In this document: positions 1 through 64,000 of the stretch, one piece after another
Layout: each line of letters opens with the position of its first letter
Numbering within the stretch: the stretch's first letter is position 1
Origin: Bacteroidaceae bacterium
Lineage (GTDB): Bacteria; Bacteroidota; Bacteroidia; Bacteroidales; Bacteroidaceae
Direction: 5' to 3'
DNA: 64,000 bases
NCBI GenBank assembly: GCA_017427065.1
Contig: JAFRTL010000017.1
Location: 1 to 64,000 of the forward strand
The notes under the pieces: generated by a model
The model's input: only the letters and a program-made list of their open reading frames with translations
What the model was told of the DNA's origin: nothing
Databases searched by the model: none
Made by a program: the position numbers and the translations under genes

Positions 1-409
1 AAATATATAATATAAATAGTATAATTATAAATTATAACTTAATTTAAGCACCACTCATACCTGCCAGAAATAAACCGAGATACCGAGATACCAAGATAAA
101 AAAAGGCCTCTTTCCTGTATAATGTTGACTCCTATTGAGCCATTGTTTGTTGTATCCCACTACTTTAGTTTACTCTTTCCTCTAAGCTTGTTGCCTTTTT
201 TCCTGAATCTGTTGTCTCTTTTCTAGATAAATAGACTTCCGCGCCTCCAGCACGAGTGTCATAACATCATCCGAAGTTCTTAGGATTCGTCCTTACCCGA
301 CAATGATACATATTTTTGTACCTACAAGAAAATGTAGCCACTCTTTTTTGCACATTGCATCTTTTTCCTTATCTTTACACTCTCGAAAAGAACAATCAAA
401 AAATAACAT
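1..409. other. AT-rich leader region before pyrB
   Basis: I see no gene here. The first 50 bases are almost purely A and T. Three tandem 8-mers (ACCGAGAT, ACCGAGAT, ACCAAGAT) occupy positions 74-97. The only functional element I can support is the pyrB promoter at its right end. The window may cut an upstream gene's flank. Confidence 0.5.
347..377 (+). promoter_or_regulatory. pyrB promoter, Bacteroides type
   Basis: TTTG at 347-350 and TATCTTTA at 370-377 are 19 nt apart, which fits the -33/-7 consensus of the Bacteroidota primary sigma factor with one mismatch. The start codon of pyrB lies 32 nt downstream. Confidence 0.7.
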
Positions 410-1360
410 ATGGAAAAGAGAAGTTTTGTCACTATTGCCAACTTCAGTAAGGAGAAGATTCTCTATATGTTGGAGATGGCACGTGAGTTTGAAAAACACC
501 CCAATCGCCATCTGCTGTATGGTCGCGTGGTGGCTACCTTATTCTTTGAACCTTCAACCCGTACACGCCTTAGCTTTGAAACTGCAGCCAACCGTCTGGG
601 GGCCCGTGTGATAGGTTTCAGCGACCCGAAGGCAACGAGCTCCAGCAAGGGAGAGACACTGAAAGATACCATCAAGATGGTGAGCAACTATGCCGACATC
701 ATTGTGATGCGTCACTATCTGGAGGGCGCTGCTACGTATGCCACAGAGGTGACTCAGGTGCCTATCGTGAATGCCGGTGATGGTGCTCATCAGCATCCGT
801 CACAGACGATGCTCGACCTCTACAGCATCTACAAGACGCAAGGCACGCTGGAGAATCTGAACATCTTCTTGGTAGGCGACTTGAAGTACGGACGCACGGT
901 GCACAGCCTTATCCAAGCCATGCGCCACTTCAATCCGACCTTCCACTTTATAGCTCCCGATGAGCTGAAAATGCCTGAGGAATATAAGATTTACTGTCGC
1001 GAACAGGGCATTAAGTACGAGGAGCATAAAGAGTTTACGGCTGAAATCATCGCTGATGCTGACATCCTCTATATGACACGTGTACAGCAGGAGCGCTTCA
1101 CTGATTTGATGGAATATGAGCGCGTGAAGAACGTGTATATCCTCACACCGGAGATGCTGGTGAACAGTCGCCCGAATATGAAGATTCTGCACCCACTGCC
1201 ACGTGTCAATGAGATCAGTCAGGGTGTGGACGATTGTCCACAGGCTTACTACTTCCAGCAGGCTCAGAACGGCCTCTATGCCCGTGAGGCCATACTTTGC
1301 GACGTGTTGGGCATCACGCTGGAGGATGTGAAAGCTGACTCAAAGAAAATTGAGGATTGA
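410..1360 (+). CDS. pyrB: aspartate carbamoyltransferase catalytic chain
   Basis: Joins carbamoyl phosphate and L-aspartate to N-carbamoyl-L-aspartate, the committed step of pyrimidine synthesis, in the cytoplasm. The 316-residue length is close to the E. coli chain (about 311). Seen: the carbamoyl-phosphate loop FEPSTRTR at residues 46-53, the mobile-loop SSSKGE at 77-82, HPSQ at 129-132 and HPLPRVNE near residue 260. The regulatory chain pyrI follows after 48 nt, so the two probably form the classical PyrB6-PyrI6 holoenzyme. The ATG is placed 32 nt after a good promoter. Identification is secure. Confidence 0.97.
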
Positions 1361-1404
1361 GAATTGAAAATTGTGAATTGTCAATTGTGAATTGTAAAAT
1401 TGAA
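1351..1404. repeat. short AATTG-rich direct repeat between pyrB and pyrI
   Basis: The gap contains several near copies of GAATTG/GTGAATTG/GTCAATTG in direct succession, so it can also pair with itself. Similar AT-rich micro-repeats occur at 12980-13029 and 16800-16828. No gene or terminator is evident; pyrB and pyrI are probably still co-transcribed through it. Confidence 0.5.
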
Positions 1405-1408
1405 CATT

Positions 1409-1873
1409 ATGGCACGCGAAAATAAGAAAGAACTGCAAGTAGCCGCACTGAAGAACGGTACGGTGATAGATCATATCCCATCGGACAAATTGTTCACTGT
1501 CGTTTCTCTCCTAGGTTTGGAGCAGATGGAAAATAACATCACTATAGGCTTCAATCTGGAGAGCCAACGCTTGGGAAAGAAAGGCATCATCAAGATAGCC
1601 GACAAGTTTTTCTCTGAGGCTGACATCAATAAGATTGCTGTGGTAGCACCGAATGTGGTAATCAACATCATACGTGATTATGAGGTGGTGGAGAAGCATG
1701 ATGTGGTGCTTCCAGATACACTGAAGGGCATCGTAAAGTGTTCTAATCCGAAGTGTGTGACCAACAATGAGCCGATGCCTACCTTCTTTCATGTGGTGGA
1801 TAAGGAGAATTGCATTGTGAAGTGCCACTATTGTGAGCATGAGCAAAATCGTAAAGAAATACATATTATTTAA
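1409..1873 (+). CDS. pyrI: aspartate carbamoyltransferase regulatory chain
   Basis: Allosteric subunit of aspartate transcarbamoylase that binds nucleotides and bridges the catalytic trimers. With the ATG at 1409 it has 154 residues, the usual length; an in-frame TTG lies three codons upstream but is less likely. The C-terminal zinc domain shows C111, C116, C139 and C142, equivalent to the four zinc ligands of E. coli PyrI, plus an extra C135. The N-terminal part carries the nucleotide-binding fold with DHIPSDK near residue 21. It follows pyrB directly, which supports the pairing. Confidence 0.96.
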
Positions 1874-1891
1874 CTTAAACCTTTAATAGCC

Positions 1892-2962
1892 ATGAGAGGC
1901 AGATTATTAGTAGCCCTGCTGTTGGTGGCTCTGTGTGGCAAGGCACAAGACCGGGCCGATCAGCAGCATTTGAGCGACCCTAACTCATTTTCCATGATTG
2001 TGCTAGGTGACCCGCAGGGTTATACAAAGTATGACATCAATCAACCGCTCTACGAGCTCACAACGGTGTGGTGTGCCGACAATATCGAGAATCTGAATAT
2101 CAAGGCGGTGCTGGTAACAGGCGACCTCGTGGAGCAGAATGACAACATTGTGCGCGACCGTAGGATGCTGAATCAAACCAGTCGGCAGATGTGGGAGTGG
2201 GCTTCTCATTGCATGGCTCGACTGGATAATAAGGTGCCTTACATCATCTCCACAGGCAATCATGAATATGGGTATGTGCGTGGTGATGAAGGGTTTACGC
2301 ACTTCCCCGAATATTTCCCTATAGAGCGTAATTCCAAGTGGCTGGAGTGCTGCGTGGCAGCTTTTCCTAACCGTGAGGGCAAAGTGTCACTTGAGAACTC
2401 GGCTTATGAGTTTGAGGATGCCCACTGGGGTAAATTGTTGGTGATCACCAGTGAATGGGCGCCACGCGACGAGGTGTTGCAGTGGGCTAAAGGCTTGGCC
2501 GACAGTGAGAAATATCAGAACCATACGGTCATTTTCATGACGCACTCTTTCCTTCGTCATCGCACAGCCGAGCGTACGGCCAATGAAGGGTACAAAATTC
2601 AACCGCGCAATTACGGTCAGGAGATTTGGGAGAAGCTGATTTATCCGTGCAAAAACATCCGATTAGTGGTGTGTGGCCATACGGGTGAGCCTGGCGACTT
2701 TGAGGACTCTGTGGCTTATCGTAATGACAAGAACTCTGCTGGCAAGAGCGTGCATCAGATGATGTTCAATGTACAGATTCTTGGTGGTGGATGGGAAGGA
2801 AATGGCGGTGATGGATGGCTTCGTATTCTGGAATTCCTGCCTGATGGAAAGACCGTGAAGGTGAAGACTTACTCTCCATTATTTGGCATTTCACCTTCTA
2901 CCAAGCACTTGGCACATCGTACGGGTGCCTGTGATCAGTTTGATATGGTGATAGAGAAGTAA
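1892..2962 (+). CDS. exported metallophosphoesterase
   Basis: A calcineurin-like phosphoesterase of 356 residues, probably periplasmic because it begins with a hydrophobic signal peptide ending near KAQD (about residue 20). Metal-site motifs are visible: LGDPQGY (about 38), TGDLVEQ (about 76), GNHEYGY (about 122), MTHSF (about 217) and CGHTGE (about 260). The first motif has Q where many relatives have H, so one metal ligand may differ. Substrate is not predictable. It sits 18 nt after pyrI and 4 nt before the next gene, suggesting at least a two-gene unit. Confidence 0.8.
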   Translation: MRGRLLVALLLVALCGKAQDRADQQHLSDPNSFSMIVLGDPQGYTKYDINQPLYELTTVWCADNIENLNIKAVLVTGDLVEQNDNIVRDRRMLNQTSRQMWEWASHCMARLDNKVPYIISTGNHEYGYVRGDEGFTHFPEYFPIERNSKWLECCVAAFPNREGKVSLENSAYEFEDAHWGKLLVITSEWAPRDEVLQWAKGLADSEKYQNHTVIFMTHSFLRHRTAERTANEGYKIQPRNYGQEIWEKLIYPCKNIRLVVCGHTGEPGDFEDSVAYRNDKNSAGKSVHQMMFNVQILGGGWEGNGGDGWLRILEFLPDGKTVKVKTYSPLFGISPSTKHLAHRTGACDQFDMVIEK

Positions 2963-2966
2963 ATAA

Positions 2967-3536
2967 ATGAAAGAAGACTGGAAACCTGGGACATTGATTT
3001 ATCCATTGCCGGCGGTGATGGTAAGCTGTGGATGTACGCCTGAGGAGTGGAACATCATTACGATAGGGTGGACGGGCACCATCTGTACCAATCCGCCGAT
3101 GTGCTATATCTCTGTGAGGCCAGAGCGTTATAGCTACGAGATCCTGAAGCGCAACATGGAGTTTGTCATCAATCTGACGAATAAGGACTTAGCACGTGAG
3201 ACCGACTGGTGTGGTGTGCGTTCTGGACGCGACTATAATAAGTTTGAGGAGATGCATCTCACACCTGGGAAGGCCACGGTGGTGAGTGCGCCTATCATCG
3301 AGGAATCTCCATTGAACATCGAATGTCGGGTGAAGGAGATTGTCTCACTGGGTTCTCATCACATGTTCATCTCTGAGGTGGTGAACGTACGTGCCGATAA
3401 GAAATGGCTCGATGCAGAGACTGGAAAGTTCATGTTGGCAGAGACCAATCCGCTGGTCTATGTGCATGGCGGTTACTACGAACTGGGGGAGAAAATCGGA
3501 AAATTCGGTTGGTCGGTAGAGAAGAAAACTACCTGA
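2967..3536 (+). CDS. flavin reductase family protein (flavoredoxin-like)
   Basis: A 189-residue protein of the FMN-binding split-barrel (flavin reductase-like) family. Family features seen include the N-terminal PLPAVMVSCG, the central ITIGWTGTICTNPP and CYISVRPERYS segments that usually line the FMN site, and FVINLTNKDL. Such proteins transfer electrons through bound FMN; the partner is unknown. It starts 4 nt after the phosphoesterase. Its last 8 bases overlap the 3' end of queE on the other strand, so the two genes converge with no room for a terminator. Confidence 0.85.
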   Translation: MKEDWKPGTLIYPLPAVMVSCGCTPEEWNIITIGWTGTICTNPPMCYISVRPERYSYEILKRNMEFVINLTNKDLARETDWCGVRSGRDYNKFEEMHLTPGKATVVSAPIIEESPLNIECRVKEIVSLGSHHMFISEVVNVRADKKWLDAETGKFMLAETNPLVYVHGGYYELGEKIGKFGWSVEKKTT

Positions 3537-4107
3537 TTCCTACTACTTTATGCATCTGCAGGGAGAGACTCCAAACGGGGTGTTTCTTGCAATAGTCGAT
3601 GGTGGTTTGCAGGATCACCTCATTGGCCATGTCGTTTCCGGTATCGCACGGTTGGAGGTAATACTCGTCGGCTTTCAATGCCAGGAATTCTTCTGGATTC
3701 ACTTTACCACTGAATACTAATTTCAGTTCGTTGCAATGCTCTAATACCACATCGGCATGCTTTACAAAGGCCGATTTGGGAGAGAGGGTTATCCAGTCGA
3801 TGCCAGCTGGTAAGGGGTGGGTGCCATTGGTTTCGATGGAGAGGAAATAGCCAGCTTCCTTCAGTGCAGCGATAAACTCCGATGTGAGTTGAAGGGAGGG
3901 TTCGCCACCCGTAAGCACCACGAAGTGAGCAGGGTAGGAGGCGATGGCTTCCAAGATCTCTGCCACCGACATCTCGGTATAAGACGTAAAATCCGTGTCG
4001 CAAAACGGGCAACGGAGGTTGCATCCGGCGAAGCGGATGAAGATGGCTGGGCGACCGGTGAAATGCCCTTCGCCTTGCAGACTATAGAAGATCTCGTTAA
4101 TCTTCAT
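3529..4107 (-). CDS. queE: 7-carboxy-7-deazaguanine synthase (radical SAM)
   Basis: Radical SAM enzyme of queuosine synthesis that contracts 6-carboxy-tetrahydropterin to 7-carboxy-7-deazaguanine. The cluster-binding cysteines are C29, C33 and C36 (CX3CX2C, with CNLRCPFC). The N-terminal INEIFYSLQGEG and the SAM-binding TGGEPSLQ are typical of QueE. At 192 residues it is a normal short form. Its start overlaps the end of queD by 11 nt, so the pair is translationally linked. queC and queF are not in the window. Confidence 0.94.
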   Translation of the reverse strand: MKINEIFYSLQGEGHFTGRPAIFIRFAGCNLRCPFCDTDFTSYTEMSVAEILEAIASYPAHFVVLTGGEPSLQLTSEFIAALKEAGYFLSIETNGTHPLPAGIDWITLSPKSAFVKHADVVLEHCNELKLVFSGKVNPEEFLALKADEYYLQPCDTGNDMANEVILQTTIDYCKKHPVWSLSLQMHKVVGIR

Positions 4108-4435
4108 CTTTCTCGTAAGTAGCTATGTTGCACACAGACTCCTGCACCTTGGCTTTGTAGCAGCAAGGGAACTGTTCCACCACCCAACGGGCAATGTTCT
4201 CTGCAGTGGGATTGAAAGGCAGAATTTCATTGAGGTTGCTATGATCCAGATAGCCGTGAATCTTCTCTTTCAGTTCGCTGAAGTCTATCACCATGCCATT
4301 CTGATTCAGTTCCTTAGCCTTGCAATACACCGTAATCACCCAGTTGTGTCCATGTGGCTGAGTACACTTGCTCTCATAGTCGAGATTCAAGTGGTGGCAA
4401 GCAGATATCTCGATATCTTTTTGAACGTAATACAT
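4097..4435 (-). CDS. queD: 6-carboxy-5,6,7,8-tetrahydropterin synthase
   Basis: Converts dihydroneopterin triphosphate to 6-carboxy-tetrahydropterin, the step before QueE. The 112-residue protein shows zinc-binding His at about H14/H15 and the QPHGHNW motif (H28, H30), the catalytic Cys24, and the YLDHSNLNE segment with the Asp-His pair. The C-terminal QESV glutamate that anchors the pterin is present. It overlaps queE by 11 nt. No preQ1 riboswitch or clear promoter is visible upstream; the genes may be read from a promoter beyond the hairpin at 4455-4491. Confidence 0.94.
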   Translation of the reverse strand: MYYVQKDIEISACHHLNLDYESKCTQPHGHNWVITVYCKAKELNQNGMVIDFSELKEKIHGYLDHSNLNEILPFNPTAENIARWVVEQFPCCYKAKVQESVCNIATYEKDED

Positions 4436-4454
4436 ATTATTAATGGGTTTTAAA

Positions 4455-4491
4455 ATGCCACACCAAGGCTGTCAGTGCCCCGATGTGGCAT
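4455..4491 (-). terminator. hairpin between barrel gene and queD
   Basis: ATGCCACA at 4455-4462 pairs with TGTGGCAT at 4484-4491; on the minus strand the stem is followed by TTTTAAAA. It could end or attenuate transcription from the barrel gene into queD-queE. Confidence 0.5.
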
Positions 4492-4515
4492 AATAATGTG
4501 TTATCAGATTTAAAA

Positions 4516-5112
4516 TCAGAAGTTGATACCTATGTTCAGGAACCAAGCATTGCTGCGTGCAGAAGCATCTCCATCTAAAATATCGGTAACACCAAACTGG
4601 CGTCCAGCTTCCAGATAGAGCTGATGGTACTCAAAACCGCAACCAGCTTTGAAGCCCATATTAGCACGATTGAAATCATCTGTCTTAATGGCATAGCCGA
4701 AATATGGACCGATGAAAGGCAGCAAGATAAAGTCACTCTGAGTTTCAATACCATACTTAATCAGCAATGGCACTTCCAGTACGTTATAGCTGGCTTTCCA
4801 ATCAGCATGACCCATACCAGCTTCACTGACAGTCTTTACTCCCTTTATTTTTCCACCACGCTCTGTATAATACAAGCCACTCTCTAAGTACAGAGGAGCA
4901 CTGTCAGAAACGCGGAAACCCAGAACACCTGCCAGTGTCATACCAACTTTAGAACCAGAGTCTATATCGCCAGAGAAGCTAGCACTCGTCACACCAAAGC
5001 GGATACCGTAGTACACGTTTTCCTCGCTCAGTCGGAAACCACCGCTGCCGAATTGGGCGAATGTAGGTGCTGTTAGAAGCACCAACAACATAGTTACAAA
5101 GAATTTTTTCAT
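4516..5112 (-). CDS. outer-membrane beta-barrel protein (PorT-like)
   Basis: A 198-residue secreted protein with the signal peptide MKKFFVTMLLVLLTAPTFAQ, followed by alternating beta segments and a terminal aromatic (NIGINF), as in small eight-strand Bacteroidota barrels. The start at 5112 is preferred over an upstream in-frame ATG at 5136 because the signal peptide begins there. YYGIRFG and GPYFGYA are typical strand sequences. The role is unknown; it resembles the proteins at 10351-10938 and 34287-35252. A strong promoter lies 35 nt upstream. Confidence 0.75.
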   Translation of the reverse strand: MKKFFVTMLLVLLTAPTFAQFGSGGFRLSEENVYYGIRFGVTSASFSGDIDSGSKVGMTLAGVLGFRVSDSAPLYLESGLYYTERGGKIKGVKTVSEAGMGHADWKASYNVLEVPLLIKYGIETQSDFILLPFIGPYFGYAIKTDDFNRANMGFKAGCGFEYHQLYLEAGRQFGVTDILDGDASARSNAWFLNIGINF

Positions 5113-5146
5113 TGTTGTAGTATTTAAAATGTTCAATAATTTGATG

Positions 5147-5178
5147 CAAACTTACAATATTTAGCTTGTGGAAACAAA
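5147..5178 (-). promoter_or_regulatory. promoter of the 4516-5112 barrel gene
   Basis: On the minus strand TTTG (5178-5175), a 20-nt spacer, then TAAGTTTG (5154-5147): an exact consensus match. The chosen start codon is 35 nt beyond the -7 box. Confidence 0.75.
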
Positions 5179-5255
5179 TTTTTTAGCATCTTTGTGCAAC
5201 CTTAACACTCTGCGGTGCGTCTAATGAGTGTAAAAGTTATAATAATAATGTAACT

Positions 5256-6032
5256 ATGAATAAGAAGAAATTGTTTTTAGCTGGCATGTTGCTGATGCTT
5301 GTGGCCAGCGTGAATGCACAGAGTCTGTGGGATAGGTTTACTGGTTGGTTTACTGGTACTACGACGATAGAAGCCAGTAATAATATAGTGACTAAGACAG
5401 TGCCCCTTTCCGAATTCAACGCATTGAGTAAGACGGGTTCTATCGATGCTATCTATATTCAGGAAGAAGGGAACACCAACCCACGTGTGGTTATCTCTGG
5501 ACCTGATAATATCGTAGAACTGGTGGTAGTGGAGCAGTCGGGCAAGACAGTAAAGCTGCACTACAAACCCAATACGAGTTTCCGTTTGAACAAGAAACCT
5601 TTCAAGGTGGAGGTTTATGCGGCAGAGATCAGTAAGTTCGCTCTGTCAGGTTCTGGCGATCTGGAATTTGGAGAGATTAAGTCGGGTGACCTGACTATCT
5701 CGCTCTCTGGCTCTGGTGATGTAAGCGGAAGGAGTGTTCGTAGCACTGGTGACGTGACACTTTCTGTCACAGGATCGGGAGATATCGGCATCAATCAGGT
5801 TGGCTGTTTTGTCCTGCATACCAATGTGACTGGTTCTGGTGATTTGGAGGTGAAAGGCATCAACAGTGAGAGCGTAGCAGCCAGCGTGACGGGCTCTGGA
5901 GACATCCAGTTGGCTGGTACCACCGAGAAGGCCAGCTACAATGTGGTAGGCGCCGGTGATATCGATGCCCGTGGCTTGAAGGCCAAAGAGGTGAAGAAGA
6001 GCAAGACAGGATCGGGAAGTATTAGCTATTGA
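5256..6032 (+). CDS. secreted head-GIN (DUF2807-type) protein with GSGD repeats
   Basis: A 258-residue exported protein with a signal peptide (MNKKKLFLAGMLLMLVASVNAQ region). The mature part is a putative auto-transporter adhesin head-GIN domain: a right-handed beta solenoid whose rungs carry repeated SGSGD/TGSGD/GAGD turns. I count six or more such turns from about residue 130 to the end. Known members are surface or periplasmic proteins of uncertain role. The next gene begins within a few bases of its stop, so the two may be co-transcribed. Confidence 0.78.
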   Translation: MNKKKLFLAGMLLMLVASVNAQSLWDRFTGWFTGTTTIEASNNIVTKTVPLSEFNALSKTGSIDAIYIQEEGNTNPRVVISGPDNIVELVVVEQSGKTVKLHYKPNTSFRLNKKPFKVEVYAAEISKFALSGSGDLEFGEIKSGDLTISLSGSGDVSGRSVRSTGDVTLSVTGSGDIGINQVGCFVLHTNVTGSGDLEVKGINSESVAASVTGSGDIQLAGTTEKASYNVVGAGDIDARGLKAKEVKKSKTGSGSISY

Positions 6033-6037
6033 TCAAG

Positions 6038-7453
6038 ATGCTTATTGTAGCCACCGTACTGATATACTTTCTGGTGTTGATGGTTTTCAGCCGATTCACG
6101 GCACGTAAAGCCAACAACGACACCTTCTATCGTGCCAATAGGCGATCACCATGGTATATGGTGGCCTTTGGCATGGTGGGCGCCAGTATCTCTGGCGTCT
6201 CCTTTGTTTCTGTGCCAGGCATGCCAAGGAGCATGGATATGACCTACCTGCAGATGTGCTTAGGTTTTATCTTGGGTTATTTCGCAGTGGCTTTCGTGTT
6301 GCTTCCGGTATATTATCGGTTGAACCTTACCTCTATCTATACGTATCTTGGCAAGCGACTGGGTAATCGTTCCTATAAGACGGGTGCCAGTTTCTTCCTG
6401 CTCTCCAAACTTATCGGTGGAGCTACGCGTTTCTATGTGGTGTGCATCATCCTCCAGCGCTTTGTCTTCGATAGCATTGGCGTCCCATTCCCAGTCACGG
6501 TATTTGGTTTGGTGGCGCTTATCTGGCTCTATTCACGCAGGGGAGGAGTGAAGACGCTAGTGTGGACGGATACGTTTCAGACCACGTGCCTGTTCACCGT
6601 CCTTATCCTCATCATCGTCAATGTAGCAGGTGCTTTGGGATTGAATTTCTCTGAGACGGTGGCAGCCATAGCCGACAGTCCACATAGCAGGATCTTTGTG
6701 TTCGACGACTGGGTGTCTCGACAGAACTTCTGGAAGCAGTTCCTCAGCGGTATCTTTGTGGTGATCGTGATGACGGGCCTTGATCAAGACATGATGCAGA
6801 AGAACCTCACATGCAAGACACTCCGCGAGGCACAGAAGGACATGTGTACCTATGGTTTCTTCTTTGTGCCAGCCAATCTGTTGTTCCTGAGCCTTGGCGT
6901 ATTACTGCTGATGCTTGGAGAGCAACAAGGTTTGCAGCTTCCCGCAGTGGGCGATGAGATACTACCGATGTTTGCGGCCAGCGGAAGGCTCGGTACACCG
7001 GTAGTCATCCTGTTCACCATCGGCATCGTGGCGGCCTGCTTCAGCAGTGCAGATTCTGCACTCACGGCGCTCACTACCAGCTATTGTGTGGACATCCGTG
7101 AGCGTGAGGGAGATGAACAACTTCGCAAGCGTGCACATCTGGTGCTCTGCGTGCTCTTCATCTTGTTCATCCTGCTGTTCAGAGAACTTGGTTCCAGCAG
7201 CATCATCGATACCATCTACACGCTCTGCAGCTATACTTACGGTCCGCTGTTGGGCCTCTTTGCCTTCGGACTCTTCACGAAGCACATGCCACACGACAAG
7301 GCGGTGCCATATATCGCCGTGGCATCACCCATCCTCTGCTACCTGATAGACACATTGACCTTCCAACTGACGGGCTATAAGTTCGGCTACGAGCTCCTGA
7401 TGCTCAACGGCGCTTTCACGTTCGCCGGACTGTGGCTCACCAAAAAAGCATGA
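6038..7453 (+). CDS. sodium/solute symporter family transporter
   Basis: An integral inner-membrane protein of about 471 residues with roughly 13 hydrophobic segments, belonging to the SSS family that couples uptake of a small solute to sodium. Seen: the N-terminal FSRFTARKANND, WYMVAFGMVGASISGVSFVSVPG around TM1-TM2, and GLDQDMMQKNLTCKT with SSADSALTALTT further on, both typical of the family. The substrate cannot be told. The ATG at 6038 is chosen over a TTG at 6029 that overlaps the upstream stop. It lies before an independent promoter for the next operon. Confidence 0.85.
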   Translation: MLIVATVLIYFLVLMVFSRFTARKANNDTFYRANRRSPWYMVAFGMVGASISGVSFVSVPGMPRSMDMTYLQMCLGFILGYFAVAFVLLPVYYRLNLTSIYTYLGKRLGNRSYKTGASFFLLSKLIGGATRFYVVCIILQRFVFDSIGVPFPVTVFGLVALIWLYSRRGGVKTLVWTDTFQTTCLFTVLILIIVNVAGALGLNFSETVAAIADSPHSRIFVFDDWVSRQNFWKQFLSGIFVVIVMTGLDQDMMQKNLTCKTLREAQKDMCTYGFFFVPANLLFLSLGVLLLMLGEQQGLQLPAVGDEILPMFAASGRLGTPVVILFTIGIVAACFSSADSALTALTTSYCVDIREREGDEQLRKRAHLVLCVLFILFILLFRELGSSSIIDTIYTLCSYTYGPLLGLFAFGLFTKHMPHDKAVPYIAVASPILCYLIDTLTFQLTGYKFGYELLMLNGAFTFAGLWLTKKA

Positions 7454-7459
7454 AAATAG

Positions 7460-7490
7460 TTTGGGTTATTTCAGGAAATGCGTATCTTCG
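7460..7490 (+). promoter_or_regulatory. promoter of the sugar operon
   Basis: TTTG at 7460-7463, a 19-nt spacer and TATCTTCG at 7483-7490. It shows that the coding sequence must start at the ATG at 7527 and not at an in-frame codon at 7461. Confidence 0.75.
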
Positions 7491-7526
7491 CACGATGTAA
7501 AGAATACTGCTAACTCAGGAAATGAT

Positions 7527-8684
7527 ATGAAAACAGTCTTTGTATCTGGTTGCTACGATTTGTTGCATAGCGGACATGTGGAGTTCTTCCGTCAGGCTTC
7601 GGCTTACGGAAGTCTGTATGTGGGCATCGGCAGCGATAAGACCATACTCGACCTTAAGAAGCATAAGACCTTATATAGTGAGAACGAGCGCCTCTTCATG
7701 GTGAAGAGCATCCGCTACGTGCAGGATGCGTTCATCAACAAGGGCAGCGGTATAATGGACTTCATCCCTACGGTGGATATGCTGAAACCCGATATCTTCG
7801 TGGTGAACGAGGATGGCTCTACGCCTGCGAAAGAGGCGTTCTGCAAGGAGCGTGGGATAGAGTACGTGGTGCTGAAAAGAACCCCGCAGGAGGGACTGGA
7901 GGCACGTTCTTCGACGGATATCAAGAACACGCTTTGCGGCATCCCTACACGTCTGGATTTAGCGGGTACGTGGATAGACCAACCGTATGTGAATCAGTAT
8001 GCACCTGGATGGGCGCTTACCATCTCACTGGAGCCTACCTTTGAGGTGCGTGAGCGTTGCGGACTCTCCACTTCCACACGCAACATGATACGGCGCATTT
8101 GGCCGATGAAACTCCCCGACATGGATCCGGAGATGTTGGCCAAGTTGGTTTTCTGTTTCGAGAATGATCCAGAGCGTAGCGACGGCATCATCAGTGGGGC
8201 ACAAGACAGCATCGGCATCTGCATGCCGGGGTTGGTACGCCATTGGTACGACAAGCGTTTCTGGCCGGAGAAGATAGAGAGTTGCCACGATGACCGTATC
8301 CTCGACTGGCTGGAAGATCACCTCTGCATGATACCTATGGAGCCTCGCAGAGACGGTTGCTCGGTACTGGAAGGAAAAGACATCACAGAGGCGAAAGTAA
8401 AGGCTCTGGCTGCTGCGGCAGATGCTTGCTGGGAGGCTATCATGGCGATGGATCTGGAGCGCTTTGCAGCGGCCTACAAGGCGTCATTTGAGGCGCAGGT
8501 AGCCATGTTCCCTGCCATGATTCAAGGCAGTGTACAGGCCTATATCGACCGTTACAGCGTCATGGATGGCGTGCTGGCATGGAAGATGCCAGGAGCTGGA
8601 GGTGGTGGCTATTTGGCATTGGTATGTCGCGACAGGGCTTCATTCCCTGCTGGTGCCATCGAACTCAAAATCCGAAGGAAATGA
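7527..8684 (+). CDS. nucleotidyltransferase-GHMP kinase-like fusion protein
   Basis: A 385-residue two-domain protein. Residues 1-130 are a cytidylyltransferase-like nucleotide transferase: VSGCYDLLHSGH carries the HxGH motif at 14-17. From about residue 138 the sequence resembles a GHMP sugar kinase of the fucokinase type: IPTRLDLAGTWID (like the APGRvDLaGGWtD motif), GAQDSIGICMPG (like the GGWQDQ region) and a C-terminal GAGGGGYLAL. The ATP loop between these is weak; only GLSTST at 179-184 could serve. It is followed by a FucP-like permease and a mutarotase, so a role in deoxysugar activation is plausible but inferred. Confidence 0.75.
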   Translation: MKTVFVSGCYDLLHSGHVEFFRQASAYGSLYVGIGSDKTILDLKKHKTLYSENERLFMVKSIRYVQDAFINKGSGIMDFIPTVDMLKPDIFVVNEDGSTPAKEAFCKERGIEYVVLKRTPQEGLEARSSTDIKNTLCGIPTRLDLAGTWIDQPYVNQYAPGWALTISLEPTFEVRERCGLSTSTRNMIRRIWPMKLPDMDPEMLAKLVFCFENDPERSDGIISGAQDSIGICMPGLVRHWYDKRFWPEKIESCHDDRILDWLEDHLCMIPMEPRRDGCSVLEGKDITEAKVKALAAAADACWEAIMAMDLERFAAAYKASFEAQVAMFPAMIQGSVQAYIDRYSVMDGVLAWKMPGAGGGGYLALVCRDRASFPAGAIELKIRRK

Positions 8685-9982
8685 TGGATAAGAAAAGATC
8701 GTATGCCTATCTGTGGCCGTTTATCTTGGTCACTTGCTGCTTCGCGTTGTGGGGCTTTGCCAACGATGTGACTAATCCTATGGTGAAGTCGTTTTCTCGT
8801 ATCTTCCGCATGAGTGTCACCGATGGGGCCTTGGTACAAGTGGCCTTCTATGGCGGCTATTTCGCCATGGCGTTTCCGGCTGCTATGTTCATCAGAAAGT
8901 ACAGCTACAAGTCGGGCCTTCTTATCGGATTGGCGCTCTATGCCATTGGCGCACTGATGTTTATCCCTGCGGCTGGAACGGGGAACTATTATCCGTTTCT
9001 GATGGCCTATTTCATCCTTACGTGCGGATTGTCGTTTTTAGAGACCAGTGCCAATCCGTTTATCTTGAGTTTGGGAGATAAAGCCACGGCTACCCGACGA
9101 CTTAATCTGGCGCAATCGTTCAATCCTATCGGCTCGTTGGCGGGCATGTGGGTGGCCATGACTTTCGTACAGTCGCGCATGAATCCGTTGGGCACTGCCG
9201 AGCGTGCTTTGTTGCCTGATGCAGAGTTTGAAGCCCTCAAGGCTGCGGATTTAGCGGTAGTGGTGAAGCCCTACGTGGGCATAGGCCTTGTGATACTGGT
9301 ACTCTTGGTGCTGATGTTTTTTACCAAGATGCCAAAGGCCGTGAAGGGAGAGATGCACGATTTGAGGCTTCGTGCTACTTTAGGCCGACTTTGGCGCAAT
9401 GCAACTTATCGCTATGGCGTGGTGGCGCAATTCTTTTATATAGGTGCACAGATCACGTGCTGGACGTTCATCATCCAGTATGGCACACAGGTATTCATGG
9501 CCGATGGGATGGGCGAGCAAGCGGCTGAGATTGCGTCTCAGCGACTGAATATCATCGCTATGGTGCTGTTCTGTGCCTCGAGGTTTGTCTGCACATGGCT
9601 GATGAAATACATCCGTCCTGTCAGGTTGCTGACTGTCTTTGCGGCTATCGGAGCCCTGTTGTTACTGGTAGTCATGCTGGTAGGCGGGCGTATTGGACTT
9701 TATAGTTTGGTGGGTGTCAGTGCGTTTATGTCGCTCATGTTCCCTACCATCTACGGACTTGCCCTTGGCCATGTGGGAGATGATACGGAGATCGGCTCTG
9801 CCGGACTTATCATGGCGATTCTGGGTGGTTCGCTGCTTCCGCCGCTACAGGCACTCATCATCGATGGCGGTCACATGGAACTCTCGTTCATCGTGCCGTT
9901 TGTTTGCTTTATAGTCGTATGGATTTATGCTTTAATCGTTGGTAAGAATGAAAAGATATTGCAGAACACTGGAGTTGCGTGA
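8681..9982 (+). CDS. fucP: L-fucose:proton symporter-like MFS permease
   Basis: A 433-residue 12-TM major facilitator of the FucP family, which imports L-fucose with a proton. FALWGFANDVTNPMV near the N-terminus and TCGLSFLETSANPFIL in TM4 keep the Asp and Glu known to be essential in E. coli FucP, and ATRRLNLAQSFNPIGSLAGM follows as in FucP. The ATG at 8681 overlaps the stop of the upstream gene (ATGA), indicating coupled translation; a second ATG follows at 8684. Related sugars such as galactose or rhamnose cannot be excluded as substrate. Confidence 0.82.
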   Translation: MMDKKRSYAYLWPFILVTCCFALWGFANDVTNPMVKSFSRIFRMSVTDGALVQVAFYGGYFAMAFPAAMFIRKYSYKSGLLIGLALYAIGALMFIPAAGTGNYYPFLMAYFILTCGLSFLETSANPFILSLGDKATATRRLNLAQSFNPIGSLAGMWVAMTFVQSRMNPLGTAERALLPDAEFEALKAADLAVVVKPYVGIGLVILVLLVLMFFTKMPKAVKGEMHDLRLRATLGRLWRNATYRYGVVAQFFYIGAQITCWTFIIQYGTQVFMADGMGEQAAEIASQRLNIIAMVLFCASRFVCTWLMKYIRPVRLLTVFAAIGALLLLVVMLVGGRIGLYSLVGVSAFMSLMFPTIYGLALGHVGDDTEIGSAGLIMAILGGSLLPPLQALIIDGGHMELSFIVPFVCFIVVWIYALIVGKNEKILQNTGVA

Positions 9983-10280
9983 CGATCCGGAGATGATAGC
10001 ACGCTATGAGGAGGCTCATGCCAACATCTGGCCGGAGATCCGTGAGGGGATTCTCTCCGTGGGCATTCTCGACATGCAGATTTATCGCTACGGCACGCGA
10101 TTGTTCATGATCATGGATACAGTGGATGATTTCGATTTTGAGAAGGACAATGAGCGTCTCTCCAAACTTCCTCGACAAGCAGAATGGGAGGCCTACGTGG
10201 CACAGATGCAAGGCTGTGATCCCAATGCCCCATCTACCGACAAGTGGCACCTGATGGATAAGATTTTCTCACTGGTGTAA
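9948..10280 (+). CDS. L-rhamnose/L-fucose mutarotase family protein (DUF718)
   Basis: A 110-residue cytoplasmic protein of the RhaM/DUF718 family, which interconverts anomers of 6-deoxyhexoses before isomerisation. The motif EEAHANIWPEI matches the RhaM segment with the catalytic His, and the later IYRYGTRLFMIM matches its beta strand. It overlaps the permease gene by 35 nt. In Bacteroides a gene of this family sits in the fucose operon, so with the FucP-like neighbour a fucose role is favoured over rhamnose, but this is inference. Confidence 0.82.
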   Translation: MKRYCRTLELRDDPEMIARYEEAHANIWPEIREGILSVGILDMQIYRYGTRLFMIMDTVDDFDFEKDNERLSKLPRQAEWEAYVAQMQGCDPNAPSTDKWHLMDKIFSLV

Positions 10281-10300
10281 GTCCCAAGGAGACATAACAA

Positions 10301-10336
10301 TAAAAGATATCCCCGCGGGGATACCTTTTATTTTAT
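10301..10336. terminator. bidirectional terminator
   Basis: TAAAAGATATCCCC and GGGGATACCTTTTA form a near-perfect stem with U-tracts in both directions, between convergent genes ending at 10280 and 10351. Confidence 0.85.
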
Positions 10337-10350
10337 CAGCAAGTGGTTAA

Positions 10351-10938
10351 TCAGAGATTGAACTTATAGCCAATGGCTAATTGGAAAGTCAAGTTCTTGC
10401 TGTCGAGATAATCATCGTCGAAGATCTTGAGCAGACCAAAGTTGTAACGAGCATCGAGAACGAGGCGGCCAAAGTCGTATGAGATACCAGCTGGGATAGA
10501 GATGTCGAAGCTGTTCACATCATCCATGTTTACCTCTGCATGGTAATCACCCTTTGAACCAGAAATCTTAGAATTAACCTTGAATCCTGGCTGGATACCA
10601 GCCTTCAGTGCCAGACCCTTCCAAATGTAGATATTGGCAATGATAGGCACATTGATGTAGTCGATTTTGAACTTCACGTCAGCAGCATTGTTCAAATCGA
10701 GCTCAGCGCCTTGCTGTGAATACAACAGACCTCCTGCAATGCCAAGCATGTTGCTTACATAGTACTCTACTTCAGCACCGGCTACCATGCCTACGCGTGC
10801 TTTTGTGTCCTCAGTATTGTTGAAATCTGCAGCACTGAAACCAATGCGTGGTTGAATAGTTACTGTACCTGGTTCACGCTGAGCAAATGTGCTTACTGAT
10901 ACCATCATAACGATGGCGGCTAATAAAAATTTCTTCAT
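10351..10938 (-). CDS. outer-membrane beta-barrel protein (PorT-like)
   Basis: A 195-residue exported protein with signal peptide MKKFLLAAIVMMVSVSTFAQ and then beta strands ending in AIGYKFNL, as in small outer-membrane barrels. YYVSNMLGIAGGLLYSQQG and ALKAGIQPGFKVN are typical of the outer_membrane_beta-barrel families of Bacteroidota. The function is unknown. It ends at a bidirectional terminator shared with the sugar operon and is separated from glgB by 31 nt, so it may be read from the glgB transcript. Confidence 0.75.
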   Translation of the reverse strand: MKKFLLAAIVMMVSVSTFAQREPGTVTIQPRIGFSAADFNNTEDTKARVGMVAGAEVEYYVSNMLGIAGGLLYSQQGAELDLNNAADVKFKIDYINVPIIANIYIWKGLALKAGIQPGFKVNSKISGSKGDYHAEVNMDDVNSFDISIPAGISYDFGRLVLDARYNFGLLKIFDDDYLDSKNLTFQLAIGYKFNL

Positions 10939-10969
10939 AGTGTTTAAAATGTTAGTTAATTGAAAATTG

Positions 10970-12979
10970 TTAATTATCTTTCTTCTTCAGCACCACGGCA
11001 GAGCGGGCAGGGATGTAGATCTGCATCCAACCCTTATGGTCGCGTGCATAGAGTGGATCACTCTGTGAGAAGTGCTCCACGGTATCATCGGTGAGGCCAT
11101 GGCCACCGAAGGCCTTGTCATCGGTATTCAGCACCACTTCATAGCTGCCTTCAGGAACCAAAAATCCATAATCGGTGAAGGAGCGGGTAGGACTGAAGTT
11201 GAAGATGAACAGCAGGTCTCTACGCATGTATGCCAATACCTGATCGCCATCATTGTGCCAAATCTCCACCACCTTTGACTGCTGGATTTTCTTCACGCTC
11301 TTGATCACACGCAGCATGGCAGCATCAAAGTCGCCCAGATAGTGGTAGCAAAGGTTGTGGTTATCCACCAAATCCCACTGACGGCGGGCGTACTTATAGC
11401 TCCATCCATTACCTTCACGTGGGAAGTCGATCCATTCAGGATGCCCGAATTCATTACCCATGAAGTTCAGGTAGCCACCGTTGATGGTGCTGGCAGTCAG
11501 CAGACGAATCATCTTATGCAACGCGATACCACGCTCCACAGTGAAGTTCTCGTCACCCTTCTGGAAATGCCAGTACATATCAGCATCTATGAGACGGAAG
11601 ATGATGGTCTTATCGCCCACCAATGCCTGATCGTGACTCTCGGCGTAGGAGATGGTCTTCTCATCCTCACGACGGTTGGTCACTTCCCAGAACATAGAGC
11701 TAGGCTTCCAGTCCTCGTCCTTCTTTTCCTTGATGGTCTTAATCCAGTAGTCGGGCACATTCATCGCCATGCGGTAGTCGAATCCATAGCCACCATCCTC
11801 GAACTTAGCGGCCAATCCTGGCATACCGGAAACCTCCTCGGCGATAGTGATGGCACGTGGATTTACTTGGTGTATCAGTTTATTGGCCAACGTAAGGTAG
11901 CAGATGGCATTGTCGTCCTGATGACCATTGAAGTAATCCTGATAGCCCATGAATGCCTCTCCCAGACCATGGCTGTAGTAGAGCATAGATGTCACACCGT
12001 CGAAGCGGAAACCATCGAAGTGGAACTCCTCCAACCAATACTTACAGTTGGAAAGCAGGAAGTGCATCACGTCGTTCTTGCCATAGTCGAAGCACAGTGA
12101 ATCCCATGCGGGATGCTCATGGCGGTCGCCAGGATAGAAGAACTGATTCGGATCACCGGCAAAGTTGCCCAAACCCTCTACCTCGTTCTTCACGGCATGT
12201 GAGTGCACGATGTCCATGATCACTGTCAATCCCATCTGATGGGCAGTGTCTATGAGTTCCTTCAGCTCATCAGGCGTACCGAAGCGGGAAGACGGTGCAA
12301 AGAAACTACTCACATGATAGCCGAAGCTTCCATAGTAAGGATGCTCCTGGATGGCCATGATCTGGATGCAGTTGTACCCATCTTTTACGATGCGTGGCAG
12401 GATCTTCTCTTGGAACTCACGGTAAGAGCCCACTTTCTCCTCATCCTGAGCCATACCGATGTGGCACTCATAGATCAGCAGCGGATCGGTGCAAGGCTTG
12501 AAGGTACGTTTCTTGAACTTATAAGGCTGTTCTGGCGCCCAAACCTGAGCGCTGAAAATCTTGGTATTGTCATCCTGCACCACGCGTGTACACCATGCAG
12601 GGATACGTTCCCCTTCGCCACCTTCCCAGTGGATGCGAAGTTTATAGAGATCGCCATGATGCAGCGCCTTGGCAGGAAGCTTCAGTTCCCAGTTGCCGTT
12701 CTTCAGCGGCTTCATGCGGTACTTCGGTTCCTCTTTCCAGTCGTTGAACGTACCGATTATGTAAATTTCCGTGGCATTAGGTGCCCATTCGCGCAGCACC
12801 CATCCCTTCTCCGTTTGGTGAAGGCCAAAGTAGAGGTGTCCTGTAGCAAAGTCGCTAAGGCTGATTTTCCCATTACGCGTCAGCTCCTTTTCCTTCTCAA
12901 TGACATGTTGATGTCGTCCGTTGATGGCATCAGCAAAAGGCTCCAGCCACTTGTCATTCTTAATCAGTTTCAGTGTCAT
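10970..12979 (-). CDS. glgB: 1,4-alpha-glucan branching enzyme
   Basis: Introduces alpha-1,6 branches into glycogen in the cytoplasm. The 669-residue protein has an N-terminal CBM48 domain (FATGHLYFGLHQTEKGWVLREWAP..., residues about 40-130), a GH13 catalytic barrel and a C-terminal all-beta domain. GH13 motifs seen: DIVHSHAVKN (region I), FDGFRFDGVTSM with the nucleophile Asp (region II), TIAEEVSGMPG with the acid Glu (region III) and YAESHDQALVG (region IV). It is the shorter eukaryote-like form seen in Bacteroidota. No other glycogen gene is nearby. Confidence 0.93.
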   Translation of the reverse strand: MTLKLIKNDKWLEPFADAINGRHQHVIEKEKELTRNGKISLSDFATGHLYFGLHQTEKGWVLREWAPNATEIYIIGTFNDWKEEPKYRMKPLKNGNWELKLPAKALHHGDLYKLRIHWEGGEGERIPAWCTRVVQDDNTKIFSAQVWAPEQPYKFKKRTFKPCTDPLLIYECHIGMAQDEEKVGSYREFQEKILPRIVKDGYNCIQIMAIQEHPYYGSFGYHVSSFFAPSSRFGTPDELKELIDTAHQMGLTVIMDIVHSHAVKNEVEGLGNFAGDPNQFFYPGDRHEHPAWDSLCFDYGKNDVMHFLLSNCKYWLEEFHFDGFRFDGVTSMLYYSHGLGEAFMGYQDYFNGHQDDNAICYLTLANKLIHQVNPRAITIAEEVSGMPGLAAKFEDGGYGFDYRMAMNVPDYWIKTIKEKKDEDWKPSSMFWEVTNRREDEKTISYAESHDQALVGDKTIIFRLIDADMYWHFQKGDENFTVERGIALHKMIRLLTASTINGGYLNFMGNEFGHPEWIDFPREGNGWSYKYARRQWDLVDNHNLCYHYLGDFDAAMLRVIKSVKKIQQSKVVEIWHNDGDQVLAYMRRDLLFIFNFSPTRSFTDYGFLVPEGSYEVVLNTDDKAFGGHGLTDDTVEHFSQSDPLYARDHKGWMQIYIPARSAVVLKKKDN

Positions 12980-13029
12980 AATAATTATGAATTATGTATT
13001 ATTCAATGTTTAATGTTCAATGTTTAATG
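12980..13029. repeat. 14-bp tandem repeat before glgB
   Basis: TTCAATGTTTAATG occurs twice in tandem at 13002-13015 and 13016-13029, after ATTATGAATTATGTATTA. It is simple AT-rich sequence of unknown role. Confidence 0.6.
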
Positions 13030-13695
13030 TTAATCGAACTCGTCAATCGTATAATTCAAGAAGTCGTTATATGGCTTCATCCCTTCAAACACTTCCATGA
13101 TTTGATCAATAAATCCAGGAGTACTGAAGAAAGAGTCGGGTACGTTCTTCCATACCACATAATCTTTTGGCTTCAGATACTCCATGTAAGGATAGTCTTT
13201 CGGGAAATCCTTTGGAGCCGTCTTCAGACGTTCCATACCGATGGTTTGAAAATGCTTGCTGAAAGAAGGCGCGTTGACAATGCTCAGGAACTCATCAGTA
13301 TTATCAAAAATGGATTGACGGATACCCTTCAGCATGGCAGGCTCTGGACACCATCCACCTCCAGCCAACATACAAGCACCTGGCTCCAGATGCACGTAAT
13401 AACCGCAATGCAGCGATTTCTTTCCTTTAGGGTTGATAAAACCGCCTATGTGTGTCTTATAGGGAGTTTTATCCTTTGTAAAACGCAAATCACGATAAAT
13501 GCGGTACATGCAGTCCTTGGGCTCAAAGTTGCTTACGCCTGGTTCAAAAAAGGATACACGAGCGATCAAGATGGTCATAAGTTGCTCGAATTCCTCGATG
13601 GCTTTTTCATAATCGTCATGATGTGCTTTGAACCATTCACGGTTATTGTTGGCTGCCAGTTTCTTTAAAAACTGGAAGATGATTTCCAAGTTCAT
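13030..13695 (-). CDS. DUF2461 family protein
   Basis: A 221-residue cytoplasmic protein. The segments FLKKLAANNNREWFKAHHDDYEKA, PKDCMYRIYRDLRFTKDKTPYKTHIGG and GYYVHLEPGACMLAGGGWCPEP are the conserved blocks of DUF2461 (TIGR02453), a family of unknown function found in many bacteria and fungi. A minus-strand -7 element (TATCTTCG, 13725-13718) precedes the start by about 22 nt. It is divergent from ftsK. No activity can be assigned. Confidence 0.85.
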   Translation of the reverse strand: MNLEIIFQFLKKLAANNNREWFKAHHDDYEKAIEEFEQLMTILIARVSFFEPGVSNFEPKDCMYRIYRDLRFTKDKTPYKTHIGGFINPKGKKSLHCGYYVHLEPGACMLAGGGWCPEPAMLKGIRQSIFDNTDEFLSIVNAPSFSKHFQTIGMERLKTAPKDFPKDYPYMEYLKPKDYVVWKNVPDSFFSTPGFIDQIMEVFEGMKPYNDFLNYTIDEFD

Positions 13696-13748
13696 GATTG
13701 TTTAACATTAATTTCTGCGAAGATAGGAAAAAAAACACAAAGTTTCAC

Positions 13749-13756
13749 TATCTTTG
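13749..13756 (+). promoter_or_regulatory. ftsK promoter, -7 box
   Basis: TATCTTTG matches the -7 consensus 29 nt before the ftsK start; no good TTTG is seen at the -33 distance. Confidence 0.55.
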
Positions 13757-13785
13757 CATCACTTTAATTCAAACTAAAGAAAATA

Positions 13786-16182
13786 ATGGCTAAGACTACA
13801 AAAGATAATAGTAAGAAACCAGTGCAAGAACCCAGCACTTCATTTTTTAGGGGAACAAAGGAGTTCTTCAAGAGTGATGGGTTGCATTTTTTCATTGGAT
13901 TGGTGTTCGTGGTATTGGCGTTCTACCTGCTTGTGACATTCACATCCTATTTTTTCAATGGGGCTGCTGATCAGAGTTTAGTAGAGAATGCTACTGCGGA
14001 AGAACTGGCCTCAGTGGACAATGGTATACAGAATGATGGAGGTTCGGTAGGAGCACGTGTATCACACTATTTCATCAACAATCTCTTCGGTGTGCCTGCT
14101 TATTTCATCGTGATTTTCCTTATGGTGGCAGGACTGAAGCTGATGCGTGTGCGTAAGTTCCGCTTGTGGAAATGGTTCATCTTCTGCATGTTGTTCATGT
14201 ACTGGGGATCCGTCTTCTTGAGTTTCGTGTTCCAACACATCTATCAGGATTCCTTCTTCTATTTAGGAGGTTTACATGGCTATAATGTTTCCCGATGGTT
14301 GGAATCACAAGTTGGGGCCACGGGTGTGTTCCTCTTGTTGTTGCTCACTGCCCTTTGCTTCCTGATCTATTTCAGTTCCAAGACAGTCATCTATCTGCGG
14401 AAGTTGTTTACACTTAGTTTCCTGAAGCGTCAGAAGAAAGAAGAACTGAAAGAAGAGGTCTCAGAAGAAGAAATAGAAGCTGAAGAAGAGAAAGAGAATG
14501 TATTCGACCTTCCATTGGAGAAAACGCCAACTGCCAAAGTAGAGAAAGTGGCAGATGACATGTATATGACAGTGCAGGAGAACGTGAAGGATGATACGAA
14601 AGCGGATGACTCCAAAGATCTCGACTTCATAGTGGAAAAGGCACCTGATACGGAAGAGGCAGATCCTTCGAAGCAAGAGCCCTACGATCCTCGTCTGGAT
14701 TTACAGTACTATAAGTTCCCAACAGTGGACTTGCTGAAACAATACGATGATGAAGGACCTTCCATCGACATGGATGAGCAGAATGCCAATAAGGACAGGA
14801 TCGTGAATACGTTGCACAGCTTTGGTGTGGAAATCAGCAGCATTAAGGCCACGGTGGGTCCTACTGTAACACTCTATGAGATCACGCCTGCACAAGGAGT
14901 GCGTATCAATAAGATACGCAACCTTGAAGATGATATTGCCTTAAGCCTTTCTGCACTCGGTGTGCGTATCATAGCGCCTATTCCTGGAAAGGGTACCATC
15001 GGTATTGAGGTGCCTAACGAGAAGAAAAATATCGTCTCAGGACAGAGTGTCATTGGCAGTAAGAAGTTCCAGGAATCGAAAATGGAACTTCCTTGTGCCC
15101 TTGGTAAGACCATCAGCAATGAGGTCTTCATGGTTGATCTTGCCAAGATGCCACACGTGCTGGTTGCTGGTGCTACCGGACAAGGTAAGTCGGTGGGTCT
15201 GAATGCCATGATCACGTCATTGCTCTATAAGAAACATCCTGCAGAGTTGAAGTTTGTGCTCGTGGATCCTAAGAAATTGGAATTCAGTATCTATTCAGCC
15301 ATAGAGAACCATTTCCTCGCAGAGCTGCCTGATAGTACAGAGCCTATTGTGACGGATGTGACGAAGGTGGTACAGACCTTAAACTCCGTGTGCAAAGAGA
15401 TGGATACGCGTTATGACTTAATGAAACTGGCTGGTGTGCGTAACATCAAGGAGTATAATGAGAAGTTTATCAACCGTCGCTTGAATCCTGAGAAGGGACA
15501 TCGCTACATGCCTTACATCGTGGTGGTGATCGATGAGTTTGGCGACCTTATTATGACGGCAGGACGAGAGGTGGAGCTTCCTATTGCCCGTATCGCACAG
15601 TTGGCTCGTGCGGCAGGTATTCACATGATCATCGCTACACAGCGACCTACGACCAACATTATCACGGGTACTATCAAAGCCAACTTCCCTGCACGTATTG
15701 CTTTCCGTGTGGCTTCCATGATCGACTCTCGCACCATCTTGGATCGTCCAGGAGCCAATCAGTTGATCGGTCGTGGTGACATGCTCTTCCTGCAAGGCTC
15801 TGATCCGGTGCGTGTGCAGTGTGCGTTTATTGATACTCCAGAGGTCAGCGATATCTGCAACTTTATCGCTAAGCAGCAGGGCTATACCTCTCCGTTCTAT
15901 CTGCCAGAACCCGATCAGCCAGATACAGATGGTCCTGCAGATGTGGATATGGAGCGTTTGGATCCTCTTTTTGAGGATGCAGCTCGTCTCATTGTGGTAC
16001 ATCAGCAAGGCTCTACGTCACTGATCCAGCGTAAGTTTGCCATTGGTTACAACCGTGCTGGGCGTCTGATGGATCAGTTGGAAAAGGCTGGCATCGTGGG
16101 AGCTGCACAAGGTTCTAAGCCGCGTGATGTCCTTATCTCCGATGAGATGTCTTTGGAAAATGTATTGGCTCAATTAAAATAG
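13786..16182 (+). CDS. ftsK: FtsK/SpoIIIE DNA translocase
   Basis: Septal DNA pump that clears and aligns chromosome termini during division. The 798-residue protein has a four-segment membrane domain in residues 30-210, a charged Glu/Lys-rich linker (about 211-300) and a RecA-type motor. Walker A is GATGQGKS at about 462-469, Walker B is VVVIDEFGDL, and the TQRPTTNIITG segment is typical. The C-terminal gamma winged helix that reads orienting sequences is present (FAIGYNRAGRLMDQLEKAG). It is followed after 7 nt by the LolA-like gene, and then by trxB. Confidence 0.95.
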   Translation: MAKTTKDNSKKPVQEPSTSFFRGTKEFFKSDGLHFFIGLVFVVLAFYLLVTFTSYFFNGAADQSLVENATAEELASVDNGIQNDGGSVGARVSHYFINNLFGVPAYFIVIFLMVAGLKLMRVRKFRLWKWFIFCMLFMYWGSVFLSFVFQHIYQDSFFYLGGLHGYNVSRWLESQVGATGVFLLLLLTALCFLIYFSSKTVIYLRKLFTLSFLKRQKKEELKEEVSEEEIEAEEEKENVFDLPLEKTPTAKVEKVADDMYMTVQENVKDDTKADDSKDLDFIVEKAPDTEEADPSKQEPYDPRLDLQYYKFPTVDLLKQYDDEGPSIDMDEQNANKDRIVNTLHSFGVEISSIKATVGPTVTLYEITPAQGVRINKIRNLEDDIALSLSALGVRIIAPIPGKGTIGIEVPNEKKNIVSGQSVIGSKKFQESKMELPCALGKTISNEVFMVDLAKMPHVLVAGATGQGKSVGLNAMITSLLYKKHPAELKFVLVDPKKLEFSIYSAIENHFLAELPDSTEPIVTDVTKVVQTLNSVCKEMDTRYDLMKLAGVRNIKEYNEKFINRRLNPEKGHRYMPYIVVVIDEFGDLIMTAGREVELPIARIAQLARAAGIHMIIATQRPTTNIITGTIKANFPARIAFRVASMIDSRTILDRPGANQLIGRGDMLFLQGSDPVRVQCAFIDTPEVSDICNFIAKQQGYTSPFYLPEPDQPDTDGPADVDMERLDPLFEDAARLIVVHQQGSTSLIQRKFAIGYNRAGRLMDQLEKAGIVGAAQGSKPRDVLISDEMSLENVLAQLK

Positions 16183-16189
16183 AAGTGTT

Positions 16190-16801
16190 ATGAAACGATT
16201 ATTTTGGACAATATGCCTGTTGCTCCCTCTATCACTGTGGGCGCAGGAAGACGCTTCTGTCATGCTGGAGCGTACAGCTGAGGCCATTCGTTCCTCACAA
16301 GGAATAAAGGCCACTTTCACCATTCAGGTGGAGGATGTAGAGACTTTGGGAACCATCTATCTGAAAGGTTCCAAGTTCAAATTGGAAACCGAAGATGTCA
16401 CCACTTGGTTCGATGGTAAAACCCAATGGACGCTGGTGGAACCTACCGAAGAAGTGAATATTTCAGAGCCTACAGCCGAGGAATTACAGAGCATCAATCC
16501 CTACGCATGGCTGTCACTCTATAAAGAAGGGTATAATGTGAAATATGGTGGTGGTGCCAATGAAGGCGAGCGCTCAATCATTATGACCACTTCCGTATCG
16601 CGCTTGGATATGCAGTGCATCGTGCTTACCATCAATGAACGTACCTTAGCACCCGTACGTCTGAGTATGGCGGGTAGGGGAGGCAGTGATGTGGCTGTGA
16701 TATTCATCAACTCCTACGATGATAAGCAGCACTATGCTGACGAGATGTTTACCTATCCCGCAGAGAAGTATCCCAATGTGGAGGTAGTGGACTTAAGATA
16801 A
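16190..16801 (+). CDS. LolA-like outer-membrane lipoprotein carrier
   Basis: A 203-residue periplasmic protein with signal peptide MKRLFWTICLLLPLSLWAQ. The pattern of a half barrel follows (GIKATFTIQVEDVETLGTIYLKGSKFKLETEDVTTWFDGKTQWTLV read in pieces), the FDGKTQW box being typical of LolA/LolA-like proteins, which carry lipoproteins from the inner to the outer membrane. It lies 7 nt after ftsK, an arrangement common in Bacteroidota. It might instead be one of the looser LolA-like relatives; true LolA activity is inferred. Confidence 0.8.
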   Translation: MKRLFWTICLLLPLSLWAQEDASVMLERTAEAIRSSQGIKATFTIQVEDVETLGTIYLKGSKFKLETEDVTTWFDGKTQWTLVEPTEEVNISEPTAEELQSINPYAWLSLYKEGYNVKYGGGANEGERSIIMTTSVSRLDMQCIVLTINERTLAPVRLSMAGRGGSDVAVIFINSYDDKQHYADEMFTYPAEKYPNVEVVDLR

Positions 16802-16828
16802 TTGACAATTAATAATTCGTAAAATACC

Positions 16829-17764
16829 ATGGAGACAGAAAAAGTAAGATTGCTTATTATCGGTTCTGGCCCTGCTGGATATACCGCAGCTATTTATGCC
16901 GGACGAGCCAACCTTAGTCCTGTGCTTTATTCAGGATTGCAACCAGGTGGACAGCTCACCACAACTACCATCGTGGAGAATTTCCCTGGACATCCACAGG
17001 GAATAGATGCCAACCAACTGATGGAGGACATGCGTCAGCAGGCAGTCAACTTTGGTGCAGATATTCGCAACGGTGTGGCTACGAAGGCAGACCTCAGTGC
17101 CCGTCCGTTTAAGATCACCATCGATGATGAGAAACTCATAGAGGCCGATGCTTTGATTATCGCTACAGGAGCGGCAGCTCGTTATCTGGGATTGGAAGAT
17201 GAGAAGAAATATGCAGGCATGGGTGTGAGTGCATGCGCCACTTGCGATGGCTTTTTCTATCGTAAGAAAGTGGTGGCTGTAGTAGGTGGTGGTGATACTG
17301 CTTGCGAAGAAGCTACCTATTTGGCAAGTTTGGCAAAGAAGGTCTATCTCATCGTGCGAAAACCATTCCTGCGTGCTTCGAAGATCATGCAAGAGCGTGT
17401 GATGCTGAATGAGAAGATCGAGGTGCTTTTCGAGCACAATGCCGAAGGTCTCTATGGTGATAACGGTGTAGAAGGCGTTCATCTCGTTAAACGTTTAGGA
17501 GAGTCCGATGAGAGTCATTACGACCTTCCTATCGATGGCTTCTTCCTAGCCATTGGTCATAAGCCAAGTTCCGACATCTTCAAAGATTACTTAGAGGTAG
17601 ATAAGGCTGGTTATATTGTGACCGAAGGTGCTACGCCACGTACCAATATCCCTGGCGTATTTGCCGCAGGTGATGTGGCAGATCCTCACTATCGTCAAGC
17701 TATCACTGCTGCCGCTAGTGGTTGTAAGGCTGCTATAGAAGCAGAGCGCTTTCTTATGAAGTAG
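16829..17764 (+). CDS. trxB: thioredoxin-disulfide reductase
   Basis: FAD enzyme that reduces thioredoxin with NADPH in the cytoplasm. The 311-residue length is typical. Seen: the FAD-binding GSGPAGYTAAIYAGRA at about residue 12, the redox-active C136-A-T-C139, the NADPH-binding GGGDTACEEA and the C-terminal GVFAAGDVADPHYRQAITAAASG. It is the last gene of the ftsK-lolA-like-trxB run, 27 nt after its neighbour, and its stop codon is inside the stem of a terminator. Confidence 0.96.
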   Translation: METEKVRLLIIGSGPAGYTAAIYAGRANLSPVLYSGLQPGGQLTTTTIVENFPGHPQGIDANQLMEDMRQQAVNFGADIRNGVATKADLSARPFKITIDDEKLIEADALIIATGAAARYLGLEDEKKYAGMGVSACATCDGFFYRKKVVAVVGGGDTACEEATYLASLAKKVYLIVRKPFLRASKIMQERVMLNEKIEVLFEHNAEGLYGDNGVEGVHLVKRLGESDESHYDLPIDGFFLAIGHKPSSDIFKDYLEVDKAGYIVTEGATPRTNIPGVFAAGDVADPHYRQAITAAASGCKAAIEAERFLMK

Positions 17765-17795
17765 AAGCGCTCTACTTCTTGTTTTTTTTCTTTTT
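17758..17795 (+). terminator. trxB intrinsic terminator
   Basis: GAAGTAGA (17758-17765), a 5-nt loop, TCTACTTC (17771-17778), then a long T-tract. The stem contains the trxB stop codon. Confidence 0.85.
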
Positions 17796-17817
17796 CGCCT
17801 TGTCAGCGGGGGGCATT

Positions 17818-18032
17818 CATTTCTTTTGCTCGTGCAAAAGAAACGAACCAAAGAAAACACGCCGACTGCACTTCCGCAGCTAAAAATCAGGGGCTTTTAC
17901 CTAAGCGCCGCAAGACATCTCCTTCGGAGATTTTGCGGTGCGGCGCTTTTAACGGTAAAAACCCCTGATTTTCTTTACGCTGCTCCAGTGAGGTCGGAAT
18001 CCTATTTGCAACATCGCTTTGCTCGTTGCTAG
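17818..18032 (+). repeat. hairpin repeat element, type 1, copy A
   Basis: A roughly 215-nt non-coding unit. It begins with the palindrome CTTTTGCTCGTGCAAAAG and continues through CACTTCCGCAGC. A long stem follows (ATCAGGGG...TTTTACC with GGTAAAA..CCCCTGAT), then an apical stem GCGCCGC...GCGGCGC capped by CTCCTTCGGAG. It ends in CCAGTGAGGTCGGA and CAACATCGCT. It matches copy D at 24880-25081 in reverse orientation and is an architectural relative of copies B and C. Confidence 0.85.
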
Positions 18033-18045
18033 AAAAACAAGTTAT

Positions 18046-18813
18046 TTATCTTTGATTATTTTCCCATTCTTGATGGTATTTATACCATTTTCCGCTGTGT
18101 GCACCCAAAGCACCAATTTGTCTAGGATGAACTAAAGGAAGTATATTGTACGTCTTACCATTTATGCTAGTTTGAGAAGAATTACCATATCCATACAAAT
18201 CGACATATTCCTGAATGCTCTTATAATTAACTTTAGCTATTCGGTTCAGAAACTGGAGAATAGGAACGTCACCAAGAAGAATTAAAGTCTCTGCTTGAGA
18301 TTCTTCCAATTCTGAAACAATTTCCTCACTACGAGCCTGGTCACAGAAAATAGTTGGTCTTATAGGAATGGTGACTTCATTTAACCCATATAGCTTTGCT
18401 TTAGGTTCGTATTCATTCTTTATGATCTTGAATTGGTTTGGATTCAATCTTGTCTCTGGCAACAAGTCACAAAGCCAGGCATCCTTACGTGTTAATCCTA
18501 ATGGGGCAAGTATTTGATTATCCAATACTCTCGCTGATGGACCATTCAAGTGAATCCCTGTCGGTTCCAATGTACCTATTTGTTCAGGGATATGGATTCT
18601 GCGAATAATGTTCGCAGCTTCATCTGGATTACCATCCCAGAAAATCCGAGGCTCACTTGAAACAGCAAGCGCTTGGCATACTATCTTATTACCCTTTCTC
18701 CATCTGGCATGTACGGCACTTGCATAAACTCCCAACACAAAGACCTTCTTGGGGCTTCTGTCTTGTTGAACTAAGGAATGAACAGTTTCTCCGAACGGGA
18801 AATAGTAATTCAT
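18046..18813 (-). CDS. uracil-DNA glycosylase superfamily-like protein
   Basis: A 255-residue protein I cannot name with certainty. The opening FPFGETVHSLVQQDRSPKKV, the hydrophobic strand VFVLGVYASAVHARW, LNGPSARVLDNQILAPLGL, LILLGDVP and the C-terminal LPLVHPRQIG resemble UDG-superfamily folds, with VHPR in the place of the catalytic loop. The base composition looks more AT-rich than its neighbours. It lies alone between two inverted hairpin repeats (17818-18032 and 18902-19110) and has its own consensus promoter, so it looks like cargo. DNA-base excision for repair or phage defence is inference. Confidence 0.55.
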   Translation of the reverse strand: MNYYFPFGETVHSLVQQDRSPKKVFVLGVYASAVHARWRKGNKIVCQALAVSSEPRIFWDGNPDEAANIIRRIHIPEQIGTLEPTGIHLNGPSARVLDNQILAPLGLTRKDAWLCDLLPETRLNPNQFKIIKNEYEPKAKLYGLNEVTIPIRPTIFCDQARSEEIVSELEESQAETLILLGDVPILQFLNRIAKVNYKSIQEYVDLYGYGNSSQTSINGKTYNILPLVHPRQIGALGAHSGKWYKYHQEWENNQR

Positions 18814-18851
18814 ATTCTATTTAGATTTAAAAAACTACAAAAATTGTTTTT

Positions 18852-18883
18852 CAAAATTAGATTACAATTTCAAATTAAACAAA
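18852..18883 (-). promoter_or_regulatory. promoter of the UDG-like cargo gene
   Basis: Minus-strand TTTG (18883-18880), a 20-nt spacer and TAATTTTG (18859-18852), an exact consensus, 39 nt before the start codon and inside the inverted repeats. Confidence 0.7.
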
Positions 18884-18901
18884 TCTTGGAGATAAATAAA
18901 G

Positions 18902-19110
18902 TTAGCGATGTTGTGTCAAAGACTCCGACCTCACATCTGGAGCGTAAAGAAAATCGGGAAAGTTTTCCGTTAAAAAGCGCGGGCTGTTTGAGCAAGCGTA
19001 GCTTGCGAGTTTTCGCGCTTTAGGAAAACGTGAGCGATTTTTAGCGGAAGATGTGCAGTTGGCGGCGCTTCTTTTGATTCTTTTCTTCGAGCTGTAGCGA
19101 AGAAAAGAAT
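18902..19110 (-). repeat. hairpin repeat element, type 2, copy B
   Basis: Read on the minus strand it begins ATTCTTTTCTTCGCT..AGCGAAGAAAAGAAT-like palindromic sequence and goes on through CTGCACATCTTCCGC and AAAAATCGCTCACG. A variable apical stem (GCGCG...CGCGC enclosing CGCAAGC/GCTTGCG) follows, then GGAAAACTTTCCCGATTTTC, CCAGATGTGAGGTCGGA and CAACATCGCT. Its outer parts match copy C (24615-24834) closely; the apex differs. Together with copy A it encloses the gene at 18046-18813. Confidence 0.85.
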
Positions 19111-19176
19111 AAGAAAGCATTAAGAAAAAGAAACACGATTGATAAAAGAAACGAAAAAGAAATAAGCAGAATCGGA

Positions 19177-19878
19177 TTAACCAATTCTGCTTATTTTTTT
19201 CAACTTCTCTTCATCAATCAACTTAATCTTTCTACCATCAATCGCAATCAGATGCTCGGAAGCGAATTGGGAGAGTGTGCGAATAGCATTCGAGGTCGTC
19301 ATATTTGAGAGGTTGGCCAGATCTTCACGCGAGAGGTAGATGCTCAGTGTAAAGCCATCCTCCTCAACACCATAGCTATCTCTCAGAAGCAGCAAGGACT
19401 CTGCCAAGCGTCCGCGGATATGCTTCTGAGTGAGGTTTACCGTACGTTGATCGGCCACATCCAATCCGTGCGAAAGACGCTCGATGATGAAGTATGCCAA
19501 CTGATTGTTCTGCTTTACCAGTGAATCGAGGATGACAAGTGGAATCTGGCAAATCACAGACGACTCTACGGTAGTTGCCGTACAGATATAGTCTTCATGG
19601 GAGAAATAGGCGTGATAACCGAAATACTCCACAGGTTTATACAGACGGATAATTTGATTTCTTCCACCAACGCCTTCCTTATAAATCTTTACCTTTCCAG
19701 CAAGCAGACACATCATGTGCGTGGGAGTTTCACCTTCCACATAAATGTGCTCATTCTTCTTGTAGCTCTGGAGAGTGATGTTAGACGACAATAACTCACG
19801 CTGCTCCTCATTGAGGGGAGCCCATAAGTCTGCCAATAGAATTGGGATGTCCGCGTTAGTTGGAGTAATTCTAACCAT
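19177..19878 (-). CDS. Crp/Fnr family transcriptional regulator
   Basis: A 233-residue cytoplasmic regulator. Residues about 25-130 form a cyclic-nucleotide-binding-type beta roll (KKNEHIYVEGETPTHMMCLLAGKVKIYKEGVGGRNQIIRLYKP, read as strands). Residues about 150-215 are a Crp-type winged helix with the recognition segment LSREDLANLSNMTTSNAIRTLSQF. No Fnr-type N-terminal cysteine cluster is seen, so oxygen sensing by 4Fe-4S is unlikely; the ligand is unknown. It has its own promoter and no operon partner. Confidence 0.88.
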   Translation of the reverse strand: MVRITPTNADIPILLADLWAPLNEEQRELLSSNITLQSYKKNEHIYVEGETPTHMMCLLAGKVKIYKEGVGGRNQIIRLYKPVEYFGYHAYFSHEDYICTATTVESSVICQIPLVILDSLVKQNNQLAYFIIERLSHGLDVADQRTVNLTQKHIRGRLAESLLLLRDSYGVEEDGFTLSIYLSREDLANLSNMTTSNAIRTLSQFASEHLIAIDGRKIKLIDEEKLKKISRIG

Positions 19879-19907
19879 CTTTCTACCTAAATACCTAATT
19901 ACCTCCG

Positions 19908-19915
19908 CAAAAGTA
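19908..19915 (-). promoter_or_regulatory. -7 box of the Crp-family gene
   Basis: TACTTTTG on the minus strand, 30 nt before the start codon; the -33 region is AT-rich without a clear TTTG. Confidence 0.5.
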
Positions 19916-19998
19916 GTAATAATTATTATAATTGTTCCATTTTTGCCGATTTTTTTGATTTAAACTGCCTTTTTTATGCCGAAAATCGTATAAATTTG

Positions 19999-20006
19999 TA
20001 TCTTTG
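19999..20006 (+). promoter_or_regulatory. -7 box of the cytidylate-kinase-like gene
   Basis: TATCTTTG, 24 nt before the start codon, with a T-rich run at the -33 distance. Confidence 0.6.
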
Positions 20007-20029
20007 CTACGATATAAAACTAAATAATT

Positions 20030-20665
20030 ATGGATAAATTCGTTATCACCATCAATCGCCAGTTTGGTTCTGGTGGACATGAAGTAGGCGACTTACTAGC
20101 CAAGCGCCTGGGAGTGAAGATCATCGATAAGGAAGTGGCTCAAGCCATTGCCAAAAAATTCGAGATGACGCAGGAAGAATTCGATAAGATAGACTACCGC
20201 AAACCTAGTTGGTGGGAAGAGTTCACCATGTTCTATAGTCCTTTCGCTGCTATGGGAAGCCAGCGTACCACTGTCGACAAGGCAGTGACCTCCCGTCAGA
20301 TGTATTTGGAACAGACGGAACTACTGAAGAAGTTGGCTGAAGAAGAGTCGTGCATTGTCATCGGTAGGTGCGCTTTCCATATCTTTAAGAATCATCCTCA
20401 TAGTATACGCGTCTTTGTACATGGCAGTGAGGAACGTCGTTTGAAGCACGCTATGGAGTATTTCAAGGTGGGTGAGGAAGAAGCCCGCAAGATGATGGAA
20501 GATACCGACAAGAAACGCTACGATTACATCAAGAAGTACACGGGTACCAGTGGCTACGATGTACGCAACTACGACTTTACCTTCAATGCCGACGAACTGA
20601 GCATTGAGGAGATGGCTGACATCATCTATGACCACCTTGCCAGTAAGGTAGATTTGAAAGCATAG
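20030..20665 (+). CDS. cytidylate kinase-like family protein
   Basis: A 211-residue P-loop protein of the cytidylate kinase-like family. The N-terminal [23 protein letters not shown] has a modified nucleotide loop (GSGG in place of GxxGxGK), and [10 protein letters not shown] plus [15 protein letters not shown] follow as in the family. Nucleoside-phosphate phosphorylation is likely, but the physiological substrate is not established for these proteins. The stop is 80 nt before the glyA start, which has a promoter of its own. Confidence 0.85.
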
Positions 20666-20707
20666 ATTTTGCCACCTTTCATTATTGCATAATACAAAGG
20701 ATTGCAC

Positions 20708-20715
20708 TATCTTTG
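20708..20715 (+). promoter_or_regulatory. glyA promoter, -7 box
   Basis: TATCTTTG at 20708-20715, 30 nt before the glyA ATG. It rules out the longer in-frame start at 20713, which lies inside the box. Confidence 0.65.
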
Positions 20716-20745
20716 CACCGCAAATTAAACAAATTATCCAAAAGT

Positions 20746-22026
20746 ATGAAAAGAGACGATTTAATCTTTGAGATTATCGAGAAAGAACATCAGCGCCAAC
20801 TGAAAGGCATTGAGCTGATTGCATCTGAAAACTTCGTAAGCGACCAGGTGATGCAGGCCATGGGCTCTTGCCTCACCAACAAGTATGCCGAGGGCTATCC
20901 TGGCCATCGCTATTACGGTGGTTGCGAGGTAGTGGACATGAGTGAGAATATCGCTATCGAACGTATCAAGGAACTGTTTGGTGCCGAGTATGCCAACGTG
21001 CAGCCACACTCTGGTGCCCAGGCTAATGCTGCTGTGCTGTTGGCTGTCCTCAAGCCTGGTGATAAGTTCATGGGACTGAATCTGGATCAGGGTGGACACC
21101 TTTCTCACGGCTCTCACGTGAATACTTCTGGTATCTTATACACCCCACTAGCCTACAATCTGAATCCTGAGACGGGTCGCGTAGATTACGACCAGATGGA
21201 GGAGATTGCCCTGCGTGAGCGTCCAAAGCTCATCATCGGTGGTGGTTCTGCTTACTCTCGTGAGTGGGATTACGCACGCATGCGTAAGATTGCCGATGAG
21301 GTAGGCGCTTTGCTGATGATCGATATGGCACATCCTGCAGGTCTTATCGCTGCTGGTTTGCTGGACAACCCAGTGAAGTATGCTCACATCGTGACTTCTA
21401 CCACCCACAAGACCCTCCGTGGTCCTCGTGGCGGTATCATCCTATTGGGTAAGAACTTCGAGAATCCTTGGGGCCTCGCTACCAAGAAAGGCGAGATCAA
21501 GAAGATGGGCGACCTGATCAATTCAGCTGTATTCCCAGGACAGCAGGGTGGTCCGTTGGAGCATGTCATTGCTGCTAAGGCAGTGGCCTTCGGTGAGGCT
21601 CTGCAGCCAGAGTTCAAGGACTATCAGAAGCAGGTGAAGAAGAATGCGGCTGTACTGGCACAGGCACTTATGGATCGTGGCTTCAAGATCGTATCCGATG
21701 GTACCGACAACCACTCTATGCTGGTTGACCTTCGCACCAAGTATCCAGAACTCACTGGTAAGGTAGCAGAGAAGGCACTGGTAGCTGCAGATATCACTGC
21801 CAACAAGAACATGGTGCCATACGACACCCGTTCTGCTTTCCAGACCTCAGGTATCCGCTTGGGAACTCCTGCCATCACTACTCGTGGTGCCAAGGAAGAC
21901 CTCATGCTCGAGATTGCTGAGATGATCGAAAAGGTCCTCAATGCTCCAGAAGACGAGAAGGTCATCAGCACTGTTCGTGCTCACGTCAACGACCTGATGA
22001 AGAACTATCCAATCTTCGCTTATTGA
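20746..22026 (+). CDS. glyA: serine hydroxymethyltransferase
   Basis: PLP enzyme converting serine and tetrahydrofolate to glycine and methylene-tetrahydrofolate, the main one-carbon source. The 426-residue length is typical. Seen: [11 protein letters not shown] near the N-terminus, [13 protein letters not shown], the PLP-binding segment [14 protein letters not shown] with the catalytic lysine, and GTPAITTRG near the C-terminus. The start at 20746 is set by the -7 box at 20708-20715. Transcription ends at the hairpin just downstream. Confidence 0.97.
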
Positions 22027-22044
22027 TAGTCGCCTCATAAATAC

Positions 22045-22083
22045 AAATAGCCCCCTTTCATTATGAGAGGGGGCTATTTTTAA
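22045..22083. terminator. glyA terminator, probably bidirectional
   Basis: AAATAGCCCCCT and AGGGGGCTATTTTT form a strong stem with a U-tract, between the convergent glyA and carboxylesterase genes. Confidence 0.88.
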
Positions 22084-22122
22084 TGGTAATTTTGGCTTCG
22101 CGAAGAAGTCTTCTTAGTAGCC

Positions 22123-23517
22123 TTATTCCTTAATCTTGAACTCGTGAATCACTGGGTTTGTCTTTGTGGCAGGAGCCCAGGCATTGCCTGTCTGACCATT
22201 AGGATTGCCGTATTTGGCAAAGTTGGTCCAAGCATCTACCATCTCATCAGACAACCGGTAATCGGCTTCGGTGAATGGGCGCCAGCTGCGTCCTAAGGTA
22301 TGGAATACAAACCACAGTTCGCTGCTGTGGAAGGCTCCTTGGAGGCTTTCACGTCCATCAGAAGGTAACTTACGATCGAACAGATAGCAATAGGTGGGCT
22401 TGGTGGACAGGGAGTCGCGTACTGAAGCAAAGTTCAGAATAGGTTGACTCAAGTCTGCCATATCATCTGACGTATAGCCAAGCATGTAAGGCACATCAGC
22501 CAAGGTACCATCGTAGGTGGCCTGTTCGAAACTCTTGTCCATCACCACACCGTCGATGTGTGGAGACATGGCTATGCCTGCTGTCCTTGGGATGCTGCTG
22601 TGGGCATCATAGATGGTTTGGGCATTGGCTGCACGCATCTCTGCAAGGGTGTTGAAGCCCATAGTCTTGAGCATCTCGTCACCACCCTTATCAAGATCTG
22701 CTTGTGTTTGGCCACCTCCTGAAGGAATGAAGTCGCCCAAACCTCCACCGCTTTGTACGATGGCTTTGGCTATCAATCCCTTACTCATAGGAGAGACACA
22801 GAGGTTGCGAATACTGGCACCACCAGCACTCTGTCCGAAGACAGTGATATTGTCAGGGTCGCCACCAAATTGGGCGATGTTGTTCTTAATCCATTGCAAG
22901 GCTGCTATCTGATCGAGCAAGCCATAGTTGCCAGATACGTGATCGGGATCTTCTGCCGACAGTTCGGAATGGTTCAGGAAACCGAAGATGCCTAAGCGGT
23001 AGTTGATGGTGACCAGAATGACATCACGCTGTGCCCAAGCATCGCCATCCATCTCCATCTCGAAGCCCCAACCACCGAAGTAAGCCCCACCGTGTACCCA
23101 CATGGCTACAGGCAACTTCTTCTCAGGATGTCCAGGGGCATATTGTGGTGCCCATACGTTGAGGTAGAGGCAGTCTTCAGAGAAATTGGGGTCGTCGCTA
23201 CGGAAATGGAACTCGGTGCCGTACTGACCGTCTTGCGGATTGCGTATGCGCTGCATGGCAGCATCACTGAAGGTATCAGCCACCTTCACGCCTTGCCATG
23301 CTACGACTGGCTGTGGACGCTTCCAACGCAAATCGCCCACAGGAGGGGCTGCATAGGGTACGCCTTTATATACTAGGACGCCTTCGGCTTCTGACTTTAC
23401 GCCTTGTATCTGTCCGCCTTCAATGCTAAGCACAGGGTTCTCGTCTGACTGATTTACTGTAGTGGTACAACCAGTCAGTAGAGCAGTAAATAGAAGTAAC
23501 AAACTAGTTTTTTTCAT
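22123..23517 (-). CDS. carboxylesterase family lipoprotein
   Basis: A 464-residue type-B carboxylesterase anchored as a lipoprotein (lipobox LLTGC at the end of a short signal peptide). Family blocks seen: VLVYKGVPYAAPPVGDLRWKRP in pieces, EDCLYLNVWAP, WVHGGAYFGG forming the oxyanion hole, and the nucleophile elbow FGQSAGG. FHSSELWFVF carries the likely catalytic His. The elbow reads GQSAG rather than the usual GESAG. Natural substrates are unknown; acetyl or other acyl groups on plant polymers are possible in this setting. Confidence 0.88.
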   Translation of the reverse strand: MKKTSLLLLFTALLTGCTTTVNQSDENPVLSIEGGQIQGVKSEAEGVLVYKGVPYAAPPVGDLRWKRPQPVVAWQGVKVADTFSDAAMQRIRNPQDGQYGTEFHFRSDDPNFSEDCLYLNVWAPQYAPGHPEKKLPVAMWVHGGAYFGGWGFEMEMDGDAWAQRDVILVTINYRLGIFGFLNHSELSAEDPDHVSGNYGLLDQIAALQWIKNNIAQFGGDPDNITVFGQSAGGASIRNLCVSPMSKGLIAKAIVQSGGGLGDFIPSGGGQTQADLDKGGDEMLKTMGFNTLAEMRAANAQTIYDAHSSIPRTAGIAMSPHIDGVVMDKSFEQATYDGTLADVPYMLGYTSDDMADLSQPILNFASVRDSLSTKPTYCYLFDRKLPSDGRESLQGAFHSSELWFVFHTLGRSWRPFTEADYRLSDEMVDAWTNFAKYGNPNGQTGNAWAPATKTNPVIHEFKIKE

Positions 23518-23542
23518 ATATCGTTTTGTAAGAGAATAAGGT

Positions 23543-23576
23543 AAAAAAGGCGGGTAATCACTTACTCGCCTTTTTG
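23543..23576. terminator. terminator after the TerB-like gene
   Basis: AAAAAAGGCGGGTAA and TTACTCGCCTTTTT form a stem with poly-U on either strand, 18 nt beyond the stop at 23594. Confidence 0.82.
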
Positions 23577-23593
23577 CATTTTATGTCTCGCTT

Positions 23594-23959
23594 TTAGATC
23601 AGCTTCTTCCACCAAGCATCGAGATATGCTAACTCAGCACGATCCTGATTGCTGTCGGAATTGATGACTTGCTGTGCAAAGCCCAAGAGGGTAGCCTTGA
23701 TGGCTGCACGGTCATTGCCCTGGAAGTCGTCCAACAAATCGTTGGTGTCGGCTACTATTTCATCGAGGGTGTAGGCACGGTTGATGCTGTCGCCCAACAC
23801 AGCCTTAAGGTCTTCGACATTTCCTTGGCTAGCCAGCTTCTGAATGAAGTTGCTGATGAAGCTTTGCTCCTTGGCACTGTAGGTTCCATCGCAGTGTGCG
23901 AAGAACAAACCTAACTTAACAATCAGTTTAATTATTTTTGATATTGCATTGGTATTCAT
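23594..23959 (-). CDS. TerB-like helical protein
   Basis: A 121-residue, mostly helical protein. The segment GLFFAHCDGTYSAKEQSFISNFIQKL resembles the metal-binding repeat of TerB/DjlA-type proteins (an Asp-Gly acidic pair followed by E), and the second half ends with DRAELAYLDAWWKKLI. TerB domains are associated with tellurite resistance and membrane-linked stress complexes, but no other ter gene is here. It follows the GGIDLG-repeat gene after 20 nt, so the two probably form an operon and may act together. Confidence 0.7.
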   Translation of the reverse strand: MNTNAISKIIKLIVKLGLFFAHCDGTYSAKEQSFISNFIQKLASQGNVEDLKAVLGDSINRAYTLDEIVADTNDLLDDFQGNDRAAIKATLLGFAQQVINSDSNQDRAELAYLDAWWKKLI

Positions 23960-23979
23960 AAATTTATCCTCCTTAAATT

Positions 23980-24504
23980 TTATCTTCCTGCATAAGAATT
24001 ACCAGCCATGCCAATGACGCTGATCACGCTCTTGGCAATGTCGCCTAAGTCTAAACCTTTGCCTCCACCAGCGATAGCTCCAAGAATGCTACCGAGGTCG
24101 ATGCCACCTACAGACACACCGTTAGAGCGAGATGCTCCAGCTTGGGTAATTTGTCCAAGAATAGCTCCCAAATCAATACCGCCAGCAGCTGCGCCACTAG
24201 ATGCACCACCACCCAGAACTGAGCCAAGTACAGAACCAAGTACGCTGCCGCCACCACTTCTGCCGCCGCCACCAAGTACTGAACCGAGCACGCTACCGAG
24301 GTCGATACCACCTCTGGATTGTTGCTGTTGCTGTTTCTTAGAGGCACCACCAACAATGTCGCCAACGATTCCACCGAGGTCAATGCCACCAGTTTTTGCA
24401 CCTCCACCCGTGGCTCCAGATACTGCACCACCGATGATGCTTCCCAAATCGATACCACCACTCTGTGTGGCCGATTTCAAGATGTTTTCAAGTAAACTTC
24501 CCAT
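23980..24504 (-). CDS. glycine-rich GGIDLG-repeat protein
   Basis: A 174-residue low-complexity protein I do not recognise. It contains five exact GGIDLG units followed by (S/G/A)(I/V)(I/V/L)G, and a degenerate GLDLGD near the C-terminus, separated by Gly/Ser/Ala linkers and a QQQQQ stretch. There is no cleavable signal peptide; the N-terminus MGSLLENILKSATQSG looks amphipathic. It is distantly like DUF937/YidB-type glycine-leucine repeat proteins, but that is weak. The long opposite-strand reading frame here is a by-product of the repeats. It precedes a TerB-like gene. Confidence 0.6.
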   Translation of the reverse strand: MGSLLENILKSATQSGGIDLGSIIGGAVSGATGGGAKTGGIDLGGIVGDIVGGASKKQQQQQSRGGIDLGSVLGSVLGGGGRSGGGSVLGSVLGSVLGGGASSGAAAGGIDLGAILGQITQAGASRSNGVSVGGIDLGSILGAIAGGGKGLDLGDIAKSVISVIGMAGNSYAGR

Positions 24505-24614
24505 GATATTAAATTAATAATAAAGTTATTTGGTCATTAATTTGGGTGCAAAATAGTGAGATTATTTTAATTCACAAAATTTTTTATTCATTTCTTTTGC
24601 TCGTAGCATTATTT

Positions 24615-24834
24615 ATTCTTTTCTTCGCTGCAGCTCGAAGAAAAGAACCAAAAGAAGCGCCGCCGTCTGCACATCTTCCGCTAAAAATCGCTCACGTTTT
24701 TGGGAGGGGCGCAAGACGACCCCCTTCGGGGCTCTTATTGGTGCACCCCTCTTTTCCAAAAACTTTCCCGATTTTATTAACGCTCCAGATGTGAGGACGG
24801 GATTTTTGACGCAACATCGCTTTGCTCGTTGCTA
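24615..24834 (+). repeat. hairpin repeat element, type 2, copy C
   Basis: Plus-strand copy closely matching copy B outside the apex: ATTCTTTTCTTCGCT..., GAAGCGCCGCCGTCTGCACATC, AAAAATCGCTCACG, then CCAAAAACTTTCCCGATTTT, CCAGATGTGAGG and CAACATCGCTTTGCTCGTTGCTA. Its apex (GGGGCGCAAGACGACCCCCTTCGGGG) is of the copy-D kind, so apex and arms appear to have been exchanged. Confidence 0.85.
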
Positions 24835-24837
24835 CCC

Positions 24838-24877
24838 CCCTCTTTATCTCCCCCTTGGGGGGGAGACTAAGAGAGGG
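24838..24877. repeat. REP-like hairpin CCCTCTTTATCTCCCCC/GGGGGGGAGACTAAGAGAGGG
   Basis: A 40-nt imperfect palindrome with a TT loop, placed exactly between copies C and D. Its form is like common bacterial REP sequences. It takes the place that the UDG-like gene holds between copies A and B. Confidence 0.65.
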
Positions 24878-24879
24878 AG

Positions 24880-25081
24880 CCGTGTTGTGCGCAGCCTTTT
24901 CCGACCTCACTGGAGCAGCGTGAAAAGATTGTGAGTTTTTACCGTTAAAAGCGCTGCACCAATTAGAGCCCCGAAGGGGGTCGTCTTGCAGCGCTTAGGT
25001 AAAAACGAAACAATCTTAGCTGCGGAAGTGCAGTCGGCGTGTTTTCTTTGGTTCATTTCTTTTGCACGAGCAAAAGAAATG
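24880..25081 (-). repeat. hairpin repeat element, type 1, copy D
   Basis: Read on the minus strand it matches copy A: CATTTCTTTTGCTCGTGCAA, AACCAAAGAAAACACGCCGA, CTGCACTTCCGCAGC, then GATTG..TTTTTACC with GGTAAAAA..CAATC, apical GCGCTGC/GCAGCGC capped by CCCCTTCGGGG, and CCAGTGAGGTCGGA. The lower stem differs from copy A on both sides in a compensatory way. Confidence 0.85.
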
Positions 25082-25145
25082 AATGAGCACCTTTGCTACG
25101 AGCAAAAGGAATGAAAAAAGAAAAGAATAGAATAGAATAGAGATC

Positions 25146-26954
25146 TTATTTGTAAAGCTTAGAAATAAGATCTGAACGCCCAATGCGCCGTAATTCATTG
25201 ATGATATTACGCCGCTCCTCCGCCTTGTACCAGAAGAAAAACATGCGCTGTGCAAGCTTTTCACGTTGGGTACGGGCACTGAACACTTGTTCTAATGTGT
25301 AGGGATGGTAGCCAGTGTACCACGTTTCTGTGGCTACTGTCATAGGGGTGGGAGTAAAGTCCTGCACCTGCTCCAGATGGAAGTCGAGTCGCTTGGTGAT
25401 GACTGCCAACTCTGCCATATCCTCTTCGTAGCAACCAGGATGACTGCTGATGAAGTAGGGGATGATCTGCTGTCCGAGATGCTCCTCACGATTCACTCTG
25501 TCGAAAATGCGCTTGAACTCCTCGAAGAGTTTGAATGAAGGTTTACGCATGAGCATCAGCACTCGATCGCTGGTATGCTCTGGAGCCACTTTCAGACGCC
25601 CACTCACATGGTGTGCTATCAGCTCTCGGATGTATTCACGGTTGGCTCGATTGACTTCTGGATCCTTGCTCTCATGCAGCATGAGGTCGTATCTCACACC
25701 ACTGCCAATGAAACTCTTCTTCACCTGTGGCAAGGCATCTACTGCCCGATAAATGTCCAACAATGGGCGATGGTCGGTGTTGAGGTTGGGGCATACCTTT
25801 GGGTGGGCACAACTGGGTCGCTTGCACTTCTTGCAGAGCTCTGGGTTCATGCCTTTCATGCGATACATGTTGGCACTAGGACCGCCCAAGTCGCTGATGT
25901 AACCTTTGAAATCGGGCATCTGCACCACCTTCTTTACCTCTCGCATGATGCTTTCCTTGCTACGACTCACGATAAACTTGCCTTGATGAGCCGAAATAGT
26001 ACAGAACGCACAACCACCGAAGCAACCTCGGTGCATGTTGATGCTGAACTTAATCATATCGAAGGCAGGGATGCGTTTGTCCTTATATTTGGGATGGGGC
26101 AGTCGAGTGTAAGGGAGGTCGAAACTGTGATCCAACTCTGCTTCTGTGAGAGGAGGGTAGGGTGGATTCACTACCACTGTGCGACGCCCAACTTGTTGGA
26201 GCAATCGCTGTGCCTGCTGTTTGTTGCTCTCTTCCTCGATATGTCGGAAATTGGCCGCTTCCTTCTTCTTGTCCTTCAGGCATTCCTCGTGGCTATAGAG
26301 GACGATGTCATCGGGCTTGGGCTCTACCTCATGTGCCAGATAGGCAATCTGTGGGGTGTCTTCCAGAGGGAGACCTTGCTCCATACGATGCACCAATTCC
26401 AGTACCACCTTCTCACCCATGCCGTACATCAGGAGATCAGCACCACTATCTACCAAGATGCTTGGACGCAGACGATCTTCCCAGTAGTCATAGTGCGTGA
26501 GACGTCTGAGGCTGGCTTCAATGCCTCCTAAGAACACAGGAACATCTGGCCATAGCTTCTTCAATATCTTGGTATAGGTGATGGTGGGATAGTCGGGACG
26601 CATGTCCGTACGTCCATCAGGTGTATAGGCATCCTCATGACGCAGACGCTTGTTGGCAGTGTACTTGTTCACCATGCTGTCCATGCATCCAGGGCTGATG
26701 CCAAAGAAGAGTCGAGGACGTCCCAGTTTCTTGAAGTCGCGCAAGTCATCCCGCCAGTTGGGTTGTGGGACGATAGCCACGCGAAGTCCTTCTGCCTCCA
26801 AGATTCTGCCGATGACTGCAGCACCAAAGGATGGGTGATCCACATAGGCATCACCGCTGAACAGGATCACATCCAGCTCAGCCCATCCGCGCAGCTCTAC
26901 CTCCTTCTTGGTCGTAGGCAGCCAGTCGGTCAGTTGTGGCAGGTTGTTCTTCAA
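25146..26954 (-). CDS. YgiQ family radical SAM protein
   Basis: A 602-residue cytoplasmic radical SAM protein of the YgiQ (UPF0313) family, whose reaction is not established. The N-terminal part has LPTTKKEVELRGW and SGDAYVDHPSFG, typical of the family. The cluster motif is RGCFGGCAFC at about residues 307-315, with SINMHRG before it and ISAHQGKFIVSRS after it. A cysteine-rich block (CKKCKRPSCAHPKVCPN) follows near residue 365. It overlaps the upstream small gene by 4 nt, so they are coupled. Confidence 0.93.
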   Translation of the reverse strand: MKNNLPQLTDWLPTTKKEVELRGWAELDVILFSGDAYVDHPSFGAAVIGRILEAEGLRVAIVPQPNWRDDLRDFKKLGRPRLFFGISPGCMDSMVNKYTANKRLRHEDAYTPDGRTDMRPDYPTITYTKILKKLWPDVPVFLGGIEASLRRLTHYDYWEDRLRPSILVDSGADLLMYGMGEKVVLELVHRMEQGLPLEDTPQIAYLAHEVEPKPDDIVLYSHEECLKDKKKEAANFRHIEEESNKQQAQRLLQQVGRRTVVVNPPYPPLTEAELDHSFDLPYTRLPHPKYKDKRIPAFDMIKFSINMHRGCFGGCAFCTISAHQGKFIVSRSKESIMREVKKVVQMPDFKGYISDLGGPSANMYRMKGMNPELCKKCKRPSCAHPKVCPNLNTDHRPLLDIYRAVDALPQVKKSFIGSGVRYDLMLHESKDPEVNRANREYIRELIAHHVSGRLKVAPEHTSDRVLMLMRKPSFKLFEEFKRIFDRVNREEHLGQQIIPYFISSHPGCYEEDMAELAVITKRLDFHLEQVQDFTPTPMTVATETWYTGYHPYTLEQVFSARTQREKLAQRMFFFWYKAEERRNIINELRRIGRSDLISKLYK

Positions 26955-27265
26955 TCTTCAGAAGCTATAGGTTCGCCTGCTTTCCACTCCTCATAGAGGT
27001 GCATCAGGTTCTTCAGGCCCAGCGCTTTCATGTCGTTATGCTGAATCACGTTCTTCTGAAGGCTCAGCAGTGTCTGCATGTCGTTCATCATGCCCTCCAT
27101 CAGTGAGGTCACCGTGAAGCGCAGCTTAGAAAGCGTATTCTCATCCACCACGCCGTTGCTATCAGCCATATGGTCAAGCAGGTCGTATTTCTCCAAAATT
27201 CTCAAGTGGTCATCACTTACCTTTATGGTACGTGAACCTTTCTCGTTGGCGTTAATCTTGTACAT
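26951..27265 (-). CDS. small helical protein of unknown function
   Basis: A 104-residue cytoplasmic protein I do not recognise. It starts with MYKINANEKGSRTIKVSD and then predicts as mainly helical, with a Leu/Met-rich stretch (SLMEGMMNDMQTLLSLQKN). Its stop overlaps the ygiQ start by 4 nt (ATGA), so the two are translated together. A -7 box lies 20 nt upstream of its start. A role linked to YgiQ is possible from position only. Confidence 0.7.
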   Translation of the reverse strand: MYKINANEKGSRTIKVSDDHLRILEKYDLLDHMADSNGVVDENTLSKLRFTVTSLMEGMMNDMQTLLSLQKNVIQHNDMKALGLKNLMHLYEEWKAGEPIASED

Positions 27266-27284
27266 AGTCAGTAGATTTTTGCTA

Positions 27285-27292
27285 CAAAGATA
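27285..27292 (-). promoter_or_regulatory. -7 box for the small gene-ygiQ operon
   Basis: TATCTTTG on the minus strand (27292-27285), about 20 nt before the start at 27265; no clear -33 element. Confidence 0.5.
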
Positions 27293-27343
27293 GTGGTTTT
27301 CTCTAAATTATGCTATTTTTGTGCCTTGATAATACGTGAACCT

Positions 27344-28204
27344 ATGATAGAGAACAAAGAATTGAAAACGAAAGTGCTGCGACTGATTCATCCACAGTGG
27401 CATGGTGGTATTTTGGAAAATTGGATACCCAAGGATATGAAAGGAGGCATCGAAGAGGCTTACAAGATCGGTGCTGGCGTACAGAACATGATGGTTCCGC
27501 AGGAACAGAAGGAGCAAGAGACGGTGACCATTCCATTGAGCACAGAGATCACCAGTGCTGATGGGATGCACAATGAGTATGACGATATTCTGAAGCAGAC
27601 GAAGGTGGTGAGTGACATCATACTGGAGAAGGCGCCAGAGCGCATTGTCACGCTGGCAGGAGATGCCAGTGCCACCGTGATTCCGCTGGGTTATCTGAAC
27701 GGATACTACCAGAAAGACACCTCGCTGGTGTGGATAGATGCCAATCCTGACGTGAGCGTGCCTTACACCATGGCGCTGATGGCATGGTTGGGTAAGCGCT
27801 CAGAGGATTTCAAACGCCTGTGGCCAACCATGGTGCCTGCCTCACGCATCCTCATCGTGGGATATCGTGCATGGAACCAGAGCTTGAAGGAGTGGCAGGA
27901 TGATCTGGGCATGAAGGGTATCTCTCCGTTGCAGGTACGTGAAGACAGTGGGATAGTGCTCGACTGGCTGAAGGAGAAGGGCAAGAAAAAGGTATATGTG
28001 CATCTGGATCTCAGTGTGCTGGATCCTTCTGAACTTTTCTCTTCGCACAACCGTGCCCATAATGGTATCAAGGCTGCTGAAGTGGTACGTGTGGTAAACG
28101 ATATCGCTGCTGCCTTCGACTTGGTGGGCATGACCGTGGTGGAACCTACGCCAAAGTTAGTGAACAAGGTGCGTGAAACGCTCTCACAACTGCCATTGTT
28201 CTAA
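27344..28204 (+). CDS. arginase-fold protein with altered metal site
   Basis: A 286-residue protein of the ureohydrolase (arginase/agmatinase) fold, starting at the ATG at 27344 after a TATTTTTG box at 27313-27320. The family motifs are present but changed: the GGDHS motif reads AGDAS, DAHxD reads DANPD and SxDxDxxDP reads HLDLSVLDP. By comparison with arginase, three of six manganese ligands are replaced (His to Ala, His to Asn, Asp to Ser). It may bind one metal, or none, and may not be a ureohydrolase. It stands alone in the plus direction. Confidence 0.75.
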   Translation: MIENKELKTKVLRLIHPQWHGGILENWIPKDMKGGIEEAYKIGAGVQNMMVPQEQKEQETVTIPLSTEITSADGMHNEYDDILKQTKVVSDIILEKAPERIVTLAGDASATVIPLGYLNGYYQKDTSLVWIDANPDVSVPYTMALMAWLGKRSEDFKRLWPTMVPASRILIVGYRAWNQSLKEWQDDLGMKGISPLQVREDSGIVLDWLKEKGKKKVYVHLDLSVLDPSELFSSHNRAHNGIKAAEVVRVVNDIAAAFDLVGMTVVEPTPKLVNKVRETLSQLPLF

Positions 28205-28280
28205 GTCGTCCATTTCGTCTTCAGAGGCGTTTTCTAAGGTCTTAGTAATGTCTTATGGCCGAAGATTGACGGAAAATTGC

Positions 28281-28288
28281 TATCTTTG
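28281..28288 (+). promoter_or_regulatory. -7 box of the membrane phosphoesterase
   Basis: TATCTTTG, 26 nt before the start codon at 28315. Confidence 0.6.
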
Positions 28289-28314
28289 CGCCCTAAAACG
28301 TTAATAATTGAGGA

Positions 28315-29406
28315 ATGAGATATTTTGGATTACTCGTGTTCATGTTGCTGCCCTTCTTAGGGTTCTTATACACCTTCTGGCATGTATGGCAACTCCTTCC
28401 TGCACCATGGTGGGTTCGTCTGCTGGTCATCCTGCTTATGCTGGGTGCTTTCGCTTCCATGTTCGTAGGTATGCGTGACAGCCATACGCTTTCACTGAAC
28501 ACACAATCTTTGCTCTATGATATAGGTACTTCCTCCCTCATCATACTGCTCTATCTGGTCATGCTTTTCATGGCGCTTGATGTCTTGCGCTTGGTGCATC
28601 TGGTGCCAGCAGGATTCATGAAGCATAGTTGGCCAGGCACCCTTACCGTGGTTGGCATCATGCTTGCGGTCTTCATTTATGGCAATTGGCACTACCACCA
28701 CAAGGTTCGCCAACCCTTGGAGCTGAAGACGGAGAAGACTTTGGCTAAACCGCTTAAGATTCTTATGATGAGCGATTTGCATTTGGGATATGGCAATCGT
28801 CGTGCAGATTTTAGCAAGTGGGTGGATATGCTTAATGCAGAGCAGGCCGACCTCATTCTCATCGCTGGAGACATCATCGACTCCAGCACCAAGCCGCTGC
28901 TCGAGGAAGCTTCGTATGAAGAGTTCCGTAGGCTCAATGCGCCCGTGGTGGCTTGTCTGGGAAACCATGAATACTTCTCTGGTGAACCCGATGCCAAGGC
29001 GTTCTACGACAAGGCTGGCATTCGTCTGCTACGTGATGAAGTGTTGGAGTGGGGTGATCTCTGCATCATCGGCCGTGATGATCGCAGCAATCCTCGCCGC
29101 AAGTCCTTAGCAGAGCTGACATCTGGTATCGATCGCAGCAAGTACTCTATCGTGTTGGATCACCAGCCGTATGAACTGGAGAAGACAGAGGCTCAGCACA
29201 TCGACTTCCAACTGAGTGGACATACGCATCACGGACAGGTATGGCCCATCTCTTGGATCACTGAGCATGTGTATGAGTGTGCTTTTGGACCTTGGCAGCG
29301 TGGTGATACTCAGTACTATGTCTCATCTGGCATTGGCATCTGGGGTGGCAAATTTCGCATAGGCACGCGTTCAGAGTACGTCGTGGCCACCTTGCTCCCT
29401 ATGTGA
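28315..29406 (+). CDS. membrane-anchored metallophosphoesterase (YaeI-like)
   Basis: A 363-residue protein with about four transmembrane segments in residues 1-130 and a C-terminal calcineurin-like phosphoesterase domain. Metal motifs: MSDLHLGYGN, AGDIIDSS, CLGNHEYFSG, and LSGHTHHGQVWP, all intact, so a two-metal active site is expected. The ending GIGIWGGKFRIGTRSEYVVATL is typical of YaeI-like phosphoesterases; substrates in the group include lipids such as UDP-diacylglucosamine or phosphodiesters, but none can be assigned here. It has its own -7 box. Confidence 0.87.
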   Translation: MRYFGLLVFMLLPFLGFLYTFWHVWQLLPAPWWVRLLVILLMLGAFASMFVGMRDSHTLSLNTQSLLYDIGTSSLIILLYLVMLFMALDVLRLVHLVPAGFMKHSWPGTLTVVGIMLAVFIYGNWHYHHKVRQPLELKTEKTLAKPLKILMMSDLHLGYGNRRADFSKWVDMLNAEQADLILIAGDIIDSSTKPLLEEASYEEFRRLNAPVVACLGNHEYFSGEPDAKAFYDKAGIRLLRDEVLEWGDLCIIGRDDRSNPRRKSLAELTSGIDRSKYSIVLDHQPYELEKTEAQHIDFQLSGHTHHGQVWPISWITEHVYECAFGPWQRGDTQYYVSSGIGIWGGKFRIGTRSEYVVATLLPM

Positions 29407-29438
29407 TGTGAATATTAACGTAAAGTTAACGTAACTTT

Positions 29439-29470
29439 TTTGGTAGCCATTTCAAGTTGCCGTACTTTTG
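29439..29470 (+). promoter_or_regulatory. consensus promoter of a short non-coding transcript
   Basis: TTTG at 29439-29442, a 20-nt spacer and TACTTTTG at 29463-29470, an exact match. It is followed about 65 nt later by a strong terminator with no normal gene between. Confidence 0.78.
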
Positions 29471-29489
29471 TACCAGCAACAAAAGGCAA

Positions 29490-29534
29490 ATGACTTTTTC
29501 AAGGTGTAAACCTAAAAATTGTGTGAAGAAATAG
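29490..29534 (+). CDS. 14-codon micro-ORF ending at the terminator stem
   Basis: ATG at 29490 to TAG at 29532-29534 encodes MTFSRCKPKNCVKK, a basic peptide with two cysteines. The stop codon touches the first base of the terminator stem. That geometry is typical of leader peptides in attenuators, but could be chance in so short a frame. No ribosome-binding sequence can be used as support in this group. Confidence 0.35.
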   Translation: MTFSRCKPKNCVKK

Positions 29535-29573
29535 AGGGAAACAGCTCAAAGCAGAGGGCAGTTTCCCTTTTTT
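29535..29573 (+). terminator. intrinsic terminator of the short transcript
   Basis: AGGGAAAC, an 18-nt loop, GTTTCCCT and a run of six T. Confidence 0.85.
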
Positions 29574-29608
29574 ATGGCCTTTTTCTTTTCTGACTTTATT
29601 TCTTTTCT

Positions 29609-29616
29609 TACCTTCG
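29609..29616 (+). promoter_or_regulatory. -7 box of the VOC-fucosidase operon
   Basis: TACCTTCG, 24 nt before the start at 29640. Confidence 0.45.
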
Positions 29617-29639
29617 TGGCAGATATAAACTGAAGAATT

Positions 29640-30029
29640 ATGAAACTGAATCGTGTGCATCATGTGGCTGTGCTCTGCTCTGACTATAAGCGGAGTTTGG
29701 CTTTCTATACAGACGTGCTGGGATTGAAAGTGCTTTCGGAGCATTACAGAGCCGAAAGACAGTCGTATAAGACCGACTTGGCCTTGAATGGCGAGTTTGT
29801 CGTCGAGTTGTTCTCTTTCCCTGATCCTCCAAAACGTGTGACGAATCCTGAGGCTGCAGGATTGCGTCATCTGGCTTTCGAGGTGGATGATGTGGAAGCT
29901 GCCAGGGAGGAAGTGGTGAAGAAAGGAGTGCCCTGTGAGCAGGTACGCATCGACCCACTCTCTGGAAAGAAGTTCGTATTTTGTTTCGACCCCGATAATT
30001 TACCCATAGAGTTTTATGAAAAAGCTTAG
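29640..30029 (+). CDS. VOC family protein (glyoxalase I-like)
   Basis: A 129-residue cytoplasmic protein with two beta-alpha-beta-beta-beta modules of the vicinal oxygen chelate superfamily. VHHVAVLCSDYKRSLAFYTDVLGL carries the first metal His, AGLRHLAFEVDDVEAA the second His, and the C-terminal FDPDNLPIEFYE the metal Glu. The pattern is close to the SMU1112c/GloA2-like group. Substrate is unknown; methylglyoxal detoxification is one option. It overlaps the fucosidase gene by 14 nt. Confidence 0.85.
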   Translation: MKLNRVHHVAVLCSDYKRSLAFYTDVLGLKVLSEHYRAERQSYKTDLALNGEFVVELFSFPDPPKRVTNPEAAGLRHLAFEVDDVEAAREEVVKKGVPCEQVRIDPLSGKKFVFCFDPDNLPIEFYEKA

Positions 30030-31458
30030 CCTTCTTCTCGTGGCCACAGCATTGGCCGCATGTACCGCTCAGGTGCCAGCACCAGAGCCAGTGTATCCCA
30101 TCCCTGCAGAAAAGCAGGTGAAGTGGCAACAGATGGAGACGTATGCCTTCATCCACTTTGGCCTCAATACCTTCAATGATATGGAGTGGGGGTATGGCGA
30201 TACAGATCCTAAGACCTTCAATCCTACGCATCTGGATGCAGAGCAATGGGCCAGGACCTTTGTAGAGGCAGGAATGAAAGGCGTGATCCTCACGGCTAAG
30301 CACCACGACGGTTTCTGCCTTTGGCCTACGGATCTGACCGACTATAACATCAGTCATTCGTCCTATAAGGATGGAAAGGGCGATGTCGTAGGAGAATTGG
30401 CTGCGGCTTGTAAGAAGTATGGCTTGAAGTTCGGTGTGTATCTCTCGCCTTGGGATAGGAACCGTGCTGACTATGGCGAACCCTCGTATGTAGAGTATTA
30501 CCATGCGCAACTGCAGGATCTTCTCACGCGCTATGGCGATCTCTTCGAGATATGGTTTGATGGTGCCAATGGAGGTGATGGTTACTATGGTGGCGCACGT
30601 GAGCGAAGGAACATCGATCGTCGCAACTATTATAATTTCCCTAAAGCCTGGGCGATGGTGGAGGCGCTGCAACCCCATGCCATCTGCTTCTCTGATGCAG
30701 GTCCTGGCTGTCGATGGGTAGGCAATGAGCGTGGCATTGCTGGCACTACCAACTGGTCGTTCCTGCGTGCTGCAGAGGTGTATCCGGGGTATCCCAACAT
30801 GGATGAACTGAACGTGGGGCATCCTGATGGCGATGCATGGATCGCTGCAGAGTGTGACGTGTCTATCCGTCCGGGGTGGTTCTACCATGAAAGTGAGGAT
30901 GACAAGGTGAAGACAGCAGATGATTTGACAGAGTTGTATTACAAGAGTGTGGGACGTAATGGCACTTTGCTGCTCAACTTCCCCGTGAATAAGGAAGGCT
31001 TGATCTCCAAGACCGACTCCCTGAATGCTGTGCATTTCCACCAGCGCATTCAGCAGGAACTGAGTCAGAATCTTTTAGAAGGAACGAAAGTGGAGGCTTC
31101 GGAAGTACGTGGTAGGGACTTCAATGCCAGCCAGGTGACGGATGGTGATTTTGACTCTTATTGGGCCACCTCTGATGGCGTTTCTGCGGGTTCTCTGACA
31201 TTTACCTTCAAAGAGCCAACAGCCCTAAGTAAGGTGCTGCTGCAAGAATATATCCCACTGGGACAGCGTGTGAAAAGTTTCACTGTAGAGGTGCAGAAAG
31301 GTGGTGCGTGGCAATCTTTGGAGGTAGGAGAAGAAACTACCACCATTGGTTATAAGCGCATCCTACGCTTCCCAGAGGTAAGTGCAGAGGCTTTACGAAT
31401 CACTTTCACAGATTCTCGTGGACCGCTCTGTATCAGTGAGGTAGGGGCTTATAAATAA
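30016..31458 (+). CDS. alpha-L-fucosidase, GH29, lipoprotein
   Basis: Releases L-fucose from glycans at the cell surface or in the periplasm. The 480-residue protein starts with a signal peptide ending in the lipobox LAAC. The GH29 barrel shows FIHFGLNTFND, LTAKHHDGFCLWPT and the nucleophile region FEIWFDGANGG, with D182 as the likely nucleophile. The last 130 residues look like a discoidin (F5/8 type C) carbohydrate-binding domain. Its 3' end overlaps the convergent small gene by 10 nt. It pairs functionally with the FucP-like operon at 7.5-10.3 kb. Confidence 0.9.
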   Translation: MKKLSLLLVATALAACTAQVPAPEPVYPIPAEKQVKWQQMETYAFIHFGLNTFNDMEWGYGDTDPKTFNPTHLDAEQWARTFVEAGMKGVILTAKHHDGFCLWPTDLTDYNISHSSYKDGKGDVVGELAAACKKYGLKFGVYLSPWDRNRADYGEPSYVEYYHAQLQDLLTRYGDLFEIWFDGANGGDGYYGGARERRNIDRRNYYNFPKAWAMVEALQPHAICFSDAGPGCRWVGNERGIAGTTNWSFLRAAEVYPGYPNMDELNVGHPDGDAWIAAECDVSIRPGWFYHESEDDKVKTADDLTELYYKSVGRNGTLLLNFPVNKEGLISKTDSLNAVHFHQRIQQELSQNLLEGTKVEASEVRGRDFNASQVTDGDFDSYWATSDGVSAGSLTFTFKEPTALSKVLLQEYIPLGQRVKSFTVEVQKGGAWQSLEVGEETTTIGYKRILRFPEVSAEALRITFTDSRGPLCISEVGAYK

Positions 31459-31760
31459 CGCCACCAAGCGAAAGGCTTGCGGTGCTGGAGGTACTGCAAG
31501 TCATGCTCATGGGCATACGCCTCCCGTTCGAAGGAGATGCGACGATAAGCATTGCCTTTTCGGGGGTATCGGATGAGCCACTCCACGACATACCAGAGGT
31601 AGAACCCTACGACGAGCATTTCCAGCATCTGGCGTGTGTGGATGCGCTCATGGTTCATCATCACCGCATTCACCTGTATCCCTTTGCGCGTAAAGATAAC
31701 GCCAAAGAGGTTGATGGCATTGAACCCCTTGAAAGGTATGTAGCGATTGCGGATAATCAT
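31449..31760 (-). CDS. small HExxH-containing membrane protein
   Basis: A 103-residue protein with [13 protein letters not shown] at residues about 37-50, an exact HExxH zinc motif, then a hydrophobic segment ([14 protein letters not shown]) and [11 protein letters not shown], where a glutamate could be the third zinc ligand. The layout is that of a miniature membrane metallopeptidase, though no known family is recognised with certainty. Its start overlaps the menD stop by 4 nt, so it is translated with menD, and its end overlaps the GH29 gene on the other strand. Confidence 0.65.
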
Positions 31761-33424
31761 TTCTTCAGGGAATGATAGTACTCCTTCAACAACTTAGCAT
31801 CTTCTGCTCTATCCGTAAATACCTCCAGCAAGATAGGTTGGCGGGTGATAGAAGGCTGCGTCAGTTCCTTGATGCCTGCCTCCAGCTCCTCGCTGTTCGT
31901 AGCAGCCAGATACTTGAATCCCCGATCCTCTGCCCAAGCCTTGGCAGAAGCATCGTGCTTTGCCGTGAGGAAACGCTCCGAGGCTTCATCCAGCTCCACT
32001 TTCGGGAGGGTATGCACCTGTTCACTTCCCCCATTGTTCAGCAGCAAGATGCGTATGTTGGAGCCATAGTTACGGTTCCACAGGGCATTCATGTCTTGGA
32101 AGAAACTCAGGTCGCCTATCACCACGAAGTTCAGCTTCTCATCCATTGTGGCATATCCCAAAGCCGTAGAAAGCGAACCTTCCGTGCCACTCATGCCCCG
32201 ATTGCAGAGCACCTCCACCTCATCAGCCACATCGTAGAGCTGTGCATAGTGAGTCGTGGAGCTGTTGGCCAGGTGCAGGGCAGAAGGCGTAGGCAAGTGA
32301 CTCAGCAGCTCGCCCACAGCCGTCATTTCAGAGAAAGGCAACTGTGGCGTCCGAATGCCCGACGCTATCTGTTCCCACTGGCGAGGATAGGTAGAAGGCA
32401 CATCCTCTATGAGCGGAGCTATCTTCTCCAAGAACTCGAAGGGATCCATCTCTATCATGGTGGTCAGCGCCCCCTGATAGAGGTCGCACACCTCCCCGTC
32501 CTTACTCACGTGCCAATGCTCCAATGGCGGATTGTTGCGCAGGAAGTACTTCAATCGGCGTGAGATGATGTGTCCGCCATAGGTGATAAGTAGCTCTGGG
32601 CGCATGTTGGCCATAGTGGATTTATCCATCGGATACAGCACCTGGTCGATGTGGTGGATAGGCGTTCCAGGCACCGTCTTGTTGCCTATGCTTTCCGTGA
32701 TCCAAACGAACTGCTTGCCCAGTTGCTTCACATATTTCTTGTCGAAAAGGTAGATTAGGCTCATCTGTCCCGCTATCACCATGCGGTTGCGATAACGATT
32801 CAGTCGCTCTATCAGAGGCTGATAGTCATTGTTGTACATGTTCAATCCCTCGTAGCGATGCATCACACGCTCCTGAGGCAGCTCCGTAGCACTCATGTCG
32901 AACAGAGGCTCAGCGATAGGCACATTGATGTGTACAGGCCCTTTGCCGTGATGCGTCAGCTCCATCAGTGCCTCGTTGATGAGCCGATTGCTGTGCCAAG
33001 CCTCCTCCTCCGTATGCACATCGGGCAGGGTGACACTCTTCTTCACCAGTGTCTTGAAAACCTCCCCTTGAGGCAGTGTCTGTCCGTCCATCTGTCCTAT
33101 CCACTGTGCAGGACGATCAGCGCTGATTACCACCAGCGGCACTTGTTGGTAATACGCCTCTGCCACGGCAGGATGCAGGTTCAGCAAGGCACTGCCCCCA
33201 TCGCATACCACAGCCACAGGATGCCCGCCATGCAGCGCCAATCCTAAGGCATAGAAGCCCGCACTGCGCTCATCCGTCATCGGATAGCATTTATAGTCGG
33301 CTACGCGCGCTAAAGTCTGCGTCAGAGGGATGTTCCTGCTGCCCGTGCAGAGCACTATCTGACTGATGTCGTGCTCCCGCAGCAGCACAGCCAGTTGCTG
33401 TATGTTTCGTTTGGTACTGTACAT
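31757..33424 (-). CDS. menD: MenD, SEPHCHC synthase of menaquinone biosynthesis
   Basis: Thiamine-diphosphate enzyme that adds the succinic semialdehyde unit of 2-oxoglutarate to isochorismate. With the start at 33424 it has 555 residues, the usual length; the longer in-frame start at 33460 lies upstream of the promoter's -7 box and is rejected. Seen: [16 protein letters not shown] at the N-terminus, [30 protein letters not shown] and [18 protein letters not shown] with the ThDP-binding GDLSF. menF and menB are not adjacent here. Confidence 0.94.
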
Positions 33425-33446
33425 CGTTATTAGCTTTTTACAGATA

Positions 33447-33454
33447 CAAAAATA
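33447..33454 (-). promoter_or_regulatory. menD promoter, -7 box
   Basis: TATTTTTG on the minus strand (33454-33447), 23 nt before the start codon at 33424. Confidence 0.55.
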
Positions 33455-33509
33455 ATGCATTTCTTTCTAAATTAAAAATTTGTTCTGTTGTGAGAGCATA
33501 TGTTTTTTA

Positions 33510-33628
33510 GGGTGTAAAGTGTAAATACTGTAAATATGAGCGGTTGGATTTTCTGCGTGTAAACGCCAATCCTGTGCATTGGCGCTAACACAACCGCTCA
33601 TATTTACACCCTTTACAGTTTACACCCC
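33510..33628. repeat. inverted-repeat element 1
   Basis: Left arm 33510-33546 (GGGTGTAAAGTGTAAATACT, then GTAAATATGAGCGGTTG) and right arm 33591-33628, its near reverse complement. The 44-nt interior carries a hairpin CGCCAAT/ATTGGCG. Each arm holds three TGTAAA units. The preceding 22 bp (GTGAGAGCATATGTTTTTTAG) are also shared with element 2. Confidence 0.85.
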
Positions 33629-33838
33629 TATATTTTCAACACCCCTACACTTACAGAAGAAAGCGTATTCCTTTAAAAAATTTATTATATATATTAATAT
33701 ATATAATAAAATATAAATATAGATAGAATCTGGGGCCACCCCCGCGGTTGGCACAGACTGGTTTCGTTGACTGCGTGAACCGTTTTTGTTGACTTTGGTG
33801 ATAGCTAAGTGATACCTTGTGAGGGCATGCATTTTTTA

Positions 33839-34143
33839 GGGTGTAAACTGTAAAGGCTGTAAATATGAGCGGTTGATTTTTTTTTTCTAACTAGGAAAAA
33901 ATATTTTTCTAACTAGAAAAATAAATGTTCACCGTTGTGGGCATTTATGCTCATCGTGAGCGCAAAAAATGACTTCCCTCGTGAGGGCGTAAAAATTCCC
34001 CCGTGAGGGAGGCCAAATTCGCTCGTGAGGGAGTTTTTGTCGCTGTGCGTAGGAAAATTTGAGCGAGCGCGTAGGCGCAAATTTTCCTGTGCGTAGCTGC
34101 AAATACAACCGCTCATATTTACAGCATTTACAGTTTACACCCC
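33839..34143. repeat. inverted-repeat element 2
   Basis: Left arm 33839-33875 (GGGTGTAAACTGTAAAGGCT, then GTAAATATGAGCGGTTG) and right arm 34106-34143. The arms match those of element 1 with few changes. The interior of about 230 bp holds CTAACTAGGAAAAA/TTTTTCTAACTAGAAAAA and a 22-bp tandem repeat. Confidence 0.85.
33955..34098. repeat. degenerate 22-bp tandem repeat
   Basis: CGTGAGSG begins units at 33955, 33980, 34002 and 34024, spacing 25, 22 and 22, followed by diverged GTGCGTAGG/GCGTAGGCG units. Each is followed by an A- or T-rich run and a TTC/TTCGC-like segment. Units are too short and diverged for a CRISPR array. Confidence 0.6.
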
Positions 34144-34234
34144 CAATAATGGACATGGTGTTCTGATGTTTCTGTGAAAAGGCATCCTGAAACATCGAAC
34201 TGAAGCAGATGCTTGTGAGATATAAAAACAGAAA

Positions 34235-34258
34235 AGGGTGCGTTATTAATCACACCCT
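34235..34258 (-). terminator. terminator after the first twin barrel gene
   Basis: AGGGTG and CACCCT stem; on the minus strand it is followed by TTTTCTGTTTTT. Confidence 0.65.
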
Positions 34259-34286
34259 CTTCAGTTTTTTGATTCTATAGAATAGT

Positions 34287-34757
34287 CTAGAACGGTATGG
34301 CGAATCCTGCACCAATGACGAATTGGTTGCTTCCGTCAACAAGTTGGAACTTTCCTTCCAAGTTGAGTATGACGCCTCCCAATGGGATATCCACACCACC
34401 ACCTAGATTGAAGCCTATCTTTCCGTCGGATTCTACATCAAAGCCTTGGCCGTGTACTTTTGACTTGAAATAAGACACACCTGCCAGTGGATATACATTA
34501 ATCACGTCTGATACTGGGAATACATAGTGCAAGTTGGCACCCAGATCCCACATGGAAACATAGTCATGCTTGAAGAAGTACTCGAACGCAGGTTCTACAC
34601 GGAACTGGTCGGTCACATTGTAGCGCATCTTAGCAGCTATACCAAGGTTGGTGTCGGTTCCATAGAGTAGGTTTGCACCAATAGACGCATCGCCCTTCTG
34701 GGCCATAGCTCCCATGCTGAGGCAGAGGAGCATCAGAATAGTTAAAATCTTTTTCAT
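34287..34757 (-). CDS. small outer-membrane barrel protein, twin 1
   Basis: A 156-residue exported protein with signal peptide MKKILTILMLLCLSMGAMAQ followed by beta strands ending in VIGAGFAIPF. It is a tandem paralogue of the next gene: signal peptides are identical and most strands align (for example RVEPAFEYFFKHD). The role is unknown; small eight-strand barrels of this size are common in Bacteroidota. A terminator follows it, and 24 nt separate the two genes, so they are probably one transcript. Confidence 0.75.
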   Translation of the reverse strand: MKKILTILMLLCLSMGAMAQKGDASIGANLLYGTDTNLGIAAKMRYNVTDQFRVEPAFEYFFKHDYVSMWDLGANLHYVFPVSDVINVYPLAGVSYFKSKVHGQGFDVESDGKIGFNLGGGVDIPLGGVILNLEGKFQLVDGSNQFVIGAGFAIPF

Positions 34758-34781
34758 ATGAATATAGTTTTAAAGGTGTTT

Positions 34782-35252
34782 TTAGAACGGTATGGCGAAT
34801 CCGGCACCAACGACCAACTGATCCCAGCCATCGACAATCTGGAATTTAGCTTCGACGCTGAGAATAACGCTGCTTAGTGGGAATTCGATACCTGCACCTA
34901 GGTTGAATCCTACCTTGCCATCGCTTGACGCTTCATAGCCGTGACCAGAAACCTTTGATTTGAAGTATGCTAAACCAGCCAAAGGATAAACCTGTACCTG
35001 TGAAGCTACAGGAATGAGGTACTGTGCACTGGCACCCAGATCCCAAGTAGATACATGGTCGTGCTTGAAGAAATACTCGAAAGCAGGCTCTACACGGAAC
35101 TTGTCGGTGATGTTGTAACGCAGCTTAGCAGCTATACCAAGGTTGGTGTCATTACCATAAAGCAGATTGGCTCCCACGGCTGTCTGGCCTTTCTGAGCCA
35201 TGGCTCCCATGCTGAGGCAGAGAAGCATCAGAATAGTTAAAATCTTTTTCAT
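34782..35252 (-). CDS. small outer-membrane barrel protein, twin 2
   Basis: A 156-residue paralogue of the downstream gene with the same signal peptide, even nearly identical at the DNA level for the first 60 bases. The mature parts differ mainly in loops (KGQTAVGANLLYG against KGDASIGANLLYG). A good promoter lies 35 nt before the start. The duplication seems fairly recent because the codons of the leader region are almost unchanged. Function not known. Confidence 0.75.
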   Translation of the reverse strand: MKKILTILMLLCLSMGAMAQKGQTAVGANLLYGNDTNLGIAAKLRYNITDKFRVEPAFEYFFKHDHVSTWDLGASAQYLIPVASQVQVYPLAGLAYFKSKVSGHGYEASSDGKVGFNLGAGIEFPLSSVILSVEAKFQIVDGWDQLVVGAGFAIPF

Positions 35253-35286
35253 AATAATTCTATTTTAGAGTTAGTATATTATGTGT

Positions 35287-35318
35287 CAAAGATAGAATAA
35301 AGTTTTTATACTAACAAG
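35287..35318 (-). promoter_or_regulatory. promoter of the twin barrel genes
   Basis: On the minus strand CTTG (35318-35315), a 20-nt spacer and TATCTTTG (35294-35287). Confidence 0.65.
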
Positions 35319-35412
35319 AATTGCCTGCTATATTTTAAAAATCAAAGGCATCTTTTGGTAGAATGCAAATAATGATTTATTTTTACACCACTAATACTTA
35401 CATTATTAATTT

Positions 35413-38400
35413 ATGAAAACGAATCTTTGTAAATGGACGATGTTGGCAGCCTTGATGCTGTTGCCAACAAGTCTTTGGAGTGCCACGGGCATCACGGATC
35501 TTCGTGTGCAGGATCAAGTGAAGCCTTTGGCTATAGAAGACCTACATCCGCTGTTCTCATGGCGTATGGAGAGTGACAAGGTGGGTGAGTGCCAGACGGC
35601 TTTCCAGATCACTGTGCGCCGTGCTGCTGACGGACGAGTGATGTGGAACAGTGGTAAGGTGAATGGGGCAGAAAGCGCAAACATCGCCTATGGCGGTGTG
35701 GCATTGCAGCCAGAAACCGCTTATGAGTGGGATGTGGAAGTGTGGGACAGCGCTGGTGCCAGCCACAAGCAGACGGCTGCTTTCGAAACGGGACTTATGA
35801 GTGCCAAGCAAGCCGCATGGAGTGGGGCGCAGTGGATAGGTTCTACGAAGAAACTCCTGGATGCTGCATCAAACAACTATTTCTCCCTGCTCACCAAGTT
35901 CCAAATCAAGCAAGGTGGGGTGGCTTCACTGATCCTTGGTGCCAACGACTTCCGTCTGAATGATGCCTTCCAGAACATCGACAATATGGCGGGTGAGAAC
36001 TACGTGCGTGTGGATTTCGACATGAATGGATTGAGCCAAAACAAGGGGGCAGAGATTCGTGTCTATCGCGTGGGATTTGCCAAGGGCGACAAGGCTGATA
36101 AGCCATTCCTCACCATCAATCAGGAGACGTTCCCACAGAGCACCCTGCCACAGATTTTCACCCGTCAGAATGCAGGTGATGTGCATCAGGTGGAGATCTT
36201 GGTGGATGCCAGCAACTTCCAGTTCATCATCGATGGCAAAGACTTGGTGACCACACCTCCAGATCCTCGTCGCCGTGGCTTTGGCGGAGGTGGCTTTGCC
36301 GTGGGTAGTGTGGCTGGCAGAACGGTATCGGCTACCCGCCTGCAGATAGGTCCTTGGGGTAACTCTCACAACAACAATACGGCTCCGCATGTGGGGCATA
36401 TCGGTTTTGCTGCTGCTCCAAATTCGGAGGTGGTGTATTCCGACTATCAGATTCAGCTTTGCGGACAGGCAGAGGATAAGGTGGTGTTCGACCAGCAGCA
36501 CTATGCTGTGTTCAACGCAGTGTCAGGGGCACAGGTGAGTGGCAATGCCATCACGGTGAGGAACACTACGAACAAGTTCACCATGGGTTATGCTGATCCT
36601 TCACATGGGGCACTGACGATGCTGCGTACGGAGTTTGCCACCACGGAAGGCAAGGCCATCAAGAAGGCCAAACTGTATGCGACGGCTATGGGCAACTATG
36701 AGCTCTGGATCAATGGGGAGCGCATGGGTGAGGATTGGTTTACGCCTGGCGACAGCCAGTTCCGCGAGGTGATGGGTTACCATGCCTATGACGTGACCTC
36801 TATGCTGAAGAGCGGACAGAATGCCATAGGTGCACAGCTGAGCCCTGGATGGTACACTGGCCCTATGACTTTCACGAGCAGCAACTTCAACTTCTTTGGT
36901 GATCATGAGGCGCTGCTGATGAAGCTCGTCATCACCTACGACGATGGCAGCAAGCAAACCATCGTGAGCGATCCTAAGAGCTGGAAGAGCTTCAATGACG
37001 GTCCTATCCGCTATGGCAGCTTCTTCCAAGGCGAGCGCTATGATGCCAATCAGGAAGCTAAGGTGGCTGGTTGGAAGCAGACAGGTTTCAATGAGAACGG
37101 TTGGCAAGCTGCAGAGGTGATCAAGCAGCGCGACTGGGTGAACTTCGACCTTATGGCTCGTTATGATGCGCCTGTGCGTGTGCGTGAAACACTCACTGCT
37201 CAGCAGGTGATGCCTACCCACAGCGCCGATAATCATACCTTCATCTATAATATGGGTGTGAACATGGTGGGTGTGCCACAGATCAGCATTCCTGCAGGAT
37301 ACCTGAAGCAAGGCGATGTGGTGATTATCCGCTATGCAGAGCAGCTGTATCCGGGCTTCAATGGGGATGAGCGCTACTATGTGAAGACCTATGGACGCAG
37401 TGGGAAGAACATCGCTGGCCGTCCGCTTTATGAGACTTTCCGTGCAGCTCTTGCAGCCGACTTCTATATTGCTAAGGGTGGGGAGGCAGTGACCATACAG
37501 CCAACGACTACCTACCGTGGTTATCAGTACATCCAGATCACCCTTCCAAGTCATGTAGGTGCATTGCCACTGGCTAACGTGAAAGGTTTGGTGATGTCGA
37601 GCGATGAGCTTCCTACAGGTACGTACCTGGCCACAACCAGTGATGGTAATAAGACAGCCAATCTGGTGAATCAGCTGATCAAGAACATTCAGCGCAGCCA
37701 GTTGGGCAATTTCTTCACGATTCCAACCGACTGTCCGCAGCGTAATGAGCGTATGGGATGGACGGGTGATGCTCAGGCTTATACCCGCACGGCTACCTAC
37801 AACAGTGACGCACAGAACTTCTTCCGTCAGTGGATGGTGAACCTGCGTGCCGATCAGGGCGTGGGTAACGATACCAACGTGCCTGGTGGTGTGGGTAGCA
37901 CAGTGCCTACCTACAATCGTGCTGACGATCAGAGCTTCGCTGATGGTACCACATGGGCAGCTGCTGTGTGCATGGTGCCTTGGCAACTTTATTCTCAGTA
38001 TGGCAACACACAGGTGATCAGCGAGAATATGGAAGCGATGATGGCATGGCTGCGTGGTATGGATTACTACGACCAAAGCGAAGAGTATCCACACCTTTCT
38101 GCTAAGGCTACTGGCCTTGCTGACTGGCTGGCAATGGACAATCGCACCCCTTCTGACTTGGTGAACAATGCCATCTACATCTATATGATGGATTGTACGG
38201 CTAAGATGGCAGAGGCCATTGGGCGTACCGACCTTGCTGCTGAGCTTCATGCCCGTCATGATGCTGCCAAAGCGGAGTGGAATCGTTGCTATGTGGATCC
38301 TGCTACGGGTAAGACACGCAATCAGCAGGGCGCATTGGTGCACTCTCAGGCATCTTATGCTACACCGCTGAACTTCAACTGCTTCGATGAGAACAATAAG

Positions 38401-39087
38401 GCGAAGGCAGAGCAGTATCTGGCAGAGCTGGCCAAGAATCCATCTCTGAGTGGTGAGGGACAGAACAAGTATCCTGCCTATACCATCACTACGGGCTTCT
38501 CTGGCACACCAAACATTCTGCCAGCATTGAGCCGTGCAGGTAGGGTAGATGAAGCTTTCCGTATGTTCACTTGTACTGACTATACCTCTTGGCTCTATCC
38601 TGTGACGAAGGGTGCTACCTCTGTTTGGGAGCGTTGGAATGGCTATGAGGCAGCCTTTGGTGAGAACAACCAGAACTCTATGAACTCCTTCAACCACTTT
38701 GCTCTGGGTGCAGTGGGGCAGTGGATGTATGAGTATCAGTTGGGTATCACAGCAGAGGGTGGTTACAAGCACTTCATCCTGCAGCCAACGGCTGGTGCTT
38801 CTTATACCTCACTGACGGGTTCTTACCGCAGTAACTATGGTGACATCGTCAGTGCTTGGAAGTCTGATGGTAAGGGTAATATGACTGCCTATGAGGCTAC
38901 TGTTCCTGCCAATACCACTGCTACACTCTACTTGCCAGTGGGAAGCAATGTGAGCCAGTTCGGCACTGCTAATGGCGTGCTCTATGTGGGTAAGGTGCAG
39001 CACAATGGCATCACTACCGCACAGTATGAACTCCAGAGCGGACACTTCAACTTTAGCATTGGTAATGCTGAGGTAACGGTTAGATAA
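35413..39087 (+). CDS. GH78 alpha-L-rhamnosidase, exported
   Basis: Removes terminal L-rhamnose from pectin or glycoside substrates. The 1224-residue protein has a signal peptide (ending near SLWSA), an N-terminal Ig-like domain (residues about 25-130), an inserted beta-rich domain of about 200 residues (about 155-360) resembling a concanavalin/LamG-type binding module, then the Bac_rhamnosid domains and an (alpha/alpha)6 barrel. The catalytic acid region is DCPQRNERMGWTGD (E779) and the base region GATSVWERWNGY (E1073). A terminator follows. No operon partner is visible. Confidence 0.93.
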   Translation: MKTNLCKWTMLAALMLLPTSLWSATGITDLRVQDQVKPLAIEDLHPLFSWRMESDKVGECQTAFQITVRRAADGRVMWNSGKVNGAESANIAYGGVALQPETAYEWDVEVWDSAGASHKQTAAFETGLMSAKQAAWSGAQWIGSTKKLLDAASNNYFSLLTKFQIKQGGVASLILGANDFRLNDAFQNIDNMAGENYVRVDFDMNGLSQNKGAEIRVYRVGFAKGDKADKPFLTINQETFPQSTLPQIFTRQNAGDVHQVEILVDASNFQFIIDGKDLVTTPPDPRRRGFGGGGFAVGSVAGRTVSATRLQIGPWGNSHNNNTAPHVGHIGFAAAPNSEVVYSDYQIQLCGQAEDKVVFDQQHYAVFNAVSGAQVSGNAITVRNTTNKFTMGYADPSHGALTMLRTEFATTEGKAIKKAKLYATAMGNYELWINGERMGEDWFTPGDSQFREVMGYHAYDVTSMLKSGQNAIGAQLSPGWYTGPMTFTSSNFNFFGDHEALLMKLVITYDDGSKQTIVSDPKSWKSFNDGPIRYGSFFQGERYDANQEAKVAGWKQTGFNENGWQAAEVIKQRDWVNFDLMARYDAPVRVRETLTAQQVMPTHSADNHTFIYNMGVNMVGVPQISIPAGYLKQGDVVIIRYAEQLYPGFNGDERYYVKTYGRSGKNIAGRPLYETFRAALAADFYIAKGGEAVTIQPTTTYRGYQYIQITLPSHVGALPLANVKGLVMSSDELPTGTYLATTSDGNKTANLVNQLIKNIQRSQLGNFFTIPTDCPQRNERMGWTGDAQAYTRTATYNSDAQNFFRQWMVNLRADQGVGNDTNVPGGVGSTVPTYNRADDQSFADGTTWAAAVCMVPWQLYSQYGNTQVISENMEAMMAWLRGMDYYDQSEEYPHLSAKATGLADWLAMDNRTPSDLVNNAIYIYMMDCTAKMAEAIGRTDLAAELHARHDAAKAEWNRCYVDPATGKTRNQQGALVHSQASYATPLNFNCFDENNKAKAEQYLAELAKNPSLSGEGQNKYPAYTITTGFSGTPNILPALSRAGRVDEAFRMFTCTDYTSWLYPVTKGATSVWERWNGYEAAFGENNQNSMNSFNHFALGAVGQWMYEYQLGITAEGGYKHFILQPTAGASYTSLTGSYRSNYGDIVSAWKSDGKGNMTAYEATVPANTTATLYLPVGSNVSQFGTANGVLYVGKVQHNGITTAQYELQSGHFNFSIGNAEVTVR

Positions 39088-39107
39088 TCCTTGGATGAAT
39101 AATAGAG

Positions 39108-39143
39108 AAATCTTCCCTTGGCTTTGCTGAGGGAAGATTTTTT
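39108..39143. terminator. terminator after GH78
   Basis: AAATCTTCCCT and AGGGAAGATTTTTT stem with U-tract, between convergent genes. Confidence 0.85.
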
Positions 39144-39909
39144 ATTGCTTCTCTGTGAGGTATTTCCAATAGCGGAAGGGGAGGTCTTTGCGATGCTTGC
39201 GGGGATTCCATCGCTCTTTGATGGCAATGGCCTTGAAGTAGGTACGCCAAAGGTCTTGGAAGAGTTTCTCATCCTTGTCCATCATACTCTCTTGGAGTTT
39301 TCCTGTGACGAGATGTTCCATCTGCTGGTCTTCAAATGTCACTAATTCCACGGTCTTCAAATCGTAATAGTAACCATAGCGTCGCTTTGTGTCATAAATC
39401 ATCCAAGGTTGGTCATTGAAGCGATCTTGGAAGTGGGGAATGGCCAAGGGGAGGGTATTGAACTGTGGTTCGATGGCAGCGAAGTAGGTACCATCTATCG
39501 TTTTCTGAAAGCGGATGAACTGCATGAGATGCAGGCGTTCATAGCGCACTTTCTTGAAAATCTGCGAGAGAGCTAACACATCTGGATCGGCAAAGTTGGT
39601 TTCGATACTCTTTCCTGCATCGAAGGTCTTTCGGATGTAGCGAAAAAGCATGTTGGCCACTTCTGATAGCTCAGATAGCCATACGTTGGTGAGTAAGGTC
39701 ATTGCGGAGGGAGAGAGGTGTTTCTCCAACCCTTTCCATACCCTCTCTGCCTTCTGTCTGTCAGTGACAATAGTCATCTGCTCGTCCACAAACATTGGTA
39801 GCACTTCCCCCTCAGCTATCAGTTGGTCGGGAAAGCAATGCTGTGCATACGCCTCGAAGACACACGTTAACAGCCCTTCAAATGACTGGTCGTATAGAAA
39901 CACTCTCAT
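39142..39909 (-). CDS. TIGR03915-type putative DNA repair protein
   Basis: A 255-residue protein that always accompanies a specific radical SAM protein in bacterial genomes. It begins with VFLYDQSFEGLLTCVFEAY and has VRYERLHLMQFIRFQKT, AAIEPQFNTLPLAIPHFQDRF and YDTKRRYGYYYDLKT, the conserved blocks of the family. In other bacteria the pair includes or replaces a fused uracil-DNA glycosylase, hence the DNA repair label; the actual reaction is not known. It lies 2 nt after the radical SAM gene, so the two are one unit. Confidence 0.85.
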   Translation of the reverse strand: MRVFLYDQSFEGLLTCVFEAYAQHCFPDQLIAEGEVLPMFVDEQMTIVTDRQKAERVWKGLEKHLSPSAMTLLTNVWLSELSEVANMLFRYIRKTFDAGKSIETNFADPDVLALSQIFKKVRYERLHLMQFIRFQKTIDGTYFAAIEPQFNTLPLAIPHFQDRFNDQPWMIYDTKRRYGYYYDLKTVELVTFEDQQMEHLVTGKLQESMMDKDEKLFQDLWRTYFKAIAIKERWNPRKHRKDLPFRYWKYLTEKQ

Positions 39910-39911
39910 GA

Positions 39912-41183
39912 CTAAACGGGATCAATGAAAGGCAGCTCCATCTGTAGAAGGTCAACCTTACCTGTATGAGGAGTGAGCAAGCGCCTAACCCCTTGTGGGG
40001 TGAGTTCTTGAACCGTTTGCTTTGGTAGCTCGTTGCACGTGATGAAATACTGCGCCTTCTTCATCACCACGCCTATACGCTTTAGATCATCAAAGCCAAT
40101 GCGTGTAAAACGACGTGAGGTAACGATCATCATCGCACTTTTCACACCTATACCAGGTACTCGCAGAATCTCCTCATAGCTAGCCGTATTGATATGCACG
40201 GGGAAGAATTCAGGATGACGAAGCGCCCAACTCAACTTGGGGTCAATGTCGAGGTCAAGGTTGGGGTGCTGGGCATCTACGATCTCATCGACCTTGAATT
40301 GGTAAAAACGGAGCAGCCAATCGGCTTGATACAGTCGGTTCTCACGCACCAAAGGTGGTTGCTTTAGTATGGGTAATCGCTTGTCGTAGGTATTCACGGA
40401 GATATAGCCAGAATAGTACACACGTCGCATGCTCAGTGAGCGCTGGCCATAGAGTGCAGAGCTTACGTTCAGAATGTCTTTATCGCTTTCAGAAGTGGCA
40501 CCAACAATCATCTGAGTGCTCTGTCCTGCAGGTACAAAGCGAGGCACATGACGCATCTTCTTGCGGTCTTCCTTGTTTTCCAACATCCCTTGCTGGATAT
40601 ACTTCATAGGTTGATAGACGCTTTGGTGGTCTTTCTCTGGTGCCAGAAGTTTGAGGTTTTGCTCTGTAGGAATCTCCAAGTTCACACTGAGACGATCAGC
40701 ATAGCGTCCTGCCTCATTTACTAATTCCTGACTGGCTCCAGGGATGCTTTTCAAGTGGATGTAGCCATTGAAGCGATGTACTTCACGGAGATCCTTGGCA
40801 ACCCTTACCAAGCGTTCCATCGTATAGTCAGGATTCCGAACTACACCCGAACTTAGGAATAATCCTTCGATGTAGTTACGGCGATAGAATTCCATCGTCA
40901 GCTCCACCAACTCGGTCACTGATAATGTGGCACGTCGGATGTCATTGCTTCGTCGATTGATGCAATAGGCGCAGTCATAGATACACATATTGGTCAGCAT
41001 CACTTTGAGCAAAGAGATACAGCGCCCATCCTCTGCGAAGCTATGACAAATGCCCACGCCTCCAATGGTATTACCCACCTGTCCGGCACGACCTTTCCTC
41101 ACTGTCCCGCTGCTGGAGCAAGACACGTCATACTTGGCCGATTCAGTGAGTATTTTCAGCTTATCGAGTACGTCTGCATTCAT
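39912..41183 (-). CDS. putative DNA modification/repair radical SAM protein
   Basis: A 423-residue protein of the TIGR03916 type. The cluster motif is CIYDCAYC (CX3CX2C) at about residues 67-74, preceded by a conserved ISLLKVMLTNM segment. The C-terminal third carries a helix-hairpin-helix (EILRVPGIGVKSAMMIV), a non-specific DNA-binding element that supports action on DNA. It sits directly upstream of its usual partner gene. The substrate lesion or base is unknown; spore photoproduct lyase-like repair is only an analogy. Confidence 0.87.
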   Translation of the reverse strand: MNADVLDKLKILTESAKYDVSCSSSGTVRKGRAGQVGNTIGGVGICHSFAEDGRCISLLKVMLTNMCIYDCAYCINRRSNDIRRATLSVTELVELTMEFYRRNYIEGLFLSSGVVRNPDYTMERLVRVAKDLREVHRFNGYIHLKSIPGASQELVNEAGRYADRLSVNLEIPTEQNLKLLAPEKDHQSVYQPMKYIQQGMLENKEDRKKMRHVPRFVPAGQSTQMIVGATSESDKDILNVSSALYGQRSLSMRRVYYSGYISVNTYDKRLPILKQPPLVRENRLYQADWLLRFYQFKVDEIVDAQHPNLDLDIDPKLSWALRHPEFFPVHINTASYEEILRVPGIGVKSAMMIVTSRRFTRIGFDDLKRIGVVMKKAQYFITCNELPKQTVQELTPQGVRRLLTPHTGKVDLLQMELPFIDPV

Positions 41184-41224
41184 CTGTATGTTTCTTTAGA
41201 ATGTAAAGGTAATAATATTTTCTT

Positions 41225-41255
41225 TTTGTCTGTTCAAAATCTTGTATTATATTTG
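41225..41255 (+). promoter_or_regulatory. promoter of the glycine-zipper lipoprotein gene
   Basis: TTTG at 41225-41228, a 19-nt spacer and TATATTTG at 41248-41255, an exact consensus. Confidence 0.7.
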
Positions 41256-41278
41256 CATGGACTTTTATACATAGAAAA

Positions 41279-41929
41279 ATGAAGAAGATTCTTATAGCTT
41301 TGATGGCTGTTGCTGTGACTCTGTCATCGTGCAGCAGTGTATTTGGCCTTAGTGGCGCCTCTACTGGTGCAATGGTAGGAGGAACGCTGGGTTCTATTCT
41401 TGGCAATAGTACGGGGCGTTATGGTTCTACCATCGGTGGTTTGGTAGGTACGATGGCAGGTGCTGCTGTGGGTAATGCCATCCAAAAGAAGACGACAGAA
41501 CAGCAAATCAATAGGGCATTGGGCAATAGCTATGCACAGCCATCGGGCACTAATACGCCAAGCATCTCATCTGTGTCTCTGAATACTTCATCCGTACGCT
41601 TGGAAAACTTCCACTTTGTGGATGAGAACAATGATCAGGTCATCAATCGTAACGAGGAGTGCAAGGTGATGTTTGATGTGGTGAATGGTGGAAGTACGAC
41701 AGTGAGAAATGTCACCCCTGTGTTAGAACTGGCAGAAAAAGCCAAGGGCATTTTGCTAGGGGGAGCTACCACCATTGAAAGCATTCCTGCAGGTGGTAAG
41801 GTCACTTACTCTGTACCTTTGATAGCTAAGAACGTGAAGAATGGTGAAGCAATCTTCCAAGCTTACGCAACAGAGGCAAATGGAGCTGTGACAGAAACCA
41901 TAGAATTCTCTTTGCAGACAAGGAAATAG
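41279..41929 (+). CDS. glycine-zipper lipoprotein
   Basis: A 216-residue exported protein with a lipobox-like LSSC at about residues 15-18. Residues 23-70 are a glycine zipper (GASTGAMVGGTLGSILGN..., GSTIGGLVGTMAGAAVGNAI), a membrane-inserting pattern of Rick_17kDa-type surface lipoproteins. The C-terminal half (from about 100) is a beta-sandwich resembling an extracellular CARDB-like domain: VFDVVNGGSTTVRNVTPVLEL is read as its core (MFDVVNGG). The role is unknown. It stands alone with its own promoter. Confidence 0.72.
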   Translation: MKKILIALMAVAVTLSSCSSVFGLSGASTGAMVGGTLGSILGNSTGRYGSTIGGLVGTMAGAAVGNAIQKKTTEQQINRALGNSYAQPSGTNTPSISSVSLNTSSVRLENFHFVDENNDQVINRNEECKVMFDVVNGGSTTVRNVTPVLELAEKAKGILLGGATTIESIPAGGKVTYSVPLIAKNVKNGEAIFQAYATEANGAVTETIEFSLQTRK

Positions 41930-41930
41930 T

Positions 41931-42066
41931 TTAGTGTTTAGGGTTAAGGGTTTAGAGTTATTGGCTACAATATAGATTTCTCTAAAGCAAACAAAAGAGC
42001 GGGTTTCATTAGATGAAGCCCGCTCTTATTTTCTCTAAACTCTAAGCCCTAAACCCTAAACCAATC
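41931..42066. repeat. inverted TTTAGGG-like repeats around a terminator
   Basis: TTTAGTGTTTAGGGTTAAGGGTTTAGAG (about 41931-41958) and its near reverse complement CTCTAAGCCCTAAACCCTAAACC (about 42041-42063) flank the terminator hairpin at 41995-42030. The 7-mer looks like plant telomere repeat, but there are only two or three units on each side. Confidence 0.65.
41995..42030. terminator. bidirectional terminator
   Basis: AAGAGCGGGTTTCAT, a TAG loop, and ATGAAGCCCGCTCTT form an almost perfect stem followed by ATTTTC, between convergent genes. Confidence 0.85.
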
Positions 42067-43501
42067 AATAGTGTGTCTGCAGATAAACCACATGGGTAGT
42101 GAGGTATTCTTCTACACCATGCTTACCATCAGCACCACCGATACCAGATTTCTTCACACCTGCATGGAAACCTTGAATGGCCTCGAAGTGCCAACGGTTA
42201 ATGTAGGTTTCGCCGAACTTCAATTCACGACAGATACGTGTAGCAATATCGATGTCCTTTGTGAATACGGAAGATGCCAAGCCATATTCTACATCGTTCG
42301 CCCACCTGATCACTGTGTCAATGTCTTCAAATTCTATGATTGGAAGTACAGGGCCGAATGTCTCTTCATGCACGATGTCGAAGTCCTGTGTCACATTGTC
42401 CAAAAGGGTAGGAGCATAGAAATAGCCCTTGTCGCCAATACGATGTCCACCGCATAGCACCTTTGCACCTTGTTTGATGGCATTCTCTACCTTTGCTGTA
42501 ACACTTTCGAGTGCTCGCTGCTCTACCAATGGTCCCATCTCTGCATCTTTCATCACTGCAGGATTGCCTACCTTCACGTTCTGGAACTTCTCCAACAGCA
42601 GTGCAGTGAGTTTTTCCTTCACGTCCTTATGAACGTAAAGGCGCTCAGCATTGTTACAGATTTGTCCATTGTTGCCAATACGACTCTCGAAGATAGCTTG
42701 TGCTGCCAATTCCAAATCAGCATCAGGGAAGACGATGGCAGGAGCCTTACCACCCAATTCGAGTGATACCTTGGTAATGTTTGGTGCCGCTGCTTCCATG
42801 ATCTTCTGTCCAGCACCTACACTACCCGTGAGACTCACGATGCCAACCTTAGGACTGCTTGCCATGGCATTGCCTACCAATGAGCCTTTACCGGTTACTA
42901 CATTGAAAACACCTGCAGGAAGTCCTGTTTCATGAACGATCTTGCAGAACTCTGTGCAGTTCTCAGGAGTGAGTTGTGAAGGTTTCAAAACAATGGTACA
43001 ACCTGCGATGAGGGCTGCACCTGCCTTGCGTGCAATGAGGAAGAAGGGGAAGTTCCAGGGCAAAATGCCAGCAGCTACACCGATAGGCTCTTTGAAAAGC
43101 ATCATGGTTTCTCCACGGTTGTCGCTTTGGATAATCTCGCCCTCAATGCGACGAGCAAACTCAGCCATGTAGTCGAAATAGGTAGCTGTGACACCCACCT
43201 CTACACCAGCTAATGCTTGTGTCTTTCCTTGTTCACGCACCAGAATTTCCTGGAATTTGTCGAAGTTGGCACGAATACCATCGGCCATCTTGTGCAGATA
43301 CACAGCACGCTCTGCAGCAGGAATGGCTGCCCATGCTGGTTGAGCTGCCTCTGCAGCATTAATCGCTTCTTGTACGTCTTCCAACGTGCCATCTGGCTGA
43401 CGGCTTACAACTTCCTCGGTGGAAGGATTCAATACTTCGATCCACTTTCCTGAACGGCTTTCGCAGAACCGTCCATTAATGTACATCTGTAAATCTTTCA
43501 T
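42065..43501 (-). CDS. aldA: aldehyde dehydrogenase, lactaldehyde/glycolaldehyde type
   Basis: Oxidises aldehydes with NAD; by length (478 residues, E. coli AldA 479) and motifs it is closest to AldA, which oxidises L-lactaldehyde from fucose and rhamnose breakdown. Seen: LPWNFPFF with N150, the NAD-binding LTGSVGAGQKI, E248 in ELGGK, and the catalytic C282 in GQICNNAERLYV, whose following AER-Y-V matches AldA. The link to GH29, GH78 and the FucP-like permease in the window supports the assignment but no isomerase, kinase or aldolase is present. Confidence 0.85.
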   Translation of the reverse strand: MKDLQMYINGRFCESRSGKWIEVLNPSTEEVVSRQPDGTLEDVQEAINAAEAAQPAWAAIPAAERAVYLHKMADGIRANFDKFQEILVREQGKTQALAGVEVGVTATYFDYMAEFARRIEGEIIQSDNRGETMMLFKEPIGVAAGILPWNFPFFLIARKAGAALIAGCTIVLKPSQLTPENCTEFCKIVHETGLPAGVFNVVTGKGSLVGNAMASSPKVGIVSLTGSVGAGQKIMEAAAPNITKVSLELGGKAPAIVFPDADLELAAQAIFESRIGNNGQICNNAERLYVHKDVKEKLTALLLEKFQNVKVGNPAVMKDAEMGPLVEQRALESVTAKVENAIKQGAKVLCGGHRIGDKGYFYAPTLLDNVTQDFDIVHEETFGPVLPIIEFEDIDTVIRWANDVEYGLASSVFTKDIDIATRICRELKFGETYINRWHFEAIQGFHAGVKKSGIGGADGKHGVEEYLTTHVVYLQTHY

Positions 43502-43617
43502 GGTATAATAATATTAATAAACTATTTGCTTGTAAAAATAGCAATAAATATGCATTTGTCAAATGGTAGTCTTGAAATATTTTTTACATATTAATGAATA
43601 TATATGCTTTTTTTGAT

Positions 43618-43625
43618 TATATTTG
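43618..43625 (+). promoter_or_regulatory. -7 box of the sugar-phosphate transferase gene
   Basis: TATATTTG, leaving a leader of about 90 nt before the start at 43718; the -33 region has no clear TTTG. Confidence 0.45.
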
Positions 43626-43717
43626 CATCGACAAGTAGGATGGCCAACATGAATACAATGGGAAGCATCTGCGAAAAACTATGTTAATAGCCTTGTTGAT
43701 TTAAAAACAAATCTACT

Positions 43718-45118
43718 ATGTCAAATTTGTCGAACAATAGAGTGATAAAGAATACAAGATACTTTACCGTTTTGGTTGAGATTATTGATATTCTGATACT
43801 TAATATATATACATGGCTTACCATTGTGATGATGTTCAATCTGAACAGAGAGCACAAAGGCTTTTTCTTAGCCGTTAACCTAGCCTATATCCTCAGTGTT
43901 TCTTTGGCACCTCCTAATACCTACAGGAAACATATTAACAATATGACCATTTTGCGAAGAGCTACAGGTATTTGGTTGTTCTTCACACTCTTTTCTGTAC
44001 TTTTGTTATTGTTCTTGAATATATCGAACATTAGTTACTGGTGGCAGGGTGTGCTTTACTTTGGCATTTATTATGGTATTTTAGTTATCGGACAGATTTT
44101 CATTCATTCTATTTTACGAAAACTCCGTAAGCAAACGCTTTATTCTACTTCGATATTCTTAGGTAATTCATCGGCTTTGGAACGCCTTTATTTAGAGATG
44201 GGTACTGATCCGGCACAAAGTTATTTCGTTAAGGGGTATTTTGCGAACAAACCTTCTGATACTTTTCCGGAAATGGTACCATATTTAGGCCGTTTGGAAG
44301 AATCTCTTGAATGGTTGGATGCCAATGATATAGATGAGATTTATTGCTGCCTCCCCCCAGAAGAATCTCATTTTGTTAAAAAAGCCATAGACTATTGTGA
44401 CAATAGAGTTAAGCAATTTTACGCCGTTCCAGTGGTGCTTAATACTACCAAACGACAAATGGAGACCGTGCAGATGGGTGATATGCCTATCATGGCTTTA
44501 CGTTTTATGCCACTCACTTTTTGGAGCAATCGTTTAAAGAAACGTTTGTTAGACCTTTTCGTCTCTTCCTTGGTGTTATTGTTAATCATGCCTTGGGTTA
44601 CAGCCATAGTAGCTATTATCATGAAACTTACCATGCCTGGTCCTATTTTCTTCCGTCAGATGCGTACAGGGCTCGATGGCAAGGAGTTTGAGTGTATTAA
44701 GTTCCGCAGTATGAAAGTCAACGCTCAGGCAGATTCCTTGCAGGCAACAAAGGATGATCCACGCAAGACTAAGTTTGGAAATTTCATGCGTCATTACAAC
44801 ATTGATGAATTGCCACAGTTCTGGAATGTCTTCAAAGGCGAAATGAGTGTAGTAGGACCACGTCCGCATATGGTGAAACAAACCGATGAGTATTCTGCCT
44901 TAATTCCAAAATACATGGTGCGTCATTTTGCCAAGCCTGGCATTACAGGTTGGGCTCAAGTAACAGGTTTCCGTGGAGAAACTAAAGAATTATGGCAGAT
45001 GGAAGGTCGTGTAAAGAAGGACATTTGGTATATTGAACATTGGAGCATTTGGCTTGATATTAAGATTATGTGGCTCACTATTAAGAATGTCTTCGTAGGT
45101 GATAAGAATGCTTATTAG
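43718..45118 (+). CDS. undecaprenyl-phosphate sugar phosphotransferase (WcaJ-like)
   Basis: Starts surface polysaccharide synthesis by moving a sugar-1-phosphate to undecaprenyl phosphate in the inner membrane. The 466-residue protein has about four membrane segments in the first 130 residues, a CoA-binding-like central domain and one more membrane segment before the catalytic domain. Catalytic blocks: PGPIFFRQMRTGLDGKEFEC (trimmed), KFRSMKVN, YNIDELPQFWNVFKGEMS and VVGPRPHM with the conserved DE pair. No polysaccharide gene cluster follows, which is unusual for a priming enzyme. A terminator closes the gene. Confidence 0.9.
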   Translation: MSNLSNNRVIKNTRYFTVLVEIIDILILNIYTWLTIVMMFNLNREHKGFFLAVNLAYILSVSLAPPNTYRKHINNMTILRRATGIWLFFTLFSVLLLLFLNISNISYWWQGVLYFGIYYGILVIGQIFIHSILRKLRKQTLYSTSIFLGNSSALERLYLEMGTDPAQSYFVKGYFANKPSDTFPEMVPYLGRLEESLEWLDANDIDEIYCCLPPEESHFVKKAIDYCDNRVKQFYAVPVVLNTTKRQMETVQMGDMPIMALRFMPLTFWSNRLKKRLLDLFVSSLVLLLIMPWVTAIVAIIMKLTMPGPIFFRQMRTGLDGKEFECIKFRSMKVNAQADSLQATKDDPRKTKFGNFMRHYNIDELPQFWNVFKGEMSVVGPRPHMVKQTDEYSALIPKYMVRHFAKPGITGWAQVTGFRGETKELWQMEGRVKKDIWYIEHWSIWLDIKIMWLTIKNVFVGDKNAY

Positions 45119-45136
45119 ATTGAGGATTGAGAATAC

Positions 45137-45167
45137 AATAAAGGCTGCAATTTGCAGCCTTTATTAT
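45137..45167. terminator. bidirectional terminator
   Basis: AATAAAGGCTGCAA and TTTGCAGCCTTTATT form a nearly perfect palindrome between the convergent genes ending at 45118 and 45190. Confidence 0.85.
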
Positions 45168-45189
45168 TTAGTGAGATAAATCACAATTA

Positions 45190-46389
45190 TCAATGTTCAA
45201 TTTTATTATATGCTTCCAGCGCCTTCTCAAGCACTACCAACGCCTTCTGCAAATCTTCTTTCTTCAGAGCATACGCTATACGTACTTCGTTTTTGCCTGC
45301 ACCAGGTGTTGTATAGAAACCAGAAGCAGGAGCCATGAATACAGTCTGTCCTTCGTAGTTGAAGTCTGTTAAGCACCACTCACAGAACTTATCACTATCG
45401 TCTACTGGAAGTTTTGCTACAGTATAGAAAGCACCCATAGGGATAGGAGAGTAAACACCAGGAATACGGTTCAATCCGTCTATCAAGCATTTACGACGTT
45501 CAACATACTCATCATAGGTGTCACGCAGGTATTCTTCTGCTACATCTACGGAAGCTTCAGCAGCTATTTGGCCAACAAGTGGAGGACTCAAACGTGCTTG
45601 GCAGAATTTCATTACAGCCTTGCGTACTTCCTCATTTTTGGTAATCAACGCACCAATGCGTATTCCACATTCTGAATACCTCTTAGATACAGAGTCAATC
45701 AGTACTACATTCTGCTCTATGCCTTCCAGATGGCAGGCAGAAATGTATGGTGAACCAGTATAGATAAACTCACGATACACCTCGTCCGAGAAGAGGAAAA
45801 GGTCGTACTTCTTCACCAAATCGCGAATCTGATTCATCTCACGACGTGTATAAAGATAACCTGTAGGGTTATTTGGATTACAAATCAATATGGCACGTGT
45901 ACGCTCATTGATCAGGTTTTCAAACTTTTCTACCTTTGGCAGAGAGAAACCTTCTTCAATAGTTGTGGCAATGGTGCGTATCTTGGCGCCAGCAGAGATG
46001 GCAAATGCCATATAGTTGGCATATGCTGGCTCTGGCACAATGATTTCATCGCCTGGATTCAGGCAAGATAGGAAGGCGAAAAGCACAGCTTCTGAACCAC
46101 CAGAGGTAATGATGATGTCGTCTGCCGTTACATTGATATTGTATTTGGCATAGTAACCCACCATCTTTTCGCGTAAACTACGAAAACCTGCGCTGGGACT
46201 ATACTCCAGAATCTTGCGATCAATATTTCTAATCGCATCTATCGCACATTGTGGCGTAGGCAGGTCTGGTTGTCCTATATTGAGGTGGTACACATGTATT
46301 CCTCTCTGCTTGGCAGCATCCGATAGTGGGGCCAGTTTGCGTATTGGCGAAGCTGGCATCTCGTTTCCTCGTATAGAAATCTGTGGCAT
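45190..46389 (-). CDS. PLP-dependent aminotransferase (aspartate aminotransferase-like)
   Basis: A 399-residue class I/II aminotransferase. Seen: the N-terminal MPASPIRKLAP, GQPDLPTPQ, ITSGGSEAVLFA, NPNNPTGYLYTRREM, DEVYREFIYTG and the PLP lysine segment SVSKRYSECGIRIG. A C-terminal arginine block near NEVRIAYALKK binds the substrate carboxylate. Acidic or broad amino-acid specificity cannot be fixed from sequence. The start at 46389 is chosen because the -7 promoter box at 46418-46425 excludes the upstream ATGs at 46431 and 46416. Confidence 0.88.
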   Translation of the reverse strand: MPQISIRGNEMPASPIRKLAPLSDAAKQRGIHVYHLNIGQPDLPTPQCAIDAIRNIDRKILEYSPSAGFRSLREKMVGYYAKYNINVTADDIIITSGGSEAVLFAFLSCLNPGDEIIVPEPAYANYMAFAISAGAKIRTIATTIEEGFSLPKVEKFENLINERTRAILICNPNNPTGYLYTRREMNQIRDLVKKYDLFLFSDEVYREFIYTGSPYISACHLEGIEQNVVLIDSVSKRYSECGIRIGALITKNEEVRKAVMKFCQARLSPPLVGQIAAEASVDVAEEYLRDTYDEYVERRKCLIDGLNRIPGVYSPIPMGAFYTVAKLPVDDSDKFCEWCLTDFNYEGQTVFMAPASGFYTTPGAGKNEVRIAYALKKEDLQKALVVLEKALEAYNKIEH

Positions 46390-46417
46390 TTTCTTTTGAA
46401 TGTTAAGTTTTCGCATG

Positions 46418-46425
46418 CAAAGATA
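46418..46425 (-). promoter_or_regulatory. aminotransferase promoter, -7 box
   Basis: TATCTTTG on the minus strand (46425-46418), 29 nt before the start at 46389. Confidence 0.6.
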
Positions 46426-46502
46426 GTGCAATTTTCTTCATATCTTGCATAAAAAGAATAAAATAAAAAGCAAAAGGACACAGACTTTCTTAAAAAACGA
46501 CG

Positions 46503-46510
46503 TATCTTTG
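46503..46510 (+). promoter_or_regulatory. -7 box of the GH43 lipoprotein gene
   Basis: TATCTTTG, 21 nt before the first ATG at 46531 and 30 before the ATG at 46540. Confidence 0.55.
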
Positions 46511-46539
46511 TCATCAATAATAACTTAAATATGTTTTCT

Positions 46540-48252
46540 ATGAAACTAAATCATCTTCTTTTCACATTGCCAGCTCTGCTGATGCTGGGGTGCACCCAGG
46601 TGCCTGTACTGCAGCATAAGGCAGTGTTTGAGGACTTTGTCTATCAAGGAAATGACGATTACTATAACCAACATCCACTACAGGCTGATGATGAGTTTTA
46701 CAATCCCATTCTCCCTGGTTGGTATTCCGACCCAAGTATCTGTGCTGATGGCAAAGGCAACTATTTCATGGTGACTTCTACCTTTGGCTACTATCCTGGC
46801 GTTCCACTCTTCCATAGCACGGATATGGTCAATTGGCAGCAGGTGGGACATATCCTTACACGTCCAGAGCAACTGCCATTGGAACGTAGTTCTGTAAGTA
46901 CAGGTGGCATTTTTGCTGCTTCTATCTTTTACAATAAGTATAATGACACCTATTATATGATTACGACCAACATGGGTCGTATGATGCGTGGTCAGCAGGG
47001 CAACTTCATCGTGAAGAGCAAGGATCCACTTAGTGGTGATTGGAGCGACCCTATTTGGTTGGAGGATATGAATGGCATTGATCCTTCTTTGTTCTTTGAC
47101 GAGGATGGTAAGGCGTATGTAGTACATTGTGGCATGGGGCGTAATGCCAAATATCCTGGTTGCAATCAAATGATCATGCATGAGTATGATGTACAAAACG
47201 ATAAGGTTATCGTGGAGAGTGCTACCGTGTTGGCAGAGGGTGGGGCATTCCCTGAAGATCAGCCCATCGCTTTGGAGGGCCCACATCTTTATAAATGGAA
47301 TGGCATGTACTATTTGATGTGTGCTGAAGGTGGAACCGAATTAGGACATTCTGAGGTTATTTTCCGTAGTAACGATCTGCATGGGAAGTTTGTGGCATGG
47401 GAGAAGAATCCTATCCTCACACAGCGCACACTTGGCGATCGTCAGGACGGGGTTTATTGCACTGGTCATGCTGATATTGTTCAAGACCCTCAGGGAGGTT
47501 GGTGGTCTGTATTCCTTGGAACGCGTCGTATCGATGGGGAGATGGAGAACTTGGGTCGTGAGACATTCATGATGCCTGTACGTTGGAGTGATGATGGTTG
47601 GCCATATATGACGCAGGGCGATGATCAGGTGCCTTTGATTCTGAAGGTGCCTGGTGCCAAACGTAGCGAGCAGGTGACCTTTGGCAATTTCTCCATTAGT
47701 GATGACTTTACTTTAACGAAGTTGGCTGACTACTGGGTAACTGCCCGTGATGCAGCCACAGACAAATATTCACTTACTGAACTGCCTGGCACTTTGGTAT
47801 TGAATTGTGATACCGTGACACTCTGCAACAGTCAAGGCTCTGCTGCCTATGTTGGTCGTCGCTTGCAACACCATCAGTTCCGAGCCACTACTCGTATGTA
47901 TTTCCAGCCAGAGGCAGGGGAATGGGCAGGTATGGTACTTCTGAAGAATGAGAGCTTGCAATACTATCTCGCTGTAGGTGCAGAAAGTATCGAAGTTCAG
48001 AAGATAGGCGAGAAAGATGCATATGACGTGCTTGCTTCTGCTCCACTTAAAGGGGAGAAGGATTTTACATTATGTATAGAGGGTACCAACAAGGGAAAGA
48101 CGTTCGATTTCTCTTATTCTACTGATGGTGGACGCACATGGAATATGTTGCTAGCTGGTGCTGATGCCGACTATCTGGCTACACATTACAGCGCCAACGG
48201 TTCTAGTAGTTTTACTGGAACTACAGTAGGCATGTATGCAGTGAAGCGTTGA
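46540..48252 (+). CDS. GH43 family glycosidase, lipoprotein
   Basis: A 570-residue exported enzyme; the lipobox LMLGC lies about 16 residues from the ATG at 46540 (an ATG at 46531 in frame is also possible). The five-bladed GH43 domain shows FYNPILPGWYSDPSICADGK with the base Asp, NGIDPSLFFDEDGKAYV with the pKa-tuning Asp, and IALEGPHLYKW with the acid Glu. The C-terminal 200 residues match the beta-sandwich of the XynB/Abf C2-type module. Beta-xylosidase or alpha-arabinofuranosidase activity on arabinoxylan is likely. Confidence 0.88.
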   Translation: MKLNHLLFTLPALLMLGCTQVPVLQHKAVFEDFVYQGNDDYYNQHPLQADDEFYNPILPGWYSDPSICADGKGNYFMVTSTFGYYPGVPLFHSTDMVNWQQVGHILTRPEQLPLERSSVSTGGIFAASIFYNKYNDTYYMITTNMGRMMRGQQGNFIVKSKDPLSGDWSDPIWLEDMNGIDPSLFFDEDGKAYVVHCGMGRNAKYPGCNQMIMHEYDVQNDKVIVESATVLAEGGAFPEDQPIALEGPHLYKWNGMYYLMCAEGGTELGHSEVIFRSNDLHGKFVAWEKNPILTQRTLGDRQDGVYCTGHADIVQDPQGGWWSVFLGTRRIDGEMENLGRETFMMPVRWSDDGWPYMTQGDDQVPLILKVPGAKRSEQVTFGNFSISDDFTLTKLADYWVTARDAATDKYSLTELPGTLVLNCDTVTLCNSQGSAAYVGRRLQHHQFRATTRMYFQPEAGEWAGMVLLKNESLQYYLAVGAESIEVQKIGEKDAYDVLASAPLKGEKDFTLCIEGTNKGKTFDFSYSTDGGRTWNMLLAGADADYLATHYSANGSSSFTGTTVGMYAVKR

Positions 48253-48294
48253 TGTTGATAGGATAAAGTCTTTTGTAATGAGAAAGAATACAAT

Positions 48295-50529
48295 ATGATA
48301 AAGCTTTTGTTTAGATCTTTATTGGTGGCAATGGCTGTTGTGAATTTTGGTATCACAACAGCTGTATCACAACAGCCACAGCCATATCTGCAGGTTGAAG
48401 ACCTTCCTGATATACTCTCATTCCTTCCACCTCCTCCAGAAGAAGGATCACCAACCTTTGAGGCAGATAAAGCCATCCATGCATGGGCACTAGGTCAGAG
48501 GCAGGGTGAGCGTGCACAGAGAGCTATCCGCGAAGGAACTACCAATGTGGATAGTATGGCCCTCTGTTTCAGTGGAGCTTTTGGCAAGAAGCTTTCCAGG
48601 GAAACCACACCTCTTACGATGTATTTGCTGGAGCGAAGCATCCGGACATTTCGTCTAGCTGCAACAAAACCCAAGAATGCCTATTTGCGTAAACGTCCTT
48701 TTGTGTATTTCAACGAAGGCACACTGATTCCAGAGTATGAGGAAGAGGAAAGAAATACAGGCTCTTATCCTTCAGGGCACACTACACGTGGTTGGGGAAT
48801 GGCACTAGTTTTGGCACAACTTAATCCTGAACGTCAGGATACGCTCATGGCTTGCGGCTATGAGTGGGGACAGAGTCGTGTCATAGCCAACTATCATTGG
48901 CAGAGTGATGTAGATGCTTCCCGACTTATGACTTCAGCTACTTTTGCCAGGCTTCAAGCCTGTGAAGAATATCGGAAGGACTTGGCTGCAGCGATGGAAG
49001 AACTTTCCGCACCAGAAAACCCAACTCGAGAGAATGATGAACAACTTTTGAGAAAATGGATTAAGACCATTGCCTCTGATAAGTTTGGTGGGCGTAAGCC
49101 AATGACTGCATACGAAGATAAAACTGTTAGTTATCTGGCTGAACAATTGGAAGAATTGGGGTTGGAACCAGCCTTCGATGGCAGCTGGTTCCAACCGTTT
49201 GAGATGATAGCTGTGACAGCAAAACCCCTAGGTAGCAAACTCTCCGTTAAAGGTAAAAAGAAGGCGGAACTACGATATCCTGATGATTTGGTAGTGTGGA
49301 CCGCTCGCGCCACAGATAAGGTGGTACTCCCTAAGGCTGAGTATGTTTTCTGTGGTTTTGGCATTCATGCTCCTGAGTATGGTTGGGATGATTATGCAGA
49401 TATCGATGTGAAGGGTAAGATTGTTATTGCAATGGTGAACGACCCTGGTTATTATGATAATACGCTTTTCCGTGGACGCAATATGACCTATTATGGCAGG
49501 TGGCTCTATAAGTTTGAAGAGGCTCTTCGCCAAGGGGCAGCAGGTTGTCTGGTGTTACACAACACTGAAGCTGCAAGTTATGGCTGGCACGTATGTGTGA
49601 ATGGTCATATGGAAGATAATCTGGCACTCTATGACCCAGATACCCAAAATGCTGATGAGCTAGCCATGAAGGGTTGGCTCCATGAAGATGGCGCACGTAA
49701 GCTCTTTACTGCAGCAGGTATGGATATGAATGCTGCCCTTGCTGCTGCCAAGAAACCTGGTTTTAAGTCTTTCTCTCTCAAGGTTAAGGGTGATATCAAG
49801 ATGGCTGTTTCTTACGATATTCAGCAGACGCGTAATGTGGGTGCTATCCTTCGTGGAACAGATCAGAAGGATGAGGTGGTGGTTCTAAATGCCCATTGGG
49901 ATCATCTGGGGATTGGTTTGCCTGACGAGCATGGTGACTCCATATACAATGGTGCTGCAGACAATGCATCTGGTATGGCAGGAGCATTATTGGCTGCTAA
50001 AAAGTTCAAAGAACAGCCACAAGCACCTCGTCGCAGTGTACTTTTCCTCTTTCCCTCATCTGAGGAAAGTGGTCTGTTCGGCTCTGAGTATTATTGCAAT
50101 CATCCAGTAGTACCTATGAACAAAACAACAGCCTGTCTGAATTTTGAGAGTATCGGACCAGCTGAACTTACTAGGGATATAGTTATCTTGGGTGGAGGAG
50201 AAAGCGATCTTGATCGTTATTATGAGGCTGCTGCAGCTGCCCAGGGAAGGTATATTTTCTTTGATGACGACAATTCTGATGGTTGGTTCTTCCGTTCCGA
50301 CCATTATAATTTCGTGAAGAAAGGTGTGCCTGCAGTGGTGGTGGAGAACGGTTTGCATCCTGTGGATTTGGGACGTCCTAACAAGTATCCTATGCCTGTA
50401 TGGTATCACAAGCCTTCTGATGAATATCGGGATGATTGGGATTTGAGTGGTACTTTGTCCAATGTGAATTTGATTTTCAGCGTTGGCCTTTCTCTTTCTA
50501 ATGCTGAGAACTTATTAAGCAGGGAATAA
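48295..50529 (+). CDS. PAP2-type acid phosphatase fused to M28 aminopeptidase
   Basis: A 744-residue exported protein with two enzyme domains. Residues about 30-230 form a class A acid phosphatase/PAP2 domain with the full signature: KX6RP at K127-P135, PSGH at 159-162 within GSYPSGHT, and SRX5HX3D at S194-D205. Residues about 250-740 form a zinc-dependent M28 peptidase with an inserted PA domain (VNDPGYYDN, AAGCLVLHN): AHWDHLG (H534, D536), GAADNASG, SSEESGLFGSEY, CLNFESIG and WYHKPSDE carry the metal ligands. Both sites look intact. It follows the GH43 gene after 42 nt. Confidence 0.85.
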   Translation: MIKLLFRSLLVAMAVVNFGITTAVSQQPQPYLQVEDLPDILSFLPPPPEEGSPTFEADKAIHAWALGQRQGERAQRAIREGTTNVDSMALCFSGAFGKKLSRETTPLTMYLLERSIRTFRLAATKPKNAYLRKRPFVYFNEGTLIPEYEEEERNTGSYPSGHTTRGWGMALVLAQLNPERQDTLMACGYEWGQSRVIANYHWQSDVDASRLMTSATFARLQACEEYRKDLAAAMEELSAPENPTRENDEQLLRKWIKTIASDKFGGRKPMTAYEDKTVSYLAEQLEELGLEPAFDGSWFQPFEMIAVTAKPLGSKLSVKGKKKAELRYPDDLVVWTARATDKVVLPKAEYVFCGFGIHAPEYGWDDYADIDVKGKIVIAMVNDPGYYDNTLFRGRNMTYYGRWLYKFEEALRQGAAGCLVLHNTEAASYGWHVCVNGHMEDNLALYDPDTQNADELAMKGWLHEDGARKLFTAAGMDMNAALAAAKKPGFKSFSLKVKGDIKMAVSYDIQQTRNVGAILRGTDQKDEVVVLNAHWDHLGIGLPDEHGDSIYNGAADNASGMAGALLAAKKFKEQPQAPRRSVLFLFPSSEESGLFGSEYYCNHPVVPMNKTTACLNFESIGPAELTRDIVILGGGESDLDRYYEAAAAAQGRYIFFDDDNSDGWFFRSDHYNFVKKGVPAVVVENGLHPVDLGRPNKYPMPVWYHKPSDEYRDDWDLSGTLSNVNLIFSVGLSLSNAENLLSRE

Positions 50530-50575
50530 TATAGAAAGGTCAAAGCTGAAGATGACACATACTGTGTGAGACCAA

Positions 50576-50612
50576 AAAAAAGGGAACATCTTTCAATGCT
50601 CCCCTTTTTAAT
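50576..50612. terminator. terminator between convergent genes
   Basis: AAAAAGGGAACAT and ATGCTCCCCTTTTT form an imperfect stem with A- and T-tracts. Confidence 0.7.
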
Positions 50613-50627
50613 TATGGTGTCTGAAGA

Positions 50628-51632
50628 TTAGATCACGAAGTCTGAAGTGTTCAAGAACAGAGCACTCTGCTCCAAACGCTCGAACTGCTTACCACTGTTC
50701 GTATCTTCAATCTCGATGAAGAAGTACTTGTTACCATTAGCATAGAACTTCTCGAAGATGTTCTTGAAGTTCATAGCACCAGATGCACCCAGTACCATGA
50801 AGTCCTTAATGTGCAACATCTTGATACGATCTGCACGTCTGGTCAACCAAGCCACAGGATCCTGCTGACCCATCACAGTCCAATAAACATCAAGCTCGAA
50901 GATTACATTAGCTGGATCTGTATTGTCCATATAAACATCCTCGATGATCTTAGCATCCTGACCTAATGCCATACCAGAGAAGAGGTCGCCCAATACAGCA
51001 GCAGTACTTGTCTCAGTTACCTTGGCCATCTCCATATTGTGGTTGTGATAACCAAACTGGATGCCGCTGGTAGCCTTCACTGTCTCACCAGATACGTTGA
51101 GCAAGTTAGCAAAATCCTTTGCAAAACCAATGTTAGTAACACGCATTGGAGGCATCATTGGCTGAACCAAGTATTCGCAACCCAACTTAGCATGGTCTTC
51201 TGCTACTGGCTTCCAAAATTCCTTGATTTCGTCTACCATGTCCTTGAATGCCTTTGGCTTTGGAGCTGGAGCACCTGGACGAGAGAACAGACCAGCCATC
51301 AAGACATCTGGAGTCACGTGAGAGCTCACAATCTTCAGGTCATTGTCTTCTGCAGCTTTCTTGAAATCTTCCAGACTTAACTGACCAATGGTGTGAGAAC
51401 TTGCATTGTAACCAGCCAGTTCCAGGTTCTTGATACCCATCTTGCGGATACGAGCCAAGTTGTCGCTTAGGTTACCAGCATAGAGTTCCGGACCCAGAGT
51501 GTAAGTCTGCAGACCCAGTCCCTTATTGGTGTTGATGACTGGCTCAGCAGGAACAGCCTCCTTAGTTTGGCAGGCTGCCAGAGCACCCAATGAAAGCAAT
51601 GAAGCACCCTTTAAGAAATTTCTTCTATTCAT
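50628..51632 (-). CDS. secreted sugar phosphate isomerase/epimerase family protein
   Basis: A 334-residue TIM-barrel protein of the xylose isomerase-like superfamily. It starts MNRRNFLKGASLLSLGALAAC, which contains a twin-arginine (RRNFLK) signal and a lipobox-like end, so it is exported folded. The barrel shows LGLQTYTLGPEL, GIKNLELAGYNA, YHNHNMEM and VIFELDVYWTVMGQQDP with the acidic metal ligands. It resembles Bacteroidota secreted epimerase-like proteins of unknown substrate. The next gene downstream (51745-52602) is a paralogue. A -7 box precedes it. Confidence 0.82.
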   Translation of the reverse strand: MNRRNFLKGASLLSLGALAACQTKEAVPAEPVINTNKGLGLQTYTLGPELYAGNLSDNLARIRKMGIKNLELAGYNASSHTIGQLSLEDFKKAAEDNDLKIVSSHVTPDVLMAGLFSRPGAPAPKPKAFKDMVDEIKEFWKPVAEDHAKLGCEYLVQPMMPPMRVTNIGFAKDFANLLNVSGETVKATSGIQFGYHNHNMEMAKVTETSTAAVLGDLFSGMALGQDAKIIEDVYMDNTDPANVIFELDVYWTVMGQQDPVAWLTRRADRIKMLHIKDFMVLGASGAMNFKNIFEKFYANGNKYFFIEIEDTNSGKQFERLEQSALFLNTSDFVI

Positions 51633-51676
51633 AGTAAATTAATTAAATAATTGGATATTCCATGTATTCAAACATA

Positions 51677-51684
51677 CAAAGGTA
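51677..51684 (-). promoter_or_regulatory. -7 box of the 50628-51632 gene
   Basis: TACCTTTG on the minus strand (51684-51677); a CAAA at 51707-51710 gives a 22-nt spacer, slightly long. Confidence 0.5.
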
Positions 51685-51744
51685 AATCTTTTTTTCCAAT
51701 TCTAAACAAAAAAGTTGAAAAACTTTACCAACATAGTAAGCATC

Positions 51745-52602
51745 CTATTTGACAAAGGTTACTTTCAGCAAATAGTCTGCAGCAGCAGCAATGCGCTCAA
51801 ACTGTTTCCCACTCATGGCATTCTCGTCTTCCACGAAATAGTCAGTCTGACCATTGGCATAGAACTGGCGGAAAATATTCTCTTGGTTGATCATGCCACT
51901 TTCACCTAAATTCTCATAATCCTTTACATGCATTAAGTTGATGCGTTGAGGATACTTCTTTAAATAGGTCACAGGATCGCACCCTCCAAGGATGAGGGCC
52001 ATGCCATCAAGTTCTACTTGAACTAATGCTGGGTCTGTTTCTTCCAAGAGGATGTCGTAGATCATACGTGCTCCCTGTGGATAGCGACTGCTTAGTAAGA
52101 AGAGACTTTCTTCACCACCTGGCAACACGCGACTGCAAACATTGACCTCGTTGTGGAATGCCCAAAGTACACCTTCCTCTCGGGCTATCTGTGCAGCTTC
52201 TGTGTAGAATTGGGCTACACGCTGTGCTTCTTCCACACTACGAACAGTTGGGATAGCTGCCTGAATCAGGTACTTCACTCCTGCTCGAGCATGTCCTTCT
52301 GCAGTCTGTTTCCAGAACTCGCGGAGTTGTGGAAAAGTCTCAGTCGTATATTCGCGTATAGGAGGACGCACATGAGAACTAAGCACTTCCAAACCAGCAT
52401 CTGCTGCCATTTTCTGGTAGTCCACTAAGTCGATGGCATCATGGAAGAGGGCTACTGATCCATTATTGTAGCCAGCCAACTCCAATGTAGAGTATCCCAA
52501 CTCCTTCAGCCGCTTGAAACCAGCAGGTAGGTCACGCCCCAACTCAGGGCCCAAACCATAGACCTGCAGACCAAAGCGCTTGGCTACCTCTGCTTTTTCC
52601 AT
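51745..52602 (-). CDS. second secreted epimerase-like TIM barrel, frameshifted at the 5' end
   Basis: A 285-residue reading frame paralogous to the neighbour (FGLQVYGLGPEL, TLELAGYNNGS, WAFHNEVNV, VQVELDGMALILGGCDP). It lacks a signal peptide in frame, but a Tat signal starting at 52684 runs in the +1 frame and would join it if one A in the GGAAAAAGC run at about 52592-52597 were absent. So this is either a recent frameshift or a sequencing error, or translation slips there. The upstream CE1-type gene ends 9 nt before 52684, so they share a transcript. Confidence 0.8.
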   Translation of the reverse strand: MEKAEVAKRFGLQVYGLGPELGRDLPAGFKRLKELGYSTLELAGYNNGSVALFHDAIDLVDYQKMAADAGLEVLSSHVRPPIREYTTETFPQLREFWKQTAEGHARAGVKYLIQAAIPTVRSVEEAQRVAQFYTEAAQIAREEGVLWAFHNEVNVCSRVLPGGEESLFLLSSRYPQGARMIYDILLEETDPALVQVELDGMALILGGCDPVTYLKKYPQRINLMHVKDYENLGESGMINQENIFRQFYANGQTDYFVEDENAMSGKQFERIAAAADYLLKVTFVK

Positions 52603-52684
52603 AAGCTGCTTGCAATGTTTGATTGCCCATTAACCCTGCAGCACCAAGTATGCCAATTCTTGTCAGAAAATCTCTTCTTTTCAT
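52597..52684 (-). pseudogene. detached Tat signal peptide of the 51745-52602 gene
   Basis: ATG at 52684 encodes MKRRDFLTRIGILGAAGLMG and continues NQTLQAAYGK. This is a clear twin-arginine signal (RRDFL) with an AQA-like cleavage area. The frame then leaves the epimerase frame and stops early. Removing one A from the five-A run restores AYGKAEVAKRFGLQV. Confidence 0.75.
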
Positions 52685-52693
52685 AAAGATGTA

Positions 52694-53797
52694 TTACTTG
52701 AACAGTCTTGGTGCAAAGTCATGCAGATTGTTACGCCAAGTATGCCAGCTATGACCACCAGGAGCCTCAGTAAACTCGTACTTGATGCCAGCCTCGTCGT
52801 AGAGTTTCAATGTCTCCTTGCAGTTATTGTAGGCAATGTCCTCAGGACCACCCTGAGTGAAGAGCACTATCTTGTAATTGTTCAACTGCTGCGTAAGCTG
52901 TTTCAGGTGAGCACGCTCCATCTCATACTTCTCCGTGTTGCCTGGTGCATAGCTACTGCTCAGCACAATCATATACTTGAATCTTTCAGGATGATAGGTC
53001 ACTGTCTCCATAGTCTCCATGCCTCCCATAGACAGACCAGCCATAGCTGTATGATCTGGATCAGTCAGCACGCGATAATTCTCTTCCACATAAGGCATGA
53101 TGCTGGTGATCATGTCATCTGCAAAGATAGGCACCTCATCATGTACGTTGCCACTAGGTGTATCGATACTACCGTTAGGCATTACCACTACCATAGGAAC
53201 GATCTTACCTTCTGCCAGCAGATTGTCGAGGATGAATCCTGCAGCACCTACACCTGGCCAAGAGTTATCAGTATCACCACCACCATGTACAAGATAGAGC
53301 ACAGGCAGCTTGTCTGCACTCTTCTCATAGCCAGCTGGTGTCCATACATGCATGCGACGCATCTGGTTCAAGGTCTTAGAGAAATAGTAGCGCTGAGCGA
53401 TAGCACCATGAGGCACATTCTTCATGGCAAAGAACTCATTGCCAGTAGGTTGTACTTTGGCTACAGCGCGAGTCTCACCTTGAATTTCACCACCCTTAGG
53501 GTCGAAAGTGTTCACGCCATCTACCACAAAACTATAACGGTAGTTGCCTGGAACCACGTTGGGCAAAGTGGCACTCCAAACACCGTTCTCAGCCTTAACG
53601 AACTGTACGCCACGAGCATTGATGTCACCACTCATGGTCACCGTCTCAGCATTAGGAGCATAGATGCTGAATGTTACTTTGTCACCATTTACGCGTACTG
53701 ATTGCAGCGTGTCATTAGGAGTAGGGGTTCTGCGGAACTGTGCAGAAGCTGCCGTAGCTATGCAGAGGGTAACTAGGAATAAAATGCTTTTCTTCAT
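52694..53797 (-). CDS. CE1-type esterase with E-set domain (feruloyl-esterase-like)
   Basis: A 367-residue exported esterase; the start at 53797 gives signal peptide MKKSILFLVTLCIATAASAQ and lies after the promoter, so the in-frame ATG at 53863 is rejected. Residues about 20-110 are an early-set/CBM48-like domain. The esterase domain has VLYLVHGGGDTDNSW, the nucleophile GLSMGGMET and GGHSWHTW with the catalytic His. Prevotella ferulic-acid esterases have this two-domain layout, but acetyl or other esters are possible. Its 3' neighbour is the frameshifted epimerase. Confidence 0.85.
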   Translation of the reverse strand: MKKSILFLVTLCIATAASAQFRRTPTPNDTLQSVRVNGDKVTFSIYAPNAETVTMSGDINARGVQFVKAENGVWSATLPNVVPGNYRYSFVVDGVNTFDPKGGEIQGETRAVAKVQPTGNEFFAMKNVPHGAIAQRYYFSKTLNQMRRMHVWTPAGYEKSADKLPVLYLVHGGGDTDNSWPGVGAAGFILDNLLAEGKIVPMVVVMPNGSIDTPSGNVHDEVPIFADDMITSIMPYVEENYRVLTDPDHTAMAGLSMGGMETMETVTYHPERFKYMIVLSSSYAPGNTEKYEMERAHLKQLTQQLNNYKIVLFTQGGPEDIAYNNCKETLKLYDEAGIKYEFTEAPGGHSWHTWRNNLHDFAPRLFK

Positions 53798-53832
53798 TGT
53801 TATAAAAATGTTAGTTATTTTCGTTGTAGTTG

Positions 53833-53864
53833 CAAAGATAGTACATACTTTGCATTTATGCAAG
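53833..53864 (-). promoter_or_regulatory. promoter of the CE1-type gene
   Basis: CTTG (53864-53861), a 20-nt spacer and TATCTTTG (53840-53833) on the minus strand. Confidence 0.65.
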
Positions 53865-53877
53865 TCGCACCCGTTTT

Positions 53878-53889
53878 TGCGCTAGCGCA
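53878..53889. promoter_or_regulatory. 12-bp palindrome TGCGCTAGCGCA
   Basis: A perfect palindrome in the gap between the divergent esterase and GH43 genes, followed by a GCACAG...CTGTGC inverted repeat. It could be an operator, but could be chance. Confidence 0.35.
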
Positions 53890-54019
53890 CAGAAAAATTT
53901 GTTCCTGTGCACATCAACAAATTTTCTTTAACGTAGCAATTATTTGGGCAGTGCAGCAAGGGTGATTTGCTTTTATGGAAAAGAATGTCTACATTTGTCT
54001 TCAAATTAAATGCTTTACT

Positions 54020-55909
54020 ATGAAAAGGGTTTTGACAATTTTGGCTGCTATAGTACTACTCAGCGCTTGCACAGATCAACAAGAGATAGATCGCAGTAGG
54101 GTGGTGAACAACCCCATCGATCTGGACTATGAGTTTACGTTTGACATCAACCAATATGCAGGGTTGATGGAGGGAGTAGATTTCAACTCTCCCGATTTCA
54201 TGAATTCCGTACCTGAAGAGTATCGTGATTTTGTGGCTGCTATTCAGACACAGCCTGGTGGCATCGTTGCTTACATGCAGCGTTTCGCAAATACGGAAAA
54301 CTATCGCGAGGCAGCTGACCCTGTGGCTACGCTTTATAACGATAGATATTACCTGTTTGTTTCAAAGTCGAATGGTTACTGGAGTTCCGATGATATGCAG
54401 CATTGGCGCCATATCCGCACCAGCGTGCTGCCTATGGATCTATACGCGCCTACATGTATGGTCTATGAGGGTGAACTCTATTGGATGACTTCCGACCTTA
54501 ACTCACTCTGGAAAACCACCAATCCAGAGGATGGTGACTCCTGGCAGTTGGTAACTGATCAGTTGACGCCTTATCCCGACCAACCCAATCGCACAGGTCA
54601 TGATCCTGACTTGCTGGCAGACGATGATGGACGCGTGTATTTCTATTGGGGATGCAGTAACGTGGACGATATCATGGGTATAGAGCTCGATCCAAACAAC
54701 AACTTCAAGGCCATTGGTCAGCCTGTGACACTCATTACTCACCAGCAGGCTGTGATAGGTTGGGAGCGACCCAGTGATAAGAACGATAAGGAAGCTCCAG
54801 GCTATAATGAAGGACCTAGTTTGCTGAAGTACAATGGAAAATACTACCTGCAATATGCCTCACCAGGCACTGAGTTTGATAGCTATGGCGATGGCCTCTA
54901 TGTAGGCGATTCCCCACTTGGTCCGTTCACTAAGGCACCTTACCTGCCTATCTCTGTGAAGCCTGGTGGTTGGATGACAGGTGCAGGACATGGTGATACC
55001 TTCCAAGACAAGTTTGGCAACTATTGGCATGTGGCTAGCATGGTGATTTCCCAGCGTCACAACTTCGAGCGTCGCATTGGTTTCTTCCCTGTGATTTTTA
55101 CAGAGCAGGGTGAGATGCATGCGCTGACTGATCTCTTCGACCGTCCTTACCAACTGCCACAGGGAAAGGTGGACTTCTTAAAGCAACCAATCACGACGGG
55201 TTGGATGGACCTTACGATAGGTAAGAAGGCTACAGCTTCTTCTGAGAAAGAGGGCAAGCCTGCCTCTCTTGCAGCTGACCACATTATCAAGACGTGGTGG
55301 AGCGCACAGACTGGCAACGTGGACGAATGGTTGCAGATAGACTTAGGTAAAGTTTATCCTGTAGAAGCTGTGCAGACCAACTTTGCTGATGAGAAGTTCC
55401 CTAATCGTAAGGAAGGCAATCCTGCTGTACCTTATAAATATAAGGTAGAAGGTTCTGAAGATGGCGATACATGGGTGACGCTGGTTGATAAGACTGCCAA
55501 TGACGTGACCAATCCTCATGCGTTGATAGTGCTTGATCAAGCAGTGAATGCCCGCTATGTGCGCATCACTAATAAGAGTGAGCTGCCTGGGCAGTTCTCC
55601 ATTTACGACCTGCGTGTTTTTGGTGTAGATGATGGTACCAAGCCAGAAGCAGTGAAGTCGTTCAACATAGCACGAACTACTGATGGTCGTACAGCTACTG
55701 CCTCTTGGGAACCTATTGCAGGAGCACAAGGGTACTTCCTGCATTGGGGCACAGATCCTGAGACGCTCTTCTCCGCTTGCGAGGTATTGGAACCTTCTGT
55801 CACGCTTGGTCTCTTCTCAGCAGATGTAGACTATTACTTCCGTGTGGATAGTTTCAATGAAAGTGGTATCACTGAAGGGACGGTTGTAGTTGCCAGTCCT
55901 GCGAAATAG
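54020..55909 (+). CDS. GH43-type glycosidase with discoidin and FN3 domains, lipoprotein
   Basis: A 629-residue surface lipoprotein; the ATG at 54020 gives a lipobox LLSAC, so an upstream ATG at 53975 is less likely. The five-bladed propeller of GH43 kind spans residues about 85-390, with ADPVATLYNDRYYLFVSK, HDPDLLADDDGRVYFYWG and NEGPSLLKYNGKYYL supplying the acidic residues. Then come an F5/8 type C domain (about 400-530) and a fibronectin type III domain (about 535-629). Arabinose- or xylose-removing activity is likely, with specificity not known. Confidence 0.87.
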   Translation: MKRVLTILAAIVLLSACTDQQEIDRSRVVNNPIDLDYEFTFDINQYAGLMEGVDFNSPDFMNSVPEEYRDFVAAIQTQPGGIVAYMQRFANTENYREAADPVATLYNDRYYLFVSKSNGYWSSDDMQHWRHIRTSVLPMDLYAPTCMVYEGELYWMTSDLNSLWKTTNPEDGDSWQLVTDQLTPYPDQPNRTGHDPDLLADDDGRVYFYWGCSNVDDIMGIELDPNNNFKAIGQPVTLITHQQAVIGWERPSDKNDKEAPGYNEGPSLLKYNGKYYLQYASPGTEFDSYGDGLYVGDSPLGPFTKAPYLPISVKPGGWMTGAGHGDTFQDKFGNYWHVASMVISQRHNFERRIGFFPVIFTEQGEMHALTDLFDRPYQLPQGKVDFLKQPITTGWMDLTIGKKATASSEKEGKPASLAADHIIKTWWSAQTGNVDEWLQIDLGKVYPVEAVQTNFADEKFPNRKEGNPAVPYKYKVEGSEDGDTWVTLVDKTANDVTNPHALIVLDQAVNARYVRITNKSELPGQFSIYDLRVFGVDDGTKPEAVKSFNIARTTDGRTATASWEPIAGAQGYFLHWGTDPETLFSACEVLEPSVTLGLFSADVDYYFRVDSFNESGITEGTVVVASPAK

Positions 55910-55933
55910 CATTACATTCCTTATACCAAAACT

Positions 55934-56698
55934 ATGAAAAAGAGTTTTTCCCTTTTTGTTTTGCTGCTTATAACAGCAGTAGGACAAGCTCAAGTCAATG
56001 TGCAGTTGCATCGTGATTTTGGTCGTGCACTTAACTCTGATCAGGAGAGTGAGCGTCCTAAAGTCACTACCACAGTAGAAGTCTTGCATCCTGATAAGTG
56101 GGGCACCACTTACTTCTTCGTGGATATGGATTACCTGTCCGATGGCGTATCAGGGGTGTTTATGAAGTTTACGCGTGACTTTACCTTGGCTCGTTTATCT
56201 GCCAATTCCTCATTGGTGACACACTGGGAATATAATGGGGGTATGCAGAGCATCAAGAGCAACTTTTATGGCAATCGCTTCCAGCATTCATTAGTGGGAG
56301 GCTTGGGATGGATGTGGCATAGCAACGACTATGCAAAGACTTACTTGGTGAATCTGGGTTATCGCCAACATTTCAAGGATCATACTCATGAGGGCTTTGC
56401 TGGATTTCATGCCAATCAGGTGTGGAAGATAGACTTTGGCCATCGTCGTTTCACATTCAATGGTTTCTCTGAAATATGGTATAACAAGACACCTATGGGT
56501 AAAATCAGCTTCCTGACAGAACCCCAGTTCTGGGTGAACCTGAATACACTCAAAGGAATGGATGGAGTGAACCTGAGCCTTGGTACAGAGGTAGAGATTT
56601 CAAACAACTTTATCTATGCCAACTGGTTGTATAATCCAACGTTGAAGCATCAGACCTTCTATGTGAATCCCACGATAGCCATGAAGTGGACGTTCTAA
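55934..56698 (+). CDS. DUF5020 family outer-membrane protein
   Basis: A 254-residue exported protein, signal peptide MKKSFSLFVLLLITAVGQAQ. The rest alternates beta strands and ends in the aromatic IAMKWTF, as in outer-membrane barrels. The blocks VNVQLHRDFGRAL, TTVEVLHPDKWGTTYFFVDMD (trimmed) and WVNLNTL match DUF5020, which is distantly similar to the nucleoside channel Tsx. The substrate is unknown. It follows the GH43 gene after 24 nt and is followed by a terminator. Confidence 0.78.
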   Translation: MKKSFSLFVLLLITAVGQAQVNVQLHRDFGRALNSDQESERPKVTTTVEVLHPDKWGTTYFFVDMDYLSDGVSGVFMKFTRDFTLARLSANSSLVTHWEYNGGMQSIKSNFYGNRFQHSLVGGLGWMWHSNDYAKTYLVNLGYRQHFKDHTHEGFAGFHANQVWKIDFGHRRFTFNGFSEIWYNKTPMGKISFLTEPQFWVNLNTLKGMDGVNLSLGTEVEISNNFIYANWLYNPTLKHQTFYVNPTIAMKWTF

Positions 56699-56700
56699 AA

Positions 56701-56740
56701 ACAATAATCCCCATGTCAATGAAGGCATGAGGATTATTGT
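56701..56740. terminator. bidirectional terminator
   Basis: ACAATAATCC(CC)ATG and CAT(GA)GGATTATTGT form a stem between convergent genes. Confidence 0.75.
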
Positions 56741-56743
56741 ATC

Positions 56744-57055
56744 TTAGCGTTTGTCCTGAACCCCAAAGTTGATCCACTTCTCCTGTGGGTAGTTGGCCTT
56801 GATGACTTTTTTCCTTTCAGTGAAAACATCCTTGACGCTATCTAGAATCTCGTTCATCTTTTTGCGCTTCTCATCCAGCACGGCATAGGCAGCTTCTGTT
56901 TCTTCGCTGGCCTTGGCAAGCACATCCAGCTGACTCTCCATTTCGTCCAGTTGTTTAGCTGTGAATCCAAAACCCTTTACTACCTCTAAGTTGTTACGCA
57001 GTCCCTGAATCAGAAACTTACTTTTCTCAATTTGTAAATCTACTGTTTTTGACAT
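56744..57055 (-). CDS. small coiled-coil protein of unknown function
   Basis: A 103-residue cytoplasmic protein predicted to be almost fully helical, with heptad-like Leu/Met/Val spacing through KQLDEMESQLDVLAKASEET and AVLDEKRKKMNEILDSVKDV. It begins MSKTVDLQIEKSKFLIQGL and contains no enzyme motif. I do not recognise a family. A -7 box lies about 45 nt upstream. It stands alone. Confidence 0.65.
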   Translation of the reverse strand: MSKTVDLQIEKSKFLIQGLRNNLEVVKGFGFTAKQLDEMESQLDVLAKASEETEAAYAVLDEKRKKMNEILDSVKDVFTERKKVIKANYPQEKWINFGVQDKR

Positions 57056-57100
57056 AATTCTTTGGTTTTAAATGATTGTCCTTTTGTTTGTTATCTAAGC

Positions 57101-57108
57101 CAAAGATA
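57101..57108 (-). promoter_or_regulatory. -7 box of the 56744-57055 gene
   Basis: TATCTTTG on the minus strand (57108-57101), 46 nt before the start. Confidence 0.5.
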
Positions 57109-57196
57109 GTAAAAAAACGATTTGTTGTGACCTTAAACAGAGCGTGGTTTTAAGACAATTTAAGCCTTTAATCCCTATGTGTTTAACGTCCTTTAA

Positions 57197-58459
<1,263 letters not shown>

Positions 58460-58489
58460 TTCATCCAATAGAAAACAAAACTACAAGAT

Positions 58490-61400
58490 ATGAAAAAAAC
58501 AATCCTTTCCATTCTGGCACTGACTTTTGTAGCAACTATCAGTGCACAGGAAAACCCGCTTTGGATGCGCTATAACGCTATCTCTCCAGATGGCAGCACC
58601 ATCGCTTTCGCCTATCAGGGCGACTTGTTTACTGTCCCTGTGACAGGTGGTAAAGCTACACAGCTTACTACGAACTCCGCATTTGATTCCCAACCCATTT
58701 GGAGTCCCGATGGAAAGCAAATCGCTTTTGCTTCTGGACGTGAGGGTAGCTTGGACATCTACCTTATCTCAAAGGAGGGTGGGGTGCCTCGTCGCCTGAC
58801 TACCCATAGTGGCAGTGAAGTGCCACTGGGCTTCCTCAACAATGAGACCGTGCTGCTGCAGTGCAACATCCTGCCTACAGCACAGAGCGCCTATTTCTCT
58901 CAGCGCATGCCACAAGTCTATCAGGTGAGCACACAGGGTGGACGAATGCGTCTCTTCACCTCTGTGACGATGGATAATCTGAGTGTATATCCAGATGGAC
59001 GCATCCTCTACCACGATCGTAAGGGTATGGAGGATACATGGCGTAAGCATCAGACCTCCAGCGTGGTGCGTGATGTGTGGCTGAAAAGTACAGATGACCA
59101 TTTTACCAAGTTGACTGATACGAAGGCTGAGAATCGCAACCCTGTATGGGCAGCAGATGGCAAGAGCTTCTATTATCTTAGTGAGGCCAATGGTACGATG
59201 AATGTCTATAAGAAGAACATCGATGGTTCCGGTACTCAGCAGCTCACCACGTTGAAAGACCATCCTGTGCGCTTCCTCAGTGTCAGTCAGAATGGGGTGC
59301 TTTGCTTTGGCTATAATGGCGAGATTTATACGATGCGTGAGGGCGCTGCTCCACAGAAAGTAAGAGTGAGCATTACAACAGACAGCAATGATCGTGAGGT
59401 GGTGAAGCAGGTGCAGCGCAGTGGAGCCACAGAGATAGCTGTGAGTCCAGAAGGTAAGGAAGTGGCTTTTATCCTGCATGGGGATGTGTACGTGACCAGC
59501 GTGGAGTATAATACCACGAAACAGATAACAGATACTCCAGAGCAGGAGCGTAGCATCGACTTCAGCCCAGATGGTCGCAGCCTGGTGTATGCTGCAGAGC
59601 GTGATGGTTTCTGGCAGATCTATCAGAGCAGCATATCGAAAAAGGAAGACAAACTCTTCACCTACGCTACAGATATTAAGGAAGAAAAACTGACCAACAC
59701 GAAGGTGACGTCCTTCCTTCCTAAGTACAGCCCTGATGGTAAGGAGATTGCTTTCCTTGAGAATCGTACCACATTGCGCATCCTCAACTTGGCCACTAAG
59801 CAGGTGCGCACAGTGATGGATGGCAAGTACGAGTACAGCTACAGCGATGGCGATCAGTGGTTCCAATGGAGTCCTGACAGCAAGTGGTTGCTCTCTAACT
59901 ACATTGGCTATGGTGGTTGGAACAACAAGGATGTGGCGCTGATTAAGGCTGATGGCAGTGAGATTCACAATGTGACACAGAGTGGTTATAACGATGTGAA
60001 TGCCAAGTGGGTGCTTGGTGGTAAGGCCATCATCTTTGGCAGTGATCGTGCAGGCTATCGCAGTCACGGAAGCTGGGGTGCAGAGGATGATATCTACATC
60101 ATGTTCTTCGACCTGGATGCCTATGAGAAATTCCGCATGACTAAGGAAGAGACTGCACTCTTCGAAGAGGCAGAGAAAGACCAGCAGAAGGCTAAGGAAG
60201 AAGCAGAGAAGAAAGCTGCTGAAAACAAGAAGGGCAAATCTACCACAGAGGAGAAGAAGAAGGATGCAGAACCTTTGGTGTTCGACTTGGAGAATTGTCG
60301 TGATCGCATCGTGCGCCTGACAGTAAACTCATCCAACTTAGGTGATGCACTGCTTTCCACAAAGGGTGACAAGCTTTATTACACAGCCCGTTTCGAAGGT
60401 TCACCAGACCTCTGGATGCACGATCTGAAGGAAGGTACAACCTCTATTGTCCTGAAAGGCGTAGGTGGTGGCGAACTGATCACAGACAAGGATTTCAAGC
60501 ACGTGTATGCCCTCTCTGGTGGCACTATCAAGCAGATAGATGTCGACAAGAAGAGCACCAAGAACATTGGCTTTGAGGCTACCTTCAATTATAAGGCTGC
60601 TGATGAGCGCGATTATATCTTCAGTCATGTGTGGCAGCAGGTGAAGGACAAGTTCTACCTGCCTGACCTTCATGGAGTGGATTGGGAAGCTCTGAAGCAG
60701 AACTACAGTCGCTTCTTACCTTATATAAATAATAACTACGACTATGCTGAGATGATGAGCGAACTTCTGGGTGAGCTGAATGCCTCACATACAGGTATGC
60801 GCTACTATGCCCCTTCTGGTCGTCAGGCTACAGCCAATCTGGGTGTCTTCATCGATGATACCTATATGGGCGATGGTCTCAAGGTGGCAGAGGTGATAGC
60901 TAAAGGTCCGTTTGCTGTGAAGAAGACAGACGTGAAAGCTGGCAGCATCATTGAGAAGATTGATGGAGTTGCCATCACGAAGGATATGGACTACTATCCA
61001 CTTCTTGAGGGCAAAACAGGCAAGCAGGTACGCGTGAGTGTGCTCAATCCTGATGGCAAGCGCTTCGAGGTGGTGGTGAAGGCCATCACGACAGCTCAGC
61101 GCACAGACCTGCTATACGATCGCTGGGTAGATCGCAATAAGAAGAAGGTCGAAGAGCTCTCTGGTGGTAAGATTGCCTACGTACATGTGAAGGCGATGGA
61201 TAGCCCAAGCTTCCGCACCGTGTATAAAGACCTCCTGAGCGACGAGAATCGTCAGAAACAGGCTGCTGTGGTGGACGAGCGCCACAATGGTGGTGGTTGG
61301 TTGCACGATGACCTTTGCACCTTGCTGGCAGGCGAACAGTATCAGCGTTTCATGCCTCGCGGACAATACATTGGCTACGATCCATACAATAAGTGGGTGA

Positions 61401-61732
61401 AGCCTTCATGCGTCTTGATGTGTGAGGACGACTACAGTAATGGCCACGGCTTCCCTTGGGTATATAAGACGCTGGGCATTGGTAAGTTGGTTGGTGCGCC
61501 AGTGGCTGGTACGATGACAGCTGTTTGGTGGGAGTATGTGATAGATCAGACCCTGATGTTTGGTATCCCTGAGGTAGGCTGTATGGATATGCAGGGTCGT
61601 TATCAGGAGAACCTGCAGTTGGAGGCTGATATCACTGTATATAACACGCCTGAAGAAATGCTTCGTGGCGAAGATAAGCAGCTGGAGGCTGCTGTTGCAG
61701 AAATGCTACGCCAGACAGCTTCTGCGAATTAA
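58490..61732 (+). CDS. tricorn-like S41 peptidase
   Basis: A 1080-residue exported protease with signal peptide MKKTILSILALTFVATISAQ. The first 560 residues hold a TolB/PD40-type beta propeller (repeated SPDGK, WSPDGKQIAFAS) and a second propeller-like region follows a Lys/Glu-rich linker at about 545-600. Next come a C1-like domain (YIFSHVWQQVKDKFY), a PDZ domain (about 780-860) and the S41 core with DERHNGGGW and EDDYSNGHGFPW, whose Ser is the likely nucleophile. It probably degrades peptides in the periplasm. Confidence 0.9.
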   Translation: MKKTILSILALTFVATISAQENPLWMRYNAISPDGSTIAFAYQGDLFTVPVTGGKATQLTTNSAFDSQPIWSPDGKQIAFASGREGSLDIYLISKEGGVPRRLTTHSGSEVPLGFLNNETVLLQCNILPTAQSAYFSQRMPQVYQVSTQGGRMRLFTSVTMDNLSVYPDGRILYHDRKGMEDTWRKHQTSSVVRDVWLKSTDDHFTKLTDTKAENRNPVWAADGKSFYYLSEANGTMNVYKKNIDGSGTQQLTTLKDHPVRFLSVSQNGVLCFGYNGEIYTMREGAAPQKVRVSITTDSNDREVVKQVQRSGATEIAVSPEGKEVAFILHGDVYVTSVEYNTTKQITDTPEQERSIDFSPDGRSLVYAAERDGFWQIYQSSISKKEDKLFTYATDIKEEKLTNTKVTSFLPKYSPDGKEIAFLENRTTLRILNLATKQVRTVMDGKYEYSYSDGDQWFQWSPDSKWLLSNYIGYGGWNNKDVALIKADGSEIHNVTQSGYNDVNAKWVLGGKAIIFGSDRAGYRSHGSWGAEDDIYIMFFDLDAYEKFRMTKEETALFEEAEKDQQKAKEEAEKKAAENKKGKSTTEEKKKDAEPLVFDLENCRDRIVRLTVNSSNLGDALLSTKGDKLYYTARFEGSPDLWMHDLKEGTTSIVLKGVGGGELITDKDFKHVYALSGGTIKQIDVDKKSTKNIGFEATFNYKAADERDYIFSHVWQQVKDKFYLPDLHGVDWEALKQNYSRFLPYINNNYDYAEMMSELLGELNASHTGMRYYAPSGRQATANLGVFIDDTYMGDGLKVAEVIAKGPFAVKKTDVKAGSIIEKIDGVAITKDMDYYPLLEGKTGKQVRVSVLNPDGKRFEVVVKAITTAQRTDLLYDRWVDRNKKKVEELSGGKIAYVHVKAMDSPSFRTVYKDLLSDENRQKQAAVVDERHNGGGWLHDDLCTLLAGEQYQRFMPRGQYIGYDPYNKWVKPSCVLMCEDDYSNGHGFPWVYKTLGIGKLVGAPVAGTMTAVWWEYVIDQTLMFGIPEVGCMDMQGRYQENLQLEADITVYNTPEEMLRGEDKQLEAAVAEMLRQTASAN

Positions 61733-61765
61733 GAAGCTTGTTTTGAAGAAATTTTGTTTTAAGAG

Positions 61766-61800
61766 AGTGCAGGTTCGGGTTGAATCTGCACTTTTTTTGA
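61766..61800 (+). terminator. terminator after the tricorn-like gene
   Basis: AGTGCAGgTTC and GAAtCTGCACT stem followed by seven T. Confidence 0.85.
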
Positions 61801-61870
61801 AAAAGAGATTAAACCTTTTTCAAAATCCTCAGTCTAATAACAAGAAAAAACTATTAAAACACTTACTATT

Positions 61871-62515
61871 ATGAAGAAAAAACTTTTCGCAATGGCTGCA
61901 TTCCTGTGCATGACTGTGGCAGGAATGGCACAGATGCCCCAAGGGGCAGGTCAAAGACCAGGTGGAGCAGGACAGCGCCCACAGGCTCCTCAAATCTCAG
62001 AAGAGCAGAAAGCAGAGATGATTCAGACGCGTGTGAACGAGGTTTCTGAAGATGCTGGTGGCTTGGATGCTGCAACACAGGGAAAGGTGAAAGACCTTTA
62101 TACCAAATACTTTGATGTACTGAGCAAGGGTAAACCTAGCTTGCCTTCTACAGGTGGTGGAGGTACGGCTGCTGGTGGTCGCGCAGGTGCTATCCCTTCT
62201 GGCGGAGCTGGAGGAGGTGGTGGTGACTTCGGTGGCGGAGGCGGTGGCGGCGCCATGATGGGTGGCGGCGGCATGCGTGGTGGTGCTGGCGGAGGTGGCA
62301 ACAGCGAGATGCTGGAGCGTATCCGTACCCAGATCAAGGAGTACAACGACGCCAAGAAAGAATTCGATAATGGTCTGAAGGAAATGATGACCAAAGACCA
62401 GTTCAAAGCATACCAGAAGGGCGATAAAGTTCGCGAGAAAGAGCGTGAAAAGAACCGTGCCAGCCAGTTTGCTGGAGGCATGGGACAGCGTCTTGGTGCA
62501 GCAGGAGCCAACTAA
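61871..62515 (+). CDS. exported glycine-rich protein
   Basis: A 214-residue periplasmic protein with signal peptide MKKKLFAMAAFLCMTVAGMA. It is rich in Gly/Gln/Pro at the start (AQMPQGAGQRPGGAGQRP), then has a helical part (EEQKAEMIQTRVNEVSEDAG), a glycine-rich core from about residue 95 to 145 (GGGGGGAMMGGGGMRGG) and a helical basic tail (TKDQFKAYQKGDKVREKERE). The helices recall Spy/DUF4890-like metal-stress proteins, but this is weak. Own terminator. Confidence 0.65.
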   Translation: MKKKLFAMAAFLCMTVAGMAQMPQGAGQRPGGAGQRPQAPQISEEQKAEMIQTRVNEVSEDAGGLDAATQGKVKDLYTKYFDVLSKGKPSLPSTGGGGTAAGGRAGAIPSGGAGGGGGDFGGGGGGGAMMGGGGMRGGAGGGGNSEMLERIRTQIKEYNDAKKEFDNGLKEMMTKDQFKAYQKGDKVREKEREKNRASQFAGGMGQRLGAAGAN

Positions 62516-62553
62516 TAGGCTCATTGAGTCAATCTATTTGAAAAGTTCTTCGT

Positions 62554-62581
62554 AAGTCCCTCAGTGATGAGGGACTTTTTT
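62554..62581 (+). terminator. terminator after the glycine-rich gene
   Basis: AAGTCCCTCA, GTGA loop, TGAGGGACTT and a T-tract. Confidence 0.88.
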
Positions 62582-62625
62582 GTTTCCACGAATCTACCTG
62601 CTGATTCTCAAAAATAACTAAAAAC

Positions 62626-62657
62626 TTTGGCAAGAAGAAATAGTTGTATTATCTTCG
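62626..62657 (+). promoter_or_regulatory. promoter of the 62667-63092 operon
   Basis: TTTG at 62626-62629, a 20-nt spacer and TATCTTCG at 62650-62657. The next ATG is only 9 nt beyond the box, so the transcript has almost no 5' leader. Confidence 0.7.
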
Positions 62658-62666
62658 CCCCTCGAA

Positions 62667-63017
62667 ATGAGACAAAGTAGGAAAAGACATATCGCTTCGT
62701 GGCTGTTGCTGGCCGTCTTCGTGCCTATGCTGGTGCTCTCGTCACTCCACATACATAGTGGAGTAGCCGACCACAGTATAGAGTGTGTGGATTGTGCCAC
62801 ACATACTCCACATGGTGGGCACCTCACAGGCAGCACTTTGCATGTGGATACCTGCGTGCTCTGTCAGTTCCTTGCTATCACCTTCTTGGCGGCTACAGTG
62901 CTGGCTGTGTTGCCTTTACAGCGCCTGACCACCTATTTATCTATTACTTCCGTCCACTGCGTCACTTCCGATGCCTGTGGATATAAATCTGTCCGCGCTC
63001 CTCCCTTTGTGTTTTGA
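62667..63017 (+). CDS. His/Cys-rich small exported protein (DUF2946-like)
   Basis: A 116-residue protein with a signal peptide or anchor (SWLLLAVFVPMLVLSSLHIH), then a metal-ligand-rich stretch (HSGVADHSIECVDCATHTPHGGHLTGS in pieces; CVDC, HTPHGGH, CVLC) and a hydrophobic segment. Its spacing resembles DUF2946-type proteins encoded before TonB-dependent receptors for metals. Binding of copper or heme is possible, inferred from ligands and neighbour. It starts almost at the transcription start of a consensus promoter and the receptor gene follows 73 nt later. Confidence 0.65.
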   Translation: MRQSRKRHIASWLLLAVFVPMLVLSSLHIHSGVADHSIECVDCATHTPHGGHLTGSTLHVDTCVLCQFLAITFLAATVLAVLPLQRLTTYLSITSVHCVTSDACGYKSVRAPPFVF

Positions 63018-63089
63018 ATATTTTCTAAAGAGGACATAGGCCTAACTATGCCCTGATATTTCTTATTCAAAACATAATAACGACTTAGT

Positions 63090-64000
63090 ATGAAACAATT
63101 ATACTTGTTGTTGTCATTCCTATGCCTGTGCGTGGGAGTGACAGCCAATCCGCCAGTGGACAAAGCTTCACTGCGTGGAACCATTACCGACGCTGTCGAT
63201 GGTAACAGCGTGGTAGGAGCGAGCATTTATTTCCCTGCGCTCAGAGTGGGGACAGTGACCAACCAGGAAGGCCTCTACACCATAGAGAATCTGCCTGCCA
63301 TCAAGACCACCATACAGGTGAGCTACGTGGGGCATCAGACCATCATCCAAGAGGTGGATCTGCGCAGCGTAAACACCCTCGACTTCGTGCTGCATGAGAA
63401 CAATGCGATGCTGGGCGAGGTAGTGGTGACAGGTCTCACAGGAAGCGAGTTGGCAGAGAAGTCGCCTACGCCTGTTTCTGTAGTCAGCACCCGTTTCCTG
63501 CAAGAAACCTCCTCTACCAACATCATAGATGCTATTGCGCGAGAACCAGGTGTGTCGCAGATCACCACAGGAAGCGGTATCTCCAAGCCCGTGATCCGCG
63601 GATTGGGATACAATCGCATCGTGGTGGTGAACGATGGGGTGCGCCAGGAAGGTCAGCAGTGGGGCGATGAGCACGGGATCGAGGTCGATGGACAGTCCGT
63701 TGGCTCTGTGGAGATTCTTAAGGGCCCCGCAAGCCTGATGTATGGCTCCGATGCGTTGGCAGGTGTGCTGATACTGCACGATGAAGCCCTGCTGCCTCTG
63801 GGACACATGCACGCCAATCTTGGTACAGAATACCAAACCAACAACGGCCTGTTCGATTACACGCTCAATTTTGCAGGTAATAAAAACAATGTGGTGTGGG
63901 ATGTGCGTTGGAGCGAGAAGATGGCGCATGCTTATAAGAATAAGTACGATGGCTACGTCTATGGGTCGCAGTTCCGCGAACGTGCCCTTTCAGGCATGCT
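63090..64000 (+). CDS. TonB-dependent receptor, 5' part (runs off the window)
   Basis: The start of an outer-membrane TonB-dependent transporter; 303 codons are visible and no stop is reached. The signal peptide MKQLYLLLSFLCLCVGVTAN is followed by a CarboxypepD_reg-like domain (ASLRGTITDAVDGNSVVGAS, TNQEGLYTIENLP, SYVGHQT). Then comes the plug with GEVVVTG, AIAREPGVSQITTGSGISKP and IRGLGYNRIVVVNDGVRQEGQQWGDEHG (trimmed) and VEILKGPASLMYGSDALAGV. The QWGDEHG box is typical of metal- or heme-type receptors. The ATG is 73 nt after the His/Cys-rich gene, suggesting co-transcription. Confidence 0.88.
   Translation, partial: MKQLYLLLSFLCLCVGVTANPPVDKASLRGTITDAVDGNSVVGASIYFPALRVGTVTNQEGLYTIENLPAIKTTIQVSYVGHQTIIQEVDLRSVNTLDFVLHENNAMLGEVVVTGLTGSELAEKSPTPVSVVSTRFLQETSSTNIIDAIAREPGVSQITTGSGISKPVIRGLGYNRIVVVNDGVRQEGQQWGDEHGIEVDGQSVGSVEILKGPASLMYGSDALAGVLILHDEALLPLGHMHANLGTEYQTNNGLFDYTLNFAGNKNNVVWDVRWSEKMAHAYKNKYDGYVYGSQFRERALSGM

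Follow-up and report, generated by a model that had tools for sequence, protein, structure and literature searches.

The window (the whole 64,000-nucleotide stretch of DNA that we analyzed) belongs to a 2.5-Mb assembly, hereafter G000, and holds four copies of a hairpin-forming arm arranged as two inverted pairs. The first pair lies between trxB and crp, in the order trxB-armA-UDG-armB-crp. It begins with the outer hairpin of arm A, whose loop is GCTCGTGC (17816..17847, + strand), and the alpha-type nested hairpin core of that arm (17862..17997, + strand), followed by an inner spacer with a GCAACATCGCTTTGCTCGTTGC motif that recurs beside other arms (17998..18045). A cargo gene of 255 codons, with a predicted UDG-superfamily-like fold (UdgX / family 4), occupies the interior (18046..18813, − strand), and its AT-rich upstream region together with the inner spacer of arm B (18814..18924) leads to the beta-type nested core (18925..19062, − strand) and outer hairpin (19077..19110, − strand) of arm B. 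The second pair consists of the outer hairpin (24615..24648, + strand) and beta-type core (24663..24800, + strand) of arm C, the inner spacer of an empty slot with no gene (24801..24900), and the alpha-type core (24901..25037, − strand) and outer hairpin (25052..25083, − strand) of arm D. Read from the outside in, A and D are 85% identical and B and C 78%, while A/B and C/D are inverted; an earlier note on this DNA had placed and matched the four arms in just this way. It had also seen the reversed order at the second locus, but the inversion it invoked is needless, as the same two-ended unit stands there in the other orientation. The second pair, described there as enclosing just a REP-like hairpin, encloses ~100 nt and no gene.

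The supposed 210-nt hairpin is not a single hairpin. Each arm comprises a short outer hairpin (~30–35 nt), a CAAAGAAA-type linker and a nested hairpin core (136–138 nt in the window; 129–139 nt when uninterrupted), the whole measuring ~190 nt with nested stems, and the core ends in G000 and its sister species G023 are CCGNCTGC..GAGGNCGG. A division into two arm types proved real at the stem base, where a TCC/TCC internal loop comes either 4 or 7 bp into the stem; the apical part of the core, unlike the type-specific stem base, is a shuffled module. Conserved in the arms are the TCC/TCC loop and a nested GC-TA..TTNAC-GC motif. The latter was also spotted by eye in other families.

Matches at E ≤ 0.001 within the same assembly numbered 37 for arm A and 42 for arm C (fragments and self-matches counted), a copy number far above chance. 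All mapped G000 sites are intergenic (23/23), and 17 of the 23 lie between tandem genes. A covariance model (R1) detected arms in 41 of 158 genomes of the same genus; arms in G030, G336, G200, G017 and G032 were called by motif and fold, not by this model. Two duplicates (L116 and L120) and one cross-arm regex match were left out of the arm set. Arms are dispersed in G000, G023 and a third species, G404, rather than gathered in one array, and they are clustered in one region each in G439, G003, G026 and G442, near capsule-type genes in the first three. Capsule-type gene regions are often variable. Several genomes are fragmented MAGs in which repeats may be mis-assembled; G439, G003 and G026 consist of one or two contigs. 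No Rfam family reached its gathering score anywhere in the window, plasmid copies of the second window pair were sought and none found, and our literature search found no description of these arms.

We then compared the window site across the three species. G023 carries the orthologous site with the UDG gene in unchanged orientation (90.7% over 6.5 kb) and with the same arm A (L108). G404 has kept trxB, both arms (arm A at L314, 1782–1917) and crp, and the two flanks (arm A included) and arm B align with the window at 80%, 91% and 83%, whereas the UDG gene has no counterpart between the G404 arms. The first composite has an identical orientation in all three. The comparison of sites covered 12 of the 23 in G000. 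G000 and G023 have 11 comparable sites in common and differ at three (one pair and two single arms), and the three polymorphic sites, whose flanks are just ~85–90% alike, displayed no clean target duplication or junction; the earlier idea of a composite that is mobile as a whole is weakly supported by these differences. Two sites seemed inverted between G000 and G023: at the first the arm types differ and one flank is comparable, a contig starting there, and the second has both flanks and the spacer collinear, so inversion of the composite was rejected. Arm type does change at sites common to these genomes, alongside module shuffling among arms.

Pairing is heterotypic. Adjacent inward pairs in five array regions all join unlike arms (29/29), and alpha arms are paired with non-alpha arms in 11 of 13 G000 pairs (shuffle P 0.02) and in all 6 G023 pairs (P 0.07). 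The P values for these two genomes are modest. Mean within-pair identity is 0.69 in G000 and 0.66 in G023, with one clear exception to heterotypy in G000 (L069, arms 97% alike). The G439 array shows one consistent polarity of L and R arms along its length. Inward pairs predominate in the arrays, with a few L-gene-L-(gene)-R runs.

Only one of the 13 complete pairs in G000 encloses a gene (UDG, also within a pair in G023), and the other 12 are empty. The 29 array pairs hold a recognizable gene in 10 cases, a doubtful ORF in one and nothing in 18; the ten contain Fic (twice), RhuM, Abi_2 (twice), AbiEii with HTH, two ATPases and DUF7017 (twice). Since most pairs are empty and single arms also exist, gene carriage cannot be the sole role of the arms. 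Slot S1, flanked by the genes for a VapE-like primase and HU-HIG, holds Fic in G439 and an AbiD-type Abi_2 gene in G349 and is empty in G026, with flanks 82–92% identical on both sides among the three; the more diverged G003 has an empty pair there too. Slot S2 holds Abi_2 in G439 and is empty in G349 (one flank, 94%). At the window site and at S1, the orthologous position is occupied in some species and empty in others with both arms still in place, and S1 contains two different genes in different species, as expected from the earlier note's idea that a pair can carry a gene and lose it. What that note observed is real and larger than it claimed: copies are not confined to single arms among random neighbors, and cargo does differ among related genomes.

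The RhuM protein is 98.8% identical between G439 and G003, though the primases of these genomes are 65% identical, and DUF7017 and DUF6922/HTH genes have different neighbors in different genomes. PADLOC matched 7 of 9 enclosed proteins scanned versus 3 of 10 sampled non-enclosed array genes. Similar accessory genes also occur where no inward pair encloses them: DUF4143 ATPases and an AbiJ_NTD4 protein lie in the intervals from one pair to the next, and in G003 RhuM stands beside one arm and a DUF234 ATPase between two empty pairs. In G200, two arms flank an apparent core exonuclease gene, indicating that arms may simply fall on either side of a gene.

The arms also show compensatory changes. 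Two-sided changed cells outnumbered one-sided ones in non-alpha arms (90 versus 2; n = 33 arms) and in alpha arms (27 versus 3; n = 20 arms), and no shuffle scored as high for covariation as observed (0/500). Stem pairs in 52 cores (three of 55, longer than 145 nt, were left out) comprised 2468 Watson-Crick, 8 flanked G-T and 15 flanked A-C pairs. Variable G-T pairs are normally common in RNA; their scarcity here, together with the coordinated two-sided changes, suggests a structure formed or corrected at the DNA level. Of 55 cores, 52 share a T-G pair at the base of the stem, and this pair would be tolerated in RNA too. Instead of selection on structure, the compensatory changes might conceivably record template-switch correction of DNA hairpins in replication, an account to which we give about one chance in three: the vast excess of two-sided changes would follow from it, as would an outer hairpin loop whose G030 sequence is the reverse complement of that in G336 at the same site, yet internal loops, TCC/TCC among them, persist unpaired at constant positions, uncorrected.

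We favor the reading, with a probability of about 0.62, that an unlike inward hairpin pair is an intergenic slot that can be empty or house one or two accessory genes, its contents turning over by gain, replacement and loss. Cargo exchange would proceed by recombination at the arms and at the inner spacers that slots have in common; incoming DNA would probably take part through homologous recombination of the ordinary kind, with no dedicated enzyme. The arms may stay dissimilar because an empty slot with matching arms would form a long perfect palindrome and be unstable, because the two ends differ in role, or both. In this gut bacterium and related species, the pairs would mark intergenic places whose additional gene, often an anti-phage or toxin one, occurs in one species, is a different gene in another and is lacking in a third. 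If the slots are real, the arms offer a sequence handle for exchangeable, often defense-type genes in genomes of the Bacteroides group, together with a natural series of occupied and empty sites for single-gene entry into and exit from chromosomes without an obvious transposase, and this intergenic repeat deserves annotation.

A possible but clearly less probable alternative is that the arms are ordinary interspersed palindromes, a Bacteroidales analogue of BIMEs maintained by their own spread and by gene conversion, and that the slots are an impression. The arms would then fill the intergenic space of variable regions, where enclosed genes turn over as anywhere. The exclusively intergenic G000 sites, the clustering in four genomes (near capsule-type genes in three), the core-looking G200 gene with arms on both sides, and the shuffled modules and altered arm types at common sites, which point to conversion among copies, are all compatible with such repeats; however, cargo differs while both arms and flanks stay at the window site and S1, and neither complete heterotypy in the arrays nor uniform polarity in G439 is expected of randomly placed repeats.

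A bolder version of the slot reading, which we consider unlikely, is that two distinct hairpin sites (L and R) form an undescribed Bacteroides-group gene-cassette system in which a host factor would recognize folded DNA and insert, swap or remove single defense or toxin-antitoxin genes; in contrast to integron attC, its sites would be paired, inverted and unlike. Doubtful to a similar or slightly greater degree is a dedicated structure-specific recombinase or single-strand nuclease acting on folded arms in integron-like fashion, with L and R as functionally distinct ends. Heterotypy with polarity, the conserved loop and nested motif, and the differences between sister species in carrying one pair and certain single arms would suit such an enzyme, but a Pfam scan of 32 array proteins found no recombinase (0/32), IntI-type tyrosine recombinases included, the Y1 transposase domain (PF01797, TnpA-REP) had no match in G000, G030, G336, G200, G017 or G032, a set separate from the array genomes, and clean junctions or target duplications were not seen at the polymorphic G000/G023 sites. 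An RNA-level role, with arms as bidirectional terminators or insulators shielding acquired genes and their neighbors from read-through, is just as improbable: intergenic position, largely between tandem genes, Watson-Crick stems foldable on either strand, the conserved T-G pair, and the bounding of UDG and other cargo on both sides agree with it, but the majority of pairs have nothing to shield, a single simple terminator could do the work of the two large unlike hairpins, and variable G-T pairs are rare.

Several known systems resemble the slots in part. Like REP, BIME and REPIN elements, the arms are intergenic palindromes in many copies and several classes, often as inverted twos, but they form nested stems and measure ~190 nt rather than 20–40 nt, and their pairs can enclose exchangeable genes; the REPIN/BIME unit is described as a 20–40-nt palindrome with a GTAG or CGTC tag (PMC3733652), and the arrangement of two inverted intergenic units recurs here without that unit size or those tags. 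The earlier note's mobilization in trans is unlikely to come from a REP transposase, which we rejected as mover: PF01797 is absent from six arm-bearing genomes, below cut-off in G023 and above cut-off in 4 of 11 genomes (array genomes not included), and no outer motif adjoins the gene at four RAYT loci inspected. Bacteroidetes subclass 2.6 TnpA-REP is described alongside "atypical secondary structures" (PMC6006769), and such structures were not encountered at these four loci. As in integrons, a single chromosomal region has imperfect folded hairpins set among accessory genes and toxin-antitoxin genes. Here, however, the sites are mainly inverted heterotypic pairs, the majority empty, rather than direct-orientation sites, one per cassette; no integrase is among the 32 array proteins scanned; and the CCGNCTGC..GAGGNCGG ends (G000/G023) differ from the attC core-site consensus. 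MITEs are likewise short non-autonomous repeats with inverted ends and presence/absence between relatives, but the ends here are unlike instead of near-identical TIRs, no clean target duplication was seen at the three polymorphic sites with their imperfectly matching flanks, and the interior is exchanged while the ends stay. A defense-gene hot spot also offers different defense-type genes at one site in different relatives; its edges are one core-gene pair, whereas here they are a repeat pair at many sites per genome. FopS, a multicopy non-coding family in Bacteroidaceae also present in a phage, consists of paralogous Bacteroides sRNAs with a single-stranded 5′ part and a terminator hairpin (PMC11697453), and was rejected as the identity of the arms given its different anatomy and the lack of an Rfam match in the window.

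Lastly, we examined the UDG-like cargo. Among 52 UDG-gene loci, 28 of which had their flanks inspected, arms occur at only one, the sister site (blastn), so UDG as part of an arm-tied mobile unit was rejected; an alignment (A1) comprised 26 of the 52 loci and the window, with L178 left out. The 255-codon protein matched no Pfam family at E ≤ 0.001, which qualifies the earlier UDG-like label, but its structure model is confident (pLDDT 92.7) and resembles UdgX / family-4 UDGs. In Foldseek, the best match had E 2.3e-5 and all 32 matches at E ≤ 0.001 were UDGs (TMq 0.36–0.50); as modeled, the cargo protein has a UDG fold.

All four long hairpins (arms A to D) described in the earlier note lay where it had placed them in the window, and the likeness claimed within each type held when arms were read outside-in (85% for A vs D, 78% for B vs C). 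The note had further proposed that an inward-facing pair can carry or lack a gene, and a comparison with another arm-bearing genome (G404) bore this out. In its locus L314, an alpha arm and a beta arm lie between a trxB-like gene (792-1730) and a crp-like gene (2410-3111) and enclose no gene; alignment to the window gave 80% identity from the trxB side through arm A, 91% over arm B and 83% on the crp side, and the stretch with the UDG-like gene had no counterpart in G404 at this site. The first window pair thus holds the gene in its own assembly (G000) and is empty in G404 with both arms kept, and since the gene is missing between kept arms, the cargo was gained, or lost, at this site. At the second window site, a deletion across the second pair has left G404 with a 107-nt hybrid (L314 8896-9002), in which the outer half of a gamma arm is joined to that of an alpha arm.

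We then read the arm-rich array regions of five genomes (G439, G349, G003, G026 and G442). Among 29 adjacent inward pairs, ten enclosed a gene of a recognised family and 18 lacked any ORF as long as 150 codons; the remaining pair contained a 218-aa ORF of doubtful status to which no family was assigned. The recognised cargo was Fic, RhuM and Abi_2 in G439; ATPase_2/DUF234, AbiEii with DUF6922/HTH, DUF7017, Abi_2 and a 172-aa Fic ORF in G349; and DUF7017 and an AAA_14/DUF4143 ATPase in G442. The orthologous slot S1 lies between genes for a VapE-like primase and an HU-HIG protein. Its cargo was Fic in G439 and, in G349, an AbiD-type Abi_2; in G026 and G003 the slot was empty. G439, G349 and G026 share 82-92% identity in the DNA on either side of S1, with lower values for G003; a block of other genes stands between primase and S1 in G026, and in G442 an empty pair is found with the HU side only. 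A second slot, S2, held Abi_2 in G439 and was empty in G349 (one flank compared, 94%). With only 36% identity between them, neither Abi_2 protein is a recent copy of the other. The RhuM proteins of G439 and G003 were 98.8% identical, against 65% for the primases of these two genomes, and in G003 RhuM has a single neighbouring arm only; some similar accessory genes likewise lie outside inward pairs. PADLOC matched 7/9 enclosed proteins (a set that omits the short Fic ORF and both enclosed G442 genes) vs 3/10 sampled non-enclosed genes. In G200, the gene between two arms (L242 1701-2474) is exonuclease-like, and its surroundings look like a core dnaN region (gene names taken from translations); arms can therefore stand on both sides of a resident gene.

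The best-supported reading is a slot with kept ends and an exchanged interior. Homology in the occupied/empty comparisons stops at the arms or just inside them, and we infer that cargo would be exchanged by recombination through the arms and shared inner spacers. Alternatively, a dedicated enzyme may move the cargo. The mobilisation in trans suggested in the earlier note is unlikely to be due to a REP transposase, since no Y1 domain was found in six arm-bearing genomes (the array genomes lie outside that set) and no outer motif beside four RAYT loci. An integron-like, cassette-type reading of arm pairs and cargo is a separate, less probable case and would be the novel one. Single elements of this slot arrangement have known analogues in interspersed palindromes, cassette arrays and hot spots; no description of these arms was found in the literature searched.

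The G000 assembly (2,503,399 bases, 27 contigs, 83.4% complete) gave 37 matches to arm A and 42 to arm C at E ≤ 0.001, fragments counted, with inward-facing pairs in the majority and some single arms. All 23 mapped sites are intergenic; the adjoining genes are in tandem at 17, convergent at 4 and divergent at 1, and the last site is at a contig edge. An ORF longer than 98 codons is enclosed in 1 of 13 complete pairs, the first window pair. In the sister species (G023), the UDG locus is 90.7% identical to window positions 14,728-21,226. By our reading of comparable sites, 11 are common to both genomes and three differ: G023 lacks the pair at L068 5511-5970, and G000 lacks single arms found in L110 and L115. 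No clean target duplication was visible at these polymorphic sites. The gap without an arm in G000 (L115 3310-3515 vs L231) is filled by AATTGTGAATTGTCAATT-type repeats, which also adjoin several arms. Arm types had frequently changed at common sites, and at two L107 sites the alpha arm is on the opposite side in the other species, with both flanks and spacer collinear at the second and one flank comparable at the first. These type changes are read as conversion among copies, with MAG mis-assembly as a caveat.

Each arm has a sequence-variable outer hairpin of ~10-14 bp, a linker of CAAAGAAA type and a core (129-139 nt if uninterrupted) that forms a single long hairpin with nested stems. CCGNCT with GGNCGG forms the core base in all types; above it, alpha arms have 4 bp, a TCC/TCC internal loop and 5 bp, and beta, gamma and delta arms 7 bp, the same loop and 2 bp, this last stem being weak (76.6% of cells paired). 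Three apical modules occur in combination with several basal types. A second hairpin repeat of ~70 nt (GCTGCA..CTCGGCATAG..AAGCTTG..CTCTGC..TTTGCAC and variants) sits inside several arms (L061 11895-11957, L067 6751-6813, L068 3110-3176, L072 3124-3185, L114 3117-3325 and L314 2093-2303); its insertion point differs among copies, often at a T run, and it looks independently mobile.

Changed cells were two-sided in 90 and one-sided in 2 cases among non-alpha arms (n = 33, 32 distinct; 97.0% of cells paired), and in 27 and 3 cases among alpha arms (n = 20; 96.6% paired). For either set, 0/500 shuffles reached the covariation score, and slid control structures left only 24.6-56.0% of cells paired; the 'further pair types' measure was not above shuffles (500/500 and 175/500 equally high). 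The counts were made on named structures, and the arm structure had been read from the same sequences, which biases the test towards it. The 52 cores contained 2468 Watson-Crick pairs, 8 flanked G-T and 15 flanked A-C. The underlying alignment gives G-T and A-C equal weight, and the count misses a T-G conserved at the stem base (52/55 cores). The scarcity of variable wobbles suggests a DNA-level process; template-switch correction alone could produce such coordinated two-sided changes. At one orthologous site (L236 vs L238, in two species, G030 and G336), one outer-hairpin loop reads TTTCAAGA vs TCTTGAAA, reverse complements, which suggests flipping of a DNA hairpin.

With array types assigned by eye from listings, adjacent inward pairs were unlike in 24/24 cases (one including a short 64-nt arm), in 4/4 in G442 and in one further G349 pair. 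Plus arms are all type L and minus arms all type R in G439; G349 has the opposite polarity with one odd arm, and G003 and G442 use different type pairs. Pairs of alpha with non-alpha made up 11/13 in G000 (shuffle P = 0.02) and 6/6 in G023 (P = 0.07), and mean within-pair identity was below that among all arms (P = 0.06 and 0.003, respectively).

A covariance model (R1) built from non-alpha arms, with strict filters and 20 candidates scored per genome, matched 41/158 same-genus genomes at E ≤ 0.001, some with one weak match. In a deeper search of six chosen genomes, arms were confined to one region in G439 (11/11 matches, presuming a circular contig), G026 (9/9), G442 (11/11) and G003 (20/21); G404 had 23 matches over many contigs, like G000 and G023, and G446 had one. 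Capsule-type genes, called by inspecting translated ORFs and by Pfam for one glycosyltransferase, lie in or adjoin the arm regions of G439, G349, G003 and G026, where an alpha model (R2) found no additional arm. The exact outer-motif pattern occurred in 7/295 genomes of the order, including G000 and G200, and its reverse in none of the same 295. In three genomes of other families (G256, G281 and G329), large hairpins follow the outer hairpin, and G256, by eye, also has the nested motif and paired arrangement; the match in G105 is low-complexity sequence without a hairpin. Three of five motif-matching IMG/VR contigs classed as viral (L207, L208 and L210) have outer hairpins resembling those of the arms, together with the same linker; the other two (L209 and L211) are simple A/G-rich matches.

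Neither Pfam (E ≤ 0.001) nor PADLOC (0.1) assigned a family to the 255-aa cargo protein; its best weak matches, DUF3920 (0.088) and an OXA-60 model (0.11), fell far under their own cut-offs. The UDG-like assignment gained support from an AlphaFold2 model (pLDDT 92.7, 27 input sequences), for which Foldseek matched UdgX and family-4 UDGs (best E 2.3e-5, TMq 0.36-0.50), pointing to a predicted UDG-like fold. Relatives of the gene were found at 52 loci, mostly labelled Prevotella or Bacteroidales from ruminants, with some Clostridia and others; among these, blastn placed arms beside the gene at the sister site only. Flanks of six homologues (L132, L134-L136, L138 and L139) carry short opposite-sense motifs, ATAAATCGGAATTT-like upstream and TAAATTCCAATTT-like downstream, as if in those genomes the gene had moved by another, single-gene route.
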